Positions 1 to 42,462 of a DNA stretch of 42,462 bases are shown in pieces. Each line of letters opens with the position of its first letter. Position 1 is the stretch's first letter. The position numbers and the translations under genes were made by a program. The DNA is taken from assembly GCA_020445745.1 (NCBI GenBank), contig JAGRGB010000082.1, positions 1-42,462 on the forward strand. Direction: 5' to 3'. This DNA is from Rhodocyclaceae bacterium (lineage in GTDB: Bacteria; Pseudomonadota; Gammaproteobacteria; Burkholderiales; Rhodocyclaceae). Under the pieces are notes generated by a model. That model was not told the DNA's origin. It ran no database searches and worked only from the letters and a program-made list of their open reading frames with translations.

Positions 1-422
1 ACAAGAACCGCTGCATGAGCCTGTTCTCGACCCATTACTTCGAGCTGACGCGGGTGAACCTGGACTATCCGGAGTGCGCCAACGTGCATCTCGATGCGGT
101 CGAGCACGGCCACCGCATCGTCTTCCTGCACGCGGTCGAGGATGGCCCGGCGAGCCAGAGCTACGGCATCGAGGTGGCGGCGCTGGCCGGCATCCCGGCG
201 CCGGTGGTGCGCGAGGCCAAGCGCCGCCTGCGCGCCCTGGAGAACCGCGAGATCGGCGGCGGTCCGCAGCCGGACCTTTTCGCCAGCCTGCCGGCCGAGG
301 AGCCCGAGCCACCCTCCCACCCGGTGCTCGGCGCCCTGGCCGGGCTCGATCCCGACGCGCTCAGCCCGCGCGAGGCGCTCGAACAGCTCTATGCGCTGAA
401 GCGGCTGGCCGCCGGCGCATGA
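1..422 (+). CDS. mutS: DNA mismatch repair protein MutS, C-terminal fragment
   Basis: This is the last ~140 residues of MutS, the ATPase that recognises mismatches. The gene enters from the left edge, and the reading frame is open from base 3. The visible part begins with the conserved ATPase-domain stretch ending STHYFELT, followed by a region rich in charged residues and the usual acidic linker and short helical C-terminal segment ending in LKRLAAGA. Everything upstream (mismatch-binding and Walker motifs) lies outside the window. The stop codon overlaps the start of the next gene (ATGA), so the two are probably cotranscribed. The identification rests on the THYFELT motif and the C-terminal layout, which are typical of bacterial MutS. 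Confidence 0.9.
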
Positions 423-1372
423 GGAGGCTGCTTGCGGCAGGTGTGGCCTGGATGCTCGCATCGGGGGCGATGGCGTCGGAGTTCGCGTTCGCGCTGATCG
501 GCGACGTGCCCTACAACCGCTTCGAGCGACGCTGGTTCGCCGACTATCTGGCGAAGGTTGCCGCCGACGACGTCACCTTCGTGCTCCACGTCGGTGACAT
601 CAAGTCGGGCGGCGAACCATGCAGCGATGCCGTCTTCGACGACCGGCTGGCGCTGTTCGACGCCAGCCCGGTGCCCTTCGTGCTGGTGCCGGGCGACAAC
701 GACTGGAGCGACTGCGATCGGCTGGCCGCCGGCCGCTACGATCCACTGGAGCGGCTCGATGCGCTGCGTGCCCGCTTCTTTCCGGCCGGCAGCAGTCTCG
801 GCCTGCAGCGCATGGCGGTGGCGAGCCAGGCCGATTCGATGGCGGGCAGTTCGTATCGCGAGAATCGGATGTGGCACCACGGCGCCGCCAGCTTCGTCAC
901 GCTGAACGTGCCGGGGCCGTCGAATCGCCGTGGCCGCGGCGGTCCCGCACCGGCCGAGTTCGTCGCCCGCAACCGGGCCAATCTGGCATGGCTGGCCCGG
1001 GGTTTCGCCGAGGCCACCGTTCGCGGCTCGCGGGTCATGGTCGTGGCGATGCAGGCGAACCCGTGGATCGAGGATTTCGTCGACGGCGATCCGCACCCCG
1101 GCTACGCCGACCTGCTGTCTGCCTTGCGGGCGCACACGGAAGCCTTCGCCGGCGAGGTGCTGTTGCTGCACGGCGACCAGCACCGGCTGACCATCGACCA
1201 GCCGATGACCGGCCGCGACGGCCGCCCGCTCGCCCGCTTCACCCGCGTCCAGTGCTTCGGCAGCCCGCTGATGGGCTGGGTGCGGATCGCCGTGCGCGAC
1301 GGCGGGCCCGCGGCGCTGGCGATCGAGGCCCACGGCTACAGCCCGTCGCCGGCCGGCGCGGTCCAGCCGTGA
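419..1372 (+). CDS. Secreted metallophosphoesterase-like protein
   Basis: A 317-residue protein starting at the ATG that overlaps the mutS stop. Residues 1-20 form a typical signal peptide (basic start, hydrophobic core, ending near AMAS), so it probably acts in the periplasm. Motifs of the calcineurin-like phosphoesterase fold are visible in order: GDVPY near residue 28, HVGDIKSG near 60, GDNDWSDC near 95 and [10 protein letters not shown] near 252. These are the Asp/Asn/His metal-ligand blocks of that family. The substrate cannot be told from sequence. It is cotranscribed with mutS by position only; no functional link is suggested. Confidence 0.75.
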
Positions 1373-1408
1373 GCCTGCCGTGCGCTTGCCGGGAGTAAGC
1401 TTCGGCCG

Positions 1409-2164
1409 ATGAGCACTCCGATCGACATCTCCGAGCACCGGGGCGTGCGCTACCTGCATTTCGGTTCCGAGTGGGTGCAGGGCGCGATGCGCATCCGCCG
1501 GTCCTACGATCTCGAGCTGGCCTACACGCGGGAGATGATGGCACCGCTGCTGTTCGCGCCCCCTTCGGACTGGCCAAGGCGCATCCTGACGATCGGCGTC
1601 GGCGCCGGCTCGCTGTGCAAGTTCATCCATCGCCATCTGCCGGACGCACGCCTGACCGCGGTCGAGATCGATGCCAAGGTGGTGGCGGTGGCCGAGCAGT
1701 TCTTCAAGCTGCCGGTCGAGGACGCCCGCTTCCGGGTGGTGATCGCCGACGGCGTCGACTACCTGCTGGACAACGACGGCCACTTCGAGCTGATCCTGGT
1801 GGATGGTTTCGACCAGCACGCCCGTGCCGGGGCGCTGGCGACGTTGCCGTTCTACCAGACCTGCCGCGCCCGCCTCGCCGACGACGGCGTGCTGGCGACC
1901 AACCTGTTCGGCCGCAGCAAGGGCTTCGAGGCAGCGGTCGAGCATCTGCGGGAGGCCTTCGACGGTCGCGCGATGGCCTTTCCGTCCTGCGATTCCGGCA
2001 ACGTCGTCGCGCTGGCGGCCCGCGGCGAGGCGATCGCGGTCGAGGCCGACATCCTGCGCGCCCGCGCCTACGCGCTGAAGGAGCGCACCGGCCTCGACCT
2101 GCGGCCGACCGTGACCCGTCTCGAAGAGGCCGGACGGCTGGCCGGCGGCCAGCTCGCCCTGTGA
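1409..2164 (+). CDS. Spermidine synthase-like (fused-type) methyltransferase fold protein
   Basis: A 251-residue protein with a Rossmann methyltransferase core. The glycine-rich SAM-type loop reads [13 protein letters not shown] (about residues 55-67), followed by an acidic strand end in TAVEID (about 86-91) and a DGVDYL segment. The motif [13 protein letters not shown] (about 130-142) and the overall layout resemble spermidine synthase-like proteins. It lacks the N-terminal beta-hairpin domain of true SpeE, and the active-site motif is altered, so polyamine synthesis should not be assumed. Its stop overlaps the GTG start of the following oxidoreductase, which implies translational coupling. 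Confidence 0.7.
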
Positions 2165-3267
2165 GCATCGAGCGCGTCGATAGCGTGGTGATCGGCGCCG
2201 GCGTGGTCGGACTGGCCTGCGCCCGGGCGCTCGCGCTCGCCGGCCGCGAAGTGCTGATCCTGGAAGCCGAGAACGCATTCGGTACCGGCATCAGCAGCCG
2301 CAACAGCGAAGTCATCCACGCCGGCCTGTACTACCCGCCGGGCAGCCTGAAGGCTCGCCTGTGCGTCGCTGGCCGGGACCGGCTGTATGCCTTCTGCCGC
2401 CGGCACGGCGTCGAACATCGGCGCTGCGGCAAGCTGGTGGTGGCCGCCACGCCGGCCCAGTTCGCGCGCCTCGACGAGATCCGCAGCAACGCCGCCGCCT
2501 GCGGCGTGGAAGGCCTGGCGATGCTCGACGCCGCACGGATGCGCTCCCTGGAGCCGGCGTTGGCGGGAGCCGGTGCGCTGCTGTCGCCGGACACCGGCAT
2601 CGTCGACAGCCATGCACTGATGCTGGCGCTGCTCGGCGACGCCGAGCGCCATGGCGCGAAGCTGGCGGTGCGCGCGCCGGTCGTCAGGCTGTCGCGGTCG
2701 CCGCAAGGCATCGTCGTGGGCGTCGGCGGTGACGCCCGCGTCGCGCTGTGCGCCCGCCGTGTGGTCAACGCCGCCGGCCTCGGCGCCAACGCCCTCGCGG
2801 CGGGCGCCGGCCTCGGCCCGGAACACGCGCCGGCACTGCGCTACGCGCGCGGCAACTACTTCGTGCTGCACGGGCGCGCGCCGTTCACCCACCTCATCTA
2901 TCCGATCCCCGAGGGCGCCGGGCTGGGGATCCACCTGACCCTCGACCTGGCTGGCCAGGCACGCTTCGGTCCGGACGTGGAGTGGATCGAAGCGCCAGCC
3001 TTCGAGGTGGACGCGTCACGCGCGGCGGCGTTCTACGCGTCGATCCGCAACTACTGGCCGGGCCTGCCCGAGGGCACGCTGGCGCCCGGCTACGCCGGCG
3101 TGCGGCCCAAGCTGCACGGACCCGGCGAGGCCGCCGCCGATTTCCGCATCGACGGCGAAGCACGGCACGGCATCGCCGGCCTGGTCAATCTGTTCGGCAT
3201 CGAGTCGCCCGGACTCACCGCCAGCCTGGCGATCGCTGACGCGGTGCGGGACCTGCTCGCCGACTGA
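2161..3267 (+). CDS. FAD-dependent oxidoreductase, L-2-hydroxyglutarate oxidase-like
   Basis: A 368-residue DAO-family flavoprotein. The N-terminal dinucleotide-binding motif reads [16 protein letters not shown] (about residues 9-24) with the acidic ribose-binding end LILEAE, followed by [16 protein letters not shown], which is characteristic of the LhgO/YgaF group that oxidises L-2-hydroxyglutarate. The C-terminal FAD-binding part includes YAGVRPKL and [14 protein letters not shown]. The GTG start overlaps the upstream stop (GTGA), so the pair is translationally coupled. Length is slightly below the ~400 residues usual for LhgO. The substrate assignment is inference from family resemblance. 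Confidence 0.75.
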
Positions 3268-3268
3268 G

Positions 3269-3283
3269 GGCCGCGGCGCGGCC
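3269..3283 (+). terminator. GC-rich hairpin after the oxidoreductase gene
   Basis: A perfect inverted repeat, GGCCGC-GGC-GCGGCC, starts 2 bases after the stop codon of the oxidoreductase. There is no T-run after it, so it may be a weak terminator or an mRNA 3'-end stabiliser. It separates the mutS-linked run from the unknown two-gene cassette. Confidence 0.35.
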
Positions 3284-3428
3284 TGCGGTCGGTGTGCGCG
3301 AAAGTCGGCCGACGCCGCGGGGATATCTGTGGAACAATCGCCGACGCCGTCCGGCGAGTGCCCATAGGCCGCCCGGAGCACAGCGCGACAAGAGCTCTAA
3401 CAACGACCGCAGCACCCAGGAGCGAGAC

Positions 3429-4355
3429 ATGGCGATCAGCCTGCCCGAAGACGACACGCAATACCTGATTCACGAGATCATCCCGGCCGACATCGCCGAC
3501 GACATCGTCATGGAGGTGTCCCCCCGCCAGAATGCCCAGTTGCGCCTGCGCGCGAAGATCATCATCGCCAAGGCCACACCGGGTGCCGAGACCTACGTCT
3601 ACATCAGCCTCGAGAACACCGAGATCTCGCCGGGACCGATGCAGGTGAATAAGGTCAATGCCAAGGGTTTCTTCCAGGATCTGGTCACCGTGACGATGAC
3701 CATCACCCGCGCGAAGAAGGGCGAGAAGCCGGCCCCGGCCGACGAATTCCTGCTGCTGGCGGATGCACCAGGGACCCAGAACGGCACCGGCACGACGACT
3801 TCCAGCGTGTCGTTCTCGGTGAATGGTGCCGCCAGTGCGGGCTTCTTCGGGCCGGCGCCGATGGCCACCGTGCAGGAAGGCGCCGGCTTTACCCAGAGTT
3901 GTTCCTTCAGCGCCAACCATCCCAATTTTGCCACCGCCAACGACAGCACCGGCCGCAGCGCGATTCACCGGTACCTGATGGAGACGGCCCACCAGGGCAT
4001 GGCCTACAAGGAGCCGGAAGACCTGATCGACCACACCAAGCCGGCCAACCCGGACATCTTCAGCAATCTGCTGCACCCGGACAAATGGGGGGTGTCGACG
4101 GTGATGGATCCGCCCAAGCTCGCCTGCTCCAACCTCGAACTGGTCTCGCAGGCGGTGTGGCGCAGCCGCAATGGCCATCCGATCGCCACGGATGCCCATA
4201 TCGAGCTGAAGATCGAGCAGCGCCTGCAGAAGGTCGTTTCGAACACCAAGGGACTCGATGCCTTCGACGTATCGAGTACCGTCACCCACAGCGCGACGAT
4301 CCGCCTGAACCTGCCTTTCGCACGCCTCGCCGCAGACGTGCCGACAGTCCTCTGA
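3429..4355 (+). CDS. Hypothetical beta-rich protein, first gene of an unknown pair
   Basis: A 308-residue protein that I cannot place in a named family. The ATG is preceded by AGGAG seven bases upstream. There is no signal peptide or membrane helix. Predicted character is strand-rich: alternating hydrophobic/polar segments, a Ser/Thr/Gly-rich stretch around residues 118-145 (TTTSSVSFSV then small residues), and late strands such as AHIELKIEQRL and HSATIRLNLPF. This pattern is loosely reminiscent of beta-pore-forming proteins of the leukocidin kind, but the resemblance is only impressionistic. It ends 14 bases before the next gene, which has its own ribosome site, so the two are very likely one operon. 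Confidence 0.7.
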   Translation: MAISLPEDDTQYLIHEIIPADIADDIVMEVSPRQNAQLRLRAKIIIAKATPGAETYVYISLENTEISPGPMQVNKVNAKGFFQDLVTVTMTITRAKKGEKPAPADEFLLLADAPGTQNGTGTTTSSVSFSVNGAASAGFFGPAPMATVQEGAGFTQSCSFSANHPNFATANDSTGRSAIHRYLMETAHQGMAYKEPEDLIDHTKPANPDIFSNLLHPDKWGVSTVMDPPKLACSNLELVSQAVWRSRNGHPIATDAHIELKIEQRLQKVVSNTKGLDAFDVSSTVTHSATIRLNLPFARLAADVPTVL

Positions 4356-4369
4356 AGGAGATTGCAGCG

Positions 4370-5251
4370 ATGCCCTACGTCCAGCTGTCCCGCTTCGCCG
4401 ATCCGGTGATCACCGCGCTGACGGTGCTGAAAGCCAATCTTCGACCAACCGGTTGGGATTACCAGGATCCGATGGTGCAACGCGCCTTCCAGACGCTGCG
4501 CAGGCGCGGTTTCCCGAATCCCGATTCGCAGGTCCTGGCGAGCCTCGGCCGGGAGGACTTCGACCAGCTCGGCAAGATCTCGGAAATCCTCGACGACCGC
4601 TTCCGGATGGCGGACGGCCATCCGGGGATCGCCAATTTTTCGGCCAATCTGTCGCGGGCAATCGTCAGCCACGCGCTGCAGGGGGCCCAGCTGCTCAAGG
4701 AACTGTTCGGTGTCCGCGACGTTGCCACCGGCGCGCTGGTCGAAAGCGACCTGCGGGTGCCGGGCCAGGCCGATCTGCTGCAGGAACGCCAGGACGCCCT
4801 GCTGCGCGGGCCGACCAGCCAGCTCAACGCCCACCAGCCCGGCATCAGCCAGGGCAACCTGGCCAACATGAGCCCCGGCAGCCACGTGGTGCTCGGCCAC
4901 GTCGGCAACGAGGCCGTGGTGGTCCGCTGCGATGCTGCCGGCCGCTACTCCCTCTATCGCGAGGCCAATGGCCAGTGGATGCGGCTGGCGGGCGACCTGT
5001 CGGCGCCGCAGATGGTCGCCGTGCAGCAGATGAGCGAGATGAACATGGCCGAGCTGGGGCAGCTTCCCCCGGCGACGCCGAGCTACACGCCGACCGATCC
5101 GACCCGCGGCGCGGTCTATGACATCCTGCCCGTGGCGCCGGGCGCCGAACCCGAAAACATCTACGAAAGCGCCGATGCGCCGCTGGATCCGCAGACCAAG
5201 CAGCGCGACACGATGACCGAAATGATCTTCGACGCGTTCTGCGTGATGTAG
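4370..5251 (+). CDS. Hypothetical protein with Tyr motifs near its C-terminus, second gene of the pair
   Basis: A 293-residue soluble protein of unknown function. The start ATG follows GAAGGAG at a good distance and lies 14 bases after the upstream stop. The N-terminal ~130 residues look helical, with a repeated pattern of long amphipathic stretches. The middle (about 165-215) looks strand-rich (HVVLGHVGNEAVVVRC, YSLYREANGQWMRL). The last ~60 residues are Pro/Asp/Glu-rich and probably disordered, and contain two tyrosines in acidic, Pro-flanked settings (GAVYDILP and EPENIYES). No signal peptide or transmembrane helix is visible. Function unknown; the tight pairing with the preceding gene suggests they work together. 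Confidence 0.7.
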   Translation: MPYVQLSRFADPVITALTVLKANLRPTGWDYQDPMVQRAFQTLRRRGFPNPDSQVLASLGREDFDQLGKISEILDDRFRMADGHPGIANFSANLSRAIVSHALQGAQLLKELFGVRDVATGALVESDLRVPGQADLLQERQDALLRGPTSQLNAHQPGISQGNLANMSPGSHVVLGHVGNEAVVVRCDAAGRYSLYREANGQWMRLAGDLSAPQMVAVQQMSEMNMAELGQLPPATPSYTPTDPTRGAVYDILPVAPGAEPENIYESADAPLDPQTKQRDTMTEMIFDAFCVM

Positions 5252-5297
5252 GGTGCCCGTCGGCGCGGCGGCGGTTCGATGCGCTGCCGCGCGGATC

Positions 5298-5350
5298 GAC
5301 ACCGCCGTTCCGGCCAGCCCGAGCGCCGGCGTCGGCCGGCCGCCGGTGTC
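5298..5350. terminator. Long stem-loop between convergent genes
   Basis: An outer arm GACACCG (5298-5304) pairs with CGGTGTC (5344-5350), and an inner arm CCGGCC (5310-5315) pairs with GGCCGG (5334-5339). It lies between the plus-strand unknown gene and the minus-strand dnaQ and could terminate transcription from both sides. No T-run is present. Confidence 0.45.
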
Positions 5351-5369
5351 ACAGGGTCGGCTAGCCCGG

Positions 5370-6071
5370 CTATTCCTCGTCGGCGGACGGTCTCTGCAGC
5401 CACATCGCGTCGCCCATCTGCTCCAGGTAGGCCTGGTGGGTCGCCAATTCCTCCGCGCCGGCCTTCAGCACCCGCAACGCCGGGCGCTGATCGCCCCAGC
5501 CACGGCCGGCCGCGCCGCCGGCGAAGTCGTCGTCGAGGGCGATCATCAGGCTTTCCTGGCCGCGGGTCATCGCCAGGTAGACGTCGGCCAGCAGCTCGGC
5601 GTCGAGCAGTGCACCGTGCAGGGTGCGGTGGGCGTTGGCCACCTCGTAGCGCTCGCACAGCGCGTCGAGGGAGGCCTTCTTGCCCGGGTGCTGTTCCTTC
5701 GCCATCTTCAGCGTGTCGATCACGCCGGCGCTCAGCTCGGCGAGCTTCGGCCGGCCAATGCGGTCGAGTTCGTGGTCGAGGAAGCCGACGTCGAAGCTCG
5801 CGTTGTGGATCACCAGCTCGGCGTCGCGGACGAAGTGCTCGAAATCGGCGGCGACGTCGCGGAAGCGCGGCTTGTCGGCGAGGAACTCGTTGGTGATGCC
5901 ATGCACGGCGATCGCCCCGGCGTCCACCTCGCGCTCGGGATTGACGTACACATGGAAGTGGCGGCCGGTGAGCTGGCGGCTGACCAGCTCGACGCAGCCG
6001 ATCTCGATGACCCGGTCGCCGTTGCGCCATTCGAGGCCGGTGGTCTCGGTGTCGAGCACGATCTGGCGCAT
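5370..6071 (-). CDS. dnaQ: DNA polymerase III epsilon subunit (3'-5' proofreading exonuclease)
   Basis: A 233-residue DEDDh exonuclease. ExoI is DTETTGLEW (about residues 7-15), ExoII is HNASFDVGFLDHEL (about 89-102), and ExoIII is HRTLHGALLDAELLADVYL (about 148-166), with the catalytic Asp, Glu, Asp, His and Asp all present. The C-terminal region is the polymerase-binding tail. Length matches DnaQ (E. coli has 243). The ATG overlaps the rnhA stop (ATGA), the last link of a methyltransferase-rnhA-dnaQ operon. rnhA next to dnaQ is conserved in gammaproteobacteria. Confidence 0.95.
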   Translation of the reverse strand: MRQIVLDTETTGLEWRNGDRVIEIGCVELVSRQLTGRHFHVYVNPEREVDAGAIAVHGITNEFLADKPRFRDVAADFEHFVRDAELVIHNASFDVGFLDHELDRIGRPKLAELSAGVIDTLKMAKEQHPGKKASLDALCERYEVANAHRTLHGALLDAELLADVYLAMTRGQESLMIALDDDFAGGAAGRGWGDQRPALRVLKAGAEELATHQAYLEQMGDAMWLQRPSADEE

Positions 6072-6541
6072 CAGCCCAGCTCCTCGACCGGCCTGCCTTT
6101 GCTGCGGACCGCGTCTACACCGCGCCGCGCCAGCTCGTCGGCGCGCTCGTTCTCGGGATGGCCGGCGTGGCCCTTGACCCACAGCCACTGCACGGTGTGG
6201 CGCGACGCGGTCTCGTCGAGCCGGCGCCACAGGTCGGCGTTCTTGACCGGCGTCTTCGCGGCGGTCTTCCAGCCGCGCGCCTTCCAGCCGTGGATCCACT
6301 CCGATATGCCCTTCTGGACGTACTGGCTGTCGGTGTGCACACGGGCCTGCACCGGCCGCTTGAGCAGGTCGAGGGCGCGGATCACGGCCAGCAGCTCCAT
6401 GCGATTGTTGGTGGTGGACGGTTCGCCCCCCCAGATCTCCTTTTCCTGGCCGCCGGCGCGCAGGATAGCCCCCCAGCCGCCGGGGCCCGGATTGCCGCTG
6501 CAGGCGCCGTCGGTATAGATGTCCACCGCCTCGAGATTCAC
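6071..6541 (-). CDS. rnhA: Ribonuclease HI
   Basis: A 156-residue protein that cleaves the RNA strand of RNA-DNA hybrids. The conserved start of the fold is [18 protein letters not shown], and the other carboxylate motifs are present: [10 protein letters not shown] (Glu), HTDSQYV (Asp) and [13 protein letters not shown] (His/Asp). Length is that of the E. coli enzyme (155). I chose the GTG start at 6541 because it overlaps the upstream methyltransferase stop (GTGA) and gives a normal N-terminus; an internal GTG six codons later is an alternative. Confidence 0.95.
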
Positions 6542-7269
6542 TGTTCGATCGCTTCCTTCCGATGTTTCTGGACTGCCGGCGACAGGCGCTTGGCCTGGGC
6601 CTTGGCGGGACGCCAGCGGGGCATGATCAGCCGCATGCCGCGCACTCTCTTGACCGCCTGCAACAGATAGACGCCGCCGACGAACGGCCACCAACGGTCG
6701 CCGGCCTTGTCCATGAAGGACCAGCGCTGGATCCAGCGCGGGTCGGTGACCGCCGGCGCATAGCAGCCGAAGGCGCCGGCCTGGGTTTCGAGGCTGAGCA
6801 GGGTCAGCCAGTCCTTCAGGCGTGGCATCGACAGGTACTGGCCCTGCCACGGAAAGCTGCGTCGGCGCGCCAGCCGGCGGCGCAGGCCCCACAGGCTGTA
6901 GGGGTTGAAGCCGGTGATGACGACGCTGCCGTCGGGCACCAGCACCCGCTCGACCTCGCGCAGCACCTGGTGCGGCTGGGGCGAGAACTCCAGCACGTGG
7001 GGCAGCACCACCAGATCGATGCTCGCCGAATCGAAGGGCAGCTCCCAGGCGCGGGCCCGCACGGCGATGTCGGGGTCGGCGGGTTCGTCGCAGCGCGTGC
7101 GCCAGCGCATCCGGTTGCTGCGCAGGAAATCCCGGCACGGCAGGCCGATCTGGACCGCGTTGAAGCCGAAGATGTCTGCCACGACCTGATCGACGCGCGC
7201 CTGTTCCCAGTCGAAAACGTAGTTTCCCTGGGGGCTTTCGAGCCAGTCTTCGATCCCGGTCATTGACAT
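6538..7269 (-). CDS. SAM-dependent methyltransferase (class I), UbiE/BioC-like
   Basis: A 243-residue putative methyltransferase found beside rnhA and gloB in many proteobacteria. The post-I region [21 protein letters not shown] (about residues 73-93) followed by [25 protein letters not shown] is typical of Methyltransf_11 proteins. The SAM-binding glycine loop is degenerate ([10 protein letters not shown]), so activity is uncertain. Two in-frame ATGs exist (7269 and 7263); neither has an obvious ribosome site. It diverges from gloB with only ~28 bases between starts, so promoters must overlap the coding ends. Confidence 0.75.
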
Positions 7270-7297
7270 TGCTTGCGTGTGCGACAAAATCGGCGGC

Positions 7298-8044
7298 ATG
7301 GAGATTATCCCTCTTCCCGCATTTTCCGATAACTATCTGTGGCTGATCCACGATGGCCGCCACGCCGTCGTGGTCGATCCCGGCGACGACGGGCCGGTGG
7401 CCCGCGCGCTGGCCGGGCACGGCCTCGAGCTGACGGCGATCCTGCTGACCCACCACCATGCCGACCACACCGGGGGCGTTGCCGCCCTCGCCCGCGCCGG
7501 TCTGCCGGTCTATGGTCCCGCCGCCGAGCACATCGCCGGCGTCACCCATCCGCTCGCCGACGGCGACCGGGTGGCGATCGACGCGCCGTCGCTGGCGCTG
7601 CAGGTGATCGCGGTGCCGGGCCATACCCGAGGCCACATCGCCTATTTCGGCGACGGCATGCTGCTGTGCGGCGACACCCTGTTCAACGGCGGCTGCGGCC
7701 GGTTGTTCGAGGGCACGGCGGCCCAGATGCACGCCTCGCTCGGCCGGCTGGCGGCCCTGCCGGGCGATACCCGCGTCTATTGTGCCCACGAATACACGCT
7801 CGCCAACCTCGAATTCGCGCGCGCCGCCGAGCCGCACAACCCCGAGCGGGATGCCTATCGCGAGCGCTGCCGCGCATTGCGCGACGCCGGTCGGCCGACC
7901 TTGCCGACCGATATCGCCACCCAGCGCGCGGTCAATCCGTTCCTGCGCTGCGATTCGCGATCGGTGCGTGACACCTTGGCGCTGGCGGACGCGCCCGACG
8001 TGCAGGTGTTCGCCGGGCTGCGGGCGTGGAAGGACCGCTTCTGA
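7298..8044 (+). CDS. gloB: Hydroxyacylglutathione hydrolase (glyoxalase II)
   Basis: A 248-residue metallo-beta-lactamase-fold enzyme that hydrolyses S-lactoylglutathione in methylglyoxal detoxification. The metal motif [10 protein letters not shown] begins at residue 51, with further ligands in [29 protein letters not shown] and [14 protein letters not shown]. The C-terminal HAGH-type domain ends in AWKDRF, diagnostic of GloB. Length is typical (E. coli 251). Confidence 0.95.
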
Positions 8045-8059
8045 AACGGCTGCCGGTGT

Positions 8060-9049
8060 TCAGCCTTCGCTCTCCGCCGCCCGCGCCGGGTGTGCGCCGA
8101 CGGTGATCTCGCCGCTGCTGCAGACGCGGTTGCGTCCCTGGCGCTTGGCCCCGTAGAGCGCCCGGTCGGCAGCGTCCACCAGGCCATCGGGTTCACCGGC
8201 GTCGCGGGGGGGCTTCGCCGCGGCGACGCCGATGCTGATCGTGACCACGTCGGCCGACCCCGAATGCCGGTGGGTGATGGCGAGTCGCTCGATCGCCACG
8301 CGGAGGTTCTCGCCCACCTGTACGGCGCCGGCAGCGTCGGTCTGGGGCAGCAGCACGACGAACTCCTCGCCACCGTAGCGCGCGACGTTGTCGCCGGGAC
8401 GGCGCAGTTGCGCGTCGAGGGTGCGGGCCACGGCCTTCAGGCACTCGTCGCCGAGCTGGTGGCCATAGTTGTCGTTGAACTGCTTGAAGTGGTCCACATC
8501 GATCAGCAGCAGCGCCAGGGAGGCCTGGTTGCGGGCGGCACGGCGCCATTCCTTGGCCAGCGCATCGTCGAAACTTCTGCGGTTGGCGATGCCGGTGAGG
8601 CCGTCGACCGCCGACAGGCGCTTCAGTTCGCGGTTGGCCTCGTCGAGCTTGCGGGTCAGTACCAGCAGCGAGTAGCGCATCTGCGAGATGCGCTGCATCG
8701 CGCGGATCTTGGCGCCCAGCACCGCCTCCGAGACCGGCTTGACCAGGTAGTCGTCGCCACCGACCTCGATGCCCTTTTCGAGATCGGCATCGCTGGTGCG
8801 CGCACTGAGAAAGATGATCGGCGTCCACTCGGCATTGCGCTCGAGCTGGCGGATGCGGCGGGCGACCTCGAAGCCGTCGATGCCGGGCATGATGATGTCG
8901 AGCAGCACGAGATCGGGCTTGTCCTCCTTGAAGGCCGCGATGCCCTTCTCGCCGTCGCTCGCATGCTGGGTCTCGAATCCCAGCTTGCCCAGTTGCTGAC
9001 AGACCACTGCCGCACTGGTTACCGTATCTTCGATGACTAATGCCTTCAT
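8060..9049 (-). CDS. Response regulator with GGDEF diguanylate cyclase output
   Basis: A 329-residue two-domain protein. Residues 1-120 form a receiver domain with the acidic pocket (VIEDT), phospho-acceptor Asp in LVLLDIIMPGIDGFE, and the conserved Lys in DDYLVKPVSE. Residues ~150-320 form a GGDEF domain with intact active site RYGGEEF and an allosteric inhibitory I-site, RPGD, five residues before it. It should therefore make c-di-GMP under phosphorylation control and be product-inhibited. It sits between gloB and mltD, which are often adjacent, so it may be an insertion into that neighbourhood. No partner histidine kinase is in the window. Confidence 0.9.
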   Translation of the reverse strand: MKALVIEDTVTSAAVVCQQLGKLGFETQHASDGEKGIAAFKEDKPDLVLLDIIMPGIDGFEVARRIRQLERNAEWTPIIFLSARTSDADLEKGIEVGGDDYLVKPVSEAVLGAKIRAMQRISQMRYSLLVLTRKLDEANRELKRLSAVDGLTGIANRRSFDDALAKEWRRAARNQASLALLLIDVDHFKQFNDNYGHQLGDECLKAVARTLDAQLRRPGDNVARYGGEEFVVLLPQTDAAGAVQVGENLRVAIERLAITHRHSGSADVVTISIGVAAAKPPRDAGEPDGLVDAADRALYGAKRQGRNRVCSSGEITVGAHPARAAESEG

Positions 9050-9058
9050 TCATCCAAG

Positions 9059-9074
9059 GGGGCGCGGATGCCCC
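9059..9074. other. Small inverted repeat upstream of the GGDEF gene
   Basis: GGGGC-GCGGAT-GCCCC lies 10 bases upstream of the start codon, in the 5' leader of the minus-strand GGDEF gene. It could fold in the mRNA close to the initiation region. No clear Shine-Dalgarno is seen for this gene, so the hairpin may matter for translation. Confidence 0.25.
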
Positions 9075-9308
9075 GATAGAAGCCGATTGCCCGATAGCTT
9101 AGCGCATGCCATGCGTCATGCCGTTCGAATCTGAGACGGATTATGGCCGCAATCCGGGGTTTTGCGGCGAGCGCGCGAGCCCCCGCTACCCGTACATGCA
9201 TCGTCACCCGGACGCCGCAACGGCACACCGGGAATGACGCCAGGGGCCTGCAAGCTTGCCGGCAGATCGCTAGAATCGGGCTTTCGCGATTGAAAACTCG
9301 AGGCTCGA

Positions 9309-10631
9309 ATGAGGTGTCCGCCTCTGCTGGCGCTGATGCTCTGCCTGACGCTGTCGCCCGCCGCAATCGCCGTCGAGACCGACGAAGCCGGGCCGCCACC
9401 GGCTGCCGAGTCGGCGCCGGGTGCCGAGGCTGCAGCGGAAGCCGGCCCGCCGCAGACGCCGGACGAGGACGGCGCCGGCGGCAGCGGCATGGCGGTTCGG
9501 AGGCCGCCGGTGCTCGACGTGCCGGAGTTGCTGCCGTGGGTGCCGACGGTCGACCTGACCAATGACGCGATCGACGTCTGGGATCGCATCCGGCGTGGCT
9601 TCGGCATGCCCGACCTGGCGTCCGACGAGGTGCACCGCCAGGAGATCGCCTACCTCAGCCACCCCGCCTATCTCGACCGCGCCTTCGAGCGCGCCCGCCC
9701 GTTTCTCTATCACATCGTCGCCGAACTCGAGGCCCGCGGCATGCCCACCGAGCTGGCGCTGCTGCCGATGGTCGAGAGCGCCTACAATCCGCGCGCCTAC
9801 TCGCGCTCGCGGGCGGCGGGGCTGTGGCAGTTCATCCCGAGCACCGGTCGCGTGTTCAATCTCGAGCAGAACGCCTGGGTGGACGAGCGTCGCGACGTCG
9901 TCGCCTCGACCGATGCCGCGCTCGACTACCTGCAGTATGTCTACGAGATGCATGGCGACTGGCACCTGGCACTGGCCTCGTACAACTGGGGCGAGGGGGC
10001 GGTGGCGCGGGCGCTGGGCAAGAATCGCAGCGCCGGCGAGCCGCTCGAGTACGCGCATCTGAAGATGCCCAACGAGACCCGGCTCTACGTGCCGAAGCTG
10101 CAGGCCCTGAAGAACATCGTTGCGCAGCCGGAGCTCTACGGCATCGAGCTGCCCTACGTCGCCAACAAGACCCACTTCGCGACCATCGACAGCCCGCCCG
10201 GCATCGATCTGGCGACCGCCGCAGAATTCGCCGACATCTCGCTCGAGGAATTCGTCCAGCTCAATCCCGGCTTCAAGCGCCCGGTGATCCCGGACGGCAC
10301 CCAGCCGATCGTGCTGCCGGCGAGCCGCATCGAAACCTTCCGCGCCAACCTGGCCCTGTCCGGCGACGCCGCGACCCGCTGGCGCAGTTACTCGGTGAGG
10401 AAGTCCGACACCTTGAATGACCTCGCCCGCCGCTTCGGTTCGACGCCGACCGTGCTGGCGGAGGTCAACGGCATCAGCGTGCGCAGTCGCCTGCGCCCCG
10501 GCGCGACGCTGCTCGTGCCGGTCGGCGAAAACGCCGAAGCCGCGCTGCGCGCGGCCCGCGTGCTGCCCGACGAGCCCAAGCCGAAACAGCGCAAGCGGCG
10601 ATATCGGAGCAAGCGCCGCAGCCGTCGCTGA
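9309..10631 (+). CDS. mltD: Membrane-bound lytic murein transglycosylase D
   Basis: A 440-residue periplasmic enzyme that cleaves peptidoglycan glycan strands. A signal peptide covers residues 1-20 without an obvious lipobox, followed by an Ala/Pro/Glu-rich linker. The SLT domain (about 120-260) has the catalytic Glu156 in LPMVESAYNPRAYSRSRAAG and the MltD-type run ASYNWGEGAVARAL. One LysM peptidoglycan-binding repeat is seen near 360-405 (YSVRKSDTLNDLARRFG). The protein ends in a very basic tail of Lys/Arg. E. coli MltD has two LysM repeats, so this version is shorter. Confidence 0.92.
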   Translation: MRCPPLLALMLCLTLSPAAIAVETDEAGPPPAAESAPGAEAAAEAGPPQTPDEDGAGGSGMAVRRPPVLDVPELLPWVPTVDLTNDAIDVWDRIRRGFGMPDLASDEVHRQEIAYLSHPAYLDRAFERARPFLYHIVAELEARGMPTELALLPMVESAYNPRAYSRSRAAGLWQFIPSTGRVFNLEQNAWVDERRDVVASTDAALDYLQYVYEMHGDWHLALASYNWGEGAVARALGKNRSAGEPLEYAHLKMPNETRLYVPKLQALKNIVAQPELYGIELPYVANKTHFATIDSPPGIDLATAAEFADISLEEFVQLNPGFKRPVIPDGTQPIVLPASRIETFRANLALSGDAATRWRSYSVRKSDTLNDLARRFGSTPTVLAEVNGISVRSRLRPGATLLVPVGENAEAALRAARVLPDEPKPKQRKRRYRSKRRSRR

Positions 10632-10643
10632 CCGGTTGCGGGT

Positions 10644-10661
10644 GCCGCCCGGGAGGGCGGC
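10644..10661. terminator. Hairpin between convergent mltD and the nif operon end
   Basis: A perfect inverted repeat GCCGCCC-GGGA-GGGCGGC lies 13 bases after the mltD stop and 70 bases past the end of the last minus-strand nif gene. It could end transcription in both directions; no T-run follows. Confidence 0.45.
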
Positions 10662-10731
10662 GTGGCAAGCTGCAGGCTGGAGGGTCGCCGTCAGCCGGGC
10701 GCCGACGCCGACGCGACCCGCCGGGCGCGGA

Positions 10732-10986
10732 TCAGCCCGGCGGTGCGCTGGCCAGTTCGTCGGCGAGGCAGCCGACGGGAGGACCGAGAGTGCCGCCCTC
10801 ATCCGCGAAGCGGACCAGGAAGATCTCTTCCCGGCTCTCGGCCAGATGGCCGCAGCGCACGATCACGCCCTTGCGTCCGGCCTCGGCCAGCACCGCGTCT
10901 TCGGGGAGTTCCGGCAGGCTGCCGTCATTGACGATCCGCTGGCTGGCGAACACCAGCTCGCCGATCCGGTAGGTGGTGTCTTCCAT
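10732..10986 (-). CDS. Short NifZ-family protein
   Basis: An 84-residue protein resembling the NifZ domain: GELVFA...IVNDGSLPE near the start, a central KGVIVRCGH and a C-terminal FLVRFADEGG...LGPPVGC. It shares the 'NDG' block and general layout with the full NifZ encoded 1.3 kb upstream in the same operon, but is half the size. NifZ helps P-cluster maturation in the MoFe protein; the role of this short form is unknown. It is the last gene of the iscA-nifU-S operon, four bases after the ferredoxin gene. Confidence 0.75.
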   Translation of the reverse strand: MEDTTYRIGELVFASQRIVNDGSLPELPEDAVLAEAGRKGVIVRCGHLAESREEIFLVRFADEGGTLGPPVGCLADELASAPPG

Positions 10987-10990
10987 CGCG

Positions 10991-11317
10991 TCAATCCCAG
11001 ACGCCCGGCGCGGCGCGCAGGCGCTCGACCGGCTGGTCGGCGACCAGGTGGCGGTCGATCAGTTCGACCACGTCGTCCGCGCCGACGGCGCTGTACATGA
11101 CGCCTTCGGGATAGACCAGCACCGTCGGTCCGCTCGCGCAGGGGCCCAGGCAGCCGGTGTTGGTGAGCAGGAAGTCCGCCCACAGATTGCGTGCCTGGAA
11201 CTCGTCCATGAAGCGCTGGTAGACCTCGGCGCAGCCGTTCGCGCCGCATGAACCGCGCGGGTGCCCCGGGGGCCGTGACTGGACGCAGACGAGAACGTGT
11301 TTTTGGGGCTTGGGCAT
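10991..11317 (-). CDS. [2Fe-2S] ferredoxin, thioredoxin-like (Clostridium pasteurianum/Aquifex type)
   Basis: A 108-residue ferredoxin with cysteines at positions 11, 24, 29, 56 and 60. The pattern C-x12-C...C and TGCLGPC near residues 55-60 is that of the thioredoxin-fold [2Fe-2S] ferredoxins known from C. pasteurianum and from Azotobacter nif regions, not of the plant type. Position inside the nif operon, just after nifM, suggests a role in electron transfer to or maturation of nitrogenase. The start ATG is chosen as the first in frame before MPKPQKHVLVC, the usual N-terminus of this family. Confidence 0.88.
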   Translation of the reverse strand: MPKPQKHVLVCVQSRPPGHPRGSCGANGCAEVYQRFMDEFQARNLWADFLLTNTGCLGPCASGPTVLVYPEGVMYSAVGADDVVELIDRHLVADQPVERLRAAPGVWD

Positions 11318-11370
11318 GGGCTGGGCTCCGTTGGGTGGCTGAGGAGGTGCAGCGGCGAATCGACCGGCTG

Positions 11371-12252
11371 TCAGGCCGGGCGGCCGCCCTGCTCCCGGTC
11401 GGCCGCGGCCTGCATGCGCTGGCGCAGCCATTCGCGCTGGCACAGGCGTCGGCGCCGGGCTTCGATGGCGGCCCGCAGGCGCGGCGCGAGTTCCTGGTAG
11501 GGGGGCACGCCGGCGGGCATCACCGCGTTGCAGCGGATCAGGTGGAATCCCAGTTCGCTGTGCACGACCTCCGAGAGCTCGCCGGGCGCCAACGCGAACA
11601 GCGCGGCCTCGATCTCCGGGAACAACTGGCCGCGCCGGTACTCGCCGAGTCGCCCGCCGTTCATCGCGCTCGGACATTCGGAGTGCTTCAACGCCTGTTC
11701 GGCGAAGCGGTCCGGCTTCTTCAGCAGGCGAGCGCGGATCTGGCGCATCCGGGCGAGGGCGCGGTGTTCGGTGTTCTCCGGGAAATCCGGGTTGATCGTG
11801 ATCAGGATCTGCGACAGCACGCGGCGCTCGGGCAGACTAAGCTTGTCCGCCTGGAGCTGGTAGTGCAGCTGCACGTCCAGCTCGCTGACCCGCACCATCC
11901 GGGACGACACCCGGTCGAGCACCGCGTCGACGTGCAGTTCGCGGGCGAGGGCCTCGGCAAGCGAGGCGCGGTCGAAACCATGGGCCTGCATCGCGGCCTC
12001 GAAGCTGTCGTGATCGTCGTAGCGCGCCTCGATCTGGCCCAACGCGTCGTCGAGCGTGGCGGGCGGCACCGCGACCTCGGTCGCCTCCGCCGATTCCAGC
12101 ACGCAGGTCTCGATCGAAACCTGCCGGCGCACCGAGGCAGTCAGCTTGCCCCGCTCGGCCGCCTCGAGCTCGCCCGGTGCACGGCCGAACATCGCGTGGG
12201 ACAGCTTGAACGCCATGTAGGCCCTGGCACCGGATTCATGGTTCTTGGTCAT
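11371..12252 (-). CDS. nifM: NifM, peptidyl-prolyl isomerase for Fe-protein maturation
   Basis: A 293-residue protein needed for activation of NifH. An alpha-helical N-terminal half is followed by a parvulin (PpiC) rotamase domain at about residues 145-245, with LSQILITINPDFPENT, KHSECPSAMNGGRLGEYRRGQL and a conserved SELGFHLIRC. Length agrees with Azotobacter NifM (292). Its ATG overlaps the end of nifZ by 17 bases, so translation is coupled. Confidence 0.93.
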   Translation of the reverse strand: MTKNHESGARAYMAFKLSHAMFGRAPGELEAAERGKLTASVRRQVSIETCVLESAEATEVAVPPATLDDALGQIEARYDDHDSFEAAMQAHGFDRASLAEALARELHVDAVLDRVSSRMVRVSELDVQLHYQLQADKLSLPERRVLSQILITINPDFPENTEHRALARMRQIRARLLKKPDRFAEQALKHSECPSAMNGGRLGEYRRGQLFPEIEAALFALAPGELSEVVHSELGFHLIRCNAVMPAGVPPYQELAPRLRAAIEARRRRLCQREWLRQRMQAAADREQGGRPA

Positions 12253-12751
12253 GACTTTCCTCGCGGTATTCGACGGTCGCGCCGGTGGTCCCGTGGTCGG
12301 GCGGCGCCAGCGCGGCTTCGGGCACGTCCAGTACCCAGCCGGGAAAATGGACGCGGTAGCGCGGCCCGCCCGGCGCGTCGCGAAACACCTTCATCACTTC
12401 GCCGCGGCTGCCCCGCGCGGCGCGCAGTTCGCCGCCGACCACCAGCGTCTTGGCCGCCATCACCGTCTCGCGCGATTCGAAGCGGGTCGGCGTCCACGGC
12501 TCGTCGACGCCGATCAGCTCCTCCTCGCGGCAACCGATCACGCGTCCGTCCTGGTCCCCGGGCACGCCGGTTTCGAGGAAGGCCACCGTGTAGATCAGCT
12601 GGTCCTGCAGGAAGGTGCCGACGTCGCGCACGAAGCCGGTGGCGCCGCGCCGCACCAGCAGCGCGCCGGTGGCGAGCCCCGGGAAGGTGCCGTCGTTGCG
12701 CACGTTGCGGGTCACACGCACGCCGGCGCCGTAGTCGAATCGCGGCAGCAT
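12236..12751 (-). CDS. nifZ: NifZ, MoFe-protein maturation factor
   Basis: A 171-residue protein needed for forming the second P-cluster of the MoFe protein. Diagnostic sequence is GAGVRVTRNVRNDGTFPG followed by a RRGATGFVRDVGTFLQDQ block. The C-terminal half after residue ~75 has ESRETVMAAKTLVV and a VHFPGWVLDVPE motif. A strong ribosome site (GGAGG, six bases) precedes the ATG. It follows nifW by 16 bases and overlaps nifM. Confidence 0.95.
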   Translation of the reverse strand: MLPRFDYGAGVRVTRNVRNDGTFPGLATGALLVRRGATGFVRDVGTFLQDQLIYTVAFLETGVPGDQDGRVIGCREEELIGVDEPWTPTRFESRETVMAAKTLVVGGELRAARGSRGEVMKVFRDAPGGPRYRVHFPGWVLDVPEAALAPPDHGTTGATVEYREESHDQEP

Positions 12752-12767
12752 CGTCTTCCTCCCTCGG

Positions 12768-13100
12768 TCAGCGGATGCGCAGCGACTCCACCGGTATCAG
12801 GGTGACCTGGGGCTCGTGCATGTGAAAGACCTTGAACACCTTCTCGGCGAGCGGTGTCGACGCGACGAAGTCGGCGTAGGCGTGCGCCAGGGCGTCGCGG
12901 TGGGCGGCCCGCCGGGCTTCCTCGCCGGCCTTGTCGTCCAGCGCCTCGGCCAGGTAATCGTGGTAGCGCTGCAGGATGTGCAGTCGGCTGACCTGCACGA
13001 TCGACGGATCGAAGGCGACGTCGAAGTAGTTCAGGAAATCCTCGGCGCTCTCCAGCGAATCCAGGGCGTCGTCAAGGCTGGTTTCTTCGAGTTCGATCAT
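12768..13100 (-). CDS. nifW: NifW, nitrogenase stabilising/protective protein
   Basis: A 110-residue protein of the NifW family, which binds MoFe protein and is thought to protect it from oxygen or aid its maturation. The family pattern SAEDFLNYFDVAFDP, then a VSRLHILQRYHDYL helix, and the C-terminal FKVFHMHEPQVTLIPVE are all visible. Length is normal for the family. The ATG has GGAG at good spacing. It lies 21 bases downstream of the unknown 171-aa gene and upstream of nifZ. Confidence 0.95.
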   Translation of the reverse strand: MIELEETSLDDALDSLESAEDFLNYFDVAFDPSIVQVSRLHILQRYHDYLAEALDDKAGEEARRAAHRDALAHAYADFVASTPLAEKVFKVFHMHEPQVTLIPVESLRIR

Positions 13101-13121
13101 TGCGGTTCTCCTTTCATGGTT

Positions 13122-13637
13122 TCAGGCGACCTCGCTGGCCGCCACGGCGTCGACGTTGCCGATCACTGCGAGCAGTGCGCTGGCCCCCAGCCGGTCGTGC
13201 TGGTCGAGGGTGACGAGCTTCTCGAGCATCTGTCGCCCGGCTGGGATGCGGCCGTCGCGCAGGGCCAGAATCGCCCTCGCCTTCAGCGCAAGCAGCCAGA
13301 AGCGCAGCAGGCCGATCGAGCGGCTGGCGGCGTCGGCCAGCGCGATCTGATCCATCCGCTGCCAGTCGTCCGGCAGCCCCAGCCGCCGGCCGGATACCTG
13401 CATCGCCCGCTGCGCGACCACGTCGGCCTCGGCCAGGCGATGCCTGTAGAAGTAGTAGCGGTACAGCCCGACCAGCACGACCAGTTGCTCGGGTGCGTGC
13501 AGATGGGCCTGCAGCAGGGGCAGCTCCCCCTCGCCGTCGACGCATCCCTGGGCCGCCGTGTCGAGCAGCGCATCGACCTCGGGCGGACAGGCATCGTCGA
13601 AGTACAGGCTGACCGAATCGAAGTCGTGGAGGTCCAT
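13122..13637 (-). CDS. Conserved nif-operon protein of unknown function, helical
   Basis: A 171-residue protein with no recognised domain name. It is mostly helical, with segments reminiscent of tetratricopeptide-like pairs (EQLVVLVGLYRYYFYRHRLAEADVVA and following helices). Its ATG overlaps the cysE stop by one base (TGATG), so translation is coupled. It sits between cysE and nifW, a place where the Azotobacter nif cluster also has an uncharacterised ORF; whether they are homologous I cannot check here. A scaffold or adaptor role in nitrogenase maturation is speculation. Confidence 0.8.
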   Translation of the reverse strand: MDLHDFDSVSLYFDDACPPEVDALLDTAAQGCVDGEGELPLLQAHLHAPEQLVVLVGLYRYYFYRHRLAEADVVAQRAMQVSGRRLGLPDDWQRMDQIALADAASRSIGLLRFWLLALKARAILALRDGRIPAGRQMLEKLVTLDQHDRLGASALLAVIGNVDAVAASEVA

Positions 13638-14428
13638 CAGCGGCCCCAATGCCCGGCCTGGCCATGGACGCCGACCACGTGCTCGCCCGGGTGCTTGAGC
13701 ACGCTGCCGCAGGAACAGCCGCCTTCGCAGGCGGTGTCGTCGGGCTCGCCGAGGCCCGCCTGTTCGATTCGCGACTCGAGCAACCTCACCCGGTCGAGCA
13801 GGCAGGCGAGCGCCTTGCCCACCGGATCCGGCACCAGGTGGTGGTCGAGATCGAGGCCGTCCGGGGTCCGCCCGCCCTCGCTGCGCACGACGCGGCCGGG
13901 AATGCCGACCACGGTGCGATTGGCAGGTACCGGTGTCACCACCACCGAGTTGGCTCCGATGCGCACGCCGTTGCCGACGCAGATCGGACCGAGCACCTTG
14001 GCGCCGGCGCCGATCACCACGCCGTTGCCCAGCGTCGGGTGGCGCTTGCCCTTGCGCCACGACGTGCCGCCGAGGGTGACGCCGTGGTAGAGCGTGCAGT
14101 CGTCGCCGAGCACGGCGGTCTCGCCGATCACCACGCCGGTGCCGTGGTCGATGAACAGTCTGCGGCCGATCGTGGCGGCCGGGTGGATGTCGATCTGGGT
14201 CAGCATCCGCGTCAGGAACTGGATCAGCCGCGCCAGGTAGGTCAGGCGATGACGCCACAACACGTTGCCGAGACGATGCCAGATCACCGCGTGCACGCCC
14301 GGGTAGGTGGTCAGCACCTCGAAACGGCCGCGCGCGGCGGGGTCGCGCGCCAGCACCGAATCGATGTCCTCGAGCAACAGGGTTCGCAGGCCGGGGGCTG
14401 CCGTGTCGACCATCTGGGCGGTGCTCAT
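13637..14428 (-). CDS. cysE: Serine O-acetyltransferase (nif-linked CysE/NifP)
   Basis: A 263-residue left-handed beta-helix acetyltransferase that makes O-acetylserine, the cysteine precursor. The catalytic region [19 protein letters not shown] (about 80-98), [23 protein letters not shown] and the hexapeptide turns after residue 130 match CysE. In nif clusters it supplies cysteine for NifS. I chose ATG 14428, preceded by GGAG seven bases upstream; ATG 14449 in the nifS end is an alternative. The C-terminal ~60 residues exceed the catalytic core and carry a Cys/His-rich patch (C234, C238, C240, several His). Confidence 0.93.
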
Positions 14429-14441
14429 CGTCGTGCTCCGC

Positions 14442-15650
14442 TCACGCATAGCTCGGCGCGAAGGCCTTGTCGGGTTCGGCCAGCGGCTTGTCGCCGGCCC
14501 AGTAGGGCGAGAGCTTGCGCAGCCGTGCGACGATCGGCGGCACCACCTGGATCACCCGCTCGATCTCGCAGTCGCGGGTGTGGCGCGACAGCGAGAAGCG
14601 AACGGTGCCGTGGGCGGCGGTGTACGGAATGCCCATCGCCCGCATCACGTGGGATGGCTCCAGCGAACCGGAGGTGCAGGCCGAACCGCTCGACGCGGCG
14701 ATGCCGTCCTTGTTCAGCAGCAGCAGGATGGCCTCGCCCTCGATGTATTCGAAGGCGATGTTGGCGGTGTTCGGCAGGCGGCTGTCCACGTCGCCGGTGG
14801 CGAAGGCGTTCGGCACCTGTGCCAGGATGCCGGCCTGCAGCTGGTCGCGCATGCGCCGCACCGTGGTGTTCTCGAACGCCATGTGCTCGAGGGCCAGCTC
14901 GGCGGCAAGGCCGAGGCCGACGATCGCCGGTACGTTCTCGGTGCCGGCGCGCCGGCCGCGCTCCTGGTGGCCACCGCGCAGCAGCGGACGGAAGCGGGTC
15001 GAGCGCTTCAGGTAGAGCACGCCGATGCCCTTCGGCGCGTGCAGCTTGTGGCCGGACAGCGAGAGCATGTCGATCTTCGTGCTGGCCAGGTCGATCGGCA
15101 GCTTGCCGACCGCCTGCACCGCGTCGGTGTGGAACATCACGCCGGCCTCGTGCGCCAACTCGGCCATGTGCTCGACCGGGAAGATCGTGCCGGTCTCGTT
15201 GTTGGCCCACATGAAGGAGGCCACCGCGACGTTCGCCGACAGCTTGCTGCGGTAGTCGTCGAGGTCGATGCGGCCCTTGCCGTCGACGCCGACGCGATGG
15301 ACCGTGTAGCCCTCCTTCTCGAGGTGCTCGGCGAGGCTCAGCACCGCCGGATGCTCGACCGCCGAGGTGATGATCTCCTTGCGTTCGGGCTGGGCGCGCA
15401 GCGCCGACAGGATCGCGGTGGAGTCGGATTCGGTGCCGCAGGAGGTGAAGATCACCTCCGAGTCATGCTCGGCACCGATCAGCGTCTGCACCTGGGCCCG
15501 TGCCTTCTTGACCGCCAGGCCCACCTTGTTGCCGAAGCTGTGCATCGACGACGGGTTGCCGAACTGCTCGGTGAAGTACGGCATCATCGCCTCGATGACG
15601 CGCGGGTCACACTGGGTGGTGGCGTTGTTGTCGAGATAGATCGGTCCCAT
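14442..15650 (-). CDS. nifS: NifS cysteine desulfurase
   Basis: A 402-residue PLP enzyme that takes sulfur from cysteine for Fe-S cluster assembly on NifU. The start YLDNNATTQ is diagnostic. The PLP lysine is K202 in [12 protein letters not shown], with the cofactor motif [10 protein letters not shown] before it. The catalytic cysteine is C325 in [15 protein letters not shown]. The SSGSACTSG loop type indicates a group I (NifS/IscS) desulfurase. It lies three bases downstream of nifU. nifV, often next, is absent here. Confidence 0.96.
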
Positions 15651-15653
15651 GGC

Positions 15654-16544
15654 TCAGGCCTCCGTCGCGCAGGCGCCGTCGCGGGCGTGGGCATGGGCGC
15701 CGACCGGTACCACCTTGACGAACTCGCCAAGAGCCTCGATCAGCTTCTGCTGCACGCCACCGAGGGTGACCGCCTCCATCTGACAGCCGCTGCAGGCCCC
15801 TTTCAGGCTGACGAAAATCTTGTTGCCATCGACGTCGATCAGCTCGATGTCGCCGCGGTCGCGCTGGAGGGTGGGCCGGATCTGCTCGATCGTCTGCTCG
15901 ATCTTGCGGATGCGCGCGAGGTTGCCCATCGCCGGCGCCGGCGTCGCCTTCGCTGTCGGGTCGAAGCTCTCGCCGCGCTCGGCGAGCACCCGGGCGAGGA
16001 TCTCCTCGATGCCCTCGTGGCAGGCGGCGCAGCCGCCGCCGGCCTTGGTGTAGTTGGTGACGTCCTCGACGGTCGACAGCTGGTTGGCGCGGATCGTGTC
16101 CTCGATCAGCACCGCGTCGATCGCGAAGCACTTGCACACCAGCGCCCCTTCCTCGTGGTCGTCGCTCCAGGTCTCGCCGCGGTAGTTGGCGACCGCCGCC
16201 TGCAGCGCCTCGCGCCCCATCACCGAGCAGTGCATCTTCTCCGGCGGCAGGCCGTCGAGATAGTCCGCGATGTCCTGGTTGGAGACCCCCAGGGCCTCGT
16301 CGAGCGTCATGCCCTTGACGATCTCGGTCAGCGCCGAACTCGAGGCGATCGCCGAGCCGCAGCCGAAGGTCTGGAAGTGTGCGTCGAGAATGCGCTCGGA
16401 GTCGGGATCGACCTTCAGCATCAGCCGCAAGGCGTCGCCACAGGAGATCGATCCGACGTCGCCGATGCCGTTGGCACCGTCGAGAGGACCAGCGTTGCGC
16501 GGGTTGTAGAAGTGTTCCTTGACCTTTTCAGAGTAATCCCACAT
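15654..16544 (-). CDS. nifU: NifU Fe-S cluster scaffold
   Basis: A 296-residue three-domain scaffold. Residues 1-125 are IscU-like with ligands C35, C62 and C106. Residues ~134-180 form the [2Fe-2S] domain with C137, C139, C172 and C175 (CKC...CAAC). The C-terminal NifU domain (~205-285) has the CSGC motif at C251/C254. All cluster-binding cysteines of the Azotobacter protein are present. It works with NifS encoded three bases downstream, and is preceded by an IscA-type gene. Confidence 0.96.
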
Positions 16545-16592
16545 GGAAGGCTCCCGTATTCGATTCGGATCGTTTGTCGCGCTGCGCCGCGC

Positions 16593-16916
16593 TCACGCCG
16601 CAAAGGACTGGCCGCAGGCGCAAGACTTGTTGGCCTGCGGGTTCTCGAACTTGAAGCCGCTGCCTTCCAGCGACTCGACGAAGTCCACCGTCGTGCCTTC
16701 GAGCAGCGGCGCCGAGAACGGGTCGATCAGCACCGACAGTCCGTCGAAGTCGAGGACGTGGTCTTCGGGTTCGCCCTGGGCTTCCAGCTTGAGGCCGTAC
16801 TGCAGGCCGGCGCAGCCGCCGCCGGCGACGGATATGCGCAGGCCGGCGATCGGTTCGCTGGTGGTGTCGAGGAAGCGGCGTACCGCTTGGATGGCTGTCG
16901 GGGTCAGGCTGATCAT
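16593..16916 (-). CDS. Nif-specific A-type Fe-S carrier (IscA-nif)
   Basis: A 107-residue HesB/IscA-family protein, first gene of the nifUS operon. The three conserved cysteines are C35 (in GGGCAGLQY), C99 and C101 (SCACG). It carries or transfers Fe-S clusters during nitrogenase maturation. The ATG at 16916 is preferred over the upstream GTG because GAGG sits six bases before it. The start lies 40 bases from the perfect sigma-54 promoter. Gene order iscA-nifU-nifS matches Azotobacter. Confidence 0.93.
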   Translation of the reverse strand: MISLTPTAIQAVRRFLDTTSEPIAGLRISVAGGGCAGLQYGLKLEAQGEPEDHVLDFDGLSVLIDPFSAPLLEGTTVDFVESLEGSGFKFENPQANKSCACGQSFAA

Positions 16917-16956
16917 CGTGGGCCTCACGTTTCGTTATGACTACGTCGAGCTCAGC

Positions 16957-16971
16957 GCAACCCTCGTGCCA
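16957..16971 (-). promoter_or_regulatory. Sigma-54 (-24/-12) promoter of the iscA-nifU-S operon
   Basis: On the minus strand the sequence TGGCACGAGGGTTGC is an exact match to the TGGCAC-N5-TTGC consensus for RpoN-dependent promoters. It is 40 bases upstream of the iscA-type ATG and drives, by inference, the ten-gene operon down to 10732. Together with the IHF-like and NifA sites behind it, it forms a complete nif promoter. Confidence 0.93.
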
Positions 16972-16987
16972 TGCCGAGGCCTGCTTG

Positions 16988-17000
16988 CATGTGATTGATT
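16988..17000. promoter_or_regulatory. IHF-like site in the iscA promoter
   Basis: CATGTGATTGATT matches the inverted IHF consensus YAANNNNTTGATW with one mismatch. It lies between the sigma-54 box and the NifA site, where IHF bending normally brings NifA to the polymerase. Confidence 0.5.
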
Positions 17001-17066
17001 TGTAGGGAGCGATGGTGCCGAGCCAGTTCGGCGGATGTCGCAAAGCGACGGATTCCCGGGGGCTTG

Positions 17067-17082
17067 TGTGGCAAAGCCCACA
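17067..17082. promoter_or_regulatory. NifA upstream activator sequence (TGT-N10-ACA)
   Basis: TGTGGCAAAGCCCACA is a perfect TGT-N10-ACA, placed about 95 bases upstream of the -24 element of the iscA-nifUS promoter, the normal range for NifA binding. It is embedded in a larger dyad (CTTGTG at 17063-17068 and CACAAG at 17079-17084). The rest of 17083-17214 shows no further feature. Confidence 0.8.
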
Positions 17083-17214
17083 AGCGGCATGGGTCAACTC
17101 CGGCGGTCGTTGCGGCGTCGGGGACGCGGGGTGCCGGCACGGGCCATCCCGCAGAAGGCGGACGACAGGCGCGCGAAATGCACGGCGGGATCGGCGAGCG
17201 CGTGGGGCTGGCAA

Positions 17215-17243
17215 GCCGGCAGGCGTCGTCGTCGCCCGCCGGC
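17215..17243 (-). terminator. Terminator hairpin of the nifENX operon
   Basis: An 11-base stem (17215-17225 with 17233-17243) with a 7-base loop and a single G-T wobble lies 14 bases past the stop of the last gene of the nifE operon. It separates that operon from the iscA-nifUS promoter. There is no strong U-run, common for GC-rich genomes. Confidence 0.6.
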
Positions 17244-17256
17244 CAGGGCCAATGCC

Positions 17257-17709
17257 TCAACCGAGAATGCGGGTGTAGGCCACCGCCAGCAGCTCGCGCT
17301 GGTCATGGTCCAGCTGGCGGGCCTCCAGCAACGCGACGAACTGGCCGCCGAGGGTTGCCGCGGCAGCAAACGGCGGATCGATCGTCGTCACTTCCACCAG
17401 CCACACCGGCATCGCTTGCGCGCCGAGGGTGCCGAGCGGATCGCCGTCCACCCGCAATGCCGACGGCGCCAGATCGAGCCGGCGGGCCAGCGCCGCAAGC
17501 CCCGATGCGGGGTGGATGCCGACCCGAGCGTGATCGGCGACATGCCGCGGCGCGACGCGCCCGCCGCCGATCACGACATGCTCGCCGATCAGCAGAAAAC
17601 GCGTGCGGGCGCTCGTCCGCTGCTTGTGATAGAGCACACAGCACCAGTCACCGGCGCCGACCGGCGGAGTTGCGGCATCGCGATCGCGTGGCGCGGTGGG
17701 CGTGGTCAC
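17257..17709 (-). CDS. Unknown protein at the end of the nifE operon
   Basis: A 150-residue protein that I do not recognise. The GTG start is the first plausible one. The sequence WCCVLYHKQRTSARTRFLLIGEHVVIGGGRVAPRHVAD suggests a small alpha/beta domain, and the rest is helical with an LLEARQLDHDQRELLAVAY segment. No signal peptide or metal motif is seen apart from one Cys pair (CC near residue 23). It follows fdxB by 60 bases and precedes the terminator, so it is likely cotranscribed with the nif genes. Azotobacter also has uncharacterised ORFs between nifX and iscA. Confidence 0.6.
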   Translation of the reverse strand: MTTPTAPRDRDAATPPVGAGDWCCVLYHKQRTSARTRFLLIGEHVVIGGGRVAPRHVADHARVGIHPASGLAALARRLDLAPSALRVDGDPLGTLGAQAMPVWLVEVTTIDPPFAAAATLGGQFVALLEARQLDHDQRELLAVAYTRILG

Positions 17710-17769
17710 GGCGAGCGCTTGGTGCCGGCCTGCCGGCCGGGCCGGGAGTCACGGGCGATGGCCACCATG

Positions 17770-18060
17770 TCAGGCGGCGACTGCAGCCGGACCGTGGGTG
17801 TGGCAACCCTTCGGACACACCCGCGCACAGGAACCGCAGCCGATGCAGTCGAGGCCGTTGGCGATCGTCATCACCATCAGGTTGTCGTCGTCCAGGTCTT
17901 CGTCGAGCTCGTCCTCGTCGCGCTCGACCAGATCGAATACGTCCCGCGGGCACACCTTGTAGCAGCGGCCGCAGCCGATGCATTTCGCCGGGTCCAGTTC
18001 GAGCACGAACTGCGGCACCCATTCGACGCCGCCACGCGTCATGCCGGTTATCTGATCCAT
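17770..18060 (-). CDS. fdxB: FdxB, nif-type 2[4Fe-4S] ferredoxin (ferredoxin III)
   Basis: A 96-residue ferredoxin with two clusters: C27, C30, C33, C37 and C72, C75, C78, C82. The long acidic insert between them (DEDELDEDLDDD) is characteristic of the nif-specific ferredoxin III family encoded beside nifX. The ATG at 18060 has GGAG at correct distance. It donates electrons in FeMo-co synthesis or to nitrogenase; which is not settled. Confidence 0.93.
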   Translation of the reverse strand: MDQITGMTRGGVEWVPQFVLELDPAKCIGCGRCYKVCPRDVFDLVERDEDELDEDLDDDNLMVMTIANGLDCIGCGSCARVCPKGCHTHGPAAVAA

Positions 18061-18135
18061 GTCATTGCTCCTGCGCATGCGTCGTTCGCATCGCGTTCGT
18101 TTCGGATGCGACGGGGTAGTCCCCGCCGCGCTGCT

Positions 18136-18345
18136 CTAGGCGGCGCTCACCGCCTCCAGGCGGTCGCGTGCCTCTGCCCAGGCCTTGCACGCGTCGAAGG
18201 TGGCCGCGGCGATCTCGGGAATCTCGTGGTAGGCCGCCGGCAGCCGGTCCTCGACCAGATCGTGCAGTTCGGATGCCCGCTCGGCAGCGATGCGCTTGAG
18301 CCGGCGCACGTCCTTCTCGAGGACCTTCAGTTGTTCCGGGTCCAT
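18136..18345 (-). CDS. CCE_0567-like (Rop-like) small nif protein
   Basis: A 69-residue helical hairpin protein of the family usually encoded next to NifX-associated DUF269. It has the typical composition and a LKRIAAERASELHDLVEDRLP core. Family members bind metal in cyanobacteria, but the function in nitrogen fixation is unknown. It starts one base after the upstream stop and is followed by fdxB. Confidence 0.85.
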   Translation of the reverse strand: MDPEQLKVLEKDVRRLKRIAAERASELHDLVEDRLPAAYHEIPEIAAATFDACKAWAEARDRLEAVSAA

Positions 18346-18346
18346 G

Positions 18347-18805
18347 TCATAACTCCGCCACGTCGCGATGCCTAGCGATCAGCTCGACGGCCGCGGACAC
18401 CATCCTCTCGGCGTCGTCGCGCATCTTCGGCAGCGACTCGAAGCCGAAGCGATGGACATCGCGCAGCCGACGATCGACGACGATCAGCTTGCCGACGGTG
18501 ATCAGCGCACGACCGAATCCTTCGTGGGAGATGTTCATCAGCGTTCCGGCCATCGTCCCGCTGCGTTGTTCGATCAGGCCGGCGATCGCGTTGTAGTAGG
18601 CCTTCACGCGCGCGATCGTGACCTCGTCGGGGTCGCCGATCACCGGGATCTCCTTGCGCTCCTCGCGGCTCAGCACGAAGGGAGCGAGCAGGCGTTCGGC
18701 GGACCAGCCGTCGTATTCGCCATAGGTATCGATGGCGCGGACCTGCTTGCACATCTCGCGGATGAAGTCGGACGCCATCACATCGTCATCGACCGTGTCA
18801 GTCAT
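18347..18805 (-). CDS. NifX-associated protein (DUF269)
   Basis: A 152-residue protein of the DUF269 family, found almost only in nif clusters next to nifX. Family features are FIREMCKQVRAIDTYGEYDGW and the LLAPFVLSREERKEIPVIGDPD block. The role is undefined, probably in FeMo-co biosynthesis. The ATG has GGAG upstream and lies inside the end of the rseC-like gene (8-base overlap), so translation is coupled to it. Confidence 0.93.
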   Translation of the reverse strand: MTDTVDDDVMASDFIREMCKQVRAIDTYGEYDGWSAERLLAPFVLSREERKEIPVIGDPDEVTIARVKAYYNAIAGLIEQRSGTMAGTLMNISHEGFGRALITVGKLIVVDRRLRDVHRFGFESLPKMRDDAERMVSAAVELIARHRDVAEL

Positions 18806-19259
18806 CTTTTCGCTCCTGTGTTTGAGTAGCAACCGAGCCGGCGGCATCAGCGACGACGACCGGCCGCCAGCGGCGGAAGTGGTGGCGGCCTGCCAGCCGC
18901 GAGCAGCCGAGGCCCGCCACCAGACCGAGCAGCGCGGCACCCACCTGCAGCGGCGGCGAGGACGGCGGCGCCAGCGCTGCACCTGCGATCAGGCCGACCA
19001 GGGCCGGCAGGTAGGCCAGCGCCGATGCCATCAGCAGCGCGCCTTCCGGCATCGCCAGCTCGACCACGTCACCGACGCGATGGCCGTCACCGGCAGGCAG
19101 TTCGAGTGCGTTCGCGTCGGCCGGCAGCAGATCCGCGAGCTTCGCCATGCCGCAACCGCTGCTGCGGCTGCAAGCGCCGCAGGTGCTGGCGAGAGGCGCC
19201 AGGCGCATCTTCCCGGCGGCGATCGAGACGATTCGTGCCTGCTCGCGGGTCATCGTCAT
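18798..19259 (-). CDS. RseC/MucC-like membrane protein inside the nif operon
   Basis: A 153-residue protein with the cysteine motif of the RseC family (C27, C30, C36: TCGACSRSSGCG) followed by two membrane helices (about 75-97 and 104-119). In E. coli RseC works with the Rsx/Rnf electron-transport complex that reduces SoxR. The gene overlaps nifX and DUF269 at both ends, so it is part of the nifENX operon. A role in delivering electrons via Rnf to nitrogenase or its maturation is inference. Confidence 0.85.
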   Translation of the reverse strand: MTMTREQARIVSIAAGKMRLAPLASTCGACSRSSGCGMAKLADLLPADANALELPAGDGHRVGDVVELAMPEGALLMASALAYLPALVGLIAGAALAPPSSPPLQVGAALLGLVAGLGCSRLAGRHHFRRWRPVVVADAAGSVATQTQERKDD

Positions 19260-19681
19260 TCTTCCCAGCCGTCGGCAGCCATCGCGTCGAAGCGGTTCGG
19301 GTCCCGGCCGCTCTTCGCGCGCAAGGCCTTTGCCAGCCAGCCGGACGGAGTGCCGCCCAACTCGCGCCGGATCTGCGCCAGCAGCGTCTCGATCGGCGAG
19401 CCGTCCGCGACCTTCAGGGGCTGCACGCCCTTCGCCAGCAGGCGCTGCACGGCCGACGAACCGATCGCGCAGGCATAGACCGCGGCGCAGCCTTCGAGCA
19501 GTGCGATCTTGGCGTCGAGCTTGCCCTCGTGGCCGTCCATCTCGGTATCGATGAACTCGGCGACCTCGCGCAATCGCGCGCCACCCTCGCCGACCTCGAA
19601 GATCGCGAATGCGGCCGCCGCGCCGAAGTGCTGGTCAACGGTTTCGCGATCGGTCGAAGCGAAGGCGATCGACAGGCGCAT
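19256..19681 (-). CDS. nifX: NifX, FeMo-co precursor carrier
   Basis: A 141-residue NifX/NafY-fold protein that binds NifB-co and VK-cluster. The start MRLSIAFASTDRETVDQHFGAA is typical, with His18 in the conserved QHFG motif, then the KLDAKIALLEGCAAVYACAIGSSAVQRLL core. A four-residue-wide C-terminal extension ends in WEE. It lies 10 bases after nifN and overlaps the RseC-like gene. Confidence 0.95.
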   Translation of the reverse strand: MRLSIAFASTDRETVDQHFGAAAAFAIFEVGEGGARLREVAEFIDTEMDGHEGKLDAKIALLEGCAAVYACAIGSSAVQRLLAKGVQPLKVADGSPIETLLAQIRRELGGTPSGWLAKALRAKSGRDPNRFDAMAADGWEE

Positions 19682-19691
19682 AGGGTCCTCG

Positions 19692-21098
19692 TCAGTGGCG
19701 TCCGCCACGATGCTGAGATGGCGGGCACGTGCCCGCACCGGGTGCCGGGGCGCGCAGCACGGCGTGGTAAGGGGCGATGGCATGGTGTCGTCCATGGTGG
19801 GCCAGCAACAGGTTGGAGAGATCGAACAGCGCCTGTCGGCCACCCCGGTAGCCGATCCACTGGCGGGCGTGGCCGCCGACCAGGTCGTACTGGGGAAAGC
19901 CTGCCCGCAGCAGCGGCACGCCGAGCCGTTCCGCGGTGTCGGCCGCGTGGCTGTTCGAGATGATCAACTGGGCGCCGGCGGCACCGGCCAGGGTCTCGAG
20001 ATCCTCGAGATCGCCGATCTGCACGGCAGCGGTCGGCACGTCGCCAAGCGACGCGCCTCGATCCGGGGCAACCGCCGCGACCACTTCGGCGCCGAAGCCG
20101 GTGACGAATTCCGCCATCGCCAGCAGCAGGTCGGGGTCGGCGGCAATGCCGATGCGGGCGAAGCCGAGCATGAAATGGCAATCCACCATCGCGTCCTGGA
20201 GCTGGGCGCGCCAGCGCTCGATGCGGGGCGCAACGCCGTGAGCCGACAGTTCGGCGAGCAGCTGGATCAGGCGGTCGTTGGCCGACAGGCCCATCAGGTG
20301 GTCGAAGCGGGTATCCGGCACGCCGCTGCGCTCCGCCAGCAGGTCTGCCGCCGAATCGAGCGAGCGGCCGACGACGATGGTGTGTGCCGCCTCGTTCAGC
20401 GCCATGATCTCCGACAACGGCGTGCCACCGAAGGTCAGCGGCGTGAAGTCGTCGGCGATCAGATGGCCGTCGAGGGAGTCGCCGACGTCCGGGAAGATCA
20501 GCGGACGCAGGCCGAACGATTCCACCAGCTCGCGCAGGTGCTCGAGGTCGCCGGGCGTCAGTGACGCGTTCACCAGCACATTGACCTGTTTCGGCCGCCG
20601 GCCGACACGGCTGCGGTCCGCCGTTACCAGGACGTCGATCATCGCCCGCACGGCCAGCGCGAAGCCGCTCTCGAGGCATCCGACGTAGTCCGGGGTATCC
20701 ACCGGCACGATCGCGATGCCGTCGTGCTCCGGGTGCTGGCTGCGGAACTCCCGCACGTTGCGCCGCACATCGGCGCCCTGGGTCTCGGACAGGCCGGTGG
20801 TCGGCAGACCGATCAGCGACGGTTGCTGCTTGCGGCACAGGGTCTCGAGCCCCTGGATCACGTTGTCGTCGGCGCCGAGCACGGTGCTGGCCTGGTCCAT
20901 CGCGGTGGTCTGCAGCGGTATCGGCTCGCGGAAATGGCGCACGAAGAAGACCTTGGCGAACGCCGTGCAGCCCTGCGAGCCATGCAGCATCGGGATCGCC
21001 CGGTCGACGCCGAGGAAGGCGAGCGTCGCCCCGGTGGTCGAACTGGTCTTCAGCGGGTTCACCGCAAGAGCCTTGCTGCGCCGGCGGATCTCGGCCAT
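19692..21098 (-). CDS. nifN: NifN, FeMo-co assembly scaffold beta subunit
   Basis: A 468-residue homologue of NifK that pairs with NifE. Conserved parts include the N-terminal [32 protein letters not shown] (Cys44 region), [16 protein letters not shown] and a late [17 protein letters not shown]. The C-terminal ~20 residues are Pro/Ala rich. A GGGAG ribosome site precedes the ATG. It is separated from nifE by a 50-codon open frame rather than lying directly next to it. Confidence 0.95.
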
Positions 21099-21099
21099 G

Positions 21100-21252
21100 T
21101 CAGGACTCCCGCCGGGCCGCGCAAGCGGCGGCCTGCGCGGCCTCGCGGGCGTGTGGGTGGGTCTTCGCGAAGCGATGCCTGGCGCCGGCTGAACGGGCCG
21201 CCTGTATCAAACCGACCGTCCGCGAACGTAGTGAGCGTGGGGGCTGTTCCAT
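21100..21252 (-). CDS. Candidate 50-aa basic ORF bridging nifE and nifN
   Basis: An open frame of 50 codons fills the nifE-nifN gap exactly: its ATG overlaps the nifE stop by one base (TGATG), and its TGA ends just before the nifN ATG. It is very Arg/Ala rich and has no recognised domain. Such arginine-rich composition is also what random GC-rich sequence gives, so it may be only a spacer. Translational coupling across the gap would favour it being read. Confidence 0.4.
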
Positions 21253-22739
21253 CACGCCACCTCCTCGACCGGCGACGACGCGGAGATGTCGTCGAGCGGT
21301 ACGATCAGATCGTCCTCGTCCACTGGTCCGCGACTGCGCCGCGCCACCTGGGTCGTGGCCCACGGCGCGGGTGCGCGCACCTGCGACCACACCGGCGACT
21401 CGATGGTCAGTGCCAGCTGGCGTGTCAACTCGACCATGCCCTGGTAGCCGGCATATCCGAATTCGCGTTCCTGGTTGATGTCGAGAAACGGCAGCCGGGC
21501 CTTCAGCGCGGTGTACAGATTGCGGCCGCCGGCGATCATGATGTCGGCATCGAGCTCGGTCATCAGGTCGAGCAGCGCGCGGGCCGAGCCGTCGCTGATC
21601 ATCTTCGCGTCCGGCCCCATCAGCTCGCGAATGCGCGCCTTGTCCTCTTCGGTGGATTTCTTCGTCGCGGTCGCCACCACCGCCATGCCGAGGTCCTGCA
21701 GCGCGGAGACCACCGACCAGCTCTTGACGCCGCCGGTGTTGAGCAGGACCCGCTTGCCGGCGAGTCGCGTGCGCCAAGGTGCGAGCAGGCTGCCGATGCG
21801 TGCCTCCTCGCGGGCGATCAGCGCCTCGGTGCGCTCGCTCAGCGACGGGTCGGCGATGATCCGGGCGAACTCGCGCAGCGCCGCGGACATGTCGCTGATG
21901 CCATAGAAGCTGCCTTCGAACCAGGGGGTGCCGTAGGCCTCCTCGAGCTTGCGGGCGACGTTGATCATCGCCTTCGAGCACACCATCATGTTGACCTCGG
22001 CCCGATGCATGGTCTGCACCTCGTGGTAGCGGCCGTCGCCCGACAGTGTGCACAGGATGCGCAGGCCGAGCTCGTCGAACAGCGGTGCCACGTGCCAGAA
22101 CTCGCCGGCGATGTTGTACTCGCCGACAAGGTTTACGTCGTGGATCGTGATGCCCCGCGCGGCGTAGTCGTTGACCACCGATTCGGGCAGCGGATCGGGT
22201 TCGCGGGTGCCGACCACGTGGCGCACCATCGCGTCGGCGCCGATGCGATTGCCGAGGTTCTTGGTACCGTAGAAGCCGGCACAGTCGATCGGCACCACCG
22301 GCACCTCGAAATGGCGGGCCGCGGCCTTGCACACGGCCTCCAGGTCATCGCCGATCAATGCCGGCACGCAAGTGTTGTAGACGAACACCGCGGGCGGGCG
22401 GCGGCTCGCCACCGCCTGGCCGATGGCGTGGAACAGGCGCTTTTCCGAGCGCCCCATCACCACGTCCTGCTCGGTGAGGTCTGTTGTCATGCCGATCTTG
22501 TACAGCGCCGGCCCGGTGGTTCTCGTGCCGCGGTTGTCCCAGGAGGATCCGGCGCAGGCGATCGGCCCGTGCACGACGTGGGCGACGTCGGCGATCGGCA
22601 GCATCGCGATCTGGGCGCCATCGAACGCGCATCCGCCCGCCGACGCACCCGGCTTGGGCCGGGCACAGCCGGACTTGGACTTCCGGTTGTGGCTGCAGGC
22701 GGGCTCGTCGAGCAGAGCGGATACTTCCGAGGGTTTCAT
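21252..22739 (-). CDS. nifE: NifE, FeMo-co assembly scaffold alpha subunit
   Basis: A 495-residue homologue of NifD that with NifN holds the L-cluster during FeMo-co maturation. The cluster-ligand cysteines are C37 (GGCAFDG), C62 ([10 protein letters not shown]) and C124 ([13 protein letters not shown]). Further diagnostic segments are [28 protein letters not shown] and [14 protein letters not shown]. Its ATG lies 37 bases from a perfect sigma-54 promoter. The C-terminus carries a disordered ~35-residue acidic tail. Confidence 0.96.
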
Positions 22740-22775
22740 TTCCGGCGCCTTGCGACAGGGTCTGACCACCCTTCC

Positions 22776-22790
22776 GCAATCCCTGTGCCA
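22776..22790 (-). promoter_or_regulatory. Sigma-54 (-24/-12) promoter of the nifE operon
   Basis: The minus strand reads TGGCACAGGGATTGC, an exact TGGCAC-N5-TTGC. It is 37 bases upstream of the nifE ATG, almost the same spacing as for the iscA operon. It should drive nifE-N-X through the unknown gene at 17257. Confidence 0.93.
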
Positions 22791-22795
22791 GATCC

Positions 22796-22808
22796 CAAGC
22801 GATTGATT
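22796..22808. promoter_or_regulatory. IHF site next to the nifE promoter
   Basis: CAAGCGATTGATT is an exact match to the inverted IHF consensus YAANNNNTTGATW. It lies directly behind the sigma-54 box, as in the iscA promoter. Confidence 0.6.
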
Positions 22809-22863
22809 TCTCGGAAAGGCTGGTGCCTTTATGGAGTCGTCGATGAAGGACTTGCGACGAAAT

Positions 22864-22879
22864 TGTCGACGATGCGACG
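22864..22879. promoter_or_regulatory. Imperfect NifA site upstream of nifE
   Basis: TGTCGACGATGCGACG is TGT-N10-ACG, one base short of the TGT-N10-ACA consensus, about 75 bases behind the -24 element. No exact NifA site is seen in 22800-22960. The rest of the gap up to 23050 holds nothing else recognisable. Confidence 0.35.
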
Positions 22880-23050
22880 GAGCCTGCGCCGCCACCGAGA
22901 GCGCCTCCGGGCGCGGTGCACCCGGTGGGCGACGCGACCGTCGTTGGCCGGCGGCGCGGTGATCGGCCGGGTCAGCGGCCTGGCGCGGAGGGCACGGATC
23001 CCGCGGTGTCCAGACCGGCCGTCATCCCGCGGTCCGACGACAACCCGAGG

Positions 23051-24673
23051 CTAGTGCAGGGTATCCGCCAGCAACTGTGCAGCCAGCTCCGGGGGGCGTG
23101 CGAGGATCGCATTCAGTTGCGCGATCCGCGCCGCGCACAGTTGGTCGCGGGTCGTTGCCGCCACGTCCAGCAGGCGGTTCTCACGCAGGCGCGCCAGCAC
23201 CGGTTCGTCGAAGCTCTGCGACAGTTCGCGCTCGATCGCGCGATATTCCGCCTGGACGAGACGGCCCGCGATGTCCAGGTCGGCGGCCGGTCGCTCCACC
23301 GTGCCGCGGAAGGCCGACTGATACACCTTGATGACGGCATCGTGGAACGGACGAGGATCCTCGTCGGCGAAGGCTTCCAGCACCGCCGCATCTTCGACCG
23401 GCTTCGTCATGCTCGCGCGCAGGCATTGCTCCGAATCGACCGCACTCAATCGTTCGAGCGCGTCCACGGTCTGGCGACCCCAGGCCAGCACGGCGGCGTC
23501 GTCGGCGCGCGGAAGCAGTCGTGTCGCCAGATGTGCGAGCAGCGGTCTCGCGAACAGCAGCGCCCGGCGGCCGTCGACTCCCTGCTCCGTGCGGTGATTC
23601 AGAAATCGCATCAGCGTCTCGTGGTCGGCCTCGGACAGTCGCCCGATGGTGGCGACCACCGGATGCTGCGCCACCACCGTGGCATCCTCCGCGGCATCGT
23701 ACTGCCTGCCGAAGGGGGCGGCGACCAAGAACAGCGCTGCCAGCACGCCAATCGCCAGGATGCCGCCGGCGAGCGCCGCGAAGATCCGTCGCAAGGTGGC
23801 CAGGTGGGCGGAAATCGCAGGTCCACGACGCAGGCCTTCTTCGTCGACAGCATGATCGTCACGATCGGCCGCATCGGCTTCGTTCGCCGCCATCACCGAC
23901 GATGGCGCTGCGACCGGCTCGGCATCGCCGCGCCTGCCGGCCTTGGCATAGGCGGACTTGCACGACGGACACTGCCAGTCCGGCGCGTCGTCGTAGGGTT
24001 CGCGCAGGTAGCCGCATTTCGGACAGGGCGCTTCGCCACGGCTGTATCTCTCCGGTGCCACTTCGGCTGCGTCGGCACCCGCGGCCGGCGTGGCGACGAA
24101 GGGTTGCCAGCAGCCGTTCTGCCGGTGGTAGAGGGTGTCGGTCAGGCGATGTTCGACATCCGGTCCGAGGCGGTCGATCAGCGCCTGCAACTGCTCGATG
24201 CCATCGCGGGAATCGGCGTCGCAGAACGCCAGCACGTCGCGCGTCGGCAGCGCGGCAACGGCACCGTTCGGCACGAGATGGGCGGCCGACTCCTCCCAGA
24301 AGGCGTCGACCAGCAGCAGGCTGGCTTCGAACTGGCCGTCGAGCACGACCTCGTAGAAGGTACCGAAGCCGGTCACCCGGACCCGTTCCGCCGCGAGCCG
24401 GCGGAGATTGGCGACGGCGACCCGGTGCAGCTGGTCGGCGCTGGCGCCGGCGGATTGCAGATGGTGATTCTGCACGACGGCGAGGTGGTCGCCAGTGTCC
24501 GTCAGATAGACCGCCAGCAGCCCGTTGCCGAGATCCCGGACGACCGGCTGCTGGTCGGGCGGGAGCCGCACCGCCGTCGCCGACCCGTCCGTGGCCGGCA
24601 TTTCGTCGACCGCAAACGACTCCGACACCTTGATGCAGGCGATCGCCCCGTTCAGGAAGTCCTCGAGGTTCAT
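23051..24673 (-). CDS. DUF1444-like protein with zinc ribbon and one membrane helix
   Basis: A 540-residue protein of mixed architecture. Residues 1-195 resemble the DUF1444 (YtpQ-like) family: a strand-rich domain with VTGFGTFYEVVLDGQFEASLLL near 100-121. A C4 zinc ribbon follows (C217, C220, C235, C238). After a low-complexity linker there is one membrane helix (about 298-320), then a ~220-residue helical domain that I cannot assign. No ribosome site is evident before the ATG. It lies between the nifE promoter and the mod genes; a nif role is not indicated. Confidence 0.7.
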   Translation of the reverse strand: MNLEDFLNGAIACIKVSESFAVDEMPATDGSATAVRLPPDQQPVVRDLGNGLLAVYLTDTGDHLAVVQNHHLQSAGASADQLHRVAVANLRRLAAERVRVTGFGTFYEVVLDGQFEASLLLVDAFWEESAAHLVPNGAVAALPTRDVLAFCDADSRDGIEQLQALIDRLGPDVEHRLTDTLYHRQNGCWQPFVATPAAGADAAEVAPERYSRGEAPCPKCGYLREPYDDAPDWQCPSCKSAYAKAGRRGDAEPVAAPSSVMAANEADAADRDDHAVDEEGLRRGPAISAHLATLRRIFAALAGGILAIGVLAALFLVAAPFGRQYDAAEDATVVAQHPVVATIGRLSEADHETLMRFLNHRTEQGVDGRRALLFARPLLAHLATRLLPRADDAAVLAWGRQTVDALERLSAVDSEQCLRASMTKPVEDAAVLEAFADEDPRPFHDAVIKVYQSAFRGTVERPAADLDIAGRLVQAEYRAIERELSQSFDEPVLARLRENRLLDVAATTRDQLCAARIAQLNAILARPPELAAQLLADTLH

Positions 24674-24911
24674 CGACGGGAGCGGGGCGATGGCCCCGAC
24701 GATCGCACCGTGCGACGCGGATCGGACAGGTGTCGGGCGGCTGTCGACGCGACGGCGCCACGTCGGCGCCGCGACTGGCCGCAGCCTGACGGACCGCGTG
24801 ATCGCGGCCCGGGGCGGTCGGCGACATGCCGGACGTCGACGGAGCCGGCCGCTATGCAGGTTTCGCGGGCGCGGCGGTCGGCTGCCGGCCGGCGGCAGGG
24901 TTGCGGGTCGT

Positions 24912-24971
24912 TCATGGCCTCGGGAGCTCGATGCGATCCATGATGATGCCAGGGACATCGAGGTATTGCAT
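24912..24971 (-). CDS. Candidate 19-aa peptide ORF with strong ribosome site
   Basis: ATG at 24971 is preceded by AGGGAGG with an ideal 8-base gap. It encodes MQYLDVPGIIMDRIELPRP and stops at a TGA that overlaps another ATG. The frame is open further upstream, but the ribosome site favours this start. It may be a leader or regulatory peptide, or a chance match; nothing in the sequence settles which. Confidence 0.35.
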   Translation of the reverse strand: MQYLDVPGIIMDRIELPRP

Positions 24972-25048
24972 TTTGGCGTCCTCCCTGCGGTTGGCGGCCG
25001 GCGACTGGCGGCGCAGCGGCTTCATGAAGCATGCGCGGCAGCGCGCCG

Positions 25049-25064
25049 CGCCGAGCGCTCGGCG
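25049..25064. repeat. Perfect 16-bp palindrome CGCCGAGCGCTCGGCG
   Basis: A self-complementary 16-mer lying between the divergent tiny ORF (24971) and the small membrane-protein ORF (25181). It could be a protein-binding operator or form a cruciform or hairpin. Confidence 0.5.
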
Positions 25065-25135
25065 GGACGGCGTGTCGTGATCCCCTTCGTGACGACCGTC
25101 GCGCGAGATCGTCGCATCGCCCTGAATTTGCCGTT

Positions 25136-25166
25136 CTCCGTACCGTAAACGGAGGGTGAACACCCT
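25136..25166 (+). promoter_or_regulatory. Two tandem inverted repeats ahead of the small ORF
   Basis: CTCCGT/ACGGAG (25136-25141, 25149-25154, 7-base loop) overlaps a second dyad AGGGTG-AA-CACCCT (25153-25158, 25161-25166). They abut the ribosome site of the 39-aa ORF. As RNA they are mutually exclusive hairpins; as DNA they could be an operator. Confidence 0.45.
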
Positions 25167-25180
25167 GGAGGAGAACCGCC

Positions 25181-25300
25181 ATGCTGCCCCTGAGTATCGA
25201 GAATCCGCTGTTCATGCCCGGACTGTGCCTGCTGATGGCCGGCACCTTCGGCCTGGTGGCTGCCAGCCACGGCATGGCGGTGATGGTGCTGCCGCGCTAG
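25181..25300 (+). CDS. Small membrane protein (39 aa)
   Basis: A 39-codon ORF with a strong ribosome site (GGAGGAG, eight bases before the ATG). It begins MLPLSIENPLFMPGLCLLMA and continues as a single hydrophobic helix (about residues 11-36) ending VMVLPR. The ribosome site, hydrophobicity and clean composition make translation likely. The function is unknown. It precedes an OsmC-like gene by 80 bases on the same strand. Confidence 0.6.
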   Translation: MLPLSIENPLFMPGLCLLMAGTFGLVAASHGMAVMVLPR

Positions 25301-25380
25301 CCTGGGCCCGTCGCGCACCGACTTGACCGGATGCGTGCGGGCTGCGGATCATGCCGTTTCCGACCCGTGATGGAGCGAGC

Positions 25381-25890
25381 ATGGACGCGAACGAATTGCG
25401 CGAGATTCAGACACCGATCAAGGCACGTTATCGCGATGATCCCGATGCCGCGCTGATCACTCTGAGTGCCGAGGGCGAGCTCGGCGACGGCATTGCGTGC
25501 TCGGTGGCCACCGGCAGGGCACTGGTCGAGGCCGGCCTGCACCCGGCAAGCGGCGGCACCGGAGCCCTCGCCTGTTCGGGCGACATGCTGCTGCAAGCCT
25601 TGGTGGCCTGTGCCGGGGTCACCCTGTCGGCGGTTGCGACTGCGCTGGAGATCGAGTTGCGAGGCGGACGGCTGCGAGCCGAGGGCGTACTCGACTTCCG
25701 CGGTACCCTCGGCGTGGACAAGGTAGCGCCGGTCGGTTTCAAGGCGATACGGCTGCAGGTCGAACTCGACACCGATGCGCCGCAGGACCGGATCGCGAAG
25801 CTGATGCAACTGACGGAACGCTACTGCGTGGTCTACCAGACCCTGGTCGGTGGCGTACCGGTCGAAGTGGCCCACCGCGGCGCCGGCTAG
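25381..25890 (+). CDS. OsmC-family protein
   Basis: A 169-residue protein of the OsmC/Ohr fold, which reduces organic hydroperoxides through a cysteine pair. Family features are the GGTGALACSGDMLLQALVACAG helix (first conserved Cys near residue 79) and RYCVVYQTLVGGVPVE near the C-terminus. The Cys in ERYCVVYQ could be the second redox residue. The start ATG is preceded by GGAG. A role in oxidative-stress defence beside nif and mod genes is plausible but not shown. Confidence 0.82.
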   Translation: MDANELREIQTPIKARYRDDPDAALITLSAEGELGDGIACSVATGRALVEAGLHPASGGTGALACSGDMLLQALVACAGVTLSAVATALEIELRGGRLRAEGVLDFRGTLGVDKVAPVGFKAIRLQVELDTDAPQDRIAKLMQLTERYCVVYQTLVGGVPVEVAHRGAG

Positions 25891-25907
25891 CCGGGGCGGG
25901 GCCGGCC

Positions 25908-26417
25908 TCAGATCACTTCGAGCAGCCGCGCGCGCAGTTCCTCTGCCCGGCGCCGGCCCTGGCGCGACTCGATGACATGGCGGTACCAGTCGGGGTACAG
26001 CCCCCGCAGTTCGGCGTGACCGGCGGCCGAATTGATCGCGCTCATCAGGGTCATGTAGGTATATTGCCCACAGAAGGTGCGCAGCGTGTTGATCATGAAG
26101 TGGCGAGCTTTCTCGAGTTCGGCCGGATCCGGCGTGGCCCCGAGATCGCGGAATGCGGTGATCGAGGGCAGATCGCCTTCGACGGGGGTTTCGCCGCCCT
26201 GCTTGTCGCGAACCTTGACCGCTTCGATGTAGCCCTTCTCTTCGAGCTCTCCCAGGGAATGGGTGAGATCGTCGGCTGCCGCGAAGTCGCGAAGCTCGTC
26301 GACGGTACGTTTGCCATCCACCATGATCAGGATCCGACGCATGCGGGGATGGAGGCCCCCCGCGCGATCGGTGATCTCGTTGCGGCCCTTGTCGGTTTTT
26401 GCGAATACGACGCCCAC
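25908..26417 (-). CDS. Conserved hypothetical, winged-helix-like regulator candidate
   Basis: A 169-residue protein starting at a GTG with GGAG eight bases upstream. The N-terminal part VFAKTDKGRNEIT...LHPRMRRILIMVDGKRTVDELRDF resembles a family of betaproteobacterial and gammaproteobacterial hypotheticals with a helix-turn-helix-like start (GRxEI, LxxxxRRxLxxxDG, TVDEL). The rest is helical. No function is established. It is convergent with the OsmC gene and lies 155 bases from the modC end. Confidence 0.7.
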   Translation of the reverse strand: MGVVFAKTDKGRNEITDRAGGLHPRMRRILIMVDGKRTVDELRDFAAADDLTHSLGELEEKGYIEAVKVRDKQGGETPVEGDLPSITAFRDLGATPDPAELEKARHFMINTLRTFCGQYTYMTLMSAINSAAGHAELRGLYPDWYRHVIESRQGRRRAEELRARLLEVI

Positions 26418-26572
26418 TGCCCTGTCTCCGTGCCCCTCGCAGCTCCAGCCCGGCTGCCTCGTCGCATGGTCGTCGAGACCTGCGCATCCCCTTACTACGG
26501 CCGTCTTTCGCGAACCGTTAGTCGGATTTTGCAAGAAGTCTAACAATTGCTGCGGGCACTGTGTATGCGAGC

Positions 26573-27658
26573 TCAGATGACCGGCACTACCGCCTTGATC
26601 TGTGCATAGACCACCATGCCGGGCTCGAGGGCCAGGAGATCCCGCGAACGGCGGGTCACGCGGGCGAGAAGGCGTGCCCCGGAGGCCGTCCTCAGGCGCA
26701 CCAGGCACTGCATCGCGTCGTCACCGGCACGCTCCCCGGCGATCGCCTCGATCACCGCCGGCAGGATGTTGGTGATGCTCGATCCTTCCGGACGGAACAG
26801 CGCCAGGCTGACGTCGCGTGCGTGGATCCGCAGCCGCAGGCGGTGCCCGACCTCGCAGCTGACACGGGCGGTCCACAGTTCGACGCCATTGACGTCCAGC
26901 CGGGTCAGGCCGTAGCTCGCATCGTGTCCCGACACCCGGGCGTCGACCACGACCGCCGCCTGATCGGTGGCCGCCAGCGGTGATTCGAGGCTGGCCATGA
27001 CCTCGCCGACCGGGCCGGCCATGACCACCCTCCCCTGCTCCATCAGCACCAGGTGGTCGGCCAGTCGAGCCACCTCCTCGAGGGCGTGGGTCACGTACAG
27101 CACCGGAATCGACAGCTCCTGGTGAAGCCGCTCCAGGTAGGGCAGGATCTCGCGCTTGCGCGGCGCGTCGAGGGCCGCCAGCGGCTCGTCCATCAGCAGC
27201 AGGCGTGGCGAGGTGCCCAGGGCCCGCGCGATCGCGACCCGCTGACGCTCGCCGCCGGACAGCGCCGACGGCATGCGATCCAGCAGGCCGTCGATGGCGA
27301 GCAATTCGAGCAGGTCGCCGTCGGGCGGGTCCCGGCGGCCGCAGCGCTTGCCGGCAAAGGCGAGGTTGCCGCGGACCGACAGGTGCGGGAACAGGCTGGG
27401 TTCCTGAAACACGTAGCCGAGCGGGCGACGATGGGTGGGCAGCCAACGGCCCGTGCCGCTGTCCTGCCAGCATTCCTCGCCAATCCGCATGACGCCCTCG
27501 TCGGCGCGCGTCAGCCCGGCCGCACAGCGCAGCACCGAGGTCTTGCCGCAACCGGACGGGCCGAACAGCACGCTGACCCCGCTGCCGGGCAGGCCTAGCG
27601 CCACATCGAGGGAGAAGCCCTCGCGTTGCAGCCGGAAGCGCGCCTCGACGCCGCTCAA
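26573..27658 (-). CDS. modC: Molybdate ABC transporter ATPase ModC
   Basis: A 361-residue ATPase with Walker A GPSGCGKTS (residues 33-41), signature LSGGERQRVAIARAL, Walker B RLLLMDEP and a C-terminal TOBE/Mop-type molybdate-binding domain. It powers molybdate uptake, needed for FeMo-co. The start is a TTG that overlaps the modB stop (TTGA); no ATG or GTG is available in the frame before it. Confidence 0.94.
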   Translation of the reverse strand: MSGVEARFRLQREGFSLDVALGLPGSGVSVLFGPSGCGKTSVLRCAAGLTRADEGVMRIGEECWQDSGTGRWLPTHRRPLGYVFQEPSLFPHLSVRGNLAFAGKRCGRRDPPDGDLLELLAIDGLLDRMPSALSGGERQRVAIARALGTSPRLLLMDEPLAALDAPRKREILPYLERLHQELSIPVLYVTHALEEVARLADHLVLMEQGRVVMAGPVGEVMASLESPLAATDQAAVVVDARVSGHDASYGLTRLDVNGVELWTARVSCEVGHRLRLRIHARDVSLALFRPEGSSITNILPAVIEAIAGERAGDDAMQCLVRLRTASGARLLARVTRRSRDLLALEPGMVVYAQIKAVVPVI

Positions 27659-28365
27659 GCGCCACCCCTCAGCATGCCGGGCGCGCCGACGCCGGCGCGG
27701 TTGATGAACTGCAGCGCCAGCAGCGCGACGAAGCTGAACGCCAGCAGCCCTCCCGCCAGCAGGTGTGCGTGGGCGTATTCGAAAGCCTCGACGCGGTTGT
27801 AGATGGCGATCGACAGCACCTGGGTGCGCCCCGGGATGTTGCCGCCGATCATCAGTACGACGCCGAACTCGCCCAGGGTGTGGGCGAAACCGAGCACCGC
27901 GGCGCTGAGCAGTCCCGGCCGGCTGAGCGGCAGCACGACGTGCCAGAAGGTATCGAACGGGCCTGCGCCCAGCGTCGCCGCCACTTCGAGCATGCGCTCG
28001 CCGATCGCCGAGAAGGTCGCCTGCAGGGGCTGCACCACGAACGGTAGCGAGAACAGTGTCGACGCCACCACCAGGCCGGGAAACGAGAACGGCAGCAATC
28101 CGAGCCCGAGCGCTTCGGTGAGACGTCCGACCGGACCCTGTGGTCCGAGCAGCACCAGCAGATAGAAGCCCAGCACCGTCGGTGGCAGTACCAGCGGCAC
28201 GGCTACCAGGGCCGACACCAGACTGCCGAGTCGCGAACGGGTGCGGGCCAGCCACCAGGCCAGCGGTACGCCGATGACGAACAGAATCGACAGGGTGACC
28301 GCGGCCAGCTTGGCGGTAAGCGCGATCGCCTGCCAGTCTTCGGGGGCAAGGGTCAATTCGGGCAT
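27655..28365 (-). CDS. modB: Molybdate ABC transporter permease ModB
   Basis: A 236-residue inner-membrane permease with about five helices and the ABC-permease loop EVAATLGAGPFDTFWHVVLP. It channels molybdate from ModA. Its stop overlaps the modC start, and it lies 158 bases downstream of modA. Confidence 0.94.
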   Translation of the reverse strand: MPELTLAPEDWQAIALTAKLAAVTLSILFVIGVPLAWWLARTRSRLGSLVSALVAVPLVLPPTVLGFYLLVLLGPQGPVGRLTEALGLGLLPFSFPGLVVASTLFSLPFVVQPLQATFSAIGERMLEVAATLGAGPFDTFWHVVLPLSRPGLLSAAVLGFAHTLGEFGVVLMIGGNIPGRTQVLSIAIYNRVEAFEYAHAHLLAGGLLAFSFVALLALQFINRAGVGAPGMLRGGA

Positions 28366-28523
28366 CTACGAAGTGGGCGCCGTGGGCGCGCGTCGAACCG
28401 TTGCGAGTTTGCCGCAAACGCAGGTGCCGGTGCGTTCGCGTGTCGACGTCACCGGGAGCCGACTGGTGCGGCACCGGGGCGGTCGCCATCGGCCGTGGCC
28501 GTGGTCGCGTCGGGCGGCCCGGC

Positions 28524-29273
28524 TCACCGGGGAACCTCGTAGCCATAGTCGCGCAGGACCCGGTGCGCGTCCGGGGAAGCCATGAAGCGCAATAACGCGG
28601 CCGCCGCCGGCGAGTGCTCGCCCGGGCGCAGCAGCACCAGGTCCTGACGCAGCGGCCCAAAGAGATCGTCGGGCACACGCCACGCCGACCCCGATTGCAG
28701 CGCTCCGCCGCGCACGATCTGGGAAAGCGCGACGAAGCCCAGCGGCACGTTGCCGGAGGCAATGAACTGGTAGCTCTGGGATATGCTTTCGGCCAAGACC
28801 AGCCGGGCTCGCAGGCTTTGCCACAGACCGAGCGCACGCAGGGTCTGCTCGGCAGCGCGGCCGTAGGGGGCAAGCTGCGGGTTGGCCAGCGCCAGCCGCC
28901 GGATGCTGCCGTCGGCCAATACCCGGCCGGCCGCGTCCACGCGCGCCGGATCGGGACTCCACAACGCCAGGCGCCCGATCGCATAGCTGCTGCGCGTGCC
29001 GGCGACCGTCAGGCCGAGCGCTTCCAACTGCGCGGGTGTCTCGCTGTCGGCGGCCAGCAGGACCTCGAAAGGGGCGCCATTGCGGATCTGTGCATAGAGC
29101 TTGCCGGTGGAGCCGAAGGCCAGCCGCGCACGATGGCCGGTGGCGCCCTCGAAGGATGCGGCGATCTCCTTCATCGGCGCCGTGAAGTTCGCTGCGACGG
29201 CCACCAGCACCTCGCCGGCGTGGGCGCCGAGGCTGGCGGCGAGACAGCAGAGGCACAACAGGATCCTGCCCAT
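28524..29273 (-). CDS. modA: Molybdate-binding periplasmic protein ModA
   Basis: A 249-residue substrate-binding protein with a signal peptide (residues 1-19, ending GAHAG) containing a Cys pair. Conserved binding segments are VAVAANFTAPMKEIAASF, AFGSTGKLYAQIRNGAPFEVLLAAD and the GFVALSQI stretch. It hands molybdate to ModB. It is the first gene of the mod operon, with a 158-base gap to modB that carries no gene. Confidence 0.94.
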   Translation of the reverse strand: MGRILLCLCCLAASLGAHAGEVLVAVAANFTAPMKEIAASFEGATGHRARLAFGSTGKLYAQIRNGAPFEVLLAADSETPAQLEALGLTVAGTRSSYAIGRLALWSPDPARVDAAGRVLADGSIRRLALANPQLAPYGRAAEQTLRALGLWQSLRARLVLAESISQSYQFIASGNVPLGFVALSQIVRGGALQSGSAWRVPDDLFGPLRQDLVLLRPGEHSPAAAALLRFMASPDAHRVLRDYGYEVPR

Positions 29274-29308
29274 GATCGACCTTCCGTCGGGGTTCGAGGC
29301 GAAGCGGA

Positions 29309-29323
29309 GCGACAATCGTGCCA
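29309..29323 (-). promoter_or_regulatory. Sigma-54-like promoter of modABC
   Basis: The minus strand reads TGGCACGATTGTCGC. The -24 TGGCAC is perfect and the key GG-N10-GC spacing is kept, with one mismatch at -12 (TCGC for TTGC). It is 36 bases from the modA ATG, matching the two nif promoters. No NifA site was found upstream. Confidence 0.5.
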
Positions 29324-29595
29324 ACTGCCGTCGCGCCCATCGTCGGCCCTGCTGCCGGGGTCGCATCCGCGGCGTCGCTCGGTCCGCCGGGCAGCGATCG
29401 CCGGGACCGGCTGGCTGTCGGCGTGACAGATGGCGTCCGCCCGCAGCGCGTCGAATCCCATTGCCACGACGCCATTGTGACGGACTTCGTCGATCGCCAT
29501 GGCACGACACGTCTTCGCCCCGCCGTCGGCAACAGGGCGATGCGGACCGCGGCGCCGCGACGGCTGCTGTTCGGCACCGCGCCGCCGATGCCGAT

Positions 29596-29603
29596 GCTAT
29601 ATT
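29596..29603 (+). promoter_or_regulatory. Extended -10 like element before the TIR-like gene
   Basis: TGCTATATT-type sequence (TG-N-TATATT) begins about 40 bases before the ATG at 29637, an AT-rich spot in GC-rich surroundings. No good -35 is seen. Confidence 0.35.
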
Positions 29604-29636
29604 TGCGAGCGCCGAGGGGCGAACGAAGGGATCGAG

Positions 29637-31016
29637 ATGGCTGACGCGAGCTTGCGACCGGTGTGCTTCATGGTGATGCCGTTCGGCACCAAGGCGGTGG
29701 CACCAAGGCCGAACGGTGCGCCCGAGAAGATCGACTTCGATGCGCTGTGGCACAAGGCGCTGGCGCCGCTGATCGTCGAATTGGGCTACGAGCCGGTCCG
29801 TGCGGACCAGGACACCGGCGCGGCGATCATCGCCGAAATGCTCGAGCGGCTTTATTTTTCCGACCTCGTGATCGCCGACATGACCTTGCCGAACGGCAAC
29901 GTCTACTACGAGATCGGCATCCGCCATGCGTGCCGGCCCAGCGGCTGCCTGCTGATCGGTGCCGCATGGACGGTGCCGCTGTTCGATGTCAATCAGATGC
30001 GTCGCCTGTCCTATCCCCTCGCCGAGGGGGCGATCACCGACGATACCGCGGCGGCCATCCGGCAGGCGCTGCGCGACGGCGCGCTGCCGCTGGCCAAGGG
30101 CATGTCGCCGATGTACCAGCACATTCCCGGCTTCCCGGACGCCGGCAAGATCGATCCCCAGCGGGCATCGGCGATTCGCGGCCAGCTGGATGCCCTTTCG
30201 GCGTTTCAGGCGAGCGTGCGCGCGGTACAGCTGCAGCGCGACCCGGCCCGCCGCTGGGCCGCGGCCCTGGCACTGTGCGACAGCTACCCGGCCGCCAGCA
30301 CGCACTCGCCTGCCGTGGCGATCGAGATCCTGACCCTGCTCCGCGACGCTGCCGGCTGGCAGGAGAGCATCGCCTACGCCGATGCCTTGCCCGAGCCCAT
30401 ACGCCAGCTCGATCTGGTGCAGGAGCAACGCAGCCTGGCATTGAGCAAGACCGGCGACCCGCTGCAGGCCATCGGCGCACTCGAGGAACTCGTCCGCCGC
30501 CGCGGCGGCAGCGCAGAACGCTACGGCCTGATCGGCGGACGCTACAAGAAGCTGGCCGGCGAGGCGCGCAACGAGGGGGACCCGGACCTGGCGCGCGACT
30601 ACCTGGAACAGGCGATCCACCACTACGAGGAAGGCATGCGGTGCGATCTCAACGACTACTACCCGAGTTCCAACCTTCCCCGACTGTACCGGGCGCGGGG
30701 TGACGAAGGGGACGACCAGCGCGCCGCGGCGAGCGGCCATGTCGCGCTGATGGCGTGCCAGCGGGCCAAGATCAACGGCGCCCAGGACGAATGGCTGAAC
30801 CCGACCTTGCTGGGGCTCGCTTTCGATGCCGGCGATGTCGTCACCGCGCGCCGCCTGGTGACCGACGTGCGTCGCGAAGGACCGGCCGCCTGGAAGCTGG
30901 CGACGACCCTGGCGGATCTGGATCGCAGCGTGGAACAGCAGCCGGATGGTGCCACTCGCGAGACCCTCGCCGGGCTCGTTGCCACGTTGCGGGGCCTGCT
31001 TGCAGCCAAGCCCTAG
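29637..31016 (+). CDS. TIR-like/deoxyribosyltransferase-like domain with TPR (DUF4071) region
   Basis: A 459-residue protein. Residues 8-125 carry the fold signature CFMVMPFGT, RAD (56-58), a hydrophobic SDLVIAD strand and NGNVYYEIG with Glu92 in the position of the catalytic Glu of TIR and deoxyribosyltransferase-like domains. Residues ~200-450 are helical repeats matching the DUF4071/TRAFs-binding region shared with ASK1-type kinases: YGLIGGRYKKLAGEA, DLNDYYPSSNLPRLYRARGD, DEWLNPTLLGLAFDAGDV. Family members are proposed conflict or signalling proteins. The start has a weak ribosome site. It directly precedes another TIR-like gene. Confidence 0.85.
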   Translation: MADASLRPVCFMVMPFGTKAVAPRPNGAPEKIDFDALWHKALAPLIVELGYEPVRADQDTGAAIIAEMLERLYFSDLVIADMTLPNGNVYYEIGIRHACRPSGCLLIGAAWTVPLFDVNQMRRLSYPLAEGAITDDTAAAIRQALRDGALPLAKGMSPMYQHIPGFPDAGKIDPQRASAIRGQLDALSAFQASVRAVQLQRDPARRWAAALALCDSYPAASTHSPAVAIEILTLLRDAAGWQESIAYADALPEPIRQLDLVQEQRSLALSKTGDPLQAIGALEELVRRRGGSAERYGLIGGRYKKLAGEARNEGDPDLARDYLEQAIHHYEEGMRCDLNDYYPSSNLPRLYRARGDEGDDQRAAASGHVALMACQRAKINGAQDEWLNPTLLGLAFDAGDVVTARRLVTDVRREGPAAWKLATTLADLDRSVEQQPDGATRETLAGLVATLRGLLAAKP

Positions 31017-32103
31017 TCCGCTATTTAGCCGCTTCAACGGATTCTGCCTCGGCGCGTTCCTCGGTGGCGCCCAGCAGGCCTTGTCCGCCGCGCGCTATGG
31101 CGCTATCCGACGGCGCGTGCACGAATTCCTCGACGAGATCGCCATCGACGTCCGACTTCCTGGCCGGCAGCAGAAGTTCGCGGCGACCTATGCGGCGACG
31201 ATGGACCGGGTGATGACCGAATTGCGCAGTCGCGATGCCGAGTTGCACGCCTGCTGTGGGGTCGGTGCGATGGCTGCACTGTTTGCCGGCGGCTACACCG
31301 GGACGACGCCGGCCATGCGGCAGACCTTGCGCGATCGATGGCAGCCCGAACTGCAGCGACTCGGGCTGGGGCCCGCGGCGTTCGACCGTTTCGCCGGCAG
31401 TCTGGCCAGCACCGCCCGCGGTCGTGACACGGTGGCGATGATCACCCAGGTCTACCTGCTGCTCGACGACCTGCTGCAGCCGCTGGCCGCCGAAGCCGAC
31501 ACCTGCTTCGTGGCGATGCCGTTCAAGCAGCCCTATGCAGACTTCTTCTGCCGCTGGTACCGGCCCGCGTTGCAGGCGGCGGGTTTTCGCGCAATCCGCG
31601 CCTGGGGCGGACTGGCCGACGAAGAGTACTACCCGTTCATTGCAGCGCTGATCGCGCGCTGCGCGGGCGTGCTTGCCGACTTGTCCGCGCGGAACCTGAA
31701 CGTTGCCAACGAGGTCGGCCTCGCGCATGGCGCCAACTGTCCGACATTTCTGGTGATGGGTGTTCGCGCCGGCCCGCCGCCGTCGAACCTGGCCGACCTG
31801 CTGATTCTCCGCTATGACCGGCATGCACCGGACTGGCCGCAGCAGGACGTGCCACGCCTTGCCGAATTCGTGAAGCTGCATTGGCGACAATACGTGGACT
31901 CGCTGACGCACGACGCACTGATTCACGATGCGGCCCACCGATTGCTGCAGATGCTGCTCGCCGCCGGACAGCCGGTGCCGGATGCGGTCCGGGCGCTGGC
32001 ACGGGTCCAAACCGCGCTCGCCGACGATCCGGCGGACAAAGGCATGGCGCCGGATGCGAGGCGGCACGGCGCTGGCCCGGCCGGCCGAACGGCCCGGCAG
32101 TGA
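30946..32103 (+). CDS. Second TIR-like protein, C-terminal catalytic-type domain
   Basis: A protein of up to 385 residues of which the first ~24 overlap the previous gene in another frame; the true start may be later. Residues ~25-50 look hydrophobic (FNGFCLGAFLGGAQQAL), then a helical region to ~180. Residues ~185-290 repeat the TIR-like signature: TCFVAMPFKQPYADFF, a strand ending VLADLSARNLNVANEVGLAHG with Glu256 in the same place as Glu92 of the upstream protein. The pair therefore carries two diverged copies of one domain in opposite positions. Nothing was recognised in the N-terminal half. Likely cotranscribed with the upstream gene. Confidence 0.75.
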   Translation: MVPLARPSPGSLPRCGACLQPSPSPLFSRFNGFCLGAFLGGAQQALSAARYGAIRRRVHEFLDEIAIDVRLPGRQQKFAATYAATMDRVMTELRSRDAELHACCGVGAMAALFAGGYTGTTPAMRQTLRDRWQPELQRLGLGPAAFDRFAGSLASTARGRDTVAMITQVYLLLDDLLQPLAAEADTCFVAMPFKQPYADFFCRWYRPALQAAGFRAIRAWGGLADEEYYPFIAALIARCAGVLADLSARNLNVANEVGLAHGANCPTFLVMGVRAGPPPSNLADLLILRYDRHAPDWPQQDVPRLAEFVKLHWRQYVDSLTHDALIHDAAHRLLQMLLAAGQPVPDAVRALARVQTALADDPADKGMAPDARRHGAGPAGRTARQ

Positions 32104-32245
32104 TGCCCCGAACCCACCGCAGAAGCGATGGCGGCGTCGGTCGGGCACTCGTCCCAGGGGCGTTGCCTGACGGCGGATGATCGACCGTTCCTGTGCGCCA
32201 CGCGGCTGTCGACAAACGCCGGGGTACCCGTGGTCGCCCGATGCT

Positions 32246-32274
32246 TTGTCGCGATGCGTCGTTTCTGGTAGGGT
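32246..32274 (+). promoter_or_regulatory. Possible sigma-70 promoter for serC
   Basis: TTGTCG (32246-32251), a 17-base spacer and TAGGGT (32269-32274) lie about 45 bases before the serC GTG. Both hexamers are imperfect. Confidence 0.3.
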
Positions 32275-32318
32275 TTTGCGCCCGTTTCTTCAAGACGACT
32301 TTCACCGAGGATCGACCC

Positions 32319-33437
32319 GTGTCCGAACGCCCCAGTGTCAAACCGAAGAATCCCAATTTTTCCTCCGGTCCATGCAGCAAGCGCCCGGGTTACGAACTCG
32401 CCAAGCTGGACCAGTCCACCCTCGGGCGCTCGCACCGCTCGGCACTCGGCAAGGCGGCCCTGAAGAAGGCGATCGACGACACCAAGGCCCTGCTCGGCGT
32501 GCCCGACGATTACCGGGTCGGCATCGTGCCGGCCTCGGACACCGGTGCCGTCGAGATGGCGCTGTGGAGCCTGCTCGGCCCGCGCCCGGTGGATGTCTGC
32601 GTGTGGGAATCGTTCGGCGCCGGCTGGCATACCGACATCGCCAAGCAGCTGAAGATCGAGTTCAACCTGCTCAAGGCGGATTACGGACAGTTGCCCGATC
32701 TGGGCCAGACCAGGCCGGACCACGACATCGTGTTCACTTGGAACGGCACGACTTCCGGCGTGTGCGTCCCCGACGGCGACTGGATCAGCGACGATCGCCA
32801 GGGCCTGACCATCTGCGACGCGACCTCGGCGGTATTCGCGATGGATCTGCCGTGGCGAAAGCTCGACGTGATCACCTTCAGCTGGCAGAAGGTGCTCGGC
32901 GGAGAAGGGGCCCACGGCATGCTGATCCTCGGTCCGCGCGCGGTCGAGCGTCTCGAGAACCATACGCCGGCGTGGCCGCTGCCGAAGATCTTCCGGCTGA
33001 CCAAGGGCGGCAAGTTGATCGAGGAGATCTTCACCGGCGCGACGATCAACACGCCGTCGATGCTGTGTGTGGCCGACTATCTCGACGCACTCGGCTGGGT
33101 CGCGGCGCAGGGTGGCGTGCGGCAGCTGATGGAGATCAGCCGGGCGAATCTGCAGGCGATCTCGCGCTTCGTCGACCAGCACGACTGGATCAGCTTCCTC
33201 GCCGGGGAGTCTGCCTCCCGCTCCAGCACCAGCATCTGCCTGTCGCTGGACCTGCCGGCCGACAAGGTCAAGGCGCTGGTCAAGCTGCTCGCCGACGAAG
33301 GGGTCGCGAACGACATCGGCTCCTACAAGGATGCCCCCGCCGGTCTGCGCATCTGGGGTGGCGGCACGGTGGCCACCGCCGACATCGAGGCGCTGATGCC
33401 GTGGCTCGCCTGGGGATACGACCAGGTCAAGGCCTGA
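32319..33437 (+). CDS. serC: Phosphoserine aminotransferase
   Basis: A 372-residue PLP aminotransferase of serine (and pyridoxal) biosynthesis. The PLP lysine is K191 in [12 protein letters not shown]. The start [23 protein letters not shown] resembles the SerC type common in alphaproteobacteria rather than the E. coli type. The GTG start is chosen because it begins that conserved N-terminus and has GAGG upstream. serA follows by 122 bases. Confidence 0.93.
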
Positions 33438-33559
33438 GCAGTCCCACGGTCCACGGCCGACGAGCGCCCGCGAGCCGCGACGCGCGGCCGTGAACGGGGA
33501 CATTACCGCCGCTCGAAACCGGCCGGGCGGTGCCAAATTTGGAAGGACGCGACGCCAAC

Positions 33560-34738
33560 ATGTACAAGATACGTACCTATAACGCGATCTCGGTGAAAGG
33601 CCTCGATCGCTTCCCGCGCGAACGCTACGAGGTCGCCGGCGATCTGCCCAGACCGGATGCCTTCCTGATCCGCAGCCAGAAGCTGCACGACATCGAGTTC
33701 CCCCCCACCCTGAAGGCCGTCGGCCGCGCCGGTGCGGGGGTCAACAACGTGCCGCTGCCGCGCTGCAACGAGCAGGGCATCGTCGTCTTCAATGCGCCGG
33801 GCGCCAACGCCAACGCGGTCAAGGAACTGGTGCTTGCCGGCATGCTGCTGGCCGCGCGCGACATCTACCAGGGCATGCGCTTCGTCGAAGGCCTGGCGCC
33901 GCAGGAAGGTCTCGATCCCCTGCTCGAAAAGGAAAAGAAGCGCTTCGCCGGCAGCGAGCTGCACGGCCGCACGTTGGGCGTGGTCGGCCTCGGCAACATT
34001 GGCTCGCTGGTCGCCAACATGGGGCTCGCGCTGGGCATGAAGGTGGTCGGCTTCGATCCGGCGATCAGCGTCGAAGCTGCCTGGCGGCTGTCCAGCGAGA
34101 TCGAGAAGATGGACAACCTGAACAGCCTGTTCGGGCGGGCCGACTACATCAGCCTGCATCTGCCGGCGCTCGATGCCACCCGCGGACTGATCAACGACTC
34201 GCTGCTCGGATGCGTCAAGCCGGGCACGGTATTGCTCAATTTCGCCCGTGGCGAGATCGTCGATCGCGAGGCGGTCAAGCGGGCGCTCGATCAGCAGCGG
34301 CTGCGCCGCTATGTTTCCGATTTCCCGGCCAGCGACACGCTGGGCCACCCGCGCATGCTGCAGATGCCCCATATCGGTGCCAGCACCGCCGAGGCCGAGG
34401 AAAACTGCGCGATCATGGTCGCAGACCAGCTGATCGACTTCCTCGAGCACGGCAACATCCGCAATTCCGTCAACTTCCCGCAGATATCGTTGCCGCGGTC
34501 GACGCCGGTGCGGCTGACGATCACCAACCGCAACGTGCCCAGCGTGCTCAACAAGATCACCGCGATCATCGCCGAGCACAACATCAACATCGTGGACATC
34601 CTCAACAAGAGCCGCGAGGCGATCGCCTACAACATCATCGATCTCGACGAACATCCCGGCGACGACGCCCTGGCCGCGATGCAGGCGATCGACGACGTCG
34701 TCAACGTGCGCGTGATCGAATCGTCAATGCCCGGCTGA
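33560..34738 (+). CDS. serA: D-3-phosphoglycerate dehydrogenase
   Basis: A 392-residue NAD-dependent dehydrogenase, first enzyme of serine synthesis. Motifs seen: GRAGAGVNNVPL, dinucleotide loop GVVGLGNIGSLVANMG, FARGEIVD (Glu) and MPHIGASTAEAEE (catalytic His). A C-terminal ACT domain (from about residue 310, LTITNRNVPSVLNKI) suggests feedback control. The ATG with GGAAGG upstream is preferred over an earlier GTG. It pairs with serC to supply serine. Confidence 0.95.
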   Translation: MYKIRTYNAISVKGLDRFPRERYEVAGDLPRPDAFLIRSQKLHDIEFPPTLKAVGRAGAGVNNVPLPRCNEQGIVVFNAPGANANAVKELVLAGMLLAARDIYQGMRFVEGLAPQEGLDPLLEKEKKRFAGSELHGRTLGVVGLGNIGSLVANMGLALGMKVVGFDPAISVEAAWRLSSEIEKMDNLNSLFGRADYISLHLPALDATRGLINDSLLGCVKPGTVLLNFARGEIVDREAVKRALDQQRLRRYVSDFPASDTLGHPRMLQMPHIGASTAEAEENCAIMVADQLIDFLEHGNIRNSVNFPQISLPRSTPVRLTITNRNVPSVLNKITAIIAEHNINIVDILNKSREAIAYNIIDLDEHPGDDALAAMQAIDDVVNVRVIESSMPG

Positions 34739-35116
34739 AGGCCCGAGCACTGCGGTTCGGCTCGAGCGCTCACGCCGCGCGAGCAAGCGCAACTGCGCCT
34801 GTCGCTCGTCGGCGCCAATGGCGTGAAGACAGAGTTCGGGTCCGCATGGCCCGACCGATCGGCCGCGATGATGGCGGACGAGTCGATGGCGGCCGGCGAC
34901 ACGGCCGTCGCTACGGTCGGCGGCGATCGCGAGGTGGCTAGGGCATGGGCCCGGGCCCGACGCCGGGGCATACAGGACCGGCCCCGACACCGGGAAGTGC
35001 TCTGGGCCGTCCTTCACCTCCTTCGAAAAATTGCATACTGTTCAGCCGGAACCGGCTATCTTGTCGCGACGTAACAGTATGTATCAACAATGCCGTTCGC
35101 CAATGGAGACATCCTC
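34739..35116. other. Intergenic region with a large inverted repeat
   Basis: 378 bp without a gene. Its right part is notably AT-rich and holds the 9-bp dyad at 35034-35081 and the ribosome site of the lectin gene (GGAG, eight bases from the ATG at 35117). Frames in the left part look like shadows. Confidence 0.5.
35034..35081. promoter_or_regulatory. Nested inverted repeats upstream of the lectin gene
   Basis: CATACTGTT (35034-35042) is a perfect 9-bp inverted partner of AACAGTATG (35073-35081), with GCCGG-AA-CCGGC (35045-35056) between them. A dimeric regulator or an RNA structure in the leader could use it. The spacing of about 30 bp centre gap is wide for one dimer. Confidence 0.5.
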
Positions 35117-36076
35117 ATGAACACGATTGCTCTTGGATCTGCATCGCCGCGTCTGGCGCTGGCCGTCGGGATCCTGCTCGCCAGCCCTGGGGCACTGGCT
35201 CAGTCCAACCTCGAAAGCCCGGGCCAGAATGCCCTGGTAAGCGGTATCAGTCTGGTGTCGGGATGGAAATGCACGGCCGGCGAACTCACCTTTGCGGTAG
35301 ACGGTGGCAATTCGATTCCGCTCTCCTACGGCACGCCCCGTGCCGATGTGCTTGCGGCGGGTGCCTGCGCAGGCCTGAATGTCGGTTTCGGCGCGCTGCT
35401 GAACTGGAACCTGTTCAGCGACGGCGCCCACACGGTCCAATTGTTCGATGACGGCATCGAGTTCGCCAGCGCCGAAATCGTGGTCACGACCCTGGGCGCC
35501 GAGTTTCTGACAGGTGCGAGCGGTATCTACTCGCTGCCGGATTTTCCGAGCGATGGTCAGAACACGCTCGTGCGCTGGGATCAGAACGCACAGAATTTCC
35601 TGATCATGAAAGACTCGTACTACAAGTTGCAGACCCAGTTGTCCGAGAGTCGCGGCGAATGCCTGGAAAGCAACAGCCTGACCGCCAATGCGACCCTCGA
35701 CGGGGCGGCGTTCATGGACACCTGCGCCGATGTCACCGGCCAGCTGTGGAAGCTCGTACCGGACGGCAACGGCTACGTGTTTCTGCAATCGCTACTTGGG
35801 GAGAGCCGTGGCGAGTGCCTCGAAGGCAACCAGCTGGGCGAAGCGTCGACGCTGGCAGGTGCCTCGTTCATGGCCGGCTGCGGAAGCTTCACCGGCCAGC
35901 TTTGGAAGATCTATCCCAACGGCAGTTACTTCACGCTGCAGACCCTGGATGCGGAATCGCGCAGTGAGTGCCTGGAAGGCAACGTGCTGGCCGAAACGTC
36001 GACGCTCGGTGGCGCGGCTTTCATGGATAGCTGCAGCAACGTGACCGGTCAGCGCTGGAAGCTGGTTCCCCAGTAG
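35117..36076 (+). CDS. Secreted protein with ricin-B-like beta-trefoil lectin repeats
   Basis: A 319-residue exported protein: signal peptide residues 1-28 (ends GALAQ). An N-terminal domain (about 30-140) has the pattern LESPGQNALVSGISLVSGW-C...GTPRADV...GFGALLNWNLFSDGAH, seen in other secreted bacterial proteins of unknown role. Three repeats of ~45 residues follow, each with (E/R)xECLE(S/G)N, GAxFMxxC, and a QxW motif (GQLWKL, GQLWKI, GQRWKL). That is a beta-trefoil lectin layout, so carbohydrate binding is likely. The neighbourhood gives no clue to the ligand. Confidence 0.8.
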   Translation: MNTIALGSASPRLALAVGILLASPGALAQSNLESPGQNALVSGISLVSGWKCTAGELTFAVDGGNSIPLSYGTPRADVLAAGACAGLNVGFGALLNWNLFSDGAHTVQLFDDGIEFASAEIVVTTLGAEFLTGASGIYSLPDFPSDGQNTLVRWDQNAQNFLIMKDSYYKLQTQLSESRGECLESNSLTANATLDGAAFMDTCADVTGQLWKLVPDGNGYVFLQSLLGESRGECLEGNQLGEASTLAGASFMAGCGSFTGQLWKIYPNGSYFTLQTLDAESRSECLEGNVLAETSTLGGAAFMDSCSNVTGQRWKLVPQ

Positions 36077-36180
36077 GCCCACCCGATGCCTGGCTCCAGC
36101 GAAGGGCACCCCTGTCGCCGCACGACGGGCCAACAACGTCAGGTGGGGCTAGCGCGCGGGCAATCGAGAAGCCGTTGATC

Positions 36181-36209
36181 CGCGGTGGGCGCGGCGAACG
36201 CTCACCGCG
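36181..36209. terminator. 11-bp stem hairpin downstream of the lectin gene
   Basis: CGCGGTGGGCG (36181-36191) and CGCTCACCGCG (36199-36209) form a stem with one G-T wobble and a 7-base loop. It lies 105 bases after the lectin stop; no T-run follows. Confidence 0.45.
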
Positions 36210-36300
36210 CCGGGTCCTGCCAGCGGCGATTCGCCAACATGTCGTAAGCCTCGGTGTGGAAGGTCGGAGGTTGTCCGAGCACCTCCTCTACGGCTCGGTC
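36202..36300 (-). pseudogene. Possible remnant of a dehydrogenase-like C-terminus
   Basis: In one minus-strand frame a coding-like stretch reads VEEVLGQPPTFHTEAYDML and ends at a TGA at 36202; a neighbouring frame just upstream (reading MIEAVATEP) is also coding-like but ends in a stop. A frameshifted relic of a larger gene fits. Too short to name the family. Confidence 0.3.
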
Positions 36301-36435
36301 GCGACGGCCTCGATCATGCCGAAAGCATGACCCGCCGGAGCCGACTGTGTGTCGCCGCCGCCTGTTGCGGATGCCCTGGCCAAGGCCTTGCCGCCGGCAT
36401 CCGGGCGCGCACGAGCGGTCCCGCAGCTGCCGGAA

Positions 36436-37950
36436 TCACTCGAAGTCGACGCCCTGGGCGAGCGGAAGCGCGCCGGAATAGTTGATGGTATTGGTGGCCC
36501 GCCGCATGTACGCCTTCCAGGCGTCCGAGCCCGCTTCGCGGCCCCCGCCGGTGTCCTTCTCGCCGCCGAAGGCGCCGCCGATCTCGGCGCCGGACGGGCC
36601 GATGTTCACATTGACGATGCCACAGTCGCTGCCGCCCGCCGAGACGAAGGTCTCGGCCTCGATCAGGTCCCCGGTGAAGATCGACGAGGCCAGGCCCTGG
36701 GGAACGCCGTTGTTCAGGGCGATCGCCTCTTCGAACTCACGATAGCGCAGCACGTAGAGGATAGGTGCAAAGGTCTCCCGGCACACCAGCCGGTTCTGGG
36801 CGTCGGCCTGGACGATCGCCGGACGCACGTAGTGGCCGCCCTCGCCGCCCGCCACCCGTACCCGGCTGCCGCCGAACACCGGCCAGCGGTCGTCGCGGGC
36901 GGCCGCCAGCGCTGTTTGCTGCGTCGCGAAGGCACGGGCGTCGATCAGCGGCCCGACCAGCGTGCCGGGTAGCAGCGGGTCGCCGATCGCCAATCCCGTG
37001 TAGGCGCTGCGCAGGCGTTCGAGCAGCTCGTCGGCGACCGACTCATGGACGATCAGGCGACGCAGGCTGGTACAGCGCTGCCCGGCGGTGCCGACCGCCG
37101 AGAACACGATGGCGCGCTCGCTCAGGGCCAGGTCGGCACTGGGTGCGACCACCATCGCGTTGTTGCCGCCGAGTTCCAGCAGGAAGCGGCCGAGCCGGCC
37201 GGCGACCCGCGTCGCGATGCTGCGGCCCATTTCGGTGGATCCGGTGGCCGACAGCAGTGCGATCCGGCGATCGTCCGCCAGGGCACGGCCGAGTTCGGCA
37301 TCGCCGACGAGCACCGTCGCCAGCCCGTCGGGCACGTCGTCCGCCTCGTTCGCCGCGGCGATCAGCAGCGCATGGCAGGCGAGCGCGGTGAGCGGCGTCT
37401 TCTCGGAGGGCTTCCAGACCACGGCATCGCCACATACCAGCGCGATCGCGGCATTCCACGCCCACACGGCAACCGGGAAATTGAACGCCGTGACGACACC
37501 GCACACACCGAGCGGATGCCAGGTCTCCATCATCCGGTGTCCCGCCCGCTCGGACGCCATCGTCAGGCCGTAGAGTTGGCGCGAGAGGCCCACCGCGAAG
37601 TCGCAGATGTCGATCATTTCCTGCACTTCGCCGAGCGCTTCGGGGAGGATCTTGCCGGTTTCGATGCTGACCAGGCGCGCGAGCGCGGACTTTTGGCGCC
37701 GGAGCAGCGCGGCGAAGCGACGCACCAGTTCGCCGCGCCTGGGCGGCGGTACGCATCGCCAGTGTCGCCATGCCGGGCCGGCCCGTGCCAGGGCCGCATC
37801 GAGTTCGCCGGCGCCGGCTGGCGCCAGCTGGGCCAACACGCCATCATCCACCGGGCTGCGCACGACCAGCGTGCCCTCCGCGCGGGGCGGCACGCCGAGA
37901 GCCGTCAGATAGGCGTCGACCTCGTCCCTGAACCTGCTTGCTTCCGCCAT
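36436..37950 (-). CDS. Aldehyde dehydrogenase, ALDH7 (aminoadipate semialdehyde) type
   Basis: A 504-residue NAD-dependent aldehyde dehydrogenase. ALDH7-type features: WHPLGVCGVVTAFNFPVAVWAWN, WKPSEKTPLTALA, LLELGGNNAMVV (Glu) and catalytic Cys in GTAGQRCTSLRRLI. The C-terminus has IGGAFGGEKDTGGGREAGSDAWKAYMRR. This group oxidises L-aminoadipate 6-semialdehyde in lysine or pipecolate breakdown (AmaB). The ATG has GGAG nine bases upstream. It is divergent from the DUF4124 gene, with an inverted repeat between them. Confidence 0.9.
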   Translation of the reverse strand: MAEASRFRDEVDAYLTALGVPPRAEGTLVVRSPVDDGVLAQLAPAGAGELDAALARAGPAWRHWRCVPPPRRGELVRRFAALLRRQKSALARLVSIETGKILPEALGEVQEMIDICDFAVGLSRQLYGLTMASERAGHRMMETWHPLGVCGVVTAFNFPVAVWAWNAAIALVCGDAVVWKPSEKTPLTALACHALLIAAANEADDVPDGLATVLVGDAELGRALADDRRIALLSATGSTEMGRSIATRVAGRLGRFLLELGGNNAMVVAPSADLALSERAIVFSAVGTAGQRCTSLRRLIVHESVADELLERLRSAYTGLAIGDPLLPGTLVGPLIDARAFATQQTALAAARDDRWPVFGGSRVRVAGGEGGHYVRPAIVQADAQNRLVCRETFAPILYVLRYREFEEAIALNNGVPQGLASSIFTGDLIEAETFVSAGGSDCGIVNVNIGPSGAEIGGAFGGEKDTGGGREAGSDAWKAYMRRATNTINYSGALPLAQGVDFE

Positions 37951-38091
37951 CGATGCGCTCTCCAGCCCGATTGCTGCACTCGCGACACACCCACCGCGAC
38001 CCCGACTCCAGCATGGCCCGTGGCCGCCCGAGCTGCAAGCCCCGTGGCTCACGCCGGCAGCTGGGCAAAAAAGCGCACGCCTGGAGGCGAT

Positions 38092-38110
38092 TGTTGCTTG
38101 CATTGCAACA
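38092..38110. promoter_or_regulatory. Operator-like inverted repeat between ALDH and DUF4124 genes
   Basis: TGTTGC-N7-GCAACA is a perfect 6-bp dyad in the 221-bp divergent gap, in an AT-rich patch. It suits a dimeric regulator controlling the aldehyde dehydrogenase, the opposite gene, or both. Confidence 0.5.
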
Positions 38111-38171
38111 TGACCCGGGCGATAGTCCGTAGGACCTCTATTGCCAGACCCGATTTGCGGATTTGCCAGCC

Positions 38172-38600
38172 ATGACCTCACGCCGTTCGACGATCTCTCG
38201 TATTGCCCTGCTTATGGGACTGTTCCTGCCTGCGCTGGCACCGGCCGCTGTATACAAGTGTGTCGAAAACGGCCGGCTGGTGTATTCGGATCGCAAGTGC
38301 TCGGCCGAATCGGCGCCGATCGATTCGGCGCCAGCCCTGGACAACCAGCGTCGCGGCAGTGACGAGACCGTCCACCCTGGACGGCCGGCGCGGCGGGAGG
38401 CCCCGACCGGGCGCAGGAGGCCGGCCGGGGCGACGGTGATCGACAGTGCCGATCCGACGAAGAAGGCCCTCTGCGACGAGGTACGGCGCCGCAAGGCGGT
38501 CGCCGAGCGCAATGGCGGCAGCTATCGCGGCGATTCGCTAAAGGAACTCGAGGCGCTCGAATTCTCGCGCTGTTACGGCCACGTCAATGGCGCCCACTGA
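38172..38600 (+). CDS. Small secreted protein with DUF4124-like domain
   Basis: A 142-residue protein with a signal peptide (residues 1-26, ending APAA) and the DUF4124 start VYKCVENGRLVYSDRKCS, with two cysteines. A Pro/Arg-rich low-complexity stretch follows, then a helical C-terminus with one Cys in the EFSRCYGHV motif. The function of the family is unknown. An upstream TTG in frame is not needed. It is convergent with the 333-aa unknown of the nif operon (12 bases between stops). Confidence 0.75.
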   Translation: MTSRRSTISRIALLMGLFLPALAPAAVYKCVENGRLVYSDRKCSAESAPIDSAPALDNQRRGSDETVHPGRPARREAPTGRRRPAGATVIDSADPTKKALCDEVRRRKAVAERNGGSYRGDSLKELEALEFSRCYGHVNGAH

Positions 38601-38612
38601 GATCGCTCCCGA

Positions 38613-39614
38613 TCAGCAGCGGTAGGGTCGACGGCAGTAGTCGGCAACACAGCTCGCGTCGCGCTCCGGCAGATAGCGATAGCCGGCCTGCCATTGCTCG
38701 AACACCGCGCGGGCGATGGTGTCGGGGACACCCCGTCCGGCGACCATGTCGAAGAACCAGGCCATCGGATAGCCAGCTTGTCGGTCGTAGCGGATCAGTT
38801 CGTTGGCCAGATCGACACCGCTGGCACCGGGCGGCACCGGGGTCGGCGCGAAGGCACGCGAACTGATCGGCTTGATGCCGATGCGCTCGACGCCATAGCC
38901 GTCGGTCCAGGCGGAGATGTTCAGCAGCCAGTGGGCCGACACCGCCACCGTGGCTGCCCGCGATCGCCGCCAGTCGCCGAAGAATCGCAGCGCGCTGGAT
39001 GGCGCGCTGCCGCCTTGCACCGCGACGCGGGCGATCAGCCGGGAGATGTCGTGAATGCTCCGCAGCCGGTAGATCGGTGTGCCCACCGGGCGACCCTCGG
39101 CGTCGTCGATCGGCGGCGCCACCAGGTCTTCGACGCTGTCGATCGCGCCGCCGTCGCCCAGCCGATGGGAGGTCACCTCGCGAAGTTCCTCGACCTCGAG
39201 CTGGATGAACGCCTCCGGAGCCTCCGCATAGCGCGACACGAAGTAGTGGGTGACGCCGGAATAGCGGGTCACGATGGGCGCTTCATGGCGGTCCGGGAGT
39301 CCGATCTCGCTGCGCAGGTCGGCTTCCGCGGGCTCGCCGTGACAGGCCGCCAGCAGGCGGCCCGCGTCCTCGTCGGCCAGCTTCCAGGCCGCCTCGGCCC
39401 AGCTCTGGATATCGTCGGTAATCGGTTCACCGGTCGGCGTGATCAGGCCACCGGGGCGAAACCAGCCATTGCGTCGGGCCCGCATCTCGAAACGATGCCC
39501 GGGCAGCGCGATGCCGAGGCGCCGCAACAGATCACCGTGCTGCGGGCGCGGAAACGAGGCCCGGCACACTTCGTCGATTGCGAGGATGGTCTCTGGTTCG
39601 ATCGTCTGTTCCAT
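38613..39614 (-). CDS. Unknown 333-aa protein at the end of the nifK-T-nafY run
   Basis: A soluble protein of unknown family. The ATG at 39614 begins MEQTIEPETILAIDEVCRAS. It has several aromatic-rich segments (ARRNGWFRPGG, SHYFVSRYAE, AWFFDMVAGRG) and a Cys pair at the very end (CVADYCRRPYRC). No signal peptide or membrane helix. It is minus strand, 53 bases behind the DUF6129-like gene, so it may be the last gene of the nifHDKT operon. Its function in nitrogen fixation is not established. Confidence 0.65.
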   Translation of the reverse strand: MEQTIEPETILAIDEVCRASFPRPQHGDLLRRLGIALPGHRFEMRARRNGWFRPGGLITPTGEPITDDIQSWAEAAWKLADEDAGRLLAACHGEPAEADLRSEIGLPDRHEAPIVTRYSGVTHYFVSRYAEAPEAFIQLEVEELREVTSHRLGDGGAIDSVEDLVAPPIDDAEGRPVGTPIYRLRSIHDISRLIARVAVQGGSAPSSALRFFGDWRRSRAATVAVSAHWLLNISAWTDGYGVERIGIKPISSRAFAPTPVPPGASGVDLANELIRYDRQAGYPMAWFFDMVAGRGVPDTIARAVFEQWQAGYRYLPERDASCVADYCRRPYRC

Positions 39615-39666
39615 GATTGGGTCTAGCGAATTCGGTATCGATGCCGCTGATGGCCGTGGGCTGCGG

Positions 39667-39936
39667 CTATTCACCGGCGTCGACGGCGAAGACCAGGCCA
39701 CAGGCGTGCTGGGGGTCGCGCGTCAGCGACAGGCAGTGCTGTCCGGCATCGACCAGATAGACCGCGACGCCGTCCGCTGCCACCCAGGGTGACAGCCGCG
39801 GCGGGATGTCGTCCTCGCTGCAGGCATAGAAGCGCAGCGCAGGGTACTCGCTGCGGAATTCCGACAGGCGGCTGTCCTCGGCATTGCCTGCGGCGAAGCG
39901 CCGGGCCAGATCGCGGGCGGCGTCGGCGGTGATCAC
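39667..39936 (-). CDS. Small nif-associated protein, DUF6129-like
   Basis: An 89-residue protein with GTG start overlapping the nafY stop (GTGA), so translation is coupled to nafY. The sequence FRSEYPALRFYACSEDDIPPRLSPW and YLVDAGQHCLSLTRDP resembles the small proteins annotated as DUF6129 in diazotroph nif clusters; I recall this family from memory only. Function unknown. Confidence 0.7.
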   Translation of the reverse strand: MITADAARDLARRFAAGNAEDSRLSEFRSEYPALRFYACSEDDIPPRLSPWVAADGVAVYLVDAGQHCLSLTRDPQHACGLVFAVDAGE

Positions 39937-40625
39937 GTGCTGGGCTCCGAGGCGAAGCGCGCAAGGCTCTTCGCCTCGACCCCCATCGCCCGCGCCAGCC
40001 ATGGTGGTGGGGCATGCATGGAAGCCTGCAGGCGCTCGATCGCATCGGCGGCCGACGCGCCGAGCGGCCATTTCACCGGATGTACGCCGGCGCGCACCAG
40101 CTTCGCGGCGGCCGGCCCGCCGATCGATTGCACGTACACCAGGTCGCAGTCTCCCAGCAGCGCGGCGCGCGCCGCATTCTTGTCATCGGCACGCTCGGTG
40201 GCGGCAGTCGGTCGAACGTCGACCAGCCGGCTTTGGTCGGTGCCGACCTGGTAGATCAGGAAGCGCACGCAGGATCCGAAATGGCCATTGAGTTCGTCAC
40301 CGCGGTTCGACGCGATGGCTAGGCGCAGGCTCCCGGGAATTTCACCTTCGGCGTAGGCCTCGGGCACCGGCGCGTCCGCGAAGGGCCGTTCGCCGGCAAG
40401 AACCGACCGCAATCGCTCGACGAGATCGTCGGATACCTCGCCGGCGGGCAGGCAGCCGGCAAGCTGCGCGGCATCGACGGTCGCGAGCCGGTCGGCGTCG
40501 AGGGGCAGCCCGAGGGTCTCGGCCAGGCGATGGACGAAGTCCGGGCGCACCGCTTCGGGAAGGATTCGCGCGGCCTCGGCCAGCCGTACTACGACGTCGC
40601 GCTCATGGTTGTGGGTTTCGGTCAT
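39933..40625 (-). CDS. nafY: NafY/NifY-type FeMo-co binding protein
   Basis: A 230-residue protein: N-terminal helical domain (1-95) like that of NafY, and a C-terminal NifX-fold domain (~97-225). The FeMo-co-binding loop is conserved with His in ELNGHFGSCVRFLIYQV. It holds FeMo-co and apo-MoFe protein during insertion. The ATG is 73 bases from fdxN. A clear ribosome site was not needed to choose it; it begins MTETHNHE. Confidence 0.9.
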   Translation of the reverse strand: MTETHNHERDVVVRLAEAARILPEAVRPDFVHRLAETLGLPLDADRLATVDAAQLAGCLPAGEVSDDLVERLRSVLAGERPFADAPVPEAYAEGEIPGSLRLAIASNRGDELNGHFGSCVRFLIYQVGTDQSRLVDVRPTAATERADDKNAARAALLGDCDLVYVQSIGGPAAAKLVRAGVHPVKWPLGASAADAIERLQASMHAPPPWLARAMGVEAKSLARFASEPST

Positions 40626-40666
40626 CGCTGACTCCTGGGATGGCGATCGGTTCGATCGCGGCACGC

Positions 40667-40685
40667 GACCCCATCCTGCGGGGTC
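40667..40685 (-). other. Hairpin between fdxN and nafY
   Basis: GACCCC-ATCCTGC-GGGGTC lies in the 73-base gap between the ferredoxin gene and nafY in the same transcript. It may process or stabilise mRNA, or attenuate nafY. Confidence 0.4.
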
Positions 40686-40698
40686 CCGTGCGCGCGGC

Positions 40699-40896
40699 TC
40701 ACAGATAGGCGATCGTCGTTTCGCCGCCCGGACATGCCGACAGGCACTGGGGCTCGTCGAATTCGCCGTCGCATTCAGTACAGGTGTCCGGATTGATCTT
40801 GAAGATACCCCCCTTGTCGGTGATCGACTTGGTCGGGCAAACGGGCTTGCAGTCACCACAGGAGGTGCATTCAGCCTGGATGATGGTCAGTGCCAT
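40699..40896 (-). CDS. fdxN: 2[4Fe-4S] ferredoxin FdxN
   Basis: A 65-residue low-potential ferredoxin with cysteines C10, C13, C16, C20 and C39, C42, C51, C55. The eight-residue longer spacing in the second motif (C-x2-C-x8-C-x3-C) is typical of FdxN-type nif ferredoxins, which donate electrons to NifH. It has a GGAG ribosome site and follows nifT by 21 bases. Confidence 0.93.
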   Translation of the reverse strand: MALTIIQAECTSCGDCKPVCPTKSITDKGGIFKINPDTCTECDGEFDEPQCLSACPGGETTIAYL

Positions 40897-40917
40897 GATG
40901 GGCTCCTTTGTTTCGAA

Positions 40918-41142
40918 TCAATCGGGGGCGTCGACGCGTCGGGCGCGCAACGACACCGGCAAGCGTTCGGGTGCCGGCTGGGGGTCGATGTAGTAGCTGC
41001 CGCCGTTGGCGAGTTTCAATTGGCCTCCCCACTTTTCCGGGCTGTCGAATTCGATCGAGGAGATGTTGTCCTCCAGGTCGCGCTTCGGCAGATAGAAGAC
41101 GAGGCCTCCGTCGGCGTTCCTGCGAATCATGATGTTCGCCAT
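40918..41142 (-). CDS. nifT: NifT/FixU
   Basis: A 74-residue protein of the NifT/FixU family, normally the gene after nifK. The MIRRNADGGLVFYLPKRDLE start and NGGSYYIDPQP motif are diagnostic. The role is undefined. GGAG precedes the ATG. Confidence 0.95.
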   Translation of the reverse strand: MANIMIRRNADGGLVFYLPKRDLEDNISSIEFDSPEKWGGQLKLANGGSYYIDPQPAPERLPVSLRARRVDAPD

Positions 41143-41267
41143 GAGCGATTCTCCGTGCTGCGGTCACCGGGCCGGGATGCGAGTTGCGCATCGAGCGGCC
41201 GGAATGCCGCGACACCCGGGCCGGCCGGCGACAGACGGCGCGAACAAGTCCGCTGCCGTCGGTGTTG

Positions 41268-41285
41268 CCGGATCGGCCGGTCCGG
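41268..41285 (-). other. Hairpin downstream of nifK
   Basis: CCGGA-N8-TCCGG lies in the 163-base nifK-nifT gap. Such structures often reduce expression of genes after nifHDK; that is inference. Confidence 0.35.
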
Positions 41286-41305
41286 GGCGCGACACATGAA
41301 CGGGT

Positions 41306-42462
41306 TCAGCGGACCAGATCGAAGTTGTAGTCCGTGACGCCCATCTCCATGGTGTCGCGGTCGAGCTGTTCGAGTACCGCGTTGACGAGGGTGGTCAGCA
41401 TGCTCATCGCCCCTTCGTAGCCGAGCGTCGTCGCCCGGTGCAGGTGATGGCGGTCGAAGATCGGGAAGCCCAGGCGGATCAGCGGGACCTCGCACTCCGG
41501 CGCCTTGTGGGCGGTGTCGCGCTGGATGAACTTGCCGTAGCTGTTGCCGATCAGGAAGTCCGGCTTGTCGGTCATGCACAGGCTGCGCATGTGCCACAGA
41601 TCGCGACCGACGTGGACTTCGGCGCTGGCCCCGTAGGGCGAGGATTCGAGCAGCTTGGTCATGGCCTTGCCCCAGCGCTTGTTGGCGTTGTGGCTGAGCA
41701 CGTGGGTCGGCTCGGCGCCCAGCTCGAGCAGGAACTTGACGACGCCCATGACGAAGTCCGGATCACCGTAGATCGCGAACTTCTTGCCGTGCAGCCAGGT
41801 GTGGCTGTCCTGCATCATGTCCACCAGGCGGCCGCGCTCGGTGGTGAGGCTGTCCGGAATCGGCTTGCCGGTGACCTCGGCGACCTTCTGCAAGAAATCG
41901 TCGGTCCATTCGAGGCCCATCGGGATGCTCAGCTTCGGCACCTCGTGCTTCCACGTCGACTCGATGAACTTCTTCGACTTGTCGAGCTGCCAGGGCTGCA
42001 GCAGGAAGGTCGTCGTCGCGTTCGGCGCGTCCTTGATCTCGTCCTGGGTGGTGCCGCCGGCGTACATCCGGAAGGTGCCGTCCGAGGGCGTATCGAGCAC
42101 CTCGGTGGGATCGGACAGCAGGCTGGCCTCGACGCCCATCTCGGCCATCATCCGCTTCATCAACCGGTAGTTGCCGAGATAGGTCTCGAAGCCGGGCACC
42201 AGGTTGATCTTGCCGTTCTTGCCGGGCTCCTTGCCCTCCATCGCGTTCAGCGTGAAGTAGCGCGCGATGCCTTCGAACATGTTGTCCCAGCCGGTGGTGT
42301 GGCTGCCGACGAAGCTCGGCGTGTGGGCGAAGGGCGTCGGGAACTCCTGCTCGATGTGGCCGGCCTTCTTGGCATTGCCGATGAAGGCGTTGAGGTCGTC
42401 ACCGATCACTTCCGCCATGCAGGTGGTCGAAACTGCGATCATCTCGGGCTTGTACAGCGCCT
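41306..42462 (-). CDS. nifK: NifK, MoFe protein beta subunit (partial)
   Basis: The window ends inside the gene: about 385 C-terminal residues are visible. The P-cluster cysteine in VSTTCMAEVIGDDL is present, as are GVEASLLSDPTEVLDTP, DPDFVMGVVKFLLELG and the C-terminal MGVTDYNFDLVR. Together with NifD it carries P-clusters and FeMo-co. nifH and nifD are expected to lie upstream, to the right of the window. Confidence 0.97.
   Translation of the reverse strand, partial: ALYKPEMIAVSTTCMAEVIGDDLNAFIGNAKKAGHIEQEFPTPFAHTPSFVGSHTTGWDNMFEGIARYFTLNAMEGKEPGKNGKINLVPGFETYLGNYRLMKRMMAEMGVEASLLSDPTEVLDTPSDGTFRMYAGGTTQDEIKDAPNATTTFLLQPWQLDKSKKFIESTWKHEVPKLSIPMGLEWTDDFLQKVAEVTGKPIPDSLTTERGRLVDMMQDSHTWLHGKKFAIYGDPDFVMGVVKFLLELGAEPTHVLSHNANKRWGKAMTKLLESSPYGASAEVHVGRDLWHMRSLCMTDKPDFLIGNSYGKFIQRDTAHKAPECEVPLIRLGFPIFDRHHLHRATTLGYEGAMSMLTTLVNAVLEQLDRDTMEMGVTDYNFDLVR

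Follow-up and report, generated by a model that had tools for sequence, protein, structure and literature searches.

Burroughs and Aravind (J Bacteriol 2020) reportedly described the TPR-S domain as one that is predicted to sense signals derived from NAD and that was taken up into the ASK signalosome. Bacterial DrHyd-TPR-S proteins combine this domain with a nucleoside-hydrolase/TIR-like (DrHyd) domain. At the loci scanned here they pair with SLATT, patatin, TIR, trypsin, and nSTAND proteins, and no measured activity of any DrHyd-TPR-S protein was found in the portions of the literature searched. In Thoeris systems, as described in two papers (PMC9503650, PMC11204291), the TIR domain of ThsB makes a signal and ThsA is the receiver.

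A pair of overlapping genes in a 42,462-nucleotide stretch of DNA from a Rhodocyclaceae bacterium (hereafter the window) shares features with each of these systems. Gene 1 resembles the N-terminal half of MAP3K5 of the ASK signalosome in its TPR-S region and in a profile match over part of both of its domains, and differs from ASK1 in lacking a kinase and in having a glutamate where ASK1 has a histidine. Its N-terminal domain belongs to the same domain family as DNPH1/Rcl and the nucleoside 2-deoxyribosyltransferases (PF05014) and shares an aligned glutamate with them, although gene 1 itself fails to match PF05014 at E ≤ 0.1 and has Met68 at the position of a second catalytic aspartate. Gene 2 is unlike the effectors at the DrHyd-TPR-S loci that were scanned. 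Thoeris (a ThsB TIR protein plus a SIR2-SLOG or TM-macro ThsA) offers a working analogy, in that two genes would again combine a signal-making TIR-class domain with a fused receiver; neither gene is a Thoeris component, as no Pfam match to TIR, SIR2, SLOG, or macro domains is present in gene 1 or gene 2 at E ≤ 1 (for gene 2 also at E ≤ 10), and a weak hit of gene 1 to the PADLOC 'TIR effector' model (E 0.0027 with the whole protein, 3.4e-4 with the domain) is the only such sign. The features of the locus are as follows.

29330..32243, no strand assigned: segment of the window with a counterpart in the congener G003 (locus L030), approximate edges; replaced by ~130 nt in the congener G004 (L053)
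29637..31016, + strand: gene 1, DrHyd-TPR-S protein, 459 aa (Pfam TPR-S, ASK1 match of family profile A5, dN/dS 0.19)
29664..30128, + strand: DrHyd/TIR-like domain of gene 1, ~residues 10-164 (RAD 55-57, Asp81, Asn88, Glu92, Phe116-Asp117)
30357..30686, + strand: TPR-S region of gene 1, PF20308, residues 241-350 (Pfam and structure search)
30991..30999, + strand: GGGG (GAGG in L030) and 5-nt spacer 5' of the proposed TTG start, read from the sequence
31000..32103, + strand: gene 2, 367 aa, helical N half and divergent DrHyd-like domain, probable 17-nt overlap with gene 1
31000..31491, + strand: N-terminal region of gene 2, residues 1-164, without Pfam or NCBIfam matches and without a clear transmembrane segment; modelled as helical at low confidence
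31498..31872, + strand: divergent DrHyd-like domain of gene 2, ~residues 167-291 (Glu238, Asp227, and Asn234 kept; RAW, NE, and PSN for RAD, YE, and PFD)

Gene limits, selection, and flanking genes

Both open reading frames that an earlier note on this DNA had placed here were found. Gene 1 extends from the ATG at 29637 to the TAG at 31016. Gene 2 probably starts at the TTG at 31000 and not at the ATG at 30946, because the TTG is kept in L030 (the only close relative), GGGG or GAGG lies five bases upstream, and substitutions relative to L030 switch from third positions of the gene 1 frame (block 30927-31016) to third positions of the gene 2 frame (31017-31106). If this start is right, the genes probably overlap by 17 nt and not by the 71 nt that followed from the earlier note, whose Glu256 becomes Glu238; the overlap itself and the motifs around this residue (CFVAMPF, NVANEVGLAHG) are present as described.

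With L030 as reference, dN/dS is 0.19 for gene 1 (459 codons), 0.20 for gene 2 (343 codons; N half 0.24, C half 0.17), and 0.16 for the neighbouring serC-like gene, ratios which indicate that gene 1 and gene 2 encode real proteins and are more than chance open reading frames. The two genes are inherited together and evolve under purifying selection; conservation is lost over roughly the last 30 residues of gene 2.

The pair sits in the modA-serC interval. A Pfam scan of five flanking genes detected no defence family. It identified a solute-binding protein and a permease, which we take to be molybdate-type, as well as a ricin-B-type lectin and a serA-like 2-hydroxyacid dehydrogenase; the flanking protein named serC-like here has no Pfam match at 1e-3. 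No effector of a known type was found beside gene 1, since Pfam recognises nothing in gene 2 and none of the flanking genes scanned encodes an effector. The lectin (PF14200; 35117-36073 of the window), downstream of the serA-like gene, has similar repeated segments and a secreted-looking start.

Gene 1 as a DrHyd-TPR-S protein

Gene 1 contains the motifs CFMVMPFG, RAD, and NVYYEIG with Glu92 that were listed for it before, with RAD at residues 55-57 rather than 56-58. The helical region earlier attributed to DUF4071/TRAFs-binding proteins matches TPR-S (PF20308) at E=1.4e-17, with 64.6 bits against a Pfam cut-off of 27.6; no DUF4071/MAP3K_TRAF_bd match is listed for gene 1 in the Pfam scan, and 'TRAFs-binding domain-containing' is the annotation of many of its plasmid relatives. 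Pfam does not recognise the N-terminal domain by itself. Among the 14 relatives that make up profile A7, five match PF05014 at E ≤ 0.1 (best 2.9e-5) and all 14 match the PADLOC 'TIR effector' model at E ≤ 0.01. The profile matches Rcl/DNPH1 (E=5e-6), followed by the CAP12 TIR domain (6.4e-4) and nucleoside deoxyribosyltransferase (NDT; 0.018), so that these are the closest relatives of known structure for the DrHyd domain, and the earlier assignment to a TIR/deoxyribosyltransferase-like class is borne out. The YElG of the A7 profile aligns with the YELG of Rcl, placing the conserved glutamate of the family on a glutamate that we take to be catalytic in Rcl. Gene 1 has Met68 at the position aligned to what is presumably the second catalytic aspartate of DNPH1, and the chemistry is therefore not transferable from DNPH1. 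The DrHyd part of the gene 1 structure model is of poor quality.

Profile A5, a full-length profile of seven relatives, matches human ASK1 (8qgy, E=1.2e-13; 5ulm, E=6.7e-12). The match to 8qgy spans profile positions 60-319 of 450, corresponding to part of the DrHyd domain and part of TPR-S, and ASK1 has a histidine at the position aligned to the bacterial glutamate. Because TPR-S scores above its cut-off, behind an N-terminal DrHyd domain with the conserved glutamate, and because of the A7 and A5 profile matches, gene 1 is classified by homology as a DrHyd-TPR-S protein and corresponds, in bacteria, to part of the N-terminal half of ASK1. Gene 1 alone would be ordinary; its type has already been described.

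Gene 2: a divergent DrHyd-like domain behind an orphan region

The earlier note had seen the same domain signature in both proteins. The C-terminal domain of gene 2 is homologous to DrHyd (hhalign of A4 versus A7, probability 99%, E=2.8e-18; best match outside the genus, E=2e-16), but it does not simply duplicate the gene 1 enzyme. The comparison was based on an alignment of 42 non-redundant DrHyd domains with 43 conserved columns, from which nine of 51 domains (the L030 copies included) had been dropped for being at least 75% identical to another, and from which L046 was excluded as its match looked false. Since the domains were gathered by a motif pattern, the full conservation of N88, E92, and G94 is given by construction; the conservation of F116, D117, Y126, D57, and I64 is independent of the pattern. 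Gene 2 is the most deviant of the 42 domains, differing at 21 of the 43 conserved columns (0 to 16 in the other 41; nine in gene 1), and thus departs from the near-invariant motifs of a catalytic DrHyd domain. Among the replaced positions, the Asp of RAD (kept in 80% of the other 41) is Trp, the aromatic residue preceding the glutamate (88%) is Asn, a conserved Ile (95%) is Tyr, and the Phe and Asp of PFD (100% and 98%) are Ser and Asn. Gene 2 of L030 carries identical replacements, indicating that they are maintained and not noise. The argument from lost residues is indirect: with Glu238, Asp227, and Asn234 retained, gene 2 may still be catalytic and act on a different substrate.

The N half of gene 2 has no similarity to the DrHyd-TPR-S profile, and the alignment of gene 2 with the L131 DrHyd protein is limited to the C-terminal domain. 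The structure model (mean pLDDT 42, from a shallow two-sequence alignment) is helical in the N half. Known domains were rejected for this region: Pfam returned no match for gene 2 at E ≤ 10, NCBIfam returned none for the N half at E ≤ 1, and PHROG matches were weak (E 0.32-0.36 only); the single PADLOC match, also weak (E 0.039), lies in the C half. A SLATT or other pore-forming effector was likewise considered and rejected, as the two transmembrane helices expected of it are not seen by hydropathy, which reveals no clear transmembrane segment anywhere in gene 2 (highest 19-residue Kyte-Doolittle mean 1.26 in the N half, 1.66 in that of L030, and 1.57 in the C half, versus 2.6 in a SLATT protein). 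Besides the own genome, weak matches to the N half occur in seven of 399 genomes of the order and in 11 of 398 of the phylum (E 1.5e-4 to 0.009). Four of these 18 loci (L055, L056, L062, and L064) were inspected; two matches lie in frames antisense to apparent genes and two in ABC-permease-like genes; L063 matches like L062. All 18 are treated as chance matches, which for the 14 uninspected loci is an assumption. By these searches, the first ~160 residues of gene 2 are without a credible relative outside one congener.

Genomic neighbourhoods of gene 1 relatives

The association with conflict systems proposed in the earlier note holds for the relatives of gene 1, which often adjoin conflict-type genes. 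At 15 relative loci, neighbours chosen by eye, without a random-gene control, were scanned with Pfam, and a conflict-type neighbour above the cut-off was found at 11. These neighbours comprise SLATT (L074, L076, L080, and L129, of which L076 and L080 are closely related loci), patatin (L074, L075, and L040), a divergently placed TIR gene (L085), CAP12-TIR and an MS channel (L128), trypsin with TPR-S (L037), nSTAND-WD40 (L075 and L042), and TPR-S with a cNMP-binding domain (L134); L040 and L042 represent other DrHyd-TPR clades of a 23-row tree. Three loci have neighbours below the cut-off only (TIR_2 at L035 and L127, HATPase at L036), and at L034 the neighbours are a 5'-nucleotidase and an AraC-type regulator.

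The Rhizobium plasmid relative (L074) has a SLOG-like gene 12 nt upstream, with SLATT and, farther away, patatin downstream, and the Rhodococcus plasmid relative (L075) has a SLOG-like gene overlapping it downstream (own ORF call) and fused to patatin. The label 'SLOG-like' denotes a Pfam YAcAr match below the cut-off, and a PDB profile search placed esterases (E 0.012) above DprA (E 0.27). These plasmid loci thus resemble the present pair in having a partner with a second, probably Rossmann-type nucleotide domain, and differ in that this domain is SLOG-like and accompanied by patatin or SLATT there, whereas gene 2 joins a DrHyd-like domain to an uncharacterised region.

Several relative loci have further features of note. 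The dense cluster of nucleotide-signal-type genes at L074:3873-13080 (Rhizobium leguminosarum plasmid) contains SLOG-like, split DrHyd-TPR-S, SLATT, and patatin genes and a second DrHyd protein annotated DUF4071; the start of a further protein of the cluster, with no Pfam match at 1e-3, presumably resembles DUF4062. At L037:5255-8133, a DrHyd-TPR-S gene overlaps by 4 nt (own ORF call) a gene for a TPR-S-trypsin-like protease, in what looks like a matched sensor-protease pair, and at L134:5157-7915 a separate DrHyd gene is followed directly by a TPR-S/SLOG-like/cyclic-nucleotide-binding fusion. At L076:1463-7335 and at L080 (Agrobacterium and Rhizobium plasmids), DrHyd-TPR-S and SLATT genes lie near a ThsB-type TIR gene, a TIR protein that matches TGT weakly, and genes with the annotations DNA lyase and 7-cyano-7-deazaguanine synthase. 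The own genome (G000) encodes other DrHyd-domain proteins on C30, C206, and C137 (L050, L051, and L135), the one on C206 adjoining a TIR-NACHT gene. On the P2-like phage-plasmid pESL4.2 of Pantoea dispersa (L073:4947-5822), a DrHyd-domain protein is encoded by the single gene between the CI repressor and the integrase; the cI-integrase interval is a defence hotspot of P2-related phages (PMC9122126).

Distribution and probable horizontal transfer

The exact gene pair was found in one genus only. Of the six genus genomes, the own one and G003 have gene 2, with gene 1 in a closely similar copy (79%), and in a survey of 385 family genomes these two were again the only ones found to have a full-length gene 2. 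The recurrence asked about in the earlier note was seen in one other genome, a congener, and the scanned flanking genes of the window include no defence family. G004 lacks the pair at this site: its modA-like and serC-like genes are ~130 nt apart, versus a 2.9 kb segment here, and no match to the serC-like gene was found in the other three of the six genomes.

Relatives of gene 1 at E ≤ 1e-3 are more widespread, occurring in 30 of 150 family genomes and in 64 of 72,556 plasmid records (17 of which cover at least 80% of gene 1, the others being partial). The nearest fetched relatives are plasmid-borne, at 46% in Rhizobium, where the gene is split into two ORFs, and at 43-44% in Rhodococcus, while near-full-length matches in the own family reach 31-36% and some short ones 39-42%. 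In the tree of 23 rows, gene 1 and the two plasmid genes form a four-row clade with support of 100/100. The greater closeness of the plasmid relatives and the support for this clade point to horizontal transfer.

Proposed function and alternatives

With middling confidence, the pair is proposed to be a two-gene accessory module of the nucleotide-signal type, in which gene 1 is the signal side and gene 2 its dedicated partner. The DrHyd domain of gene 1 would probably cleave the N-glycosidic bond of a nucleotide or NAD, thereby making or titrating a small-molecule signal, and the TPR-S scaffold would sense a trigger or ligand. The degenerate DrHyd-like domain of gene 2 would most likely be a ligand- or protein-binding receiver, and its N half the output or effector. 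Retention of RAD, N-x-x-Y-E, and Phe-Asp in gene 1, together with the altered site of gene 2, makes it the simplest model that gene 1 produces or passes on a nucleotide- or NAD-derived signal, which gene 2 would receive and act on. We infer the catalysis, the signal, the direction of signalling, the effector role, and any phage defence by the pair, and as no credible structure of gene 2 is available, the N half could have a role different from that of an effector. Counting in favour of a signal module are the TPR-S, ASK1, and DNPH1 matches, the homology of the gene 2 domain to DrHyd despite its being the most deviant, the dN/dS of ~0.2, the overlap, the joint presence and absence of the genes, the conflict-type neighbours of gene 1 relatives, and the SLOG-like genes beside the two nearest plasmid relatives; counting against it are the lack of a defence family in the flanking genes, the limitation of the pair to one genus, and the four of 15 relative loci without an above-cut-off conflict-type neighbour. 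A more specific version would be an immune circuit that follows Thoeris logic with one domain family on both sides: the messenger, derived from a nucleotide, would come from an ASK1-type DrHyd-TPR-S enzyme, and its receptor would be a degenerate copy of that enzyme's domain, joined to a helical effector of a new kind. This version is conceivable, if rather doubtful.

Other arrangements of the same two proteins would account for part of the evidence. The roles could be reversed or toxin-antitoxin-like, gene 2 being the enzyme or toxin and gene 1 a TPR-S regulator or neutraliser; this is unlikely, for while the overlap, the co-inheritance, and the Glu238, Asp227, and Asn234 of gene 2 are compatible with it, and the ASK1 histidine at the aligned glutamate implies that DrHyd-TPR-S proteins can be non-catalytic scaffolds, the conserved columns are kept at 34 of 43 positions in gene 1 and at only 22 of 43 in gene 2. 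The loss of several conserved positions in gene 2 also argues against the possibility that both proteins are active nucleotide salvage or detoxification enzymes (DNPH1/NDT-like), co-expressed for metabolism and not for signalling. That DNPH1/Rcl, then CAP12 TIR and NDT, are the best solved domain relatives and that the scanned flanking genes are transport- and metabolism-like would fit such enzymes, yet the TPR-S fusion and ASK1 relationship of gene 1, the effector-type neighbours of its relatives, and the patchy presence of the pair do not, and this explanation appears improbable. Equally improbable is a stand-alone accessory role for gene 1 with gene 2 as a passenger of unrelated, possibly decaying function: the many different neighbours of gene 1 relatives, the nearly orphan status of gene 2, and its unconserved last ~30 residues would be expected in that case, but gene 2 is constrained to a similar degree as gene 1 (dN/dS 0.20 over 343 codons) and shares its pattern of presence and absence.

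The signal module proposed above is only partly the undescribed module suggested in the earlier note, since the kind of protein encoded by gene 1 is known; what is new is its pairing with a degenerate second DrHyd domain on an orphan region. No description of this gene pair was found in the full-text literature searched, a body of text to which most subscription journals do not belong. The sensing half of ASK1 has plausible bacterial relatives in the DrHyd-TPR-S proteins, and a minimal pair of overlapping genes such as this one provides a small, clonable test case for the product of the DrHyd domain and the trigger of TPR-S, in which gene 2 may represent a new type of receptor-effector.
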